From the NCBI GenBank assembly GCA_012934845.2, contig WNNJ02000592.1, forward strand, positions 1 to 64,000: 64,000 nt of DNA, written 5' to 3'. Each line of letters starts with the position of its first letter. The first letter of the stretch is position 1. Both the position numbers and the translations under genes were made by a program. This document shows, piece after piece, positions 1 through 64,000 of the stretch. The stretch is from Pomphorhynchus laevis (lineage: Eukaryota; Acanthocephala; Palaeacanthocephala; Echinorhynchida; Pomphorhynchidae). The notes under the pieces were generated by a model. That model saw only the letters and a list, made by a program, of their open reading frames with translations. It was not told the DNA's origin and ran no database searches.

Positions 1-854
1 TATATATATATATATATATAGATTTTATCGTATGAGATCATGAAGATCGATTAGAATCGGGACTGGTGATCCTTTGATGGATTCTTATTTATGTAACGAA
101 TAGTTGCTAGGTCACACGAGGTGACTTTCGCATTGAAAACCAGCTACAGAATCCTTTCTTTCATGATATACAATTCCATACACCCTGACTACTAACGGCG
201 CCATTGCCACAACCGTTTTCGTTTCGCCCGCTTTCGGGCGAAACGAAATTATACCCTCCCAGCAGCAGTGCAACAATTTGATAATATGGAAATATATATA
301 TATATTAAAATAAAATGCTGTAGTTTACTTATTTTTAATCCGCTGAAATTTATAAAAATATTAAAATCAAACAGACAATCAAAATAACCGTTTTTAATGC
401 TGCAAAAATGTTATATTTAAAGGAGTTGGTAAACTTGTTTTGCGATAAGATATTAAGTTATTCATAATATATCAGCAGATATTATTTTAATCTTCATGAA
501 AAAATTAAAACAAAATTATCGCTAGGATACAATAATAACAATGTGTTTTCCGTCTATGTAGTTTAGTATCCCGTCATATTTTAAACGGAACGAGTGATAC
601 AACGCGAGTCGGAAACGAATTCTGTTCTGATTGACTATCGAGCTTTGCAAATTAAAGCATTTAGGTCACTAATTTTGGGTGTCTAAATCAGTTCGCTATA
701 CTTGTCAGATCGCTCGTGGATCGCATTCCATATATTTACTGACACTGTGATATTAACTGTATATTTTATTGATGTTGCAATCAATACAAAGTTTTATTAT
801 TAAATTCTTCTTGTTACGTTAATTCATTTAAAAATTAATGTGATCTATTTGTAG
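1..854. other. AT-rich non-coding flank
   Basis: The window opens with about ten TA repeats (1-20). No coding exon could be supported here. The 5' coding exon(s) of the gene at 855-7676 should lie here or further left, but no ATG-containing frame ending at a good donor in the right phase is evident. The only marked structure is a strong hairpin at 217-248, listed separately. Confidence 0.5.
217..248. repeat. GC-rich perfect hairpin in AT-rich DNA
   Basis: A 14-bp perfect inverted repeat (217-230 against 235-248) with the four-base loop CTTT; the inner arms are GTTTCGCCCG and CGGGCGAAAC. It stands out because its surroundings are AT-rich. The 3' arm ends in a GCGAAAC motif like that of the Penelope-type terminal hairpins elsewhere in the window, but no coding remnant lies beside it, so its nature is unknown. 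Confidence 0.6.
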
Positions 855-3800
855 TATACTTATGAACTTAATCATGGTACCTGGTATCATCGTACATTCG
901 ACAAAAAGTACAACAGTCTAGAAAAAATCACCTATGAGAATGGAAAAATGTACTTTGAAGCACTTGTGAACAACGGTACTACTGTAACGGTAAGAAATAT
1001 ACGGCATTTCTTTAATACAAAATATATTACATTCTATATATTATATATTGACGATATTTCAATAAATTCGTTCTAAAATATAATTTAATATACGGTAGAA
1101 AATTTTTATATTATATTTTATATTATATATATTAAAAATATACATAAATTAAATATATTTTAGAATATATTTTATAAAAAGTTTGTATGTTCTTTCAAAT
1201 TTACACAATGAACTAATCAGAATAGTTGAAATACTTTTGTCTTTATTATTAAAAGCACATCATTAGTATCATTGATTAACATATAGTAACATATCGACTA
1301 TCGTATATTGAAGATCCTGTTGATATTCGAATGTAAACTTATCGGCAATTACATATTAAGACCATATTGAGCGATCATTTTATTTATTTGAATTGTATTT
1401 GGGGATCACTTTTTGATGCTATTATAACACAAACAATAACAGTTTTATGTTACGAATCTGCAATTTGTTGGGACCGCTTTCACCTTACAACACTAAAGGA
1501 TTTGCTACAAGTTTGTTTTGATAACTTTGCTTGATGAATGGTAGTGTGGAAGAATTTATAGGAAAATTTGTTCGAAATGCATTCTTAAAGGAAATGAAAT
1601 TTCATACTCGGTGTCTAATTTTTCCATATTGGCTGTAAGTTATCCAATATTGCTAAAATTTCTTGTGTATTTGTTATTGTTTAACTTATTCAATTAAGAT
1701 GTTCTGGATTATATGAGGTGGAAATACGATTTGGTGTTTTGCAACCTCGTTTCTACATTTTTTGAGGCAAATACAAATACATGCTTGTGTATATTTATGA
1801 TGTAATGGCAAATCCTCCTCTTTTCATGGCAGGATGAACTTTCATGTAACCACGTTTCTGCTATTGTTCCTCGAGCCAGCATAACTGCGAGTCCAAGTAA
1901 ACGCTAATGTTGCATTTATCGTATGTAATTTGGTAATCAAGCGTTATATCTGATCTAACATAGGCATCGTATCGGTTAATCAACTCACTTAACTTAAGTC
2001 ACATATATTGTACAATAAATAAATTCAAAAGTCAAAATTTAGGTTCTATAATTCAGTAGTTTTATAGACTGATGTAAAGATATCATGTGATGCATTCGAA
2101 TAAAGATTGGAGATCATCAGTATTGTTGTTGTTTGCTATTTACCTATTTTTGATATAATATTATTTATTATTCTCCAAATGATTAAAACTAAAATGAGTT
2201 AATTTAAATAGTTTGGCCGTGCTTTAAATAATTATTTTCAAACAAGATTATAACTCAAGCGTATTGTCAAAATAAGATGTTTTTACTAAATAATAAAGAT
2301 AGAAAAATATTATTTAAATTTTTTAACAGCATAACCTAATTATGTTAGAAACTATTAATTTCTATCGTATGTTATAGTTAAGAACGTAATAAACGTATCC
2401 TAAGTAGCAATTCATAAATATTTATAATATAAGTATAGCACTACACAATAGCGATTTGCCACTGAACGTGTCTATTATTGGTTCATTTGGCCTCTTAGAA
2501 AATCCGTATGATTCAGACACTAGAATCCTGAGTTGCATTTAAAGTACAAAATCGGTTATTCCCGGTAAATTCATAGACTTCTAGGTGCTTAATAAAACAC
2601 ACGTTTCTAGATTATATACAAACACAGACACATCGATCTGTCGAAGGTGAACTTTGAGATAATCCACAAAGTGCAGGCTTGCGAAAACAAGCAGCGACCC
2701 ATTACTCTATAATTTGTTTTAATTAAAAAAGTATTGAGAAAAGGAAAGTTATAAAATTTAATAGAAGAATGATCGCAAGCTGAAATGCAATAAACAAGAA
2801 GAGTATAAGCGACACTTGAAGGCTAATACAGATAATATGATGGGATATTTTATGTTTTCAAACGAATAAGCGATGAAATACACTATATTTAATTACTTTC
2901 TTGGATAAGGATTGAACTCTTATCAATAAGGTTGCTTTATTAAGTACATATATGATTGTTAAATAATAGGTATAAGATTTTTACTGTTTTTACGTCGTTA
3001 TTTAACATCGGTTAGTTGTTTACCTGCTATTAGTAAACTTAATTTGTTGATACTGTTGTATTGATTTCAGTCTCTTCTATCAAATGCATTGAATAAACTC
3101 CGAGAAGCTAAAGAAATTGTTGGGGTAAGTCATGTGTTACTTTTTGTTATTTTTTAATAACAACTACTGTATGTAAAATATATATCAATTCACATTTATT
3201 CTAGAATTTTGACTTCAGTTCTGATCCGCGTATTAATCTTGGCAAAGATGAGGAAATAATGCGCTGGTTTATTTTACCAAGTGAAGCAGCTAAACTTATG
3301 GTGACAGGCAAAATTGACAAGCACGGTTTACCTTTTGTACCAATTGATGGCAAGGTATAAATTTCATCATTATATATTTGTATGTTTTTAATACATTAGA
3401 TTTACTATTTTAAAAATTTTTAATTTTTAATTATAACAGAGTCATTAATTATGCCCATAAAATATTTTATTTACTGTTTTTACTTGATTTTGGATCAATA
3501 AAACAGTTTTAATAATTAACGTCTCGTAAAATTTTACATTTATCGAGAAACTGTTAGACTATCAGCAAAAAAATTCAGAAAATGCGTTTGAACAAAGTGA
3601 CATCTAGTGAAATGTAAAATTAAGAAATTTTACATTCCTTTACTTCTTCAACTCTCAGGAATTCGGATCAATTAACTGAGTTTACGTTACGTGAAAAACG
3701 TTACCGGAACTGTGTAAATATTTCTTGACTTTTTTAAAAGTCGTAGGCAGTTATTGTTTGAAAACATAGTATATCATTGATCTAGCTAAAATATGAATGG

Positions 3801-3907
3801 CATCACCAGAATACAAAAATCAAACATTTTTTAATATTTTGTTATTTAGCCCAGAAAATTGGCAAGAAAAATGCCAATGGAAAATGGAAACTGCTGGAAA
3901 TATTGGT

Positions 3908-3996
<89 letters not shown>

Positions 3997-6900
3997 TACT
4001 ATGGTCGAAATAAATGACCGAAAACTCCATTAAAACTCCATTTTTTATCTTTACCTTGTGTGCATCCACATGGTTATCGTTCAAATAATTAAAAATTATT
4101 AAGTTAACCCAAGGAAAATATTCTTAAAGAACACGATTTAGTATAATTCTATTTTAGGCATTTTGCACATATGCTTTAATGGAAGGAAGTGTATAAAGGA
4201 ACAAAACTTTAAAAAGCTGTCCTTCGACATAAAGAATAGCTTATTAAATAAAATTAGAAACAGAGAATCTAAATTTAGACGTATACAACAAGAATATTTT
4301 CATTTTGAGATCGTTTTCTAAGGAATTACTCTCATCTGAAAATCAACTGACTTGTAGGTGAGCCAATAACACAATATGCTTTTTCACTACTATCCTATTC
4401 GTTCATATATTAGTGGTAGTGATAGCTCAAAGCAGTATATCCGATGTTGATGACATTACTTTGCTTACATATTAAGTTCAGATTAAATCAGGTTAATCTA
4501 AATACAGGTACGATACAAAGCTTTCGAGATATATTCTTTAGTATTTTTGGAGGTAATTTCTTATCGTTAACAAATAATTGTGTTTAGATAAAATGCTTTA
4601 ATAAAATAGACGATATTATGTATTACACGTCTTGATCAATGTTAAAAATTTCCCGATCAAAGTTGACATTTCTCAAAATTCTAGAGGACAATGACCTTGA
4701 ATCGGTTATTGTGTATGTGAATTCTTTTCGTTCATCGATCAATTTTTAGATTCGTTAAATGACCTTTTGAGCATATTCTTTAACTGCGCATTTTGTCGAC
4801 AAGAATATTAGTATAAAGGACTATGTATCAAGGCATAAATACATTCTTTTCCGTTGTTCATAATAACAAAATGGATTTGTTGAAATGTGGCTTAAGTATG
4901 ATGGACAGTAATGATTGAAATTTTGATAACTGTTTTTTATCCAATCTTAAGCCAACAACAGTACGCTACATGTCAGTATTAGTGGAGCTCATCAGCTACT
5001 GATCAAATAACTACGTTTCACGTTTCTGTCCTTTTATTGTGGTCTGACGATCACTCGACTCTTATGTTGTATTGGCAATTAGATTTAATGAAAAATTCGT
5101 ATTACATATTGCAAATTTAATTAAAATCATTTCTGATTTTAAATTAAATCAGTTTTGGTATGGGAAGGTTTTACCTTAAATTTGAAAACCTACCTATTTT
5201 TGCAATTAATTGCTATTATCAGACTAGTCATCTATAGTTTGTTTTCTAATTTAAAGTTGATATACTTGTGCAGCCATTGTTACTAATGAAATATTGATGA
5301 CTATTTTTTATCCTACACGCTGCTGTAATCCTATTGATAAGCATGGCTGCCCTGATATATCAACTTAAAATTGACAGTAATAATTGAATAAAATATCATC
5401 GACTTGTCTTGTTTCCAAATAATCTGTAGTAATTAACATGTGTTCTTGTATTTATGTCGCGCGTCGTCAGGTACAGGTTGTAGAAATTGGAGTATATCCA
5501 CACGAAAAATTAAGATAACAAAAATTAGATAACAAAAATCAGATCACAAAAATTTCTTAAGAAGCAAAATATAAGTTCACCAGATTTTTCTTGCCAACCA
5601 CTGGTCCGAGTGTCGGATCGTTGAGGCAGTGTACGACCAAACTACTCTATACATTGCAATCATGAGATAGATCAGAGCTCTCTTCCAGATGGCCCAAGGC
5701 GTTCTTCGGCCCCAGAAAGTCCGGCATGTAATCCCTTCGAGGAAAGTGATCCCAGGACATTCTCAGAACGTGTCTTATCCACCTCAACTGACTTTCTTCG
5801 ATGTGGAGAATCAGCGACTTTACTCCGAGTTCATCTCGGATGACCGAATTCCTAACATTATCTCGAAGGCTATGATCGGCCACACCGTGAAGGAAACTCA
5901 TTTCGGTCGCCTCTATCCGATATTGTATCCTTTCGGTCATAACCCAAAGCTCATTACCATAGGTTAAGATAGAAGGAAGATTGCGCGGGAAACCCAAAGC
6001 TTCGGCAGAAGACTCAACTCCCGCTTCACCACTACATACCTGTACAAAAAACGCACTGCTGCGTTAGCTAAACATACGCGTTTATCATTCTCTCTGATGT
6101 TCTTGCTGTCTCTCGAGAACAATACCCCGCATGATGTGGAAGACTGATGAAGTCCTCCACATCATGTGGGGTTCTTCGTGATGTGGATGACTGATAAAGT
6201 CATCCACATCACGAAGAACATTTTTCCCAAAAGTTCCTTGATCTAAAAGTTTAGTTCCAGTTCCAGAATAGTGAAGAGAAGTAAATCCGACTATTTCTAA
6301 ACCGAATCGAACCAGCTCTCCAACTAATTCTTGTTCCTTCCCACCAGCTAGATGGCATTCCACGTTCATACATGAAGTCTAATCCGCTTCGAATGCTAAT
6401 GCCTCTTTAATTGTCTCCGTACAACTGCCCGGTCACACGGCACCCGACAATGAAAAATCTTCAGGTCAGTGGTGAGTGACCATTGTGCATCGCTCTTAAT
6501 TTATGTCTTGCATGTCATTTTCAGTGTTTTGATTTTGCTTGTTCGGCTATTTCCCGTTCCCGATATCATTTGATGATCCAACATCGCTGCTGTAATGAAA
6601 AAGGACCCCGTGACTCTATTCCGCCTTTTTGTCCATTGCCCAATTTGCCGTTGGAGTCATCGGAGTGATTTTGTTCGGCTATCTCCCGTTCCAGATATTC
6701 TTTGATGATCCAACATTGCTAGACTTCCGTGACTCTTTTCCGATTTTTCATCCATTGTCCAATCCGCCGTTGGAGTCGTCGGAGAGATCTGAGATAGTCT
6801 ATGAAAGGACTATTCCTAGGGCTGATGAAATCCGACCAATTATTTAGCCGTTAATCGACTAATGTCGAACAGTCGTTGAATAGGCTGCTCCATGAAGAGG

Positions 6901-7676
6901 CTAATTGGTAATAGTATCTGCCTAATACTTAATTGACTGGCATCAATCGGTCCGCACCTTAGATATTTTGATAAAAATTAAAATATAAAAAATTATTTTA
7001 ATAGCTCAAAATAATGACATAATTTGTATCTGTCTTTCGCTTATCTTGAGTTGGCCTAAACTGAATGTATACATCAGTATACTGATGTATACTGAATAAT
7101 ACATCTATATTCAATAATAAAGTTAATGCTATCTTTCCTTATTCCATTTAATAGCCATCTAATATATAACGTCAATTTACAAGAAGTGGACTGAGAAAAT
7201 CAAAATCAGAGGTAACCTATCAAAAAATCTATGATGTTCATTTGGCAAATATTTAAGAACATTCTTAGTTTCAAGGTTGTGAGTGTAGTCATTATCCTCT
7301 TGCTACCAGCGGTGATGGGGAATATCATCTACTGAGGAGTCCTAAAAATTACGATGGAACAAGTAGCTGATGGGGTTGCTTGTTTCTAATTTGTTGTTCA
7401 CTAAAATAATTTTCATACTATACAATTAAGTAGTTCTCTCTCATTTTATCGCAGCCATTCACATCATTATACTATCATTTTCATATATGTAATTGTTATT
7501 TTCTGTATACTCCGATATTTAAAACCTCTTTCGAATATGTATTTCTAATTTATTTGCAGGATAAAGTAAAAGCTATACCCGGAGCTATTCGCACGACTGA
7601 AGAGAAAGATAAAATCTATATTAGCAAAAAGAAAAAGGACAAACGTATGTCTCCGGATAAAAAGCCCAAAATTTAG
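855..7676 (+). CDS. Four 3' exons of an unidentified small protein gene (5' partial)
   Basis: Exons at 855-989, 3071-3124, 3205-3354 and 7560-7676 join in one frame, every junction in phase 0, with clean sites: acceptors TTGTAG, TTTCAG, TTCTAG and TTGCAG; donors GTAAGA, GTAAGT and GTATAA. They encode 151 residues from Y-T-Y-E to a TAG stop. The second exon reads as a helix rich in L, A, K and E; the third contains DEEIMRWFILPSEAAKLM; the C-terminus is strongly basic (ISKKKKDKR), suggesting nuclear or nucleic-acid contact. The first exon here opens without an ATG at its start, so the gene begins further left. I do not recognise the family. The real evidence is splice-phase continuity and the non-repetitive composition of all four exons. 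The 4.2-kb third intron was inflated by an RTE insertion and a TA tract. Confidence 0.75.
990..3070 (+). other. Intron 1 of the unidentified gene
   Basis: AT-rich intron between donor GTAAGA and acceptor TTTCAG. No coding remnant was recognised. A short stretch near 2085-2115 (ATAAAGATTGGAGATCATCA) resembles the start of the Penelope-associated repeat found at 27.2, 30.7, 37.2, 37.7 and 40.4 kb, but is too short to call. Confidence 0.5.
3910..3994. repeat. (TA)n microsatellite
   Basis: About 85 bases of uninterrupted TA repeat inside intron 3 of the unidentified gene. It generates poly-Tyr/Ile open frames on both strands, which are not genes. Confidence 0.95.
5540..6960 (-). mobile_element. 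Internally deleted RTE (Rex3-like) LINE
   Basis: On the minus strand, 5647-5997 encodes the C-terminal end of a Rex3/RTE polyprotein (TYGNELWVMTERIQYRIEAT, then MSFLHGVADHSLRDNVR and ESQLRWIRHVLRM). 6085-6369 encodes the start of its APE-type endonuclease (RFGLEIVGFTSLHYSGTGTK). The middle of the endonuclease and nearly all of the reverse transcriptase are absent: compared with the fuller copy at 54.9-58.5 kb, about 2.1 kb is missing and replaced by two hairpins (6125-6219). The 5' region (6538-6790) carries two tandem copies of a ~125-bp unit containing GATGATCCAACAT and CCGTTGGAGTC, as in the fuller copy. The element lies antisense in intron 3 of the unidentified gene. Boundaries are approximate. 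Confidence 0.85.
6125..6219. repeat. Two adjacent foldback hairpins at the RTE deletion junction
   Basis: The first hairpin pairs 6125-6140 with 6156-6171 (16 bp, one G-T wobble). The second pairs 6171-6192 with 6198-6219 (22 bp perfect, loop GATAA). Both arms contain GATGTGGA variants, so they look like successive snap-back copies of one short sequence. They sit exactly where this RTE lost its middle. Confidence 0.85.
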
Positions 7677-7768
7677 TGTGTGCATTGGCTAGCGTTATAA
7701 GACAGCTTATCGAAAGTCTGCTATGATTTAACAACAGATTTTAAACGACTGCAGAATATTTTATGGGC

Positions 7769-7774
7769 AATAAA
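7769..7774 (+). terminator. Poly(A) signal AATAAA of the unidentified gene
   Basis: AATAAA lies 93 bases after the TAG stop of the upstream gene, a plausible short 3' UTR. Support is position and motif only. Confidence 0.55.
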
Positions 7775-7779
7775 CATAT

Positions 7780-8650
7780 ATACAGATGTAGTGTTGCAGT
7801 TAATAAGCTTCTTATAGCAATGTTTTTTACAATTGCCTGTTATCAATAAGTTCTGTAATTACCATCCATTCAATATTTACAAGACGAAGCTATGACGATT
7901 TGTCTCAGATATTTTCATATTTCTTTTACACCAAAAACAGATTTTTACATGTTGTGTTTTTATTCGTTATTTCTTATTGCATTTCAACTTTTTAAACTTA
8001 CTTTCAGCTTTATATTTATAAATAATGGTTATGCAGCTTATATCTTGTTAAATGCTCTTTTAAACAAATCATCAATATTTTTAATGTTCATTATTACCCA
8101 TAAGGTATTAAAATTTCTTGATGTCATTTTACTACATCATTGATTGCCCCGATCTTCACTCGTTGTGCATGGCCTGAGATACATTATTACATACGAAATA
8201 CTTTATTTGTAAAAGTATCTGAATATGATTTGAAAACGTAGTATTCTTTATGATTCCTCTTCAATTTCGTGTCTGAATACGAATCGGAAAACCTTTCTTT
8301 ATATAAATTTAGGCAGTAGTCCTCCTTTGATACAGCTAAACATATTTAGGACTAGTTTAAAAAAAACAACATTTTTTTATCTTTATTTCGATATTTTTGT
8401 GAAACAGCTTCAAATAAATACTATGTACTTTATAAGTATACAGATTTATCGAAATGTGTTATTTTAGCTATTCAGTTCAATTTTAATAATCAATTTCAAA
8501 ATTAATTTTTGACTTCATATATAATTTTTGAAAACAATTCATTACATTTTTGTAAGTCGATTTTACTTTTAACACCAATTGCATTGCCTCTTTACTTCTT
8601 TTCTCATGTTTTGTAAATTGCAGTTGTTTCTTATTCAACAAAATAGAAAT
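7780..8650. other. Intergenic AT-rich DNA, nothing recognised
   Basis: An 83-codon open frame at 7892-8143 (+) is hydrophobic and low in complexity with no recognisable family; it is probably chance in AT-rich sequence. No RNA gene or element end was seen. Confidence 0.4.
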
Positions 8651-8651
8651 G

Positions 8652-8757
8652 ATTATATATTTAAATTTATATTTATTTAAATTTATATTTATTTAAATTT
8701 ATATTTATTTATATTTATATTCATGTTTATATATAGTTATTTATATTTATAGTTAAA
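8652..8757. repeat. AT-rich minisatellite
   Basis: Tandem copies of a ~17-base unit around AAATTTATATTTATTT, degrading rightward into TTATATTTATA runs. It abuts the 3' end of the Jockey-like fragment at 8762-9480 and may have grown from that element's TTTATTTA-type tail. Confidence 0.8.
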
Positions 8758-8761
8758 CTTA

Positions 8762-9480
8762 AAAGAGGACTATTCCGAGGTAACCCAGGTGTACCAAAGA
8801 CGCGCCTGAACCTTCTCTCTTAATAGCAGACGCGGGGATCGTTTCAGGGCTCGTCTTGTTTATTCAGGACATTCTTGAATCTATTTGAGTAAATCCGGCA
8901 GACCAGTTCACCAAAACGGTGAAATCCAGGTATCTTACTTTATGCGTAAAGAAAGGGATTGATTCTTCATAGTAGAGGAGAAGGCTGAAATTGTCAATCT
9001 CTTTAACTTTTTCTTGTTGCAGGTGTGACACGAAATACAACGGCCTGCATCTTGGAAGGATTAAGAAGGAGGTTGGATGATAATTACACGTTTAATCTTA
9101 AAAAAATACTGAGTTTCGAGACAACATATTTACATATGCGTCCTGAAAACAAGGAGGTGGTATCACATTATCTGGTGGTATCAGCAAATACCACCAGATG
9201 TTGATTGAGTATTAAAGGTTTAAGAAGAATAATTGAGGCAGCTAAATACAAGATTGAAGGAAGGGGAGCCTTGAGATTCACCAGTAATTGGGTAGAACTG
9301 ACTCGCATAAGTACTGTTTTCATAGTAGAATCACTTGGTATACAGCAGTATTTCCACCCTATTCATAATTATCTCAGGCAACTTGAGAAATATAAGAGAA
9401 GAGATAGCAAAGGGAATGGGAATATGATCAAATGCAGTGGAGAAGGCAAGAGAAACAGCTTCTCCACAATCTCGAATCGG
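8762..9480 (-). mobile_element. 5'-truncated, rearranged Jockey-like LINE fragment
   Basis: Reading the minus strand, 9200-9480 corresponds to the reverse-transcriptase core of the better copy at 20.1-20.4 kb (region spanning the sarcomere-like FSAAFDRIS motif, the conserved KRFYYEDD stretch and the PQGS motif), heavily mutated. 8762-8990 corresponds to its 3' coding end (VKYLGF, then LKRILKRAR). The segment between, containing the YADD catalytic motif, is largely replaced or diverged. No intact frame remains; open frames here are on the antisense strand. Confidence 0.75.
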
Positions 9481-9686
9481 TTAATTTACTCGACCCATGG
9501 GAAACGCGATGACGGGAATAGCTTCAATTGGATGAGAGCGTTTTTATCTTATTATTATATTTACTGTGAAATTGACCCATTTGCGGGAACCTAAAAATAA
9601 TTATAAAATAATGAACTTTTTATAGAATAAATTATTCCTTAATTTAATTATCTTAAAGAAAAATTTAATTTATCAGAGTCGTAAGA

Positions 9687-10845
9687 ATGTGTTATGCATA
9701 CGAATTATGGACAGGCCGACTTGATCGTATGCACATTGAATTTGCCCTCATAAGCGTAATAGCCAATTCACATTTCATTTTATTTTATTATTATTTACAT
9801 ATTGGCGGAATAGAGGCTGCGATAAGCTCGTTAAGGAAAGAGTTTTGTCGACGAAATGACCGCTGCATATTGACGATTGGCCCAAACAACGCTTTCAATC
9901 AAACAAATCGATCCGTGGCACTACACAACGTTGAATACATGTACCCGTTGCTGTTCTGTTCCCTTCGCAATATCTACTCAACTCCAGCTCAACTGGCGGT
10001 AGAGTCCTACAATGTGCTCAATACTGAAGAATTTACACAAGGCAATAATTTCGCAATGACCGGCTTCGTCTTAAACTCCCTAGCACTTATCGCATTTATC
10101 CAGCGAAGAGTACCTTCTGTTTTCCAAAAGTGGGACGTTGACGACGCTAACTTTATAGGAACCATTGACACGTCGAAAGAAGTATGTAGAGTGTTTCACA
10201 CAGAAGGTGCCAAATACGGTTTTAAATTTAATGAATTTAAAACGAAATATTAATTTAATGAATTTAAATTCATAAATTTAATGAATTTAAAATGAAATTT
10301 AATTTAAATTAAATTTAATACGGTTTTAAATTCAACAAAGCTGAATTTCTTAACCCTAACATCAAAATCTCCACAGATGTCATTAAAATACTAAGCACGT
10401 CAATTGATTATAGCAAATTTGAAAACATATCCGCCAATTAGATTTTGATGCTCAAATGACTGTCGATTGTAGCTAACGCTGATCAGCACGACGCTTTCGC
10501 TGGACTTATTCATTCTGTTCAACATAAGTGGATGCATATAATGCGCACTTGTGAGTGCTCTGAGATTGTATGGACCGATATGATAAATACATTTACTCAA
10601 CAGTTACTCCCTAGATTCGCTACGTGGAATTGCTACGTGGGTTCTCCATTTAAATTAGGAGGATGGGGAATTACCCACCCTGGATTTACATCAAAATTGA
10701 CACGATTATCGTCGCAGATGCTATTCGCAACTTACGATTCTGACCTTATTAGTAACGACCTTAGAGGCAAACAAATAACAACGCTGTGTGCAATGGCACA
10801 ACTTAGAGTTCAAGCACATCAAGAATGTATTTTCATCCATAAAAG
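9687..10845 (+). pseudogene. Reverse-transcriptase element remnant (unnamed family), N/central part
   Basis: The frame at 9687-10253 contains TPAQLAVESYNVLNTEEFTQ and GNNFAMTGF (the TQGxxLAM block), then FQKWDVDDANFIGTID, where DVDD occupies the position of the catalytic YADD. It runs to GAKYGFKFN, is broken by an AT-rich insertion at about 10255-10330, and resumes with KAEFLNPNIKI. The frame at 10532-10927 continues with IVWTDMINTFTQQL and FKLGGWGITHPGF, typical of the post-RT part of the same family. I recognise this as a repeat family of many invertebrate genomes but cannot place it in a named clade. At about 10838 it switches abruptly into a GIY-YIG fragment. The C-terminal part of the same family occurs separately at 16.3-16.9 kb on the other strand. 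Confidence 0.65.
10255..10335. repeat. AT-rich insertion with flanking duplication in the RT remnant
   Basis: The motif TACGGTTTTAAATT occurs both just before (about 10216) and just after (about 10319) a run of TTTAATGAATTTAAA-type repeats. Removing one copy and the repeats restores the RT reading frame, so this is a local duplication or slippage that broke the element. Confidence 0.65.
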
Positions 10846-11700
10846 GATGTGGTTAATTCTGCAGTTTGTATTAAATGTAAAAGGCAATATGTTGGGGAGA
10901 CGAAAAGAACATTGGCATCGAGATTGATTAATAGGAGAGCAGAATCAACAGCAGAGATAAGTGATGCGGTTGTACAACACACGTAATTAAAAGGAACATA
11001 TCACTAATTCAAACACGCGATTAGATGGTCTAATTTCAAAAGTGATAGAAAAATATTTGAAATGAAAACAATAGTTTTATATGAGATCCAATGTAAAAGT
11101 AATTCAAAAGTAATCTTTTGAAAAAGCAATCTTTTTCGGTTTCCGTTAAAACGATGTTTAATAATGAATATCGTCTTTATACATATCATGGTCAACATAA
11201 TTTATTAGCTGAGAACCATAGTTTTGTGAATAGCCCATTTTCCACAGTTGATGGTTATATTTAAAGAAAAATTTTCTGTCGCTATTATTATCATGTCTAG
11301 CAGCCTTTTGCCAACCTGGATATTTGCAAAGGCTAATATTTTCTAAGCTATTTTTTAGGCTGCGAATATTTTTTCTTAGAAGTGTCTACATAAAGCTTAA
11401 TTACACAAAATACTTATGATATATATCAAATGTTAACGCACTGAATATTTACCATCCTATATTATATGAAATCATTTTATTTCTAGCGTTAATAGTTATT
11501 GTATTAATGTATTAATTTAAAACCCCTATTACATATTGGATTATGCATAATTAATAAGGCATAGATTTGGAGATAGGAGGTATTCAGTTGGAATTGGTAT
11601 TCCAATTGAATACCTATAGGAATTTTAATTGAAATTTGTCTTGGTTATATTAAGTTCTTACAATTTTTGAAGAAGCCGCAAGGCGAAACGTAAATTGAAG
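10838..11700 (+). mobile_element. Penelope-like element 3' fragment with GIY-YIG domain
   Basis: From about 10838 the plus strand reads KDVVNSAVCIKCKRQ, then YVGETKRTLASRLINRR: the signature of the GIY-YIG endonuclease of Penelope-like retroelements (paired cysteines, YVGET, and arginines of the RL.NR block). The frame stops at 10984-10986; a decayed continuation (IRWSNFKSDRKIFEMK) follows. The piece probably ends near the hairpin at 11675-11684. It is joined head-on to an unrelated RT remnant, so it is an insertion or recombination product. Not functional. Confidence 0.7.
11668..11689 (+). repeat. Penelope-type terminal hairpin (TGAAGAAG-stem-GAAAC)
   Basis: A short hairpin (11675-11677 with 11682-11684, loop GCAA) preceded by TGAAGAA and followed by GAAACGT. 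The same arrangement occurs downstream of the GIY-YIG fragment at 46471-46500 and again at 46659-46684, so it appears to mark the 3' end of this element type. Confidence 0.6.
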
Positions 11701-11744
11701 TAATCTTTGTTTTTTGTTGGTAGAGACCAATAATCATATTTCGA

Positions 11745-12185
11745 ATATATTTTGGTCATAGCGTGATCCCAACCGGAAGTAGTTTATAAATTGATTATAA
11801 TTTATACTTACAATATATATATATATTAATACTCGGTATATATACCTATAGATATATAGATATATCTATATATACCTATAGATATATAGATATATATCTA
11901 TAGATATATAGATATATATATCTATATATATAGGTCATAGTGTGAATATATTTTGGTCATAGCGTTCGAATATATTTCGGTCATAGCGTGATCCCAACAG
12001 GAAGTAGTTTATATATATTTTAGTCATAGCGTGAATATATTTTGGTCATAACGTTCGAATATATTTTGGTCATAGCGTGATCCCAACCGGAAGTAGTTTA
12101 TAAATTGATTATAATTTATACTTACAATATATATATAAACTCGGTAAATATATACCTATAGATATATAGATATATATATATCTAT
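11745..12185. repeat. Minisatellite of TTTTGGTCATAGCGTGATCC units with ATAG/TATC tracts
   Basis: The block around TTTTGGTCATAGCGTGATCC and CGGAAGTAGTTTATA recurs at about 11750, 11975 and 12067. Shorter copies (GGTCATAGCG) occur at 11932-12050, and the blocks are separated by TATAGATATA runs. Units are 100-200 bases with internal shorter repeats. No coding content. Confidence 0.85.
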
Positions 12186-12408
12186 GTATATATATCATCA
12201 GTAGAATGTAGTACTCACTAGTCGTTTCGGTTGCCTGTGTGACATTGTGAATAAAGGCGTTTCCGACACTTTGCTTAATTGTCTGAGACTTACGCTCTTT
12301 ACCAGATCGAATTGCTGTGCGGACCATCCTTAAACACTAGGCAGAGATTGTTGCTGAATTGTCGCTGCACTCGTTGGATCCTTAATGGATACAGCATGTA
12401 TAATAGTG

Positions 12409-12507
12409 CACTCAGCATATCTGTGCACTATTATTGTTGCAATCCGTGCAACTATTGTTGCACATCCGTGCACTACCACTTGTCTACTCAGCACATCCGT
12501 GCACTAC

Positions 12508-12561
<54 letters not shown>
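12409..12561. repeat. CATCCGTGCACTA minisatellite followed by (TA)n
   Basis: Several copies of a ~16-base unit around GCACATCCGTGCACTA (12409-12510) run directly into a ~50-base TA tract (12511-12561). Open frames spanning this are low-complexity artefacts. Confidence 0.9.
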
Positions 12562-12563
<2 letters not shown>

Positions 12564-13497
12564 AAATAAGTAGGTATATAACCATATTGATACTTTCAAC
12601 ATATATATACATCGATTACTAATATCGTTTCTCTAGTGAACGAGAACAGGGTCCATGATTTGTTGCACCGTCTTTCTAATTGTATTAATCCACCTAACAA
12701 TGACACGTTTCGTAATAACCAATATACTAATTCTTGCGAACAATCACAATTATTTGAACTACGTAGTAAAGTTGATAGGTTTTGTTGTGTCCTTTTTAAT
12801 GGTATTCCAGAGTCTACTAGTTCCACTGCCCAGAGTAGATTAGATGATGATGTTGTTGCAGTTCGTAATGCAATCAGGTGTATGTTTGTATCTAGTGACT
12901 GTTGTTGCTTCTAAAATAAAAGTTCTAAAAATGTTTTGTTTAGGATGCCGCATGACTTATGGCCGTGCTCATCTTTTGAAACTTGTTTTTGAGTCATATG
13001 ATCAAGCACAATGCCTCTTGGCACGAGACATAAGGCTTAAAGGAAATGATGTTTGAATATTGAAAGATTTTTCTGTTTAAGAGCGCTCTTTAATAATCTA
13101 CCGCGAAGACTAAGTTACAAAATAGGCTAAACGCTGATGATACCAACTTAACTATATAACATTTTCGTGTTTATCATTGAAAGTCATGTGTTCGATGAAA
13201 TCCTACTTAAATATATTCGAATCTACAAGTGTCTCTCACTCTAATAATATTAATTTTACGGAGGTTTTACAGCAGCGTAATGTTTTTTTGGCCCTCGTGT
13301 TTCATATACTAATATTCGTTGTTTACTTACTAACCTTGAAGTTCTAAGACTATTGGCTACTACTCGCAATTATGATGCTATAGCTATCTCACAATCTTAG
13401 TAATGACATCATTGATTGTATAACAAGCATATCTAGATTTAACTGAATTAGGGCTGATCGTTTACAAGGACGTCGTGGTGGCGGTGTTGCTATTTAC

Positions 13498-14124
13498 TTG
13501 ACAGAATTTGCTACAATTTTAAAGATAGAACGATACTCATGTGATGATAGAAGTTTAGAATGTTTAATCGTAGTTGCGATGTTACGGGGTTTCAAATTTG
13601 CATTAGGTGTATTTTACAAGTCACCAAACTCGACCTCCTTCGATGATAAAATTAGGACACTATTGTTGGGTCCATTCAAGTTAAGCTGCCTATATGTTCT
13701 TTTTGATGACTTTAATATACCGAATATACCTACTGAGATCATAGGAATGGCTGATAACTTGACATATAATGCTAGGAATGTTGGCTCATTTTTTTGGAGA
13801 TTTTTAACCCAAGAACTACTTTTGTTTCAGCACGTGTGTGGTGATACTAGGTTCAGTGGATTGAGTTCTTCTATGCTGAACTTGATATTTTTGAAAAGTG
13901 AAACCCAAGTTCGTGATTTTAAACATCTTGCTCCTTTAGGGTCTAGTGACCATTATGTACTCACATTCTTGATTCCTTCGTGCTTCGAAGTTATTTCGGA
14001 CGATATTGAACCGATAGTTCTTAAGCGACTATGGCATCTTGTTGATACTTCTAGACTCTTGTCGTTCGCAAATACTGTTGATTTTTCATTACGTGGTCAT
14101 TCTACTCTTGAGGATTGTTGGTAA
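13498..14124 (+). pseudogene. APE-type endonuclease domain of the CR1-like LINE
   Basis: The longest surviving frame of this LINE, 208 residues. It begins inside the domain (upstream DNA in frame reads GRRGGGVAIYLTEF) and keeps FDDFNIPN, the family's GDFN position with D for G, and the terminal SSDHYVLT, the SDH catalytic motif. Cleavage of target DNA would have been its role. It stops before the reverse transcriptase. Confidence 0.75.
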
Positions 14125-14699
14125 TCATTAAAGCAAAAATTTTATTAATCGCAGATGAATTTGCACCATTGAAAATAATTTATAAGAAAAAATGTTTACG
14201 ACTTAATTGGTTTGATTCTACTCTGAGGACCTCCTTGCGGCATCCCAACACACTGTTTAAGGCATGTCAAAGGGATCTAACGAAAGCTCTGTTATAAGGT
14301 TGCTCGGAATGCTTATCGACGACTTCAAATCGCTAAACGCCATGCCTATGAATCCGCTGTCATTAATTCGATTTATATACACCCTAAGAAATTTTGGTCA
14401 TATGTTCGGCGTAGTAGACTAATCAATTGCTGTATTCCATCTCTAAATGTAGGTTCTAAATTAATCAATTCTCTATTTGATATTGCGAATGAATTTGCAA
14501 ATGTATTTAAGTTGTGCAATTTTGTGTATTTAATTTGAGCAATTTTGAATTACCTACATTAACTTAATGTTGTGATAATTGTGAAAAAAGACTAAGTTTC
14601 AAGACATTTGCTATCCCTTTCTTCTCTGCTGTTCGTCCTGATGGTATATGTCCGTTTATTCTGCGTGTATTAACTAATCTTCTCGCGGGGCCGCTTTGT

Positions 14700-15400
14700 G
14701 ATTTATTCCAAAGGTCCTTAGATTCCTGTACTGTTCTTAATAACTGGCGAATAGCTATTATTGTTCCTATTCATAAGAAAGGCGATAGGTCAAATCCCAA
14801 TAACTACATGCCGATTAGTTTAACGAGTCACGTAAGCAAGATCTTAGAGCGAATTGTGCATAGTAGAATAATTTCTCATTTAAGCACGTATAACCTTCTA
14901 AGTTCTGCACTACATGGTTTCCGAAAAGGCAGATCTTGCTTATCAAATCTTTTGTGTGCACATGAAGCTTGGGTAGACTTGATCGCTACTGGGCATTGTG
15001 TAGATGCTATATTCTTTGACTTCAGCCGGGCATTCGAACGAGTATCTCATTCCTTACTAAACTACGTATTGATTTCTTACGGCATTCTCCTAAATGTTGT
15101 TGGTTGGGTCAGCAATTTCCTCAGTGATCGTCAATTTTATGTCCGTATTGGTGAAAGCTATCTGACCGTAGAGATTTGAATACCGGTGTTCCTTAAGATA
15201 CAGTGTTAGGACCTCTATTATTTACAATTTTCGTTGACTTCTTGTTACATAAAATTAATTGTGGATGTCTTGCGTACACTGATGATTTGAAAATAGAGGC
15301 CAAAATTGATTCGTTAGCCGACCGTGTAAATTTCAGATGGCAATTAATAAAATTTATGAATGCAGTTGTCAGTCCGGTTTATTGATTAATGTATCAAAAT
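14700..15400 (+). pseudogene. Reverse-transcriptase domain of the CR1-like LINE
   Basis: 14808-15179 holds RT motifs through the first catalytic aspartate (FFDFSRAFERV). After a TGA and a TAA, 15203-15385 holds VLGPLLFTIF and the second catalytic block as YTDD. At least two in-frame stops interrupt it, so no active enzyme is possible. Confidence 0.75.
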
Positions 15401-16254
15401 GGGCTCACATGCGCTTTGGAAGGTCTTCACTTATATCTTTATATATGCTAGGGTTACAAGAGATCGAAACAGTTGCGAGTGTTTGAGATTTGGGAATAAT
15501 TTGGGATCGGACCTTGAGAACTAGAGCTGAATCTGATCGGAGATGTGCTGAAGCTAAGAGGAAGCTTTACATGATTAAGAATGTTTTTTCGCACCTATCA
15601 CCTTCATGTCTGGGCGTCTTATATAAATATATAGTACGTCCTCATTTAGAATATAGTATCCAAGCAAATTTTTCAATTTCCAAGGGTAAGGTTAAAAGAT
15701 TAGAATGTATTCTACGACATGGTAGCAAATTATGCAATGAAATTTCAAATCTGAGCTACTCACAACGCCTACTCGCGATTAATGTTAATAGTGTCCGTTG
15801 CAGGTAAATGTACCTAGATATAGCCATGTAATTTATGATAAAGGGAATTAACGGGTATCCACAACAATATGTGATAACAAATAGAAGACGGTGCCACAGG
15901 GGACACTCGTTTCATCTGATGAATTGTAGACATGGGTCAAGTAACACATCCTCTCGATTATCCCACAGATAATTACCAGCTTGGAATGGTCTTCCTTACG
16001 ATATGGTTACATTGCCCGTGGCTAGTTTTCGAATGGTTGTTCTTAATTATTGTAGCATCCCATGTAATCGAGTATCACCTTACTTTTAAATTTATTTTAT
16101 TTGTTGACTTTATCAATGATTTGTTGTGATCGAGTAAATAACCCTGTGAGTTAAACTCTGCATCTTTTTAAGAGAAAGCATTTTCTTTATAGCAAAAGAA
16201 AAATAAACAATATCCTCAAAAATGTGACTGATAAGTTTCAATTAATTAAACTCA

Positions 16255-16930
16255 TTGTACGCCGTTTGTCAAGTACCAGCGCTAGTAGGATGTCCACTCG
16301 TTAATCGTGCAGCTCGGATGCACATTGATGCAGACTTGGCCATAACGATGCTTATTTTGGAACGTAATTTTGTTATCAGATCACTATCAGTGTGTAATCC
16401 CCTGCCCGCACTTAGTGACGCAATTCGTTTAATCGTCAAGTTCGCCACCGATCCAATAGCGTCGTATCCTGTGATGACAAAGGGTATGAATAATGCTCTT
16501 TCATACCTACACACTCTCTCCTCGTACTTGGCTCGCTTTCGTCTCTCGTAATATTGGAAAGGGGTGGTGTTGTTGGAAGCATTTGACGGGGCTAGGTGAT
16601 TAAATGAGCAAACGTCCAACATGGACCGCTTAGTCATGCTTTCAAACAATCTATGACATTCCACGTCCAGCCTGGCATCTCGATCTATTGTTGTTGATGA
16701 TCTCTCAAAAATCATATTTTCATAAAATGGCTGAAGTACTGGCTCGATTAACATAGCATAGCACACATTGGACAGTTTTGCAACGTCCCTTAGAATGTTA
16801 TGCCTGATTGTTGGTATCCTTTCCATCTGACAGGAAAGAGTATGAGTGATGCTGAATTCTTCTCCGCATTGATATTTGTGTGGGTAAATGAAGGATTCCA
16901 GCCGTAGCGTGCTGCCGAAGCATCGCGAAA
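16255..16930 (-). pseudogene. C-terminal part of the unnamed RT element family
   Basis: On the minus strand the frame can be read upstream of the ATG at 16826: YPHKYQCGEEFSITHTLSCQ, then MERIPTIRHNILRD, then ARLDVECHRLFESMTKRSML and DVCSFNHLAPSN, KRAKYEERVCRYERALFIPF, and GSVANLTIKRIASL. The C-G-x-FS-x-x-H-x-LSC ... IRHN pattern followed by an ARLD/DVR-like core is the recurrent C-terminus of the same repeat family whose RT part lies at 9.7-10.8 kb on the other strand. The last ~185 codons are open with no stop, but no RT is attached. The conserved Cys/His pattern suggests a metal-binding fold; its enzymatic role is not known to me. Confidence 0.65.
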
Positions 16931-16997
16931 TTTAATCGGGCTTAGGTTCAGGTTTTACGCGCGTAGAGGTTTGCAAGACAGCCACGATGATGCACCT

Positions 16998-17428
16998 TTA
17001 ACTTTTCGCAAGACACAAACGCGCGCCGATGGGGTCAATGTTGTTCAGTACTTGCTGTCTTATTTGGGCATTGATTTGTGCCTTCTCACTCTTAATAAGA
17101 TTTATTATATCTCTTTGGCATGATCGAAGTTCTTCCCCTATAAAGTCATCTAGTAATGGTTTGCTTAGTCTCTTAAAACGCTCCCGATCCAATTCGGGAC
17201 TAGCGGAAGGATCATTGATGCAAAGTTTAACTCTCCACTGTAATAATAAACTCTACATTGTAAATTATATATAGAATACAGCATTACTTTAATTGATATG
17301 CAAGCAACACAGTAGTGAAGAGTATTAAAAAAATGGTGAACAACATACAAGTGTCGGAGCTTTAAAGCTCTTACGAATTTGCAGCAAAAATCAACGATGC
17401 TGGACCTGGTAAGAGTATTATTTCTCAA
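16998..17428 (-). other. Two overlapping minus-strand frames, unidentified
   Basis: A frame ending near 17165 (ELNFASMILPLVPNWIGSVLRD) leads into one at 16998-17192 (MDRERFKRLSKPLLDDFIGE, then KSEKAQINAQIRQQVLNN). Read together with a frameshift they look like one charged, helical protein segment. It lies just upstream of, and on the same strand as, the RT-family C-terminus at 16.3-16.9 kb, so it may be another part of that element. No family recognised. Confidence 0.35.
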
Positions 17429-17780
17429 GGTAAAAACAATTCAAACAAAGACTTAAAGGTTAGTGATCTTTTTCACTTATTTACCAAAGAGGCCGGGGTA
17501 CTTCCCCCAATTCAAAAATTGCAAAACCTTGCGATTATCTCCTTTATCAAGCCTCTTGAAAACAAAAACTATTTAATCTATTCTTACGCGAGTTCACACA
17601 ATTGTGTAAAAATCGAGTTATATTTAACTCTGTTCGTTATTTTGAAACATCAATAAGAATTTCGTTCATCACTGCCGATTTTCTGTACGAATACGAAATT
17701 TTTTTAAGAACTTAACCCAATTATGGAAGATTACTCAAAAGTCTATACAGGCTTCTCTAAAAATAAATAATCCCCCCCAT

Positions 17781-18540
17781 GTTGGAAGAAGATGACTTAC
17801 AGTCACTAAAAATGGCCTTCAATATTGACGATATTCATACAATTAAGTCTAAATTGGGTGAAGAATTGCCTGTTGCCTTTTGTAAGGCTGGCATTGACAC
17901 TGCGCTCACTCTGTCGAAATCAGGCTCCAACCCTTTATGGGGTATAATTTGAATTTTATGAAAAAGACGATCCCCAGTGCCCTCCTTTTTGGGGGCACTG
18001 GGAATTGTCTTGCTCCTCCAAGCACATTTGTGGAGTATGCAGCTCTGAGGCTTGTGTCAGCTAGAATAAAGGGGAGAAATGCGATGCTCTACCATGCTGT
18101 AGCAATTGTGCTGGCAGACATCCAGCCTGGTCGAGAAACTGCGTTTTCTCGAAGGCGTACATAAGTGCCTTTTCTGCCCCCCCTTCAAAAGGTCCTTCTG
18201 GTGTTTCGGCTGTGTCGGCCTGCCCTGACAGAATGACTAATACAGATATATTGGATCTTTTGGCCTCCAATAAAAAGTCTATTTTGGCCTAGCTGGAACA
18301 GATGATTACTCCTCTGGTTTCGGTCATCTGTGTGGCCCATTAAGCGAAGCCTTTATCCTCTGTTCCCGTCCAAGAAAAAATGGGTTTCGGCAAAGTCAGT
18401 GCCCCCCCCAAAGTGGGGAAACTAATTCAGCAGAAAGTTGCCTTAACGGGAAATGAAGACATTGCCCAGGGGGCTCCGGCTCTGGATAGAGCTAGTGGCA
18501 GGAGGGGCAACCCTCCTGTACCTCGCTCCGTCTAGGTTGG
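17781..18540 (+). pseudogene. ORF1 remnant of the Jockey-like LINE
   Basis: An ATG at 17779-17781 opens MLEEDDLQSLKMAFNIDD and continues FCKAGIDTALTLSKSGSNPL before a stop near 17950. Later pieces are frameshifted and GC-richer, with runs of C (near 18175 and 18405). The equivalent part of the copies at 45.2-45.9 and 60.4-61.4 kb shows a nucleic-acid-binding ISNLP-HLD segment and CCHC-like zinc knuckles, so this is the gag-like ORF1. Not translatable as it stands. Confidence 0.55.
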
Positions 18541-18567
18541 CTGCCCCCGTCCAACTGATATGCCACA

Positions 18568-21010
18568 ATGGTGAGTAAACCTGAGCCTTTTTCACTGAAT
18601 ATTCTTCAGTGGAATTCGGGAGGTGCTTCTGCCCTTAGACTTTTATCTGGTAGAGACGCAGATGTTATAGTCCTTCAGGAGACGCGGTCTATCCGTCTCC
18701 CCCAGGACATTACTCGATTTATCCCTAAGCACATATATTCCCACTATACTCCGTACATAACCCCGCCTCACTCCTCTTCTTCTCAATAACTATTGACCTT
18801 AGTTAAATGCTCTTTAAGGTCCTCCCTCTTGCTAAATTACTCTTTTCCAGCCCTGTCTTGTCTAGTAGTTTCACTCGTTAAGAACGGTAAACGCCTCAGT
18901 CTAGCCAATGTCTACACTCGTTCAGGAGAGATTCACAAGAATCGTGTACTCCTGGATGGGATTATCGATAGCGGCTATGACATGGTACTAGGTGACTTCA
19001 ACGACAGAACTGGTCGTTGGATTAATGCAACACTCCGCAGAGCCAGGAATGGTTGTCTTATTCACAAACCACCGTCCCCCTCCTTTCATTGCACATCAAC
19101 GAATTCACTCCTCGACTTATTACTGCTCCATGAGAGGTGGCTGTTAAAACCCTTCTGCGCGGATCAGTTGCATCAACATCTGTCCACCTCTCATGATCTA
19201 ATTCTCTGGCGGATAGAGGAGGATACGCTGCTTCGGAGGAGATTCCACTTTGACCCGATTAGAGTGGCTTTCTTCCGAGCAGCTATCCAATGCTTCCCCC
19301 GAATTGGAAATGAGAGTTTAATCGAATTCAATTCCTACCTCTCTTCGCAAGCAACAGCGTTGCTTTCGACAACCTATAGAAGTCGCATTTTCGATTCCAC
19401 TCCGACAAAACTTAAGGTCCTAGCCAAACTGCTGAACCTCCCTAATCTATCTTCCTCCGCCAGGCAGACCCTCTCGAATGAATACTGGCGCACAAGATAT
19501 TGGTTCCAGCTGAGTAGGGATAGAGCGAGCATTGCTCGTCTTAACCCTTCCCAGTCTTCCTTTTGGAAGATATTCAAGAAAGAGAAGTTTGTTTGTTGGA
19601 GAGATAGGGCTTTGGATTGGATCGGTAGTATAGGCCTTGATAAAGTTTTAGAGGAGTTATTTGGCCTACACAACTATGGAGCCACTCAATCTCCGCTACC
19701 AATTCCGCCTTGGGGAGACTTCAGGAGTAGATACCTATCTGTCCTAGATATTATCAACGTCTGGGGGCCTCTTCCGGGTACCTCCAAATACGTCGCTCCA
19801 CTCACTTCTCGTGTCTGTCAGCTTTTGACAGCCGATCAACGAAATGAGGTGGCCGTCACAATGCTATTTGCCACCCTATCCGATGTGGCCGTCATCAATA
19901 TAAGCATAAGATTTTTTATTCCAAAAAAGTCTCCGGTCTCTTCTCCTAAAGACATGCGGCCCATCTCGATTCAAAATTCCCTCGTCTCGATCTAAGAAAA
20001 AGCGCTTGCGCGTAGAATCCGCGATCATCTTATTAGGCGAAATTTAATCCTACCTGGATTCCATGGGTTTGCCAAAGGTCGCTCGGTACATTTAGCGGTT
20101 GGTGAAGTACATCGGTTTTGTCAGGAGTACAGTCATCAGCTAGCTGTGGCTGTTTTCCTTGATTTTTCCGCTGCATTTGACCGTATCTCTATTCTTTTTG
20201 TTATCTCTTCTCTCAAGTCCCTCGGGTTGCCTGCGAGAATAGTGAACAGGGTGGAGATACTGCTGTACACCAAGCGATTTTATTATGAAGACGACCCTTA
20301 TGCGCGTCAGTTTTACCCTATTACGAGTGTGCCTCAAGGTTCACAACTTTCTCCAATCTTGTATCTTGCTGCCTCAATTATTCTTTTTAAAATATTTATA
20401 CGTTAACAACGTCTAGTGGTGTACGCTGATGACACCACAGCCCTGTTCACTGGACGCAGGTGTAAAGACGTAGTCTCTGACATCAGCCGTTTCTTTTGAA
20501 GATTAAAAGATCAGCTACCCCAATCCAATCTTTTTTGCACTCCGCGAAATCGCGGGTGGTAGTTTTTCATGGCTTCCCTGCGACGAAGAAAAAACTTAAG
20601 AGACTGGCACTCTCTGCACTCGCCTCCATTTTTGCATCAGAACCACTCTCTACCTTCACAAGTCGAGTAAAATACCTGGGGTTCACCGTTTCGGTGAACT
20701 GGTCGGCGAAAGCCGACCTGGATAGACTCAAACGTATCCTGAAGAGAGCTAGGTGGGCTCTGAAACGGGCCCAGCATATGTCGTGGAATGGGAAAACCCA
20801 TGTACGCCTTTAGGGTTCTTGGGCTATCTCGGGATTAGTCTTCTTTTCAAGAGGACGTCCCCCAGAGCAAAGACTAAGGTTCCTGAAGCTCCTCGTCTCT
20901 CATTTACCCAGCATAGTCCGCACCGATTGGATTCTTCGGGGGTGAAAGACCCCGGGTGGTTCAATCGAAAAGCGGCGTGTTGGATTGGTTGGGCGGCTCA
21001 GGATCCCTAG
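18568..21010 (+). pseudogene. ORF2 (endonuclease-reverse transcriptase) of the Jockey-like LINE
   Basis: 18568-18789 is the endonuclease start (FSLNILQWNSGGASALRL, DADVIVLQETRSI). A single TAA at 18787-18789 separates it from the 400-codon frame 18793-19995 (MVLGDFNDRTGRWIN, and TSHDLILWRIEEDT where SDH is expected; ending at the RT finger RFFIPKKSPVSSPKDMRPIS). 20146-20406 has AVFLDFSAAFDRISI and VPQGSQLSPILY. Near 20415 VVYADDTTALFTG gives an intact YADD. 20640-20810 has VKYLGFTVSV and LKRILKRARWALKRAQ. About four stops or frameshifts inactivate an otherwise recognisable polyprotein. Confidence 0.8.
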
Positions 21011-21244
21011 GATTTGAGGCCATAGTAAGAAGTGGATGACCAAGAAGTGACATTTTTGGACTGACTGCTCTTTTGACAGGCATACTGTTATGACACTTAT
21101 GGCACACTTATGACATTTGCTTCTTGCTTTTGTTTGTTATTAATAAAGTCTTTATTTATTTATGAAGAGTATTTGCAGAAGCGATTTTCAAAATTTTAAA
21201 TATATATATATCTATATATGTGCAATGTTCGTTTTTATAAAATT

Positions 21245-21258
21245 ACTTTAATTTTAGT
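21245..21258 (+). promoter_or_regulatory. Splice-acceptor-like site just before the ERCC1 ATG
   Basis: A pyrimidine-rich run ending in TTTTAG at about 21258 lies 10 bases before the ATG, in the form seen at confirmed acceptors in this window. It may close a 5'-UTR intron or be a trans-splice acceptor. No matching donor was identified. Confidence 0.45.
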
Positions 21259-21268
21259 ACTATAGAGA

Positions 21269-22186
21269 ATGAGCTTAAAGCGTAGCTATTCCGAAGCGAC
21301 AGATAACACGGGAAAACGTACCCTTAAAAAAACTTCATCTTCACGTTGTGATGATACAGATTTAATAAATATCAATATTCCAAAAATAAATAACCGTGAT
21401 GCTCCTGCATCCGTATCACAAACAAATTTGCTTGTCAGTACTCGACAGAAAGGAAACGTCCTTCTTAACTATATAAGAGAAGTACGCTGGCAATTCAGTG
21501 ATTCAATTATTCCTGATTTTGAGTTCAGCAGAACTAATTGTGCAATATTCCTGTCGATACGCTATCATAACTTAAATCCAGAATACATACACAAAAGGAT
21601 TAGCACTCTTCGTAATCGATATTCACTGCGTGTCTTGCTTGTCCACGCGGACGGTTCAAGTGCTATAAACCACGCTTTAAGAGAACTTGCAAAAATGTGT
21701 CTTTTTAGTGATTTGACAATGATTGTATGTTCTGATATACAAGAAATCGCTCTATATCTGGAAGCATACAAAATCCTAGAAAACAAACCACCCGACATGT
21801 TAATGACTAACGCTACACCATTATTAAATACTTACCAGCTAACTAACTCCATTTCAAACAAAAACACTAAACTATCATCAAAAGAGCGGGAAGCTCAACT
21901 TCAACAATCTCGATTAGAATGGAATACGAATAGAGCAAGCGAATTTCTGACGGGGATACGATCTGTGAATACAACTGACGTGAAGGTTTTGATGAAAACA
22001 TTTGGAAACGTAAGAAGCATTTTATGTGCAAGCGAAAGCGATCTATGTGTTTGTCCGGGAATTGGACCATTAAAGACAACGCGAATATGTAGAGCACGTC
22101 TATTACCTTTCCGAACCAATAAAATAATCGAAAATCAATCCTCTACGGATCCCACTGCTGTTAATGTAGCAAGCCCGGCCCAATAA
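21269..22186 (+). CDS. ERCC1: DNA excision repair protein ERCC1
   Basis: Intact 305-residue frame, close to the ~300 residues usual for animal ERCC1. The protein is the non-catalytic partner of XPF/ERCC4 in the nuclear endonuclease that cuts 5' of bulky lesions in nucleotide excision repair and acts in crosslink repair. Residues 61-175 are the central nuclease-like domain that binds DNA and XPA: GNVLLNYIREVRWQFSDSII, CAIFLSIRYHNLNPEYIH, RVLLVHAD, ALRELAKMC and YLEAYKILENKPPDMLM. Residues 225-282 are the tandem helix-hairpin-helix that pairs with XPF, with SVNTTDVKVLMKTFGNV and the hairpin CPGIGPLKT. The Lys/Ser-rich N-terminus (1-58) and the linker 180-222 are lineage-specific. The coding region has no intron, unlike the two other host genes here. 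ATG 21269 is the first in frame, 10 bases after a good splice acceptor. Confidence 0.95.
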   Translation: MSLKRSYSEATDNTGKRTLKKTSSSRCDDTDLININIPKINNRDAPASVSQTNLLVSTRQKGNVLLNYIREVRWQFSDSIIPDFEFSRTNCAIFLSIRYHNLNPEYIHKRISTLRNRYSLRVLLVHADGSSAINHALRELAKMCLFSDLTMIVCSDIQEIALYLEAYKILENKPPDMLMTNATPLLNTYQLTNSISNKNTKLSSKEREAQLQQSRLEWNTNRASEFLTGIRSVNTTDVKVLMKTFGNVRSILCASESDLCVCPGIGPLKTTRICRARLLPFRTNKIIENQSSTDPTAVNVASPAQ

Positions 22187-22192
22187 AATAAA
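22182..22192 (+). terminator. Overlapping AATAAA motifs at the ERCC1 stop codon
   Basis: AATAAA at 22182-22187 spans the last codon and TAA stop, and a second AATAAA follows at 22187. If used, the 3' UTR would be only tens of bases long. Confidence 0.45.
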
Positions 22193-22199
22193 TTTGTTT

Positions 22200-23730
22200 C
22201 AAACTGAATTTGACTAAGAGGCTTGGACATAACGGCCACTACATTATCCCTGCAATAATGTATTTGTAATAATGTAAGAACATTATATCTAATTTACAAG
22301 AAAATTGTGTTTTACATAAACATTGATGAATATTAAATAGTATTTACTAAAATACAATAGATAATTAAGTCTACGTATTTTGAAAATTATTTTACTATCT
22401 TATTCTTCTTAAATACTTTCGCAATTTATAGGAAGTGACGTTAACTCCGGTCAATATAAAGTACAAACTAAATAAAGTATCATTCAAAATGTGAAATCAA
22501 CATTATAGCTAAATTTAGACTGGGAAGTATTGCCAGGTCCACAATTGCTAGATTTACATATTAGTGTCGTTTTGTGGATTATGTGTTCATGATAATTGGT
22601 GAATCGAATATAGATATAGAAACAGTCTTGACCGATATCAATGAGTAGACCCGAATATACAATGGCAGTTGGAGACTGAGGAAAATAGTAGCTTTCAATT
22701 CTTTGATATCGCTCTTCATCGAAGTAGTTCGAGAATTAGCAGATCAGTATACCGTAAACCCGGTATACTCTCTCTCGGATAGTCATTGGGAATCTGCGGC
22801 TCTTAAAACCCACAAAATCTCGGTCCTCAGAGCACAATTTGCGACGAGATATGATCGGAAACCGTGAGTTCAGACTGCAAGTTCATACTCAGTAAAGTAA
22901 GAAAGAAAACCATAGATATTTTGTTCGATTACTGTTTGAATGACTCATTCAAAATATCTGATTTACTATTTGTTCAACATGTTGCTTCACTTGCACACTT
23001 GGTGTTTAATGTGCACCGCATTAAAAAATGTTTTCCATTTCAAAAGTTCAATAATAATAGATTTTCTTATTACATAAATATAAAGGTGCACCTAAAAAGA
23101 AAAATAGGTAATAACAAAATGTACAAATGTTATCGATCCAACTTTTTCATAAGGGTGTCTTCTAAAAACGATTAAGTGGGATCAGTTATATCAGCTGGCA
23201 CCAACTGGTCACTTTCCGAATGAGCCACCCAGGGTCTTTCACAAATTTAAGCCTACTCGGTTCGCATGATGGACGGTAATCTCGACATTATGAGCTTAAG
23301 AAATCTTGGTCTTTGCTCGACGGACGTCCTCTTGAAATGAAAACAAGTCCTGAGATTAACAAGGTACACAAAAGGCGTAGCGGATCTCCCTTCATAACGA
23401 CAGATGTTAAACCCGTTTCAGAGTTCATCTAGCTCTCTTCAGGACAATATTTCGATAGATCTTGCTATCATATTTAGGAAATTATAAATAGTTCTTAATA
23501 ATAGCCACAAGTTTGCAATTTATTCACAAAATAGTAGATATAAAATATTGTACAAAAAACCATAGTAAACGAAAATATTATTAAATATAAACAAAAATAT
23601 GATTCCCTGAGAAAGCGTCGGTGCATTTGTAATGAACAACCAAAAGCAAGCAAAAATATTTTGCAAAGAAAAATAAAATTAATATGATAAAATATATTTA
23701 TTTAATTAATATAAATAAAATAAATATAAT
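22200..23730. other. Intergenic region, nothing firmly recognised
   Basis: AT-rich sequence. A less AT-rich patch at about 22675-23260 carries a 103-codon open frame (22864-23175) without recognisable motifs. It could be a decayed repeat, but I see no family signature. Confidence 0.4.
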
Positions 23731-23739
23731 TCCATCTTC

Positions 23740-24470
23740 ATCTCATTCTAAACTCCTACAAGTCCAAAATAATGTGGATATTACCCCGTTAACCTAACAT
23801 ATCTGCCCCTGTATCTTTTGCCTCATCGATCATCCCCATAGTCCACAATCTCACTTTCTTAAGCTTCCTTTTCGATGACCACCTTTCCCTTAAACCCTTT
23901 GTGTGTGACAAGGTCCGCTCGTCTAACTTAATTCTCCGTACCATATGTTGTACTCGCCCATTATCGACTACCATTTTTGTATGTATCTTATTTTATCTCT
24001 TCTCTTCCCTAAAATCAATTACTGCCTCAGCATTTTAGCCAATTCTCCAAAATCAATTTTCCTACTCCTTAGACGCATCATTAGCTCCGCCGTTCGAGTG
24101 CTCCTAAGTCTCCTTCGCTTCGATCACACATCCACATATCTTGCACACATCTCATCGCCCATCATCCACATCCGCATTTAAGTCCGTCTTCTTATCGTAA
24201 CTTTTCGTTTCATCGCTGTCGGCTCCCCATCCTTCATCAACTTCCCTTTCTTAGACGACACTCGGGCCACCTCTATCGCTGCGTTCCCGTTATTCCCTCT
24301 TACTTTACGTTCTCAATTATTCCAACAACTACGGCCTCTGATCCTTCCTCGTCGCCGCCTCACTCGCCTGGGATCAGTTCCTTCTTGACGTCCGCCGCGC
24401 TTCTCCTTTATAACATTCAAATACCGCCTCCGTTCCCACCTTCTCGACACATGATTTAGATTTTTTGTTT
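23740..24470 (+). mobile_element. C-terminal fragment of a CR1-like LINE
   Basis: Plus-strand pieces read PKINYCLSILANSPKSIFLL and RRIISSAVRVLLSLLRFDHT, equivalent to the KLDYSVSLLINYPKSSLKSL and ILNSAVRVIFRLRKFDHIS region of the CR1-like element at 32.7-34.8 kb. The tract is Pro/Ser-rich downstream and ends near 24470. It is a 5'-truncated remnant with several frame breaks. Confidence 0.65.
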
Positions 24471-24479
24471 ATTTTGCGA

Positions 24480-25975
24480 TCATGTAAGCCTGCGATGGCA
24501 CTCATTTGGCATGTAAGAATAAATCCGTTTTAATTGTTTTGAAATTACAAGAATAAAAAGTAAACATGAAAATCAATCTGAAAAGTTGAAATTGGATAAA
24601 AAAACAAACAAAGTTAAGTTGTAAAAACAGAGTAAAATTTAAATTTTAAAATATTAAAAAAATAATTTCAAAACAAAGAAATAAATCGTCTTACATTTAA
24701 ATCAATAAAACTCGAAACAAAAATAAAATTATTTTGATATTATAAATAAATAATTAATCGAAAACTAATATAATATTTTTAAATTGAAATTCGCTTTAAT
24801 GACAGTCATAATATTATCATTTTTTTAAAATATGCCTCCTGTATAACTCGTGACAAGTAATCATTTTCCTATAATAAAATAGAAACTCTGTCTTAATTAA
24901 CTCCCTATGATCTAAATTAAGTAAATGATGTGATCTCTGTCCTGTTTGACCAATATATCAGCAATTACAAACCATCATAAGGAATTTCATTAAATGAACA
25001 ACTCGTTACAATTGGTAAAGTGTTCAACTGTGTATTAGGATTAAAGTCAATAAAATATTACTTTTATCGTATAGAACATTGGCACGAATATTGAATTAGA
25101 AGTACAGTTCTGAAAATGTATCTACACTCTTGAGTGAGTCGCATAACGGCCAGATCTTGTTGGCTACTTGTAATGCAGTTAAAATATTATGCGTCCAATT
25201 TTGTAAACTAAACATTTAAATAAATCATTAAGAATCGCATATATGTGCCAATTGATATTTATAACTGTTTTAGTTTGATTATCAAAATTGGATAAGTAAA
25301 ATAAAATAAATTATTTATTTAAATATTTCGTCTAAATGCTTTAGTCTTTTTCAAGGAAAAGGTTACAGCCCTTTGAAAAAATTTCACAAATATTTTTCTT
25401 GGAAAGGGCTATAAAGTTTAGCAGAAATATTTTAATAAATAATTTATTTAATCAATCCTGGGTGCGTAATCAAACTATGTGAGTTAAAACATTTTGAATT
25501 AATATCTATATTTTTTAATTATTTATAAATAAATATTAATGATATAAATAAATATAATTTATAAATAATTATTATATATTTATAAATATTTATATTTTAT
25601 AAATTTTTGCAATATTTTGAGAACATTTATTAAATTGTTTGCTTGTCATTTATGAAATCGGCTGCGATATCAATTGCTAATGGAAGTAGTAGATAATTCA
25701 AAAATGAATCATGCGCATATTAAGCTTATCTGTTAATAAAGTAAACGGTACGTGAACATCTTAAAGAGTAAAACATAACTAGATATGTATCTCGTAAAGT
25801 TGTAGAAAATCAGATTAACAATGATAAAATAGATCAATTTAAAAATTCATGCTGAAATGCTTGTTTTTTAGTTTCTAGCACTTGTTAGTTTACCAGCTCA
25901 ATAAAAAAAACAAAACTTATTTGCAACTTATTAATTTACAAGTATAAAACCAACAACAATTAAATGTAGAAAGAC
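24480..25975. other. AT-rich spacer between convergent ERCC1 and the receptor gene
   Basis: Very AT-rich, with runs of TTTAAATTTA-type sequence and no recognised coding or RNA feature. The 3' UTR of the minus-strand receptor gene should occupy its right part. Confidence 0.5.
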
Positions 25976-25981
25976 AAATCG

Positions 25982-26392
25982 TTAAATATTAAATTCGTTA
26001 CATTTCTGAATTGATTGATAATCAAACGTAGGTTTACAAGAATACAATGCGCAGTAAGTTTGATGATTACTATGCAATGAAGTATCGTTTCCGATTTGGA
26101 TTAAGACTTGTTTGTTTGTTGCTATGTAATTTGGAGATTTCATAGTCGAGTTTGCTTTAAAATAACTTTCATTAACTCCCATTGAGCCATAATTCGTCGG
26201 TAGACTTGTCAGTTTACTAGACATTAGTGAATCGTCATTAGTTGTTTTGAATACATGGTGACAATTCAGGCTGCATATTGATTGGCTGTCTTTTATCGTA
26301 AGAGCATTTCGTCCATCGTCTATTTTTCTATTTTCTGCATTTGTTGCATACAATTTATTTATACAATTTTCATTTGCTGCGCCAAGACGTTT
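25982..26392 (-). CDS. Receptor last exon: cytoplasmic tail
   Basis: 136 codons plus stop, starting KRLGAANENCINKL after the acceptor AACCAG (phase 0). The tail is Ser/Thr/Asn-rich, with single Tyr residues (NYGSMG, YCALYSC, TFDYQS) that could be phosphorylated, and ends QKCNEFNI. The upstream in-frame ATG at 26401 is intronic, not a start. Confidence 0.8.
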   Translation of the reverse strand, partial: KRLGAANENCINKLYATNAENRKIDDGRNALTIKDSQSICSLNCHHVFKTTNDDSLMSSKLTSLPTNYGSMGVNESYFKANSTMKSPNYIATNKQVLIQIGNDTSLHSNHQTYCALYSCKPTFDYQSIQKCNEFNI

Positions 26393-29300
26393 CTGGTTCA
26401 TTTAATAAAAAAATAAAAAATATTCGATATTTTTTAATTTTTAAAATTTACCTCATCCATTATTTTTTGAAGTTTACTTGCTTTCGATTGCGGTCGTTTA
26501 CAATTTACAGACAATAGTTTTGTTAGAAGAAAAATAGCCAGTGAAGCAAGCACAAAAGCTGCAAATATTATTAAGCAGAGTATTAAAACATGCATCTTAG
26601 TCATTTCCCGTCTGTATTGACGATCAAACCATTGCTTATCGGCTATAAGAATATCTTCTAAAATGATATCAACAGTGTAAATTAGTAATTATGTAAGAAG
26701 CATACATTTACAAATCTTAGTTTAGAAAAATGCTTTTAAAGGAAAATATAATTGCTGAATGCATTAAATTCGACTGTTGAACTAGCTTTTGTATTTTTGT
26801 TATTTTAATTGTTATAATATTTGAAATACTAATTTTTAAGAAGGCTAATGTAAGGACGGCAGAGTTTCCACATTGACAAAAGCCATATTAGTAGCTACTA
26901 TATATATCGTTCTAAGATAAGCTTCTGCAGATGACGTAGGCCAAAATAATTTGGCTCTGAAATTTCGAAGAAACCACCAATATCTCACATTCAAGAGCAT
27001 AAACCGTAGCAATAAAGCATAATAATTAACCACCTTTGAAAAATTAAATCATTTAACTACAAATTTGGCCCTTGTTTTACACTATTCGTAAATATAACAA
27101 TGGCAATATTTTAATATTAAAACGGTTTTATAATTTATAATTTTTATAAACCGATTAATGGATAATATACGATGTATTACATGAGCCAATTGACAGATAA
27201 TACACATGTCTAACAATAAAGACTGGAGGTCATCCGGAGGATTTATCAGGTTTCGGCCCCTATTCTTCGACACAACATAGATGCGACGCCAAATGTATTT
27301 CCTTTAATCTAATTTGATCTTTTAAAGTAGTATCGTATTGTAATGCAGAGGATGTTATTTAAAGATGGTTATGTATCACATGGAAAAATCAGATTACTCA
27401 TCTGAAGCTGCCTATTTTGTAAGATAAATAAATTCAAAAATGTAAATATCTTAATCTTAAAATGAATTTTATCTCCAAAGTTTTATAAATCGATTAATAA
27501 ATAATATATCATGTATTTGATTAAATATTAGATATAATTTAGAGAAACTGATATATTATCACGTTCATATTCATCAACCCAAAATAGCAGCGGACAGCGG
27601 ATCCCAATACACTAATGATATATTTTTATTATATCTAATAAAAATATCTGTATTATTCTAATACAGAATATATTATTTGCTATTCATTCATAGAAATTTT
27701 TGGATTTATATATTTGACAATTTATATATTTGCTTATGTCAATTAGTATAGTATCCATATTTAAAATGTATCATCTAAAAAATTATTATATATTAAAGTC
27801 TTTATATGGCGAGTCATCCCCGAGAAAAAATACACAAATTGTTTTTAGCTATTATTTCGGCTGTCCGAGCAGCCCTCTTCAAAAGATTGTAAGTATTTCA
27901 AATCAAGACAATTTATTTTTTTGTTTTAAATTGTCAAAAAAATTATATACATATATCACTATGTTTTCCTCGTGAGGAGGCATAAACATCGGCAGCATTC
28001 TATATATCCTCATCAGATCAAGAAATAGGACCGAATTATTCTCGCAATATTCAAAGTCGCTACGTATGCCCAGTCATCCTATGTGTGACGACAAATTTCA
28101 ACAACAGTAGACGTATTTCGCTCTAACTAAGCTCATCAGCACCGTGACTACAATAATCATCCATAGGCACCTTAACACACGCTTAAACTGTGTTTAAAGC
28201 TCGAAAAACAGAACTACCTCTTTACTTAAAAATATGATACGATAATTTTATGTATACTTTTATCACAAGCAATTATGTGTGAATAAGATGAATATATTTC
28301 ACAGAACATGTAAATCCTCTGTTCTCATCGTGGTCATCATGCACGTTTCTTCTGAGATATTTCATCTTATTCCAGTTTCTTTCAGCAAAGTCTCTCAGGT
28401 TCTTCTCTACATGCCCAATATCTTTCCACAGGCCGACCCTGTCCCAACGTATGTACTTAAATCTATTCATTCCATTAGAGCTCAATTACTTACCACAATG
28501 TCCAATTTTTCTATTCGTAGCTGCATTTTTTCAGAGAACTGAAAATCAGCCATTGTACGTCATCTAAAAAAACTATACTTGATCCTTTACTTCCATTTTC
28601 ACACTTCCCAATTTATTTTTTCGACTGTTTCAAAACTTTAAAAATCTTGTGTTATATCAAGTCAATTCATACCTTGTTTCCTCAAGTTTTTACCCCCTTT
28701 TCAATGAAACACTCAGCATTTTTGTTTCTAACTTCGTCTTGCCACATTTCACTAATCTCCCAAATCTTCAATATACTTCCTTCAATTTCAACAACGAATT
28801 CATTTCGCATTGTATTTTGTTATAATTACATTCTTGTGACAACTTATCTTAGTTTTACAAGCATTTTAACCACACACGAGAACAGTTCTTATATGGATAA
28901 AATGGATTTTAAAACTAAAATTATATTTTTTTTCACATTTTTCTTTTTTCTTTTACTTAAGCTTTTAAGCACATATGCTCACATTTTGTTGAGCATATGT
29001 TGGTTGGTTGAGTATCGTATGTTAAGCATCATGTTTGTTACAATTTATAACAAAATAATGATCAAATAAGTATAAATTTATGCTTATTACGATTATTCCA
29101 TTTTCTCTAGCATTTTATTAGCATCGAAAATAACCATTTCTAAAACACAAAAGTTTGTACGCTAAAAGAATTACAAAATAAGCTTATTTATTGATAAATA
29201 CTTTTATAGTTATTTCCTATTTTAAATTAATTTTCTTCTTTAAAGTTTTAAGGTTTAAGCAGAATTGTAAAAATAAATAGAATACATTCAATCAAAGTTT

Positions 29301-32300
29301 GGCTAAGAGTCGACAATTTAAATCTAATTCTTTATTTACAGGTTGCAGAGTTCAACACTTACACCACATGTTTGATGTACAATTAATATGCAATTGAATA
29401 CAATTAAGCATGTTTTTAATGAACGTGTTCATTAAAAAGTGTTATAATTTTCTCATTTATTTATATAAAAATCAATTTTTTTGATAAAAATGCTATTTTG
29501 TGGTTATTATATTTTAGCATAATATACAGAATTCTGTATTCTATGTGTTTCGGCAATTCTGCTCCGAAATCAAATATTTAAAGTTCATTTCTTCACAGAT
29601 CGCCAACTATATTATTCACACTATAGATTTGATTTAACATAAGTTACAAAGTTTGTATGTACTTGTAAATAAAGTAGTATTATTTTAATTAGCACTCTAT
29701 GATAAAAGTCTGTATTTTTTGATGATGTTAGTGAAGCTAGTGAAATATAAAAATAATGAATTCGTATTATATTTATTCATCAATCTAGCTCCAAAATTAA
29801 AATAATCAATTTAGTAATTATTTATTCATTAATTATAATTTATTATTAATTATTTTTTATTAATAAAAGTGGTCGCAGTACAAATAAAGCAGATTTTTAA
29901 TATACCGTAATAAGTAAGCATGTATATTTTTATCCTTGAATTTTATAAAAGCTTCTGTCAAGAATAATATCAACGTCAAATAGCTTTTTCGAAAAATAAC
30001 AGAAAAGCAAAGTTGTTTAAGAATATAAAACAAGAAGTATATGCATACCGATTGATATAATATCGCAGTGAAGTTCCATTAGAGAACAATCTCGATATAG
30101 GTAATTCACATTGCCATTTTGATTGACGAGAGATATTACGAGTTTTTGAATCGGTACACCATTTATCTTGAGTCCCTTATTTTATAAACAAAAATATTAC
30201 GGAGCAGTTTAATCTTGTTAATTATATTTTTTAAATCTGCTGCATGATAATATGGGAAAATATCTGTTAAACATTGCCGTTAATTAAAATACTAGCGGAT
30301 CAATCGTATTTACGGTATTTTAAACGATGTGTTAATCTTGTTTGCTTTAATCTATAAAAGTTTATTCGTAATTTCTATTAAATATTTTATAAACAAAAAT
30401 TCTCTTTTTTAATGCTAGTTTGGATATTTTGTTTCGTGTTCACCAAGTTTTTCAAAATAATATGTCATTTTTAATCTATTTATGTATAGAGCTGCTTACG
30501 ACTAATATCTTTCCCGACAAATTACATATAGTATAAATCACATCAATTAACTGGGTCTACGAATTTTGTACTAATATAAATTAAACTATAAATATTTTAA
30601 TCTTAAGAAGCTTTTTTAATCTCAATTAAGCTTTTTATAATAAAAATTCTATAATTCAATTTTTATAAATTAATTAATAAATAATATACTGTGTATTCCA
30701 ATAAAGATTAGAGTTATCTGGAGGACATCTTATGCTATCAGGTTTCGGCCACTATTCCTCGACATCAAAATAGCAAGGGCTGAATACATGCTAATAACGA
30801 AATTTTACTTATGAAATTTAATTATTTAGAGCAATATCTTATTTAAACACAGAATATATTTATTTTTTATCAATAAAAAAATTTCACTCTGAGTTTAAAT
30901 TTATTTTTAATAATATTTTTATTATTTAAGTATTTTACGGTTATTGTATTTTATATCCCCGTATATATTTACGCTTTACACAAACAATTCAGCTTAGCAA
31001 ACAGAGTTTACGTATTTTATACTATATATAAATTAAAAATAACGATAAATATAATAAATAATTATATAAGATTTTATAAAATTTATATTAAAAAAGTTAA
31101 AATTTAAGGTTAAAATTTAAAATAAAAGTCAATTCTTATGAATTAACTAATAAATAATATACGATGTATCAGCAGAAATAAAATTAAGAACTAAAAGAAA
31201 TAATATTTTAATACAAATCATGCATATATTTGAACATTATTAAAATCATGCAGTTATGATGACGGTGACGTCGATGTATTTTACTGCACGATAATTTAAA
31301 ATATTATTCATTTTAAATTACAAAATTTTAATTATTAAAAACCAAATTAATTAATTAAAAATATAATTTGAATTTTCAATTCAACTTTTAATTTGTTGCA
31401 GCAGACAGGACAATAAAATTCTTAAAAATTACAGTAGATGTACGAAATAAGAAATATCGCTGGTTTCTATTCAAATATTTTATGTAGCTTGAATAATAAA
31501 TGCCTGTTATAGTAATTATTTCTAGAACGACCAACTTTTATCTCTGTATATATTTATATATGTTATTATATATTATTTACTTATTAATTATTAATAACTA
31601 TTTAATTATTTATTTACTTTATTCATAAGTAGATATTTACTTTTCATAATTATTTAAAACAATTATAATCATAATTATTTATTTTGTTTATTTACTTTTA
31701 ATTATGATAAATATTTATTATTTATTTACTTTGTTTATTAGTAGATATTTACTTTTCATAATTACTTTTTACTTTATTTATTTTCATAATTAATTTTCAT
31801 AATTATTGCCAATATTATTAAGAATACCTGGAATTTTATATCTAAAACTTTATGCTTAATTATGTTGGTATATCTAGTTAAGTAGCTGGATAATATTTCG
31901 CATCTTTATTATCGCAATTTAAATTCAATGATAATATGTGATAAACAAAGACTCTTTTTTTGAATTAGTTAGTGCAAATTGTGTATATTCACTTAATAAT
32001 AGAATATAGCTTACCTACAATATTTACGGCATTCTCTATATTTTCGAAATAGTCTATTCTATGCCTAGAATACTGATTGGCTAATCTGGCTTTGGAAAAA
32101 TTGAATGCTGTGGAGTTATTTTCAAACGGAGCACCAAGCGTAAGTAGAATATTTTTCCAGTTCATATTAAGTACTAAATAAAAATGAACTTAAGCAACTG
32201 ACGGAATATGTAGAGTGAATTCTAACAGATACTGCATGTTAGAAGAACATATGTCTACAAAAACAAGTTATTAGTTTACAAATAATAATAATTATGTAAA

Positions 32301-35300
32301 AATAAACGCTAGAGCTCTTTGTTCCAAAAGAATATACACAACAAAATAAAACACTAAAATTTGTTTAAAACGCTTCTAAAATTACATCTATATTACCATA
32401 TCACCACCCCTCCCCAAATTAATATAATATATGATACAAGTTACGGTAGTTTCTATTTGATCACAAATATTTGCAAATCAATATTATTGATTTTAATAAT
32501 ATCAATCATTTTTTGTTTACTTTTATTTAAAATAACCAAAGATTTAAAAAAGCGTTCCTTTTATGAATAGTAATCCATATTTGTTCATGAAATAAGCCAA
32601 AATATCGCTTTTTCGCTTTCACATCGGCCTTTCATTTTTATCTACACTGCATAGACATTTAGCAGGTATTGATCGATTATTCTAAACAGAGATTATATAT
32701 ATAGAAAAAAAGGTTTTTTTTTAAGTGGCAAATGTGACATCAGTCACTTACAAGCCCACTAAAATGACACAAATTTTTTTATAAATTAGGATTCCGTAGA
32801 AATGTAAATAAACATTTTTTAAATTGTACATATGATGATGCAGTAACATTTGAGAGAAGATTGTTCCACAGTTTAGGCCCTGCAATCGAGTATGATCGAT
32901 GCGCGGTGAGCGAAAAATGACGTGGAACATATAATCTTGATCTTGTAGAATGACTGCGAAGCGAAATAGAAGTTGTGGATTTACTGGATAATGTAGGTAA
33001 GATGAGCTGTTAAGGGGCGTTGGTATTTATGATATTCCACATAAAGCATGCAAGTTTAAACCTTATGAGGTTCGTGAAGTCTAGCGCTAAGACAGCGAAT
33101 TAGAATAACGCGATATGTGATCGAATTTCCTTAAGCGAAAAATAACTCTAACGGCCGAATTTAGAATACTTTGCAAGGATTTAAGCGATGATTTCGGGTA
33201 ATTAATAAGAAGACTGACAGAATAATCAAGTTTGGAAATCAGAAGAGAATTCACTAATTTCACCGTAGTGAGAGTATCGAGATGATGCCTTACTCGCCTA
33301 ATGTCCCTCAAAATCAGAAAACAGCATTGAGCTTCGTTTCTGATAAAAGGAAGAAATGACAAGTGGGAATCAAATGAAATTCCGAGAATAGTCATAGAAT
33401 TGACTACCGGTAAAGTATAGTCAGAAATTTTGATTGAAATGTTCGGATCAGACAAAGAGTGAGATGTTATCCACACACGGGTTGATTTCTTCGTATTTAT
33501 TACGAAACGTAATGACGTCAAATGTCTACAAAGATGATTTAGACAATCAGAAGCAATGTCTGCAAGGTCATTAACGGAAGAAGGATCACAGTCTGCATAC
33601 AGCACGATGTCGTCTGCATATTGAATTAAATAAAAACCATAAGGAGAGGCTTTATATGTTAGGTCGCCAAGAAGTGTGAATAGTAGAGGTCCAAGAACAT
33701 AAATTTGAGGTACGCCGTGAGTGATTTGATAAGTAGATGAGAAAGTTGAAGATCTACCAGTTAAAAGATCTACCAGTTAGATATGATTGGAATCATTTGA
33801 TAGCACTATATGAGAAACCGTATCGCTGACGAAGACATGCAAGGAGAATTTGATGGTCAACGACATCAAAGGCTGAAGCTAAATCAAGTGCTATGATAAG
33901 ACCAATACGAATCTTATCAATGGCGACAATTAAATGGTCAAAAATTTGAGTGCATGCAGTGAGGGTTGAATGATGTTTACGATAAGCATATTGAGAAGAA
34001 GGAAACAGGTTATTTACCTTCAGATAGTCACTTATTTAATGTAAGATTATACAATCAAAAAGTTTAGAGATTGTCGGTAGGTGAGAAATTGGTCTGTACG
34101 AAGAAGGAATCATGGGATCAAGAGATGATCGCTTCACAAGTGGCCGTATAATGGCAACTTTAAAGGAATCAGGATACTTCGAATACCGAATTGACGAATT
34201 GAAAAGATTACACAAATAAGGTAGAAGTGTGTGGATGCAAGATTTCAACACATTAGTTGGGATAATATCTCGGATAGATGTCGTGTTTGGTAACCGCGTT
34301 AGTGCAGTTAATATTTGCTGAGGATGTATAAGCGTAAAGTAGAAAAGTTCCAGCAAATGATGATTCAAGACAGAAGAAAAGTCGTCATTAATGGAAGCAA
34401 GAGTGGAAATGTTTGCAGTAAGCTTATCACGAAGGTATTCAGCATAAATGCAAGGAGACAGTGTTGATTTCGGACATGAACGTCCAAGTAAGTTTTTAAT
34501 GGAAGACCACAAATTGCGTGGAGAAGAAGGAGATTCAATTTTTGCACGCCAGTAAGCAAATGATTTATGTTTCAAGAGCTCACAGTATCGTTTAGAGCAT
34601 CTCTGAAAGATAATCTGGCTGTATCTGCCAAAGAAACATTTCTTCGATGTGTTCTAAGATACAGGCGATGACAACGACGCAGTAAACGTTTGGCAGTGAC
34701 ACATTCACAATCAAACCAAGGAGCTTGATGAGAACGTCGTGGAACAAAAACCCTTAAAGGTAATATTTTATCAAGAATTTGGGTAATGCATGATTCAAAG
34801 TTATTCGCAAGAATACTTACAGATGATGAAGGAGACAAATCTGTTTATATAAATCTGAATTGTTTATATAAATCTGAACTGTTTATACAAATCTGAATAT
34901 ATATCGCAATAACTTATATATATTTTATATTTTCGTTATTATCGTAACCGAAAATAGCAAATTGCAGAATTTATTTAATTTGACGTTTCACCCGAATATT
35001 CGCTGTATCTTCATTGATCCTCATGGCCATATTATCATGGATCCCGGAAAGTTGTTAACTTTAGATAATATACATATATAAATTCGAATATAAGGTTAAT
35101 GAATTTTACTAACGCTTCTTTAATATCTGCTAAAACTAAATTTGTATAAAGCGTATTAAAATCGTAAGTATTTATATTTTGAAATTGTATTTTATGCCAT
35201 TATTAATTTCTAAGACCTTACAATATGTTTTAAAGTATGTTTTAATACTTAAAGTATTTTATTTATATAAACTGAGAGGTTTTTATGTACATTTAAAAGC

Positions 35301-38300
35301 ACCACTTAAAACCTAGATTTTAATTTTAGGTTAATTTTTTTTATTGTAAATCGAACTCACATTCTGTTAATCTAAGTGAAAATGAGTGTTCGTTAATTCG
35401 GCAAGTAAGGAATTTTTTAAATATCGAAACTTCAACTATGTACATTATTCCTGTATTGAAGTGAAAATCAGCTGTAAGGTTTGCTCTTGTCTTGGTAATA
35501 ATTATTTCAATGTGAAGTCGACCGTTTATCTAAAATGTAAAGATAGATTTAATCATTTTAAAAATCATACTCGTCTTTTATTAAAGTATAAGAATATGGA
35601 CAACGCAAATAATAAAAACACAGCAGTAGATTTTCTGCCAAGTATGTGAACAAATCATTTATTTTGTTCACATTAGTGAAGATGTCAACACATTAAAATA
35701 TGCATGTCGCTCAATGCCTACGATGCATTATGGCATCATCCGAACCCCAACAGAAATTACCATCTCATTATCGTAGATTTTAAGTGAATGATAAAAGCTT
35801 TATTCTTATGACGACAAGGTTACTGTATTTAAAACTAGTTATACACTTATTATGCAATCATTCCGATTACGCTATAAACCTATCGTAATTATCAATCATG
35901 TGTATTTTTGTCAGGTACAAACAACTCATGAGATTTTAGAACTTCAACGCAATCAATTGTCATATAATTCGATATAAATCTAATTTAGTGCCACGTATTT
36001 CATCCATATTATGTGGTTTATGAGCCTAATATAAAATATTAGTGCGTATTTTAATCTAGAATTAATTATCTAATCTAGAATTAATTGAAATAATCTAGAA
36101 TTAATTGAAAATTGTGAATTAAGAAAGCTGCTATCAAAAGGGTATAAATATAGATTAAAAATAACAACGACAAAAATAAAATTTACAGTTCGTTATATAA
36201 TAACTTAAATGATTACTTTAGTAAGCTGATTAATAGTGAAAGCTCGAATATATCTAAGATAAAAATTTGGAAAGATTATATATTTGATAAAATTAAAAAT
36301 AAAATGAAAATAACAAACAATTATAAAAGGAAAGATAAAATTAATAAAGATATGTATAAAGAACTTACTAAATTAAAGGATAACTATATAATAACAACTA
36401 TTGATAAAGCTAGTAATAACTTTGTCTTCATATGCAAAAAGCTTTATTATGATATACTAATGAAAGAGGTTAATTCTAATGATTTAAATGTAAATCCAAC
36501 ATATGAACGTAGTGAGTTGAGTTTAGAAACAATTATTACAAGTCACTGTTCTATAATGGATAAAAAGGGTATAAAGGTTGAATCAGATAATAAAACTATA
36601 CCTGTATTATATTGGAATCCAAAATTACATAAAAATTATAGCTGACTTGTTTTTAAGCTTTATAGAATATGAATTTGTTCATAACTGTGTAAAAACTAAA
36701 TCTAAACTATGTAAATATGTGAAATGTATGTTTCGATACATTGATGATTTATGCGTATTTAATTCTAATAATTTTTATTTAATTAGTTAACAAATTTACC
36801 CAGAAAGCCCTATTCTTAACAAAACTAATATTAATGATAAAGAAGGTGTATATCTAGATATGAACATTAAATTAACATTAACTAAAACTACTATTAATTT
36901 ATATCGTAAAGATGACATATTTAAATTACAAGAAACATATTTTTGCATGAGCATTCATGCATACCATATAATATAAAATATAATACATTAAATAATGAAA
37001 TTTTAAGAATTGCAACAATATGTAATGATATTGGCTTTCTTAAAAATCATTTAAATAATTTAATAGATACATATTTTAAACTAGGTTACTATAAAAATAA
37101 CATCAAGCAGAAAATAGTAAAATATATAAATCAACACAATAATATAAAGAATAAATTTAAACTCTTAAGTGGCAAATTTTTATGGATGAATAATAAATAA
37201 TATACTTTGCATTAGAATAAGATACTAGATAGTTATTTCAGAGGAAATACATCATTAGCATGTATTTGGCCCCGCTGCTATGTTGGGTAGAGGAGTTAGG
37301 GGCCGAAACCTGATAGCACAGCAGTTCCTTCTGATGACCTCTAATTCTTATTCTGATACACGTCTGTTATTTATTAGTCAATTCATAAAAATGACGTTTA
37401 TTTTAAATTTTATTTTATTTATTTTTTTTAACTTGATTTAAATTATAGAAAATCTAAAAACAATTATTAATTTTATTATTTAATTATTAAATTTTGATTT
37501 AGCATTATTATGTTTTGTTTATTTTATAATTATATAACAATACGTAGACTCAGTTAGCTGATTTAATTTATATACTGAACACAAAATACCATTCAGATCA
37601 GCAAACTGAGTATACGTATTTTACATTATTTATAAATTAAAAATAACGCTTAATAAAATTTAAATAATAATTATAAATAATAAATTATTGTTATATAAAT
37701 TATAAATGATGTTTAGAATTTGGAATAGAGGTCATCTAGATTAACTGCTATGTTATCCGGTTTCGGCCCCTATTCCTCAACCAAACATATCATATACAAA
37801 TACATGCTAGTGACGTGTTTTATCTGATGAAATTTGATTATCTTGTGTATCTTATTCTAATACAAGGCATATTATTTATCCGAAGATATTCCGCTTAAGA
37901 GTTTAAATTTATTTTTAATAATATATTGTTGATTTATATATTTTACAAATTTCTGTTTAATTTTGTTTTTATAAGAGGCTAGTTTAAAATATGTATCTAT
38001 AAAATTATTAAAATACTTTTGATGAAAGACAATATAATTACATATTATTTTAATACTAAAAATGTCATTATTTGATGTATTATATTTAATATTATATGGT
38101 ATGCATGAATGCTCATGTAAAAATATGTTTCTTATAAATTTAAATATGTCATCTTTACGATATAAATTAATAGTAGTTTTAGTTAATGTTAATTTAATGT
38201 TCATATCTAGATATACACCTTCTTTATCATTAATATTGGTTTTGTTAAGAATAAGGCTTTCTGGATAAATTTGTTCACTAAGAGAATAAAAATTATTACA

Positions 38301-41300
38301 ATTAAATACACATATATCATCAATGTATCGAAACATATTTCATATTTTTATATAATTTAGATTTATTTTTTACACAGTTATAACATATTCTATAAAACTT
38401 AAAAACAAGTCAGCTAATATTGGCATGCTATTACATCCCAATATGCCAGCATTCATTTATATCATATATGAAGTAAATAAAAGCGTAAATTATTTGAACT
38501 CTTTTGGGATCAAGGTTCAGATCTCAGTTAATTTGACCTATCATTCGTCTATTTTCTCTGTATATGTTTCCGCTAATTGTTTTTATGGAAACATTCCAGC
38601 TTACAAGCGAATATTTTTTCAACTTTTGAAAACAAATATTGGAGAACCTGTACTGTATACAACATGCATTAATAACTGGGTAACTGGTGTTCGCAAGAAA
38701 CTTTGGATCAGAGGTAGAATTTCCCCCCCGGGGGGAAAATTCTACCTCTGATGAATAAAAAAATAAAAAATAAAAAAATAAAAAATAAAAAATAAATACA
38801 TAAATAAATTAAAAAAAATAAATAAAATAAATAAATAAATAAAAATCGTTAATCATATTAAACTTTTATTAAATCAAAAATTATATACTGATATTTCTCA
38901 CGATTGTTATAAAATAAACAAAACTCTTTAAGGAAATTGGGTCTATATGTAGTTAATACCCCTTTCTGCTTCTTTATTTCGTTTTTTATTTGGCCGTTAA
39001 AGGACTCCACAGACTGAGTATGAGCACCAGTATTTTTATCAACAAAATTATATTTATGACATACTGTCTTATGTTCATATCCATTTTTATTTAATCTGCT
39101 ATACGACTTGTGCTCGTCGGTCATTATAGTCGAATGGGGAAGCACTTGTGAGGATATTATGGGTAGAATAGTGGTTTGTGCTTTATCCGCGATTACTCTA
39201 GCAAAGGATCTTTCAATTTTATCCCCGACCTCGACAATACACAAAGCGTCGGTTCTGTTTGTGTAAGATCTTCCACGATGAGACTTACACTTGTAATTTA
39301 ACATGGTTTCATCTATTTGCACTATTTTTCCAGGGCCACCAAGTTTATCTTCACTAAAATCAGTTTCCGGTATCAACTTATTAAGTTTATAAAAAATTTT
39401 TCTAATGGTCCGATCCGATGTAATTTTAGAGGCTATTATTGAGTGTGTTGGCTGCTTCACACATTTCTTGATTAACACACGTAAAATAGTTCTAATATCA
39501 ATCGAAAACCCATCAAAAAAACTTCCCTTTCGTATTGAAATGTATTTTTTTAAGTTTGTGCAGCCATTCTTATAACACCTCCAACCATATCCATCAATAG
39601 AACGTTTATAAAGACTAAGCTTCATATAAGTATCACAGATAATGCATTTCATAGACCGAACTAAATACCTTGAATCAAACAAGTGGTCTATAAAATCTTG
39701 CTGTGTTGAGCTAATTATTAGCTGTTCGTAGTGATCTAGGTTATCCATGGGGTAAATCTGAATTTTTTTATTTATAGTTTAGGAGGAAAAAAAGTAGCTG
39801 TTCGTAGTGATCTAGGGGGGGAAATTTTACCTCTGATCGCCTAGGGGGGGAAATTCTACCTCTGATCCGAAACTTTAGATGTAAAGCTAATGCTAAAGTC
39901 TTATTAAGATGTTGAGTGAAGCACTAGATAATGTGTCTGTAAATTGTATATATACATGATTATGCTGACAAAATACAATCTTAATAATAAATATCATCCA
40001 ACGAGTAAGCGAGCAATAGTTTGCTAGTTTCGTCATTTTTATTAACTTCCAATCTCATTAATTATATTGTGTGAGCCGGATGTTTAGAACTGGATATGCA
40101 CAAATAATTTTGAGAGATCAATAATTTGTAATTAATCAGCAATTATATATTATATACAAATTAAATCAGCTAACTGAGTCTACGTATTGTTATATAATTA
40201 TAAAATAAACAAAACATAATAATGCTAAATCAAAATTTAATAATTAAATAATAAAATTAATAATTGTTTTTAGATTTTCTATAATTTAAATCAAGTTAAA
40301 AATAAAAAAATTAAAATTTAAAATAAACGTCATTTTTATGAATTGACTAATAAATAACAGACGTTGTATCAGAATAAGAATTAGAGGTCATCAAGAGGAA
40401 CTGCTATGCTATCAGGTTTCGGCCCCTAACTCCTCTACCCAACATAGCAGCGGGGCCAAATACATGCTAATGATGTATTTCCTCTGAAATAAGTATCTAG
40501 TATCTTATTCTAATGCAAAGTATATTATTTATTATTTATCCATAAAAATTTGCCACTTTAGAGTTTAAATTTATTCTTTATATTATTGTGTTGATTTATA
40601 TATTTTACTATTTTCTGCTTGATGTTATTTTTATAGTAACCTAGTTTAAAATAGGTATCTATTAAATTATTTAAATGATTTTGAAGAAAGCCAATATCAT
40701 TACATATTGTTGCAATTCTTAAAATTTCATTATTTAATGTATTATATTTTATATTATATGGTATGCATGAATGCTCATGCAAAAATATGTTTCTTGTAAA
40801 TTTAAATATGTCATCTTTACGATATAAATTAATAGTAGTTTTAGTTAATGTTAATTTAATGTTCATATCTAGATATACACCTTCTTTATCATTAATATTG
40901 GTTTTGTTAAGAATAAGGCTTTTTGGATAAATGTGCTCACTAATTGAATAAAAATTATTAGAATTAAATACACATATATCATCAATGTATCGAAATATAT
41001 ATTTCATATATTTATATTGTTTAGATTTAGTTTTTACACAGTTATGAACAAATTAATATTCTATAAAGCTTAAAGTTATAATTAAATATTATAATTATAT
41101 ATAAAGTTTAGAACTTAATATATATTTTAAATTTTGGAATATATTATAACAAAAAACACAACGCGTATTCAACCAAAAATCAATTCACTAAGATGGCAAG
41201 TTTAAATAATGTCTATAATGTTATGTTACAAGTTTATAATGTTATGTTTAATTCAATAAAATAGATTTTGATTGTCACTGATTTTAATATCTTTTAAATA

Positions 41301-44300
41301 TCGTTTATTTTTTTAATTTAATATATTTTACGATTTTAAATATCTTTTACTAATTTGTAAAATATTTTTTAGATCTAAAATAATAGTATAAGATTACATG
41401 TTGGGATATAAATACATATAGGTTATAAGGTATTATATGATATTATCCAAATTATGGAATGAGTGTGCTGAGAGGTCTAATAATTGTAAAGCAATGTATG
41501 CGATCGTTCATTTATATCATCTAGAAAGTATATGCAAACATATATTGTTTGAACTACTTTTGGAAATTTTAATTTATAGGAACCAAGGAAAAACAAGCAA
41601 GAAAAATATTATTCAATATTTCAATAGCAACTGACATCATCATCAGGAAAATTGTTACAGCTTTTAAAATTGTTTATAAGGTAAAATGTGTAGGTCACCA
41701 CTTCATTTTGTCAGTACTTTTTTTGTTAGAAATCAATACGCTGCCAGTATATTATTGTGATTTAAATAAAATAAGTTAAAAATTGCTTACCGTTGATAGT
41801 GAGACGCATTGATATTCATCATCAACTAATGCGATTAGCTTATGAGTACCATTTCCGATTATTAATCCAAATAGCAAAACAAGTGTAGGTTCATTATCAA
41901 ATATGTTGTGAGTGTCAGACAACCTCAACGAAAGTGATGCAACGGCAACCGAATCTGGATATTGGAATAATGAAGATACTGCAAATGAACAATGGATTAC
42001 TCAAGTTATTAATAATTATAAAACGTAGTAATTTTAAAGTAATTAATCCTCTAAACCTTGGAGCTAACACAAAATACAAATATATGTTTATATTTCATTG
42101 GGCTACTTTCGCTATGGTGTAAATAGTAACACAAGTTAAGCAAAAAACCTTTATGACAGCAATTGTTTTGATGCAGGGAATGTGGACCAGGTCACGTATA
42201 GCATTATTCTATAGAGAATTGACTTGTTATATGACACTAGAACAACCAAGATTATACGCTAATACGGTAGCTTACTTAAGGTGGACACAGTTTCTCACAA
42301 ATTCATGCAAACTCACGGTTAATAATAGAATATCTATATACTATTCGCCTACATAAAGACAAAAGTAGATGCTTCTATTAATATGCTTCCATTAATTCAT
42401 CGATGGTCTGCACTTTAATGGCACTAGATACAGATCAATCAAAACTCGCTACGCGAAGACGCGGTCAAAGGTTATTGGCATATCGACAAACCAGATAATT
42501 ATTATGAGCTGCTTCAATTTCAAAAGTTTATGTAAAGAGGCCATTAATAACATATTTTAAACGCGAAAATAATAATAAATTTTTTTAAACATAATATAAT
42601 ACATAGTTGTACGGTCAACAGGAAAAAAAGAAAAACAACTCAAAGTAAGACAAATCAAGCGAACCACAGTTAAATGACATTGTTCGGTCTTCTCCAAAAC
42701 TTACGGCATGAGGTCCAGTGGGATCTGAGCCCTCCAAACAATCCAACACAGATGTTGATCACGTTTACATTTTCTATAGAGTATAATGGAGGCAGCAAGA
42801 TACAAGATTAGAAAAGTGGGGATCTTTGAGGCGCACCCGTAATAAAGTAGAATTAACGCGCGTCAGGGTCGTCTTCATAAAAGAATCGCTTGGTGTACAA
42901 AAAATCTCCACCCTGTTAACAATTCTCGTAGACAACCTGAGGGACCTGAAAGAGGAGGTAACGAAGGGTATGGAGATACGGTCAAATGCAGCAGAAAATT
43001 CAAGGAAAACAGCCACAACGAGATGATGGCTATTATCCCGACAGAACTGCTGCACCTCACCAATTGGTGAATGGACCGAACGACCTTTAACAAACCCATG
43101 AAAACCCGGTGGGTTTAAATTACGCCTACATAGATGGTCGCGAATTTTACGCGCAAATGGTTTTTCGTAAATGGAGATGAGGGAGTTTTGAATCGAAATG
43201 GGCCGCAGATCTTTAGGACAGGAGACCGGATTTCTTTCAGGTATAAAAATTCTACGACTAATGTTGATGCCGGCCACATCGGAAGGGTGGCTAATAGCAT
43301 TGTGATGGCCACTTCTCTTCGTTGTTCGGCTGTCAAAAGCTGACATACCCGAGAAAATAGTGGAGCGACCAATTTGGAGGTACCTGGGAGGGTCCACCAG
43401 GATTTAAGGATATCTGTGACAGATAGGTCCCTTCGCCTGAAGTCCCCCAAGGCGGGATTGGCTGAGGTGATTGAGTGACTCCATAATTGTGTAGGGATAA
43501 TGACACCTCTAAAACTATATCAAGACCTTTACTACCAATCCAGCCCGATGCTCTATACTTCTAACAGACAAATTTCATCCTCTTAAATATCTTCAAAAAG
43601 AAAGACTGGGCTGGACAATGGGAAGCAATTCCTGCCCTATTCTTATCCAGTTGGAACCTATACCTAGTGCTCCAATATTCATTCGAGAGAGCCTGTCTGG
43701 CAAAAACAGAGAGATTGGGGAGATGCAGCATATAAGCTAAGGTCTTGAGTTTTGTCGGAGTGGGACTGTAACTACAACCTTTATAGGTTGTCGAGAGCAA
43801 CGCGGTAGCTTGCGAAGAGAAGTAGGAATTAAATTCGGTCAGACTGATATTCCCAATTTAGGAGAGGGTTGTATAGCTGCCTGAAAGAAAGCCACCCTGA
43901 TGGGGTCAAAGTGTAATCTCCTTCGAAGCAAAGTATCGTCCTCTATCCGCCAACGAATTAGGTCATGAGAGGTGATCGGATGTTGGCGTGACTGCTCCGT
44001 GCAGAGGGATTTCAACAACCACCTCTTATGAAGCAGTATTATGTCAAGGACAGAGCTCGTTGATGTGTAATAAAAGATAGGGACGGTGGTTTGTGAATAA
44101 GATAACCACCCGTTCCTGGCTATGCTGAGTGCTGCATTGAGCTCGTTGATGTGTAATAAAAGATAGGGAACGGTGGTTTGTGAATAAGATAACCGTCTCT
44201 GGCTCTGCAGAGTGCTGCGTTAATCCAACGACCAGTTATGTCGTTGAAATCACCAAGTACCATGTCATAGTCACTATCCACAATCCTATCCAGGAGGTCA

Positions 44301-47300
44301 CGGTTCTTGTGAATCTCACCAGTACGGATGTAGATATTGGCTAGACTGAGGCGTTTACCGTTCTTACAGAGTGATATAATTAAACAATACGGCTGGAAAA
44401 GAGTAGTTTTGCAAGAGGGAGGATTTTAGGGAGCATTTAACTAAGATAAGAATACCTTGAGACGAAGAAGAGTGAGGTAGAGTTATGTACGGAGTATAGT
44501 GTGAATAAATGTGCTTTGGATGACTCAATTAATGTCCCAGGGGAGACGGATAGACCGCGTCTCCGAAGGACTATAACATCTGCATCTCTACCAGATAGAA
44601 GTCTAAGGGCAGAAGCTCTTCCCGAATTCCACTGAAGGATATTCAGTGAAAAGTCTCACGAGTACTCCGCATTGCGTTAGGTTAGCTGGGTGGGATTGCC
44701 TTGACCTATTCGGAGCTAGGGGCGGAAAGGTCGCACTTTCCACCACAAGCCCCTACTAGGGAGCACACTTGTTCACAGTCATTGTCTTCATTTCCCATAA
44801 GTGCAACAGCTGCTTCTTCGGCCTTATATTTTAACATTTTCCCGATCTTCACAGGAGGAACTCCGTGTGAGGATCCTCCTCTTTTCTTTGATTCCTTCAA
44901 GACCGGAGGGTCGGCGATTACTGGAGCAGTAAAAAATAAGGCAAGCTGTTTCTGGATCAAGTTCTCCAATTGCTTGAAGATTGCTTGTCTGGTGGAGTGA
45001 ACTTACCTGATGATGTCGTTGTCAGTCATTCTACCTGCAACTACACCAAAATATACGGGGTCATTTTTTTATTGGGGTGGGAGTAGCGGTGGCGGGAACA
45101 ATACAGTTTGAAGTTCGCACACTTCCTGGACCATGCCGGATGGGCTCCTCCACAATTTAACTACTTGGGTGGGTAGAAGCACTTTCCGAAACTGGCGTGC
45201 TATTCGTTAGGCGTCATACCCCACAAGACTTCTCCTTCACACATCCGGAGCACCAGTGGCCCCATTCTTGGTAAGCATTGCAATGCGGGTAAGTTAGCTC
45301 GTCAGTGCTTATGAGTTTTAACATTAGATTATGCCCCATAAAGGGGTGGCAGGAGGCTTTTGTTAGGATCTCAGCATTGTCAATGGAAGAGGACGAGAAG
45401 CTATCGAGAGAGGAGAACCGTGCTTCCCAGTCACGTACCGAAAGTTTGTTAATCTAAATAGTCTCTTTAAAGACTCAATATCCTTCTCATCCAGGTGGGG
45501 AGGAAGATTCGAAATGTTGATGGAAGTTTGGATAGGTTTAAATTGTATTGTACCAAGATCCATTAATTCGTTGTGGAAAGAGGTTTCATACTCTTTCGTA
45601 AGGTCCCAGAAAACGAGGCAGATCTTTATTTCAGCTTCAAAGTAGCGTACTGAGTGGAATATGACTCTATTATTATATTTTTCAGTAAACTTACGCAGGA
45701 ATATGTTAAATAGCTTATGGCGCTCTTTTGGCGCTGATAGCTTAATAACCGCCAGATTTTTTAATTTTGGTATTGGGGAAGTTTCCCAATTACCTCTTTT
45801 ACAGTAGATGGTAACAAACCACTTACCCCGTTTGATATTGTAGACGAAGTTACCTGCATTTTGCTTGCAAAATTAATTAAAAGTGAATTAGTAAGCTCTA
45901 AGTTAAGTTTTTGAAAACAGAAATGTTTATAATGGAGTACTCACGTGTAGAATCGCGTAAACGTGAATATAACGGTTGTAAGCCGTGTGGAGACAAACGC
46001 TACAAAACATGCAAAGTTTTAAAAACAGCACGACCAGTAACAAGTAGTGTAACCGGAGGCTTTATAGGCCTACAATATGTTCGAATTGCAAGACCAAAAA
46101 TATTGTATATGTTGACACTTGCAAGATTTGTAAGAAGCAAAACCTCGGACAAAGCAGTATGGAACTTGCACGTCGACTAAATCTTCGACGCTCACAGTTT
46201 AAAGCTATTAATGCAGCAGATGGATATCTACGTCACTCAATGGAACACGGAGATGAAAACTGCTTTAGCTGCTGTGTAGTTTATCACGGCAATGCAGATG
46301 ATAAGAGAAGGCGGAAACAATAAAACTGCATTGTTGGAAGGCTACACACTGAAGTTGAGTATGGCTGCAACCCATAGCATCCGTTCATCGAACCTGGTAT
46401 AACTTGAGAATAATTCTGATTTAATTCTTAATAGTTGATTACTATTATTTAGTTGTAACTTGTGATGTTGATTGATAAAGGCCACGAGGCCGAAACGTCT
46501 TAAAAATTTGTTTGTGCAATATTTCACTTAAGCAATTATTATTTCTACAATATATAATATATATGCGCAGGAGTTCGGTTTGATAATCGTAGATGTTGAT
46601 AAAAACCGTGGTTATAAATAATTTGTTATATAAATACTTGGTTATAAATACATACAATTGAAGAAGGGCGAGGAGCCCGAAACTTCTAAATTTCTCATTG
46701 CTTTTTGACGGGTCTTCCTACTTATATCTGTAAACTATATATATACAAATTCAAAATACGAAAACTAGAGATAGCAACCACATATTATTTGGCATTTCCG
46801 TTGTTCACAGGCTAACATTTATCAATTGTATTTATATAATTTATCTTTATTCTTTCATGTATTTTGAAATAAAATATACTTCTGAATCATATATGGACTT
46901 TAGACTGCAGTTATACCTGTATATATGGTTATCATAATTGCACTAACAAGAATGTTATTTATTTGGTACCATGCGGAATATATCATGAGCGATATGTTGA
47001 AGAAAGCAAACGAGTAATTAGGATCTTACTAGCAAGTACGTTATGAAGAAAATAAATACATTTTTTGGGGTCAATAAATGCATTATTGTCAATAAATGCA
47101 TTTTAAGGAAGCCGAATTATTGGATAGGCCACCTAATGTATGACAAGATGTTTACTATAAAAACATGGATTCCACTTACACACCTCAAAAAACAGGAATT
47201 GTTCTAGGCCATATGTATGACAATATAGCAACTTAAATAAATTTGTAAATTCGTTTATAGCATGCATTGTCTGAGAAAGTTATACAAATCAAAAAGTTAT

Positions 47301-50300
47301 AAAATTAATCTTTATTCTCGCTATTTTTTAGATTTCCTCGTCGAAATATTATTATGATTTATAAGAGCGTTACTACTGCTTTTGAAAAATGCATTCCGAT
47401 GAGTTTCAATCGAATTTAATTTATTTGGATCTTATGTCGATTTTTAGTGATTAAGTTGTCAAGCCGTATGGAGTAAATAATGAAAATGTGTTCTTACCAT
47501 ATTCACATCGATGCCCGTCGAAAATAGTTTTGCTGCAATTGCATGTAACCGTCAGCAGTGCAGACGTATTTTCGATACAATCAGAATCATTTATGCACAT
47601 GAAGTCCAAACATTGAGGTAATCCAGCTAACGAAAAAGTAAAAATACATACTCGATTGCAGATATTATTTCTTGATTATCAAAATTGATATTAACTGAAA
47701 ATACTTGAATATAAATTAAAATTGAGTTTCATGCCCTCTTTTTTACTTTATAATAAGGAAGTTTATATCCCTTTCGTGTAATTAATTGAAATTATAATAA
47801 TTTATTTTAATTTAAAATGCTAGTTAGACACAAAAATAGATAATAGAGTTCTACTAACTTAGTTGTTAAAATATTACGAATATTATGACAATTGCATTAT
47901 TGCCTAAAATTAATTCCATATATTAATTTATACCTAATAATTAATGGAAACTGTTTAATAGAATAAACAAACAAATAATATAAACACGATTTTTTAATTT
48001 AAAATTTTATCATATCTAATAAAAAAAATCGACATCTTGAAAAATGAAAAAGCACCGTTTTATCACTAAAGTGCATGCAGGTATTTTTTCAAAAATTAAA
48101 AATATTTTTTACCTTAAGATATAAAGAACACAAATTTTAATTTACCATGAATAGATATGTGCTTAAAAATTAGCATATACCAGATAATATTAAAAATTTG
48201 CCTGGTAATTAATTCATGTTTAGTTCATAACATGTAACCTCAGTTAAGGGGTTACTACTGTATCTTAAATTTTCTAAGTAGTTAAGAAAAATTCTAATAG
48301 TACAGTAAATATTTTTAGCAAACTTGATATCTTTATTTCAGCTTAAGCTTTTTCAGTTGCCAGCAACACATTTTTTCAAAAGTAGATTTCTACATATGCA
48401 AAAAGGATATCATATAGATGATCCCGCCAACTGTCGGTTTAACAATCACTATATATGGCTGGCAAATATTAGGGATTAGGTATATAATCTAAAATACTAA
48501 ACAAAGACATTGTGTTTGTACAGCACAATATACAAACACAACTTGTGATTGTCTCCAATCATAAATCTCACAATTACAAATTAAAATATGGCAAAAACAA
48601 AAAATGCTTATTTTTGTTTATAAATATATTTATATTTATTTTAAATATTTGTAATATTCAAAATATATTAATTGTTACAAACTTTGCAACTTTATAGATT
48701 GTAAATTTATTAAAAATGAACGAAATAATTACAATATTTATAGCAATTATAACTACTCAGAATTCAGATCTTTAGTTAGATTTACAATCTAAAAGGAAAG
48801 CATTATACTCCTCATCTACATTTAATTATATAACGCATTATATAACATAACATTTACTTAAATAAACAAAATTTGTTAATTGTTTCCACTGATCTGGAGA
48901 TCGGGTTGTGGAAACAGTGCACAGACGTGACCAAATAGCACGGTCTTGAGTGGCTAGCCAGACTTCCATTTCAGATAGTTCTAAGTGTTCTTTGGAAAGA
49001 TGGACAGTTTGATCTTTCTAACTATACCGAGGTATGCCTCGGGGTCTCCGTCCAGAAAGTTTAATCTGGAACACATGTTTATAGTACCAAATAATAGGCA
49101 AAACATCAAGAAATAATTGATTTTGATCTATTTCTGTTGCTCTTAACCCGTATTTTGGAGCTGGATCAGACAAGTAAAAAGAAAATGATAGATCTTAGTC
49201 AACAGCGGATCAAATATCAAATATTGTTGATCCAGTGTTCAAATAATTAAAACCAAATTGATTTTGCTCAGATGCTGCTAATATTGAATAAAGTGGTTTC
49301 ATTATATTTTCCTTAGATGATGCAATTCCAAAGTAGAGATTTAAGTAATATGTTATCGTATTTTATAAAAGTAGTATGTTATTGTATTTCACCGACAAGT
49401 GAAAAGATTTTAAACATAATGAAATGTTTAACAAAATAAAATGCGATAAAGCAGAAATGTATTTTTTTAGTTTTACACACAAGGCGAAATAATAATATAG
49501 TAATTATAATAATGGTATATTAATTGTAAACCATGTCGTTTAACTTAGTTTGAGATTTTTTCTTTAGGTAAACTTTATCTATGGTAATATAGTAGATATT
49601 ACATGATAGTACTTTTCAAAGGAGAGTAAGACCATTCCGCGTGAAATACGTTGTTATCATTGAAGCCAGACGCGGAAGAACGACGATAACAGTAGCAAGT
49701 ACCGTTTCGTCATCACAATGACTCATCAGTACCAGATCCCTTCCACTACTGGATGCAGATTAGGACTGACAGACGGCACACGAGTTATGCGTATGAAGTA
49801 CCAGAAATATACTACCAGACTGATAAGTACCAGAATGATAACAACGTATTTCACGCGAAATGGTATCACTCTCCTTGGAGATTCATGATTAAAGTTAGCC
49901 GATATAAAAGATACCTGCGCTGGCATTTGCCAGTGCTTTTGCTAATGATCCTATTTAGTGAAGCAGTAGTGCTGATTTAGAACTCAATGTAAAGTTACCA
50001 GGAATCTTTCTGGTACTTCATACATGACTCGTGTGCCGTCTATCAGTCCTAATCTGCATCCAGTAGTGGAAGGGCTGGTACTGATGAGTAATTGTTGACG
50101 AAACGGCCTACTGCTATGTCGTTTTTTTGCTAATGATCCTATTTAGTGAAGCAGTAGTGCTGATTTAGAACTCAATGTGAAGTTACCAGAAATCTTTCTG
50201 GTACTTCATACACATGACTCGTGTGCCGTCTGTCAATCCTCCTCTGCATCCAGTAGTGGAAGGGATCTGGTACTGATGAGTAATTGTGATGACGAAACGG

Positions 50301-53300
50301 TACTTGCTACTGCTATCCTCGTTCTTTCGCGTCTGGCTTCAATGATAACAACGTATTTCACGCGGAATGGTCTCACTCTCCATTGAGATTCATGATTAAA
50401 GTTAGCTGATATAAAAGATACCTGCGCTGGCATTTGCCAGTGATTTTGCTAATGATCCTATTTAGTGAAGCAGTAGTGCTGATTTAGCACTCAATGTGAA
50501 GTTACCAGAAATCTTTCTGGTACTTCATATAACTTAGCTCGTGTGCCGTCTGTCAGTCCTCCTCTGCATCCAGTAGTGGAAGGGATCGTGTACTGATGAG
50601 TAATTGTGATGACGAAACGGTACTTGCTACTGTTATCGTCGTTCTTCCGCGTCTGGCTTCAATAATACTACTTATAAATATTTTTATATTTATTTATTTA
50701 ATATTTATCTTATAAATATTTTTAAAATACAAAATATTGACTTTTCCTTCATTCAAAAATATTTCTCAGTCTTCTCACCATCAAAAATAAGACAATTAAA
50801 GAATTGATGTGCAATTAAATCTAAGTTACATACTAAACCAGCAGTAAATCAAATATGCTTTACGCAAAGATACATTTACGCTGTATATCACAACAATACA
50901 TGACAGATACAATAACAGTGACTCGAGTTTTATTTCGATCACAAACTGAACAATAATATTATTGGATCGTTAATTGAAAAGATCATTATATCATATATTA
51001 GAAATTTATACTAAATGCCTGTTAATTAGGAACATTAAATTTGCTTACGTCGCATTTTAATGCATTTTCACTAAGAAAATGAATTGAGAATAATTAATCT
51101 AAAATACTGAAGAATTAATCTAAAATACTAATGATTTATTTAATAATAAATATTATTAATATAATTATTATATAATATAATATCAATATTATAATGTTAT
51201 ATAATATAATATTATTATATAAATAATATTAATTATTATTAATACCAATTATTTGAACAATAATTGCTCGCAATAATTTGACTAAGGTAAGTAACAGTTT
51301 ATTACCATTAACTAAAATACTGTATATTATACATGCACGGTACACACCTATTTCGCTGTTTATTTACTAAATATTTTTTGATTATTAACTTATTAAAACA
51401 AAATCCTGCTTATAAATAATGTTATACGTATTTTCTTACTTGAATTACTGAAAGAAATTGAATACTAACCGTTAAGATTAGCTTCTGTTTTTAAATCCAC
51501 TGACGATGATATTGAAAAATATTCTTCAGCAACATTAACCAGATTTCCGTTCAATAAAATCGTAGCAATAGATCCAATAAAACTCGATGTTGTATATGGC
51601 AGGTACATATCAATCTCAAGTTTAAGTCGATCAGGTAAGCCACCAATGTAAAGCAGAGCATCGTTGAACATTCGAGGATTTGTCCATTCCCCACCTATGA
51701 ATTGGCTAACCTTGGCATTGTCGATTTTCATCACAGCTCTTAAAACGAATTTAAAAAGCAATAATAAGATTTTAAAGTTGAAACTTAAATTGGCATAATC
51801 AAATATCTAAAATATATATAACTATGTACGAATTTAACATTCAAATACAAATACGATTTTAGTTTTCTCAAGTTACATTTGTAAGCGACAAATATTTGCT
51901 CTTATGTTGAAGTCGAACGTATTATGATTTTTTGAAAAAATAAATGCTTTTCTTAATTTTATTTAGCGTCGGTTGGAATATGTTTGGATGTAACAGTAAT
52001 CTTAGAGAGAAATACTCTTTTTAGCATAATTAAAAAGCTTTAATAATTCAAACTATTACTATTATTTCTAGTAATTATGACCAGGCAATGGTTCGTCTAA
52101 ATATTCTATAGTGTTGTCTGAAGAGGCCAATCGCATTGACGAAAATTCAAAAATTAAACTATTTTCTTATTTTTCTAAGAGAAAGAGCCAACTAATGATT
52201 ACATTCTATCCGGACGCAATTTTAAAAGACAAAATATTCTATTTTTAAAATGAACCCTTTATTGGCTGTCATACAAGAAGTGTGCTCAACCACTCCCTGT
52301 CTTCACCAGTCGAGTAAAATACCTGGGGTTCACCGTTACGGTGAACTGGTCGGCGAAAGCTGACCTGGATAGACTTAAACGTATCCTGAAGAGAGCTAGA
52401 TGGGCCCTGAAACGGGCCCAGCATTTGTCATTGCGAGGAAAACCCCAGGTGCGCCTCTGGGGCACCTGGGCTATCTCGGGATTAGTCTTCTTCTCAAGAA
52501 GACGTCCCATAGAGCAAAGACTAATGTTTCTAAAGCTCCTCCGCTCTCGTTTACTCAGCATAGTCCGTGCCGACTGGACTTTTCGGGGGTGAATGATCCG
52601 GGTGGTTTAGTCGGAAGTCGGCATGTTGAATCGGTTGGGGGCTCAGATCTTCCTGGATTTGAGGCCGTAAGTGCAGGGAAGACAAAGGAGAAGCAAAGAA
52701 GATATTATTGTCGAACTCTGATTATGCCTTATACTATTTATTTTGGATGTTTTCTGTGCTAGTTAACAAAGTCCTTATTTATTTATTTTGCTTGCGATAA
52801 TTTCGCTTTCAAGCTAATATCTATTATTCGTTTATCATTCATTTGTTGTTCGTTGTTTTATCCGTCGATATGCTACTGTCTGGTAATAAGAGCACAGTAA
52901 CAAGGTATGGCCAGTATATTTACAATCAATGGCTCTAAAGACTTATATGGTCTATGTAAATGATCATTGACAGATCGTGTTTTGTGTTTGCAACTTTCAA
53001 TGTTTAATATAAAAGAAAGTGTTAGAATAATGTTATACCAGCCTATATCATCTCTAAAATGTGTTTATGCCTTATGTTTCATAATTAAAACAAAGCAAAA
53101 ATATCTTTACAATTACTTATTTACTTTGCGTAAACAATTTGGATATATTATTTCATTTGGTCGTGATAATTGCGAAACTGGATTGGAAAATATGTTAGCT
53201 ATTAGCATATTCATAAAAATTGACTATTAATTTAAATTTAAATTTTAACTTGATATAAATTATTTAAAATTTTATTTGGATTTTATTTAGCATTAATTTT

Positions 53301-56300
53301 AATTTATAAATAATATAAAATACGTAGATTCGATGAGCTGATTTAATTTGCTCTTTTTGACAAATTATGTTTGTTCAGTATCGGTCGATACATACCAACA
53401 TCGACCGATATTACTTAATGATTTTATACAATAATATTTAAGCATTTTGATGTAACTATTCTCTTTATTGCGCTCAAAAAGTAACGAAAAATTATTAAAA
53501 AGTATAAATGATTTTATTTATATATTTTTATTTTTTTAAATTATTTCGTGATACTTTTATTAATAAATAATAAAATATTAATAAATAGTAATATGAAAAA
53601 TACTAGTGTTTTATAATATCTTATAATCAAATATATTATATTTATAATTAGAAATAATTATTTATGATTATAATATATTAATATTAATATATTTTGTATT
53701 AATGTTTATACATATTATATTTATCAATATTATTATATAACATATAAATGAATATTTTATCATTATTAATATTTTACTTTTATATTTTTGAAGTAAAAAT
53801 GTAACTACTGGAAATATAATTTTCAGTATTTTATGACATTACGCTATTTCGACATAAAAGTTTCCAACCCTTTCAAAGAAGTCCTGTCTATTAAATTAAT
53901 ACCGTTTCGTCTATATGTTTGCAATAAAGTATACTTATGAACAAATAATTACTTAAATTTATTTATCGATTAATTTATTTACAATTAATTTTCCTATTTT
54001 ACATTAAAAGACACAAAAATTACGCTTCAGAATCATTATTTTGCTAACAATTTTTATGGATTAATTTGTTTAAAAGATTACAAAAATAAGAAGAGACATA
54101 CAAACCACCACTCTGTAGAAACAAACTAAATTGATGCCAATTGTTCATTAGCATTTCACACTCAACTGACATTGATGATATCTTTGAGTTGATTTGTCGG
54201 TGTACAAAGGTTACGAATACTTTGTTTTCTGTTAATATTATTGCGATGAATTCAGTTTTGGTACACGATATTGTTAGCAACTTAGTATGCGATAGAGAGG
54301 GTTTGAACAACATAGCAATATGGAACACAGTTGAGAATGTAATTGCGTTAGCAAGAGGAGCAACGGTTAATATCATGAATTGATTAGGCAAACTTAATTC
54401 AAGAGGATAAGCAAATATTGGATTCATGCCGAATTTAGTAACTGAACTGCAATTAATATAGGTGGCATTGTCTTTATTACAAATATTTACGGATACGTTG
54501 ATGTCTTCAAAATAACTTCCCAATTTGAGACGAGTCATATAACCAATAAAGTTCTTATGCACAACATTAGATTCCGCGCCTTTGTTGCTGAAACCACCTG
54601 CTGATCCTAGTGTAATGTATTTTAGATGCGCGTTTTGATAATATTCAATAAAAGAGTCTAAAACAATTACAAAATTTTTAAAATATATAAATGCTGTTCA
54701 ACAATAAAAAACTTAAAAATGTAAAAAGGAATAGTGTTAAGAATACTCGTTCTATCTTTTATCCGTATTTCGTAAATATTATAAGGCATAATAATGTGGA
54801 AAGACGTTTTGTCCTTTGCATTAAAAATGTGTGGTTTAAATTTGAAATTTAATCAAATTCTAACGATACATGGTTTCAAAGTAGTAGTGATTAAGGCACT
54901 AAAGTCGATACATCGTAGGCTAGCTTAAACCAACAACAACAATTTATTGACAACACAAACAAACAATATACAATATTTTCCCTGTCAACCACTAGCAGGG
55001 TGTCGGGTCGTAGAGGCAGTTCACGAATCAAACTACTCCAGACATCGCGATCATGGGCGACAGACCAGAGTTCACTTTCAGACAGCCCAAGGCGGTCTTC
55101 GGCCAGTTTCGAGATTTGATCTCTCCACCTTACTGAGGTCTACCTCAAGGTCTCTTTCCAGAGAGTCCAGCCTGGAAAACCCTCCAAGGAAGGCGATCCC
55201 AAGACATCCTCAAAACGTGTCCTAGCCACCTCAGCTGACTTTCTGCGATGTACAGAAGCAACGACTTTACTCCGAGTCTATCCCGGATGACCGAATTCCT
55301 AACATTATCTCTAAAATAATGTTAGGATAATGTTTGTATTAATGTTACAAACTAAGACCGGTCATACCGCGAAGGAACCACATTTTGGTCGCCTGTATCC
55401 GATATATTATCCTTTCGGTCATAACTTAAAGTTTATTATCATAGGTTAAGATAGGAATGAAGATTGCGTGGTAAATCGAAAGCGTCACCCGGAGACTCAA
55501 CTCTCGCTTAACCACGATAGACATGTACAAAGAAAGCATTGTTGTGCTATCAGCACAAATTCGCTTATCAATCTTCTTTATATTCCTGCCATCCCTCAAA
55601 AACAATACCCCAAGATACTTGAAATCCTCCACATCAGGAAGAGTCTTTTCTTTAATCCGGATTGACATTGGCAACTGAACCCAAGACGAGCGCATAGAAA
55701 CAGTCTTGGAGGTACTAACCAACATCCCTGCCGCTTGGCATTCCATCGTGAATCAATCTAGTAGGCATTGTAAGTTCTCAGGACAATAAGCCAACAAAAC
55801 AACGTCATCTGCAAAAAGCAGAGGTGCTATCCTGATAAAACCGAACTGAAGACCGACATCCGTCAGAGCAGCCCGTCTCGAAATTTTGTTTTATGTAAAC
55901 AAGGAACAAAAGTAAAGACAAAAGACAACCTGACGTAGCCCAACGCCTACTTTATATGATTTAGACTTCCTACCTAGAACACTAACACAACTCATACTTT
56001 GTGCATACAAAGAAGCCACAGCTACGCGAAGATAGTGTGGTACTCCATACTCCCTTAGTAACCCCCAACCTCACTCGCAGAACTCGATCGAACACCTTCT
56101 CCAAATCTACAAAACACATGAAGACCGGTTGAGCGAACTCCCAAGACCGTTCAAAGATAGTTGAGCGAGTAAAGAGCTGATCCGTAGTTCCACGACCTGG
56201 ACGAAAGCCGCATTGTTCATCGTGCAACTGTCCCTCAAGTATAGGCCCTATCCTTAACTCAAAAATCCTAGCAAATAGCTTAACAGTTTGGCTAAAAAGA

Positions 56301-59300
56301 GTGATGCCCCGATAATTAGAACATCTTCTTCTGTCACCTTTATTAAAAAGCAATACCACCAACCCAGTTTGTCACTCACTTGAAACCTTGCCCGACTTCA
56401 ATGCAACGTTGAAGATCCGTGTCAACTCCTATCTGCCAACAACGTCGATAGCCTTTAACGCTTCAGGTCGAATCTCGTCTTCTCCAGAAGACTTGCCATT
56501 ACGAAGTTTTTTAACAACAGCAATGACATCTTCCAAAGAGATAAGCTCTTCCGTTTGTTCTAAAAGCTCTACTTCTACAAGAGAAGTCATTTTCATCGGA
56601 TTAAGGAGACTCCTAAAATTCTCTTTCTAACAACCAAGAATTTCTTCAATGTCAGTCAGCATAGATCCTCTCTTGTCATAGACAGTTTGAGGAGTTTTAT
56701 ACTTTCCAACACGAAGGTTCATGATCATCCTCCAGATCATCTTTCAAGCCTACCTATAATCAAGTTCTAAGTGCTCTCCAAACTTTTCCAAAGCCGCCTT
56801 CTTCGCTCAAGTAACTGCTCGGGCTGAAGCTCTATTGGCTTTTTGGTACTTGTCTACAGCTTCCATTGATTTATCTGACAAAGTTGCCTTATAAGCCAGC
56901 TTTTCTGTTGGACAAAATTTCTAACTGTTCGTGTCCACCAAGCAGTTCGAGGATTTCCTCCGCGACAAGCACATAATGCTTTCGAGCCACAACTTTTCAC
57001 ATTTGCTTTGGCAAGCGAGGATCTGAACATCTCCCATTCCTGATCAATGCTCATCATCTCTTATGGCAACCGAGAGAAGTCCTTCCGGATGTAGCCGGAA
57101 AAACGTTCTTTGACAGAAATATCTGCTAGACGCTCCCAGCACGCCCTCGCACAACGTTTGGGTTTATCAGGCTTGTTTAGCATTCGGTCCTGACATCGAA
57201 GTTTAACTACAAAGTTTTGATTGGTTGACAGCTCAGCTCCTCTCTTCACACGAGTGTCCAGAACATAACGTCGCAGATCAGATGAAACGATTACAAAATC
57301 GATCATTTATCTTTGACTGAGAGAATCTTGATGCCATGTGCATCGATGGATCTCTTTATGTTCAAACATGTTGTTGGTTATGCACAAATTGTTACGCTAA
57401 CAAACGTGCAATTATTCAACACCACTCGCATTAAGATTAGAGAGTCCGTCCCTCCCCAACACTCCCTTCCAAGTGCTACTATCGCCACCAACATGAGCAT
57501 TGAAGTCACTTAATAGAACGAGGGAATCTCCAACAAAAGTACTATCAAGCATAGCCTGAAGATCTTCCACGAAGGCTGCTTATCTCGAGATAATGTTAGG
57601 AGCATACACACAACAATTATCCCCTTTCCCTCTTTGACTAAAAGTCTCATAGACACCAAAATTTCGTTCACTGGGTTAAACCTCTCTACCACGATGGACA
57701 GCCGGGGACTTGTAAGTATCCATACACCCGCCTGTCGCCGCTTTCTGTTGGTATATCCTGAATAGTTCAAGGTCCAACCGTGATCCAAACGTTTAGTTCC
57801 AGTTCCAGAATAGTGAAGAGAAGTCACTCCGACTATTTCAAGACCGAAACGAGCCATCTCTTTAACTAATTCTAGTTCTTTCACCCGCAGCGAGATAACA
57901 TTCAACGTTCCTACATAAAGGTTAGTCCGCTTCGGATGTTGATGCCTCTTTCGCTGTCTCTGAACAACTGTCTTGTCACATGGCACCCGACAATGAAAAC
58001 TCATCCGGTCAGTGGTGAGTTGACCATTGTTCTTTGCATTTGATTTATATTTTTTAAATTTCTTGCATTTTCATTGTCTTCGTTTGTTTGTTCAGTTATG
58101 TCCCGTTCCCGATATCCTTTGATGATCCAACATCGATGCTGTAAGAAGACAGGTCTCCGATACTCTCTTCCGCTTTTTCGTCCATTGTCCAATCTACCGT
58201 TGGAGTCATCGGAGTGATATTGTTTATTCAGCTATCTCCCGTTCCCAATATCATTTGATGATCCAACATCGCAACTGCAAGGAAACAAGCCTCCGTGACT
58301 CTCTTTCGCCTTTTCATCCATTGTCTAATCCGCCGTTGGAGTCATCGGAGGGATCTGAGGTAGTCTATGAAAATACTATTTCTATGGCTGATGCACGCCG
58401 ACTAATTATTTATCCGTTGATCGACGAATGTCGAACATCCGTAGCCTGGGCCGCTCCACGAAATGGGCTAGTTGGCAATAGGTGTCAATTTAGTACTTAC
58501 TCGACTGGCACCTAGCGACCCTAGGTACCAAACCATTTTAGCTTAAAAACCATTAAAATAGCTTAAACCATTTTAGCCAAAATACATGCAAAGCAATTTC
58601 ACACAACTGTAATATGTTACGATCAATAATCATTTTCAAATTATGATCTACGAAGTTGTATATGCTATAACACATTCTCGGAATATAGCTGTGTGTTGTT
58701 TATAACGAATTATAAGACAAATGGACTATTTACAATTTGGTTAAATTAAACTAATTTAATTGCTAAAAACAATGAATTGAGTGGTATATTTGAAAGTATG
58801 CAATGCTACCTTGTTAATGCTAGTTTCGTATGTTAGGTACGTATAATTACCGTAAAAATTGTGAATGCCGATTATCTCATAAGTATCATATTTAATGACT
58901 ATGATAATTAAAATGAAATAAAATATATCTGAGCCATAAACGAGCGTGTAGCAAGTGCACAGTATACCACAGTACACAGTATATCTGCACATACAAAATT
59001 TAAGAGTGTCATGCAGGAATCGTGGTCGGAGAGAACTGTAATCTGTTCAAATTTAAAATTATACGATAGCCACTAAAAATTACCAATATCCTCGCTTACT
59101 TGTTAACAACCTATTCGATTCTTAAAGTATTTATCGGGTATACACTATTTTCTTCGAACTTACCCACAAAAATGAGTTTCTATTCTGTGAGCTGTACAGA
59201 CAAAGCATTCCAATTTTGATTTTATCTATAAAATCGTTAGTATCTTGGAGACTTTAGTATTCCGGATAATAAAAAATGTAATTTCGAATATTAATCATAT

Positions 59301-59795
59301 TCTAATTATTTACACAATGTAAGATCATGAAAATAAAAATAGATGAGAAAAAGTTTTTAATTGAAAATATCACGAGCAAGTACTATCGTTACAAAAACGT
59401 ACTGATCAGTCACGCATTTTATGGGCCTCCTGTGATATCATGAGTCCATTTACGATATATGATTATATCATCATGTCGTAAAATGTACGTGACACAAGTT
59501 TCACAATCATAATGTGTTGTTTAACTATTGAAATAAGTATGCAAGCATAAATTTACAATTTTTTAAATTTTAAATGTTAAGTCAAGTCATAATAAGTTAA
59601 GTTATAAGTTCAGTCAAGTCATAATTCATAAACATTACAAATTCACCTAAATGTAGACATACCTCCAACCGTTGTTTGGTTATTCGATGTGAGCATTATA
59701 AATTCTTGCGATAACTCCATTACAACTCGGTGCCAATGCTTCATATTATGCAACGAATAATAATTGTCTGACTGATCGTATTCCAGTGATAGCGT
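25982..59795 (-). CDS. Neurexin-like LamG/EGF transmembrane receptor gene (3' part, 8 exons)
   Basis: Eight minus-strand exons join in a consistent reading phase: 59795-59663, 54657-54106, 51736-51470, 47626-47498, 32173-32019, 30175-30049, 26657-26452 and 26392-25982, about 659 residues. Order: end of one LamG domain; a second LamG; an EGF repeat with six cysteines; ~93 residues of juxtamembrane sequence; a membrane span; a cytoplasmic tail ending N-E-F-N-I. LamG-LamG-EGF-(x)-TM matches the C-terminal half of alpha-neurexin (LNS4-LNS5-EGF3-LNS6-TM), but the segment after EGF is half the size of an LNS domain, so another LamG/EGF receptor (CASPR, cadherin or crumbs type) is not excluded. The tail fits a class II PDZ ligand (hydrophobic at 0 and -2), as in neurexins. 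Expected role: cell-surface adhesion. Introns run from 59 bp to 15.3 kb and are filled with mobile elements; the 5' end lies beyond the window. Confidence 0.8.
26452..26657 (-). CDS. Receptor exon: transmembrane segment
   Basis: 68 codons read DILIADKQWFDRQYRREMTK, then the span MHVLILCLIIFAAFVLASL-AIFLL, then TKLLSVNCKRPQSKASKLQK. The span is ~23 hydrophobic residues; Lys/Arg-rich residues follow on the cytoplasmic side. Acceptor TTTTAG, donor GTAAAT; the downstream intron is only 59 bp. Confidence 0.85.
27224..27305 (-). repeat. Penelope-associated repeat unit, copy A
   Basis: Shares GGAGGTCATC, ATCAGGTTTCGGCCCCTATT and the following TCGACACAACATAG block with copies near 30.7, 37.3, 37.7 and 40.4 kb. 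Orientation is given by the GGGGCCGAAACCTGAT strand. Confidence 0.75.
28104..28145 (-). ncRNA. Candidate minimal type I hammerhead ribozyme
   Basis: Minus strand 28145 to 28104. Helix I 5' strand ACGGTG, core CTGATGA, helix II GCTT/loop AGTTA/GAGC (4 bp, one G-T), core GAAA, a two-base-pair helix III in ATACGT, cleavage triplet GTC (between 28110 and 28109), helix I 3' strand TACTGT. Helix I pairs over 6 bp with two wobbles. Very short helix III is typical of the hammerheads reported in Penelope-like retroelements, and Penelope remnants are nearby. It is sense to the receptor pre-mRNA. All core bases fit; stability of helix III is the doubt. Confidence 0.55.
30049..30175 (-). CDS. Receptor exon: juxtamembrane extracellular segment, part 2
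   Basis: 42 codons (GLKINGVPIQKLVISLVNQN, GNVNYLYRDCSLMELHCD) plus one base. This frame is the only one compatible with the transmembrane exon. INGVPI...LVISL resembles the last strands of a LamG/LNS fold. Donor GTATGC; acceptor ATAAG is weak. Two cysteines may form a disulphide. Confidence 0.65.
30176..32018 (-). other. Receptor intron, AT-rich, with one Penelope-associated repeat
   Basis: Contains repeat copy B (30690-30800) and flanking blocks resembling the CAGCTTAGCAAACAGAGTTT-type sequence found beside the Penelope copies at 37.5-37.6 and 40.2 kb. The rest is TTTATTAATTA-like low-complexity DNA. Confidence 0.5.
30690..30800 (-). repeat. Penelope-associated repeat unit, copy B
   Basis: Contains ATAAAGATTAGAGTTATCTG, TATGCTATCAGGTTTCGGCC and AATACATGCTAAT, matching copies C, D and E. 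It has no reverse-transcriptase remnant attached, so the terminal sequence exists alone. Confidence 0.75.
32019..32173 (-). CDS. Receptor exon: juxtamembrane extracellular segment, part 1
   Basis: 51 codons starting LNMNWKNILLTLGAPFENNS (phase 1, completing the G left by the EGF exon) through HRIDYFENIENAVNI. It contains a glycosylation-type NNST. The donor is a tandem GTAGGTAAGC. Only use of the upstream, less canonical GTAGGT keeps frame with the next exon; the stronger GTAAGC would shift the frame and hit a stop in the transmembrane exon. No close domain match. Confidence 0.6.
32735..34840 (-). mobile_element. CR1/L2-type LINE, 5'-truncated and decayed
   Basis: Minus-strand pieces in order. 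34572-34838: linker after the endonuclease (SHQAPWFDCECVTAKRLLRR). 34036-34575: RT N-terminal part (AYWRAKIESPSSPRNLWSSI, DSFKVAIIRPLVKRSSLDP, SSYRPISHLPTISKLFDCII). About 33620-33900: LASAFDVVDHQILL-like block, GVPQIYVLGPLLFTLLGDL and IQYADDIVLYADCD, an intact YADD. 33087-33605: post-RT (SKLDYSVSLLINYPKS). About 32760-32960: C-terminus (RSYSIAGPKLWNNLLSNV). Stops and frameshifts are present. It lies sense to the receptor gene in its 15.3-kb intron. Confidence 0.8.
34836..34895. repeat. Short tandem repeat at the LINE 5' break
   Basis: Three imperfect copies of a ~21-base unit containing TGTTTATATAAATCTGAA sit exactly at the 5' truncation point of the CR1-like element. Confidence 0.8.
34900..36045. 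other. Intronic AT-rich DNA, nothing recognised
   Basis: An 87-codon frame at 35386-35649 has several Cys and Lys residues (KISCKVCSCLG) but no recognised family, and I do not call it a gene. Near 36050-36115 a TAATCTAGAATTAATT unit is repeated three times just before the Penelope-like copy. Confidence 0.4.
36120..37200 (+). mobile_element. Penelope-like retroelement copy 1, RT core deleted
   Basis: 36304-36645 encodes the pre-RT region (KLKDNYIITTIDKASNNFVF, IPVLYWNPKLHKN). The frame then jumps at about 36645 straight to FLSFIEYEFVHNCVKTKSK and CMFRYIDDLCVFNSNNFY, so most RT fingers/palm motifs are missing while the YIDD motif is kept. Following pieces read INDKEGVYLDMNIKLTLTKT and HEHSCIPYNIKYNTLNNEIL. 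The style (DKA-NNxVF...LPKLHK-like block, RYIDD, LN-K-T-N...LD) matches Penelope-like elements of cnidarian and other invertebrate genomes. It is a dead copy and forms one arm of a large inverted repeat. Confidence 0.7.
37232..37366 (+). repeat. Penelope-associated repeat unit, copy E
   Basis: Downstream of RT copy 1. Contains GGCCCCGCTGCTATG, a GGGGCCGAAACCTGATAGC block and TTCTGATGACCTC. GGCCCC and GGGGCC can pair (37268-37273 with 37299-37304). In the sister copy D the loop segment GCTGCTATG can also pair downstream with CATAGCAG, giving a possible pseudoknot. Confidence 0.75.
37720..37815 (-). repeat. Penelope-associated repeat unit, copy C
   Basis: Minus-strand copy with GGGGCCGAAACCGGATAACA and the flanking GATGACCTCTATTCC block, downstream (in element direction) of RT copy 2. 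The GGCCCC partner strand has mutated, so pairing is lost here. Confidence 0.7.
37872..38430 (-). mobile_element. Penelope-like retroelement copy 2 (5'-truncated)
   Basis: 154-codon frame from MFRYIDDICVFNCNNFYSLS through YPESLILNKTNINDKEGVYL, DMNIKLTLTKTTINLYRKDD and KYINQQYIIKNKFKLLSG. It is homologous to the 3' half of copy 1 and to copy 3, and breaks off just upstream of the YIDD motif near the point where copy 1 is internally joined. Confidence 0.75.
38697..38704. repeat. Merlin target-site duplication, left
   Basis: GAAACTTT directly before the left inverted end; the identical octamer follows the right end at 39869-39876. Confidence 0.9.
38757..38845. repeat. AAATA/AAAAT low-complexity tract
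   Basis: Simple repeat between the left Merlin terminus and the transposase stop codon. Confidence 0.9.
38858..39748 (-). CDS. Merlin transposase (IS1016/IS1595-like DDE)
   Basis: Intact 296-residue frame. Cys35, Cys38, Cys58 and Cys63 form an N-terminal zinc-binding knuckle (CIIC ... CYKNGC). Residues 100-125 look like a helix-turn-helix (SIIASKITSDRTIRKIFYKL). The catalytic core follows: Asp146 in KIVQIDETML, Asp211 in STIMTDEHKSY and Glu248 in QSVESFNGQIK, the D-D-E pattern of the IS1595/Merlin group. It cuts and pastes the element by acting on the inverted ends. No stop, frameshift or missing catalytic residue is seen, and the element ends are perfect, so the copy could be recently active. 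ATG 39748 gives a full-length protein; 22 bases ending at that start region are duplicated upstream at 39796-39816. Confidence 0.93.
   Translation of the reverse strand: MDNLDHYEQLIISSTQQDFIDHLFDSRYLVRSMKCIICDTYMKLSLYKRSIDGYGWRCYKNGCTNLKKYISIRKGSFFDGFSIDIRTILRVLIKKCVKQPTHSIIASKITSDRTIRKIFYKLNKLIPETDFSEDKLGGPGKIVQIDETMLNYKCKSHRGRSYTNRTDALCIVEVGDKIERSFARVIADKAQTTILPIISSQVLPHSTIMTDEHKSYSRLNKNGYEHKTVCHKYNFVDKNTGAHTQSVESFNGQIKNEIKKQKGVLTTYRPNFLKEFCLFYNNREKYQYIIFDLIKV
39869..39876. repeat. Merlin target-site duplication, right
   Basis: GAAACTTT directly after the right inverted end, identical to 38697-38704. Confidence 0.9.
40365..40490 (-). repeat. Penelope-associated repeat unit, copy D
   Basis: Minus-strand counterpart of copy E, with GGCCCC, GCTGCTATG, GGGGCC, GAAACC and CATAGCAG all preserved, so two overlapping helices (6 and ~8 bp) are possible. 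Confidence 0.75.
40558..41060 (-). mobile_element. Penelope-like retroelement copy 3 (5'-truncated)
   Basis: 149-codon frame beginning MKYIFRYIDDICVFNSNNFY, almost the same as copy 1 over its 3' half (HEHSCIPYNIKYNTLNNEIL, CNDIGFLQNHLNNLIDTYFK). The RT part upstream of YIDD is missing beyond about 41060. It forms the right arm of the large inverted repeat. Confidence 0.75.
41070..42600. other. Intronic DNA, nothing recognised
   Basis: AT-rich on the left. 41800-42500 is less AT-rich, with short open frames lacking recognisable motifs; it may be an old repeat. Confidence 0.4.
42600..45870 (-). mobile_element. Jockey-like LINE, minus-strand copy, decayed
   Basis: Read on the minus strand from 45870: ORF1 remnants (45363-45563, TSINISNLPPHLDEKDIESL; CCHC-like knuckles near 45200-45300; 44706-44969, KESKKRGGSSHGVPPVKIGK), then ORF2: endonuclease start near 44650 and fragments down to 43560 (SPTPTKLKTLAYMLHLPNLS), then RT at 42774-43450 (GTSKLVAPLFSRVCQLLTAE, SCPKDLRPISIQNSLI, FHGFVKGRSVHSPIGEV, AVFLEFSAAFDRISI). 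The YADD region is deleted: sequence jumps from before it to the 3' end (42620-42760). Many stops. It lies sense in the receptor's 15.3-kb intron. Confidence 0.8.
44053..44224. repeat. 86-bp tandem duplication inside the Jockey-like copy
   Basis: GAGCTCGTTGATGTGTAATA and the following segment begin at 44053 and again at 44139. Other copies of this LINE have one unit, so the duplication arose after insertion or in this lineage. Confidence 0.8.
45911..46500 (+). mobile_element. Penelope-like element GIY-YIG domain and 3' end
   Basis: The frame from 45911 gives NGCKPCGDKRYKTCKVLKTA and TSSVTGG (paired-cysteine linker). After a frameshift near 46060 it continues CSNCKTKNIVYVDTCKICKK, then QNLGQSSMELARRLNLRRSQ, FKAINAADGYLRH and ENCFSC. 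This is the linker plus GIY-YIG nuclease of a Penelope-like element (VYV, the QYVGQ-like QNLGQ, and RRLNxRR). The fragment ends at the hairpin at 46480-46491 (GGCC/ACGA/GGCC then GAAACGTC). One frameshift is visible and the RT is missing. Confidence 0.75.
46471..46500 (+). repeat. Penelope-type terminal hairpin (second example)
   Basis: GATAAAG, then stem GGCC (46480-46483) / loop ACGA / GGCC (46488-46491), then GAAACGTC. Directly downstream of GIY-YIG coding sequence. Confidence 0.65.
46659..46686 (+). repeat. Penelope-type terminal hairpin (third example)
   Basis: TGAAGAA, stem GGGC (46666-46669) / loop GAGGA / GCCC (46675-46678), then GAAACTTC. Same layout as the other two, about 180 bp after the second, without adjacent coding sequence. 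Confidence 0.6.
46690..47490 (-). other. Receptor intron just downstream of the EGF exon, nothing recognised
   Basis: AT-rich sequence with no element signature apart from scattered short repeats. Confidence 0.4.
47498..47626 (-). CDS. Receptor exon: EGF-like repeat
   Basis: 42 codons: GLPQCLDFMCINDSDCIENT, SALLTVTCNCSKTIFDGHRC, EY. Six cysteines with C-N-C and G-x-x-C spacing give an EGF-like fold. The exon is in phase with the LamG exon upstream (G|CT) and the next coding exon 15.3 kb downstream (G|TA). Acceptor GTTAG, donor GTAAGA. Confidence 0.85.
48885..49085 (-). mobile_element. RTE (Rex3-like) 3' end fragment
   Basis: GATCTGGAGATCGGGTTGTG and ACCGAGGTATGCCTCGGGGT, with GTCCAGAAAGTTTAATCTGG, align with the 3' end of the RTE at 54.98-55.17 kb. 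About 200 bases only, heavily 5'-truncated. Confidence 0.65.
49699..49779 (-). ncRNA. Type III hammerhead ribozyme motif, inverted copy (best conserved)
   Basis: Minus strand 49779 to 49699. Helix III 5' strand GTGCCGT, cleavage triplet GTC (between 49772 and 49771), helix I TGTCAG...CTGGTA closed by an inner hairpin (ATCC/GGAT), core CTGATGA, helix II GTCAT/TGTG/ATGAC (perfect 5 bp), core GAA, helix III 3' strand ACGGTAC. Helix III is 7 bp (one G-T) and helix I 6 bp (two G-T). Every invariant core base is present. The motif is sense to the receptor pre-mRNA. Confidence 0.8.
50033..50108 (+). ncRNA. Hammerhead motif, direct copy 1 (degraded)
   Basis: GTGCCGTC, then TATCAG...CTGGTA, CTGATGAG, then a shortened helix II (TAATTGTTGAC), GAAACGG. 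Core heptamer and GAAAC survive, but helix II has lost two bases and pairing, so activity is unlikely. Confidence 0.6.
50223..50303 (+). ncRNA. Hammerhead motif, direct copy 2
   Basis: Same length (81 nt) and layout as the inverted copy. Helix III GTGCCGT/ACGGTAC intact; cleavage expected after 50230; helix I TGTCAA...CTGGTA; CTGATGA at 50273-50279; helix II GTAAT/TGTG/ATGAC with one A-G mismatch; GAAAC at 50294-50298. Antisense to the receptor gene. Confidence 0.7.
50543..50623 (+). ncRNA. Hammerhead motif, direct copy 3
   Basis: Helix III intact, cleavage expected after 50550, CTGATGA at 50593-50599, the same single mismatch in helix II, GAAAC at 50614-50618. Helix I is weakened (CGTGTA in place of CTGGTA). 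Confidence 0.65.
51470..51736 (-). CDS. Receptor exon: C-terminal half of the second LamG domain
   Basis: 88 codons (AVMKIDNAKVSQFIGGEW, DALLYIGGLPDRLKL, TTSSFIGSIATILLNGN, LVNVAEEYFSIS). LYIGGLPD and the FIGSI...LNG block are the classic laminin-G signature, with the usual FxGCI cysteine replaced by serine. The acceptor is best placed at TTAAGAG to keep phase with the upstream exon. Donor GTTAGT. Confidence 0.85.
52285..52775 (+). mobile_element. Jockey-like LINE 3' fragment
   Basis: Begins within the post-RT coding region (SRVKYLGFTVT-type sequence; LDRLKRILKRARWALKRAQH) and runs through RLWGTWAISGLVFFSRRRPI to the 3' UTR ending TCCTTATTTATTTATTTT. Heavily 5'-truncated and antisense to the receptor gene in the intron between the two LamG exons. 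Sequence quality is better than in other copies (few breaks), suggesting a younger insertion. Confidence 0.85.
52800..54105 (-). other. Receptor intron, AT-rich, nothing recognised
   Basis: Includes a solitary TACGTAGATTCGATGAGCTG block at about 53320, which resembles the terminal sequence beside the Penelope copies at 37.5 and 40.2 kb. Otherwise low complexity. Confidence 0.4.
54106..54657 (-). CDS. Receptor exon: end of LamG 1 and start of LamG 2
   Basis: 183 codons. The first part (YLKYITLGSAGG-type: AHLKYITLGSAGGFSNKG, then HKNFIGYMTRLKLGSYFEDI) closes LamG 1. A linker with two cysteines follows, then LamG 2 begins (FAYPLELSLPNQFMILTVAP, TVFHIAMLFKPSL, LLTISCTKTEFIAIILTENK, NNWHQFSLFLQSG). 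Acceptor TTTTAG and donor GTTTGT; joins both neighbours in phase (G|AC and G|CT). Confidence 0.85.
55982..56362 (-). pseudogene. RTE reverse-transcriptase palm fragment
   Basis: 126 codons with the conserved NYRGI and GFRPGRGTTDQLF blocks and the first catalytic aspartate in FVDLEKVFDRV. It then loses frame before the YADD motif. It documents clade membership but is not functional. Confidence 0.8.
57510..58004 (-). pseudogene. RTE APE-type endonuclease, N-terminal part
   Basis: 164 codons starting MSFHCRVPCDKTVVQRQRKR. VGTLNVISL replaces the usual GTWNVRSL. The T-SLHYSGTG block corresponds to the usual ETRWTGSGT with the catalytic glutamate changed to serine, so the enzyme is dead even before the downstream frameshift. 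Confidence 0.75.
58520..59655 (-). other. Receptor intron, AT-rich, nothing recognised
   Basis: Between the RTE 5' end and the LamG 1 exon. Open frame 58756-58992 (-) is low complexity. Confidence 0.4.
59663..59795 (-). CDS. Receptor exon: central part of LamG 1
   Basis: 44 codons: TLSLEYDQSDNYYSLHNMKH, WHRVVMELSQEFIMLTSNNQ, TTVG. WHRVVMEL is the conserved W-H-x-V strand of LamG domains. Acceptor TTTTAG, donor GTATGT. Earlier exons were not found before the right edge. Confidence 0.8.
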
Positions 59796-59799
59796 CTAA

Positions 59800-60400
59800 A
59801 ATGATAGCTACATTTATTTAACACTAGATTCACTATGAAGCATAATGTTCAATGTCAAAATGTACATATTCTTTTTGACCAAGAAAGTAATTTTATCCAT
59901 ACTAACGTTCATTTGTTCACACAAGTAACTTTGATTTTAAAATGTAAAAAGTCGGTCGCACTTTTAAATAATTTATAAGCTTCCAAGCATACAATGCATT
60001 CTGTATAATTTTTCCGTATAACTTTATTTTGTAATTATTGTGATTCAGGTATCTTAATAAACGGACAATCTTGTCTATTAAATAGTTTCTAATTACAATT
60101 TATTTGATAGATTCTAAACTACGTTTGTATTTATTATTTCCGTTTAATTTTGCTTCTTAATTTCGTTCATTTGAGAAACGTTTTTTGCAACGTTTTTTAC
60201 TAAACTTTCTACACTACATCAGGAATTAAGATTCGTTCGGTGACACACTAAAATCTGTTATTTCTTTCTTGAAGATATAACGCCTTCTGATGTATTATCA
60301 GATAAAATTGTATCGTTTCTTAAACTGATCTTTTTTTTTGAATATTTAACAAAAGTATATAGTTTTTTAATAAACATTAAACCGAATTATTTTATTCAAA
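59800..60400. other. AT-rich DNA upstream of the last visible receptor exon
   Basis: No further LamG or EGF exon was recognised before the Jockey-like element. The receptor gene presumably continues past the right edge. Confidence 0.4.
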
Positions 60401-60659
60401 CTTCAAAAATGCACCAGCTCATAATCATTTTCATTTGCAAAAATTTCTTAATTCGTTCGCAAAAATGCAAGTGTCAGAACTTTCGAAATATTGCAACTTT
60501 ATACTGGAAAATGGATGGAAAACAGAGCAGAACAAAGGTAAAACTACTCCGTCTTCTTCTGACAAGGTTAGTAACGTTAATGAAAAATCTCTTGGTGAAG
60601 GGATCCTCACCAAGAGATTTAACGAATCTAGGTACAATCACCGTGAAGCCTATAATGGC

Positions 60660-61120
60660 AACAGTTAGAATATCCAACTTGCCTACGCACCTTGATGGTG
60701 ACGACATCGTTGAACTCAAATCTAGGTACAAGATCGATTCCGTATGACCGCTAATCGTAAAAAGGTAACCCATTACCGATTGGTTTTGGATCAGCCTATA
60801 TGGATCGGGCTGAGATTCTCTCGAAGTCCTGTGTCAACTCCTTCCAGGGGTTTAATCTGAAATTCGAAATGGTTGCAGTTGAAAGATACACATACCCACA
60901 TTGTAATATGTGTCATTGCGAGGGACTGAACTTCGAGCAGCTCAGAGCCAAATATCTATGGGGTTTGTAAATGCGAACATAGCATTAAGTCCGGGGTGAA
61001 GTGCACTTCTCCATCCTTGTGCTCGAATTGCGGCCCCCTCACCCCGCTTGGTCACGAAAATGCCCAAAATTCAAATCGTACAATGATGCGTTTAAGATCA
61101 ACATTAGACCGGTTTCCGAT
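60660..61120 (+). pseudogene. ORF1 (RNA-binding, zinc-knuckle) of the Jockey-like LINE
   Basis: Three-frame reading gives TVRISNLPTHLDGDDIVELK, then YTYPHCNMCHCEG, CKCEHSIKSGVKCTSPSLCS, NCG-PHPAWSRKCPKFKSYN. The Cys/His series resembles gag-type CCHC knuckles that bind the element's RNA. Frame breaks lie between the blocks. Confidence 0.6.
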
Positions 61121-63035
61121 AATAAGAACCGTTCTTTTCAAATTTTTCCAGACTATCTAACGACGAACTTCTGAAGATTACTGATATCAGGATTAATGCG
61201 GTCGTAAAACGAATGGAAGACTTGGTGTCGGCCCTTACTACGACCTCCTATGGCACGACGCAATTACTCAAGCAAACTATTCCAGAATCCAAGAAATAGA
61301 AGTCTCGGCTTACGCCGTCCCCCCATAAAGATTGGAAAGCTGCTAAATTTTTAAAGGGTAAAAATGCCTCCAAGGGAAATAAAGATAATGCCCGTGGGCA
61401 AGTGCCCACTTTAGATGGTGCTAGTGATGGAGAGGGTAACCCATCCACCCCTAGCTCCGTCTGGGGATGAGGCAATCCCACACAGCTAACCTAACACAAT
61501 GCAGAGTACTCGTAAGCCTTTTTCACTTAATATTCTTAAGTGGAATTCGGGAAGAGCTTCTGCCCTTAGACTTCTATATGGTAGAGATGCAGATGTTATA
61601 GTCCTTCGGGAGACGCGGTCTATCCGACTTACCCAGGACACTACTCAATTCTTACCAAAGCACATTTGTTCCCACTATACTCCGTACATAACCCCACCTC
61701 ACTCCTCTTCATTTCAAGGTATTTTAACCTTGGTTAAATGCTACTTAAGATCGTCTCCTCTTTTCAACTATTCTTGTACAGCCCTTTCTTGCTTAGTAGT
61801 TTACTCTGTAAGAACGATAAACGCCTCAGTCTAGCCAATGTCTACATCCGTCCAGGGGAGATTCACAAGAACCGTGACCTCCTGGATAGGATTATTGATA
61901 GAGGCTAAGTCATGGTACTTGGTGACCTCAACGGCAGAACCGGTCGTTGGATTAATGCGGCACTTCGCAGAGCCAGGGATAGTTATCTTATTCACAAACC
62001 ACCGTTCCTTATCTTTCATTGCACATGAACGAATTCACTCCTCGACTTATTACTGCTCCATGAGAGGTCGTTGTTGAAACCCCTCTGTACGGAGCAGTCG
62101 CGTCAGCATCTGTCCACCTCTTATGACTAGATTCGCTGGCAGATAGAAGAGGACACGCTGCTTAGAAGGAGATTCCACTTTGATCCTATTAGAATGGCTT
62201 TCTTTCAGGCAGCTATCCAACGCTTCCTCCAAATTGCGAATGATAGTCTAACCGAATTTTATTCCTACCTCTCTTCGCAAGCTACCGCGATGCTTTCGAC
62301 AACCTATAAAGATCGTATCTTCCGTCCCACTCCGACAAAACTAAAGACCTTAGCATATTTGCTTCGTCTTCCCAATCTATCTGCTTCTGCCAGACAAGTT
62401 CTCTCGAAAGAATATTGGAGTACTAGATAAAGATTCCAACTGGGTAAGGATATGACAAGCATTGCTTCCCTTAATCCAATCCAGTATTCCTTCTGGAAGA
62501 TATTCAAAAAGGAAAAGTTTGTTTGTTGGAAGGATAGGGCTTTGGACTGGATTGGTAATATAGGTATTGATAAAGTTTTGGAGGAGTCACTATCCTTACA
62601 TAACTATGGAGCCACTTAATCACCCCAGCCAATCCCGCCTTGCGGATACTTCAGAATTAAGGATTTATCTGTCACAGACAACCTTAACTCCTGGGGCCTC
62701 TTCCGAGCACCTCCAAATCCGAAGCTCCACTCTCTTCTCGTGTCTGTCAGCTTTTGATAGATGATCAAAGAAGAGAAGTACCCGTCACAATGCAATTAGC
62801 CGCCCTATCCGATTTGACCGTCATTAACATTAGTAGACGAATATTTTTACATATGAACAATCCTGTCTAATGTACTAGAGACCTGCGGCCTATTTCGATT
62901 CAAAATTCCCTCGTTTCGATCTACGAGAAAGCGCTTGCGCGTAGAATCCACGATCATCTGAGTAGGCGAAATTTAATCTAACCAGGTTTCCATGGGTTCG
63001 TCAAAGGTCGCTCGGTCAATATAGCTGTAGGTGTA

Positions 63036-63433
63036 GTGCATCAGTTTTGCCAGGAGAATAGTCATAAACTTGCCATGGCTGTTTTACTTGATTTTGCTGC
63101 TGCATTTGACCGCATTTCCATTCCCTTTGTTATCATTTCCTCAGGTCCTTTGAGTTGCCTGCTAGAATTGTTAACATGGTGGAGAGACTTCTGTACACTA
63201 AGCGATTCTATTATGAAGACGATCCTGATGCGCGTCAATTCTACTCTATTACGGGTGTGCCCCCAGGATCCCCTCTTTCTCATATCTTGCTTCTTGATGC
63301 CTCCATTGAACTCTTTAAAATATTTAAACGCGAACAACGTATAGTGGTATACGCTGATGATACCACAGCCCTGTTCTCTGGACGCAGGTGCAAAGACGTA
63401 GTCTCGGACATCAGCCGTTTCTTTTTAAGATAA
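63036..63433 (+). pseudogene. Reverse-transcriptase core of the right-hand Jockey-like copy
   Basis: Two overlapping frames (63036-63344 and 63155-63433) cover the first catalytic aspartate (LLDFAAAFDRI) and the YADD pair (VVYADDTTALFSG). A frameshift near 63150 separates them. Both catalytic blocks are unmutated. Confidence 0.75.
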
Positions 63434-64000
63434 AAAGACCAGTTACCCAAGTCTAATCTTATTTAAAACTTTGCGAAATCACAGGTGGTTGTCTTTCATG
63501 GCACATCTTCTACAAGGCATAAACTTAAGAGATTAGCACTCTCTGCCCTTTCTTTCATTTTGACTTATCAATTACTCCCTACCTTCACGAGTAGAGTAAA
63601 ATACCTGGGGTTTAGCTTTACGGTGATCTGGTCGGTGAAAGCTGTCCTGCATAGACTCAAACGTATCCTGAAGAGAGCTAGGTGTGCCCTGTAAAGGGCT
63701 CAGCATCTGCCATTGAAAGGGAAAACTCAGTTGCGCCTCTGGGGCACTTGGGCTATCTAGGGATTAGTCTTCTTCTCTATAGGACGTTCCCCAGAGCAAA
63801 GGTTAAGGCTTTTTAAGCTGCTCATCTCTAGCTTACCCAGCATAATCCGCCTCGATTGGACTCTTCGGGGGTAAAAGACTCCGGGTGGTTTAGTCAAAAG
63901 GCGGCGTGTTGGATTGATTGTAGCGCTCTGATCCTACCAGACTTGAGACCATAATGAGGAGGAAGAGAACAAATGAAGAGGAATGAAGTTTTTCGGGCAT

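Follow-up and report, generated by a model that had tools for sequence, protein, structure and literature searches.

A dispersed repeat with type III hammerhead ribozymes in Pomphorhynchus laevis, probably a metazoan retrozyme mobilised by Penelope-like machinery

A short non-coding repeat is apparently present in thousands of copies in the genome of Pomphorhynchus laevis; its RNA is probably self-cleaving, and its insertion at new sites seems to be the work of Penelope-type elements (PLEs). The family is a dispersed non-coding retroelement. The feature found in the window, the whole stretch of 64,000 nucleotides that was analysed, is probably one insertion of a metazoan retrozyme with an unusual type III hammerhead ribozyme (HHR), the RNA of which, whether self-cleaved, multimeric or circular, would have served Penelope-like machinery as the template for its mobilisation; within this reading, we infer the cleavage, the circles and the helper enzyme. 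The initial annotation had proposed a retrozyme-like element of an unusual type III animal form, and this is supported by copy number, unit length, the open helix III, repeats resembling target-site duplications (TSDs) and 5′ ends at the cleavage site.

Four type III HHR copies in ~320-bp units, one of them inverted, were read from the sequence of the insertion (Table 1), each with CTGATGA, GAAA and the GTC triplet. The re-reading thus confirmed the four copies, one shortened, that had been annotated, as well as the 320-nt spacing of the two right-hand copies and the inversion of the left arm. Standard pairs were counted in helices I/II/III, with 6/5/6 scored, and two of the four copies were intact by our own thresholds. 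Positions in the repeat unit are given as q, with the predicted HHR cleavage bond at q1, and the window locus is L001, in which position + 48115 gives the window position. The left 3′ end of the insertion lies at q168 (with tail) and the right one at q119 (without tail), while an internal deletion from q100 to q220 ends the first direct part (same-direction junction, L001 2010-2015). The automatic TSD test returned an exact repeat of only 5 nt at this locus. Among frames of at least 90 aa, the longest stop-to-stop frame starting within the array has 94 aa. Since there is no reverse transcriptase (RT) or GIY-YIG endonuclease frame, the element is not a PLE but at most PLE-mobilised. The placement in an animal receptor intron was not confirmed: the two flanking exon-like ORFs had no useful PDB match, a single one of them had a Laminin_G_2 match, below threshold (E 0.15), and their reading as exons of a known receptor was set aside.

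Table 1. Parts of the insertion in window coordinates.
Feature	Position	Strand	Remarks
Whole putative retrozyme insertion	49610..50667		Inverted arm, then direct copies; 3′ ends of both arms outward
Inverted arm	49610..49810	-	q168 back to q1, then q325-287
Type III HHR	49699..49779	-	Helices I/II/III pair 6/5/6; not minimum-energy fold
Predicted cleavage of the (-) HHR copy 49699-49779	after GTC whose C = 49772
Head-to-head junction of inverted and direct arms	49811..49833		23 nt
First direct unit, 5′-truncated (starts q111), into second unit to q100	49834..50130	+
HHR copy, helix II shortened	50033..50109	+	Core present; pairs 6/3/5; judged not intact
HHR copy	50223..50303	+	Pairs 5/4/6; predicted cleavage after 50230
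Complete 320-nt unit, cleavage site to cleavage site	50231..50550	+
HHR copy, helix I weakened (4/6 pairs)	50543..50623	+	Pairs 4/4/6; predicted cleavage after 50550
Possible left target-site duplicate ATAGTACTT	49606..49614	+	8/9 identical to right one; uncertain
Possible right target-site duplicate ATACTACTT	50665..50673	+

In the ribozyme, helix III is open to the unit, helix II is closed by UGUG, the consensus of loop II, and helix I is closed by an extended arm, which continues beyond TGTCAG/CTGGTA into an extra hairpin that had not been annotated before. In 149 copies collected from the genome, 93.0% of the helix cells were standard pairs, compared with 30-67% in slid controls, and helices 4 and 5 of the extended arm paired in 89.5 and 95.5% of cells. 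The strict core (CUGAUGA, GAAA and an NUH triplet) was found in 107/149 copies, a frequency biased upward by a collection pattern that favoured the core. Identity between the two subfamilies was 82.8% in the HHR domain versus 68.9% in the rest of the unit. The Rfam search of the window gave no match at any gathering score. In a lenient run, two weak matches to RF00008 (Hammerhead_3) scored 18.9 bits (E 0.63) and 17.5 bits (E 1.6); since neither reached its gathering score of 48.5, the family is not filed as a member.

The canonical three-helix HHR was the minimum-energy fold in 91 of the 149 copies as isolated domains, in 30 when folded with flanks, and in none of the four window copies, which are not the best-folding members of the family. 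Compensatory changes across copies, expected from the initial annotation, gave 12 both-side cells against 8.6 in shuffles (60/500 equally high), and the covariation score of 0.090 was not above that of shuffles (0.092); this weak signal is attributed to the likeness of the copies. Covariation was dropped as proof of the HHR, the variation being too small, whereas the pairing itself stood. A competing fold of the HHR strands paired in 88% of cells, with 15 both-side cells versus 9.1 shuffled (12/500). It was rejected as a conserved switch, since it loses strength in the second subfamily, the circle of which folds as the canonical HHR; in one subfamily, the ribozyme strands can pair in this way, and the fold could act there as a switch between cutting and a sealed circle.

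A search of the 249 Mb genome for the 26-nt core, with no more than 3 mismatches allowed, found 2,855 places (reversed control 0), and the tandem unit predicted by the initial annotation occurred in dispersed short arrays, with a length of 294-325 nt and a GC content of 0.41-0.45. Array ends were analysed in loci taken from the best matches of one search and the first-listed places of the core search, which makes for a non-random sample. Of 63 blocks, three were dropped since they touched the end of the locus, and the duplicates L026 and L076 were removed, giving 58 arrays. Outer 5′ ends fell at q1-2, the predicted cleavage site, in 6/29 cases (p 2e-7), or 6/31 with the duplicates kept (five at q1, one at q2). 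Internal 5′ ends lay within q322-3 in 12/78 cases (p 1e-7), and all 39 strand switches were head-to-head, none tail-to-tail; in this junction analysis, three near-identical junctions come from L057. The marks left at the cleavage bond suggest in vivo activity of the ribozyme.

The 3′ ends were concentrated in q101-180 (74/87, or 76/89 with the two duplicates). Inverted arms with both 3′ ends outward were present in 29 of the 58 arrays, and half of the arrays were one-directional. With the 3′ ends sorted into class A (q140-180) or class B (q100-135), both defined after data inspection, 20/29 head-to-head arrays had a short 3′ end (~q123) on one side and, on the other, one that reached ~45 nt further (~q168), compared with a permutation mean of 11.2 (p 1.5e-4); this count still includes L026 and L076, which the TSD, junction and final end counts exclude. 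The nine exceptions comprised two arrays with both ends long and seven in which an end fell in neither window. The AT-rich stretches at q106-120 and q151-180, which are low in identity, may sharpen both 3′ peaks by some bases, but do not explain why 3′ ends avoid q181-325. TSD-like repeats of at least 10 nt, of variable length (~10-14 nt), flanked 20/58 arrays against 0.5 expected; at the other 38, an exact flanking repeat of this length was absent. Flank GC was 0.21, versus 0.30 farther out.

A second HHR family of the same genome, of type I and unrelated in sequence, ends at the same two distances. Across the nine loci covered (L088-L096), the two distances were matched by five head-to-head arrays that had both outer ends, while a 3′ end of L092, at q220, is outside the pattern; the exact place of several ends is uncertain because they are inside (TA)n runs. 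Homology of the type I and type III units was rejected, with only 13-16 nt chance matches between them. The 3′ ends at two distances, with a one-sided tail, are the "tail" signature reported for PLEs (PMC11167929).

In the proposed cycle, tandem copies would be transcribed and then cleaved by their HHRs after GTC into RNAs of one or several units, part of which may close into circles. The PLE endonuclease/reverse transcriptase would nick AT-rich DNA on both strands, and each nick would prime cDNA synthesis from one of two positions within the RNA, ~123 or ~168 nt past the cleavage site. The cDNA copying would proceed 5′-ward, at times stopping at the cleaved 5′ end or crossing several units, and head-to-head joining of two cDNAs would give inverted arrays. 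As to a resident helper, GIY-YIG domains are present; a complete PLE with pLTR and tail was not reconstructed from this genome, and the PLE-like stretches of the window and of L097 gave no Rfam match for a hammerhead or pLTR and one unlikely motif match. Unequal crossing-over could also expand tandem copies.

Mobilisation of the retrozyme by LINEs is unlikely, although ordinary twin priming, by target-primed reverse transcription, yields both head-to-head inversions and TSDs of 11-14 nt, which the TSD-like repeats at 20/58 arrays suit. In addition, P. laevis is rich in LINEs (PMC7310846). A LINE frame of the genome analysed had one match, 79% identical, from P. laevis, and an ERCC1 comparison put the organism on a long branch without clear placement. 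Against a LINE as the mover stands that each side carries one of two fixed internal 3′ ends, separated by ~45 nt, and that this applies to both families despite their unrelated sequences; it is not a LINE signature known to us. At the array 3′ ends inspected by eye, no poly-A or simple-repeat tail was seen. The two-site start is, moreover, called unique to PLEs in PMC11167929.

Ordinary satellite DNA with a relic or accidental hammerhead-like motif, spread by unequal crossing-over and DNA-level transposition with no RNA step, is a very improbable explanation. It would account for the tandem arrays, for the higher unit identity within arrays (0.946) than between them (0.876) and for the array-sized segmental duplicates L018/L026 and L066/L076. 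However, the arrays are short, dispersed and end at preferred unit positions, which makes a plain satellite less likely; they carry TSD-like repeats, their ends and junctions have 5′ ends exactly at the predicted cleavage bond, and the core is conserved across subfamilies. The initial annotation had left both a retrozyme-like element and a self-cleaving satellite in play, and the former is favoured. A foldback or MITE-like DNA transposon, moved by a transposase with the inverted arms as terminal inverted repeats, is hardly credible: the outward 3′ ends at both sides of the inverted-arm arrays and a DDE_Tnp_IS1595 transposase gene in the window (38858-39778) would agree with it, but the arms are asymmetrical with a tail on one side only, half of the arrays run in one direction, the 5′ ends vary apart from the cleavage-site peak and so do the TSD-like repeats in length.

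The end data bear on which machinery moves animal retrozymes and on whether the ribozyme contributes to the template. PLEs have been proposed as movers from coexistence, a helper-pointing motif being stated as absent (PMC7229834, PMC7761336). Since the end architecture is common to two unrelated ribozyme families of one genome, it provides positional evidence on the helper, and the same test can be made in any animal with a sequenced genome. It is as likely as not that, more broadly, animal retrozymes of both HHR topologies are SINE-like parasites of PLEs: their RNA would offer two internal starts (~123 and ~168 nt past the cut), the self-cleaved RNA would itself be a template with its 5′ end recorded in the genome, and the ribozyme type would be interchangeable if cutting at that distance. 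The P. laevis family would also widen the range of animal type III hammerheads, from isolated motifs to a mobile family with thousands of copies.

Metazoan non-LTR retrozymes are described as tandem units of ~150-450 bp, low in GC, with an HHR per unit, in dimers to multimers, with TSDs, when present, of >4 bp and PLEs in the same genomes (PMC7229834, PMC7761336). The P. laevis family, with units of 294-325 nt, shares all these features. It is considered a variant of them because its HHR is of type III, while they are described with type I HHRs (PMC7229834, PMC7761336). Its end architecture also points to PLEs, whereas a conserved motif pointing to a helper is not reported in the same papers. 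With plant LTR retrozymes it has in common the type III HHR, the non-coding nature and the tandem or dimer units, but those have ~700-bp units and 4-bp TSDs, compared with 294-325 nt and TSD-like repeats of ~10-14 nt here (PMC7229834, PMC7761336); in addition, the host is an animal and the LTR arrangement was not seen.

Reverse transcription of PLEs starts at two adjacent internal sites, with both target strands cut and extended, and they have AT-rich targets and a tail (PMC11167929), as well as head-to-head inverted pLTRs, likewise with a tail, and 8-10 bp TSDs (PMC3846280). The family shares with them head-to-head inverted copies, a one-sided tail, a pair of 3′ starts separated by a few tens of nt, AT-rich targets, TSDs and the HHR association, and differs in being non-coding and in its type III rather than minimal type I HHR. 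In the anole PLE, the distance from the ORF start is 26 nt for the HHR cut and 111-118 nt for the RT start (PMC11167929), which places one site ~85-92 nt past the cut, versus 3′ ends at ~123 and ~168 nt here, and the tail is ~45 nt as opposed to 30-40 in PLEs. The Penelope reading is weakened since the PLE's own HHR is dispensable for insertion in vitro, with no reads reported to start or end at its cleavage site (PMC11167929).

Atypical type III HHRs of HDV-like RNAs, termites and dipterans likewise have a helix I in which a short first stem is followed by an internal loop and an additional hairpin (PMC7936874), but their GCCR/YGGC loop pairing is absent in the P. laevis family, with its loop II UGUG. 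The discontinuous HHR of mammalian Clec2 is also an animal type III, but occurs as one domesticated motif, and its helix I is very long (PMC6155905). Termite genomic type III HHRs are reported as isolated motifs (PMC7936874), in contrast to the thousands of tandem, mobile copies in P. laevis.

The array of hammerheads with one inverted copy described in the initial annotation was recovered as a retrozyme insertion holding four copies, one in an inverted arm and three in a direct arm. The conserved core and the GTC triplet are present in all of them, and two passed the helix thresholds. In 5'-to-3' order the motif runs from GTGCCGTC through the predicted cleavage site to TGTCAG or TGCCAG. An arm roughly 30 nt long, which includes an additional hairpin, is followed by CTGGTA or CTGGCA, CTGATGA, helix II with a UGUG loop, GAAA and CGGTAC. 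Since helix III is closed by nothing but the remaining 294–325-nt unit, the predicted topology is type III, as initially read. The Rfam type III model, proposed initially as a check, matched the motif exclusively below threshold, and therefore the motif is not assigned to RF00008 and its topology is taken from pairing.

Searching the genome (249 Mb in 3,242 contigs) with the 26-nt core at ≤3 mismatches gave 2,855 matches (1,503 + 1,352), and the reversed pattern gave none in the same search. The published P. laevis genome has 260 Mb, 4,021 contigs and 32.9% GC (PMC7310846). Among 149 collected copies, standard pairs filled 93.0% of cells in the named helices, compared with 30–67% when the partners were slid. 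Compensatory change across genomic copies, looked to initially as a mark of the ribozyme, was weak (12 both-side cells by strict count versus 8.6 after shuffling, with 60 of 500 shuffles as high), because the copies are young and alike. Two type III subfamilies share 82.8% identity in the hammerhead domain and 68.9% in the remaining unit. The second (loci L050, L059, L062, L076 and others) carries GATTCATTCATTGATT upstream of the predicted cleavage and CGGCAT in helix III.

The canonical three-helix fold was the minimum-energy fold in 91 of the 149 copies as isolated domains and in 30 with flanks. Folding, also proposed initially as a check, returned it for none of the four window copies, which suggests that these may be weak or decayed members of a family otherwise sound. 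In one subfamily a competing fold joins the ribozyme strands to the sequence immediately upstream, with 88% of cells paired. As a circle, one unit of the second subfamily (from L050) has the hammerhead as its minimum-energy fold; five units folded as circles had z-scores of -5.5, -1.8, -3.3, -1.3 and -2.4.

Array ends were mapped on the unit, q1 being the first base after the predicted cleavage; removal of two duplicated loci left 58 arrays with 87 3' ends and 29 5' ends. Six of the 29 5' ends fell at q1–2 (p = 2e-7 under uniform placement), and internal head-to-head junctions supplied 78 ends, 12 of them within q322–3. Most 3' ends (74/87) were inside q101–180, in two clusters at about q123 and q168. 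All 39 strand switches were head-to-head. With windows set after the data were seen (short, q100–135; long, q140–180), 20 of 29 head-to-head arrays had one short and one long end, two had both long, and seven had one end outside the windows; shuffled ends gave a mean of 11.2 short/long arrays (p = 1.5e-4). The 29 single-direction arrays used both sites (12 long, 11 short). Exact flanking repeats of ≥10 nt accompanied 20 of the 58 arrays, compared with 0.5 for mispaired flanks, and the GC of the flanks was 0.21 versus 0.30 a few hundred bases upstream. At locus L019, units of 325, 325 and 294 nt recur in that order, as if copied from a trimer.

The same genome holds a second retrozyme family, with a type I hammerhead and 295-nt units, in which 62 of the 65 matches listed passed the RF00163 cut-off. 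Its units have no sequence in common with the type III units except chance matches of 13–16 nt. In the nine type I loci read, the two 3' end distances are common to both families: all five head-to-head arrays with both ends seen end at q121–130 on one side and q157–173 on the other, with several type I array ends falling within TA runs. One array (L096) starts exactly on its own predicted cleavage site. A 3' end at q220, in L092, falls outside the common pattern.

At least 75 GIY-YIG matches were found in the genome when 150 of 795 candidates were scored, and one of these domains sits in a frame that we take to be PLE-like (Penelope-like element) from its motifs. At locus L044, a retrozyme array lies within a GIY-YIG-like frame. 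Downstream is what is presumably a reverse transcriptase-like frame (endonuclease, then reverse transcriptase), so named by its motifs; this frame had no Pfam match. PLEs make up about 15% of the TE content in P. laevis, according to PMC7943196. Pieces similar to those of the window's RT-like element also flank retrozyme loci. A LINE frame in the window had a single match at E ≤ 0.001 among 5.8 billion proteins, from P. laevis itself and 79% identical.

Features located in the window and at genomic loci
Feature	Location	Strand	Remarks
Retrozyme insertion	window 49610-50667		~1.06 kb
RT-like element	window 36154-41052		three pieces, inverted or repeated
DDE_Tnp_IS1595 transposase	window 38858-39778	-	open frame, 306 aa; 72.7 bits
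ERCC1/Rad10 gene	window 21266-22186	+	single open frame; branch very long among animals
Array in GIY-YIG-like frame	L044:1213-2620
Array with ordered units	L019:1327-3270
Type I family loci	L088-L096		contigs C2913, C1798, C1793, C308, C1461, C1875, C2301, C518, C2902

A partial search of the open literature found no report of type III retrozymes in animals and none tying retrozymes to the PLE tail, and by that search a PLE-tail mechanism for retrozymes appears new. Dipteran type III motifs have been announced as unpublished in PMC7936874.

According to PMC11167929, a purified PLE protein from the anole lizard nicks AT-rich targets on both strands and extends each of them. It begins reverse transcription at two adjacent internal sites, and the sequence that separates these sites forms the "tail" seen in genomic copies, a feature considered unique to PLEs by the authors. 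Rotifer PLEs have head-to-head inverted pLTRs, a 31-bp tail on one pLTR and target-site duplications of 8–10 bp (PMC3846280). The P. laevis retrozyme arrays copy that pattern. Against this reading counts that, in the anole system, the hammerhead is dispensable for insertion and no reads begin at its cut (PMC11167929), whereas in the P. laevis retrozymes 5' ends do fall on the predicted cut.
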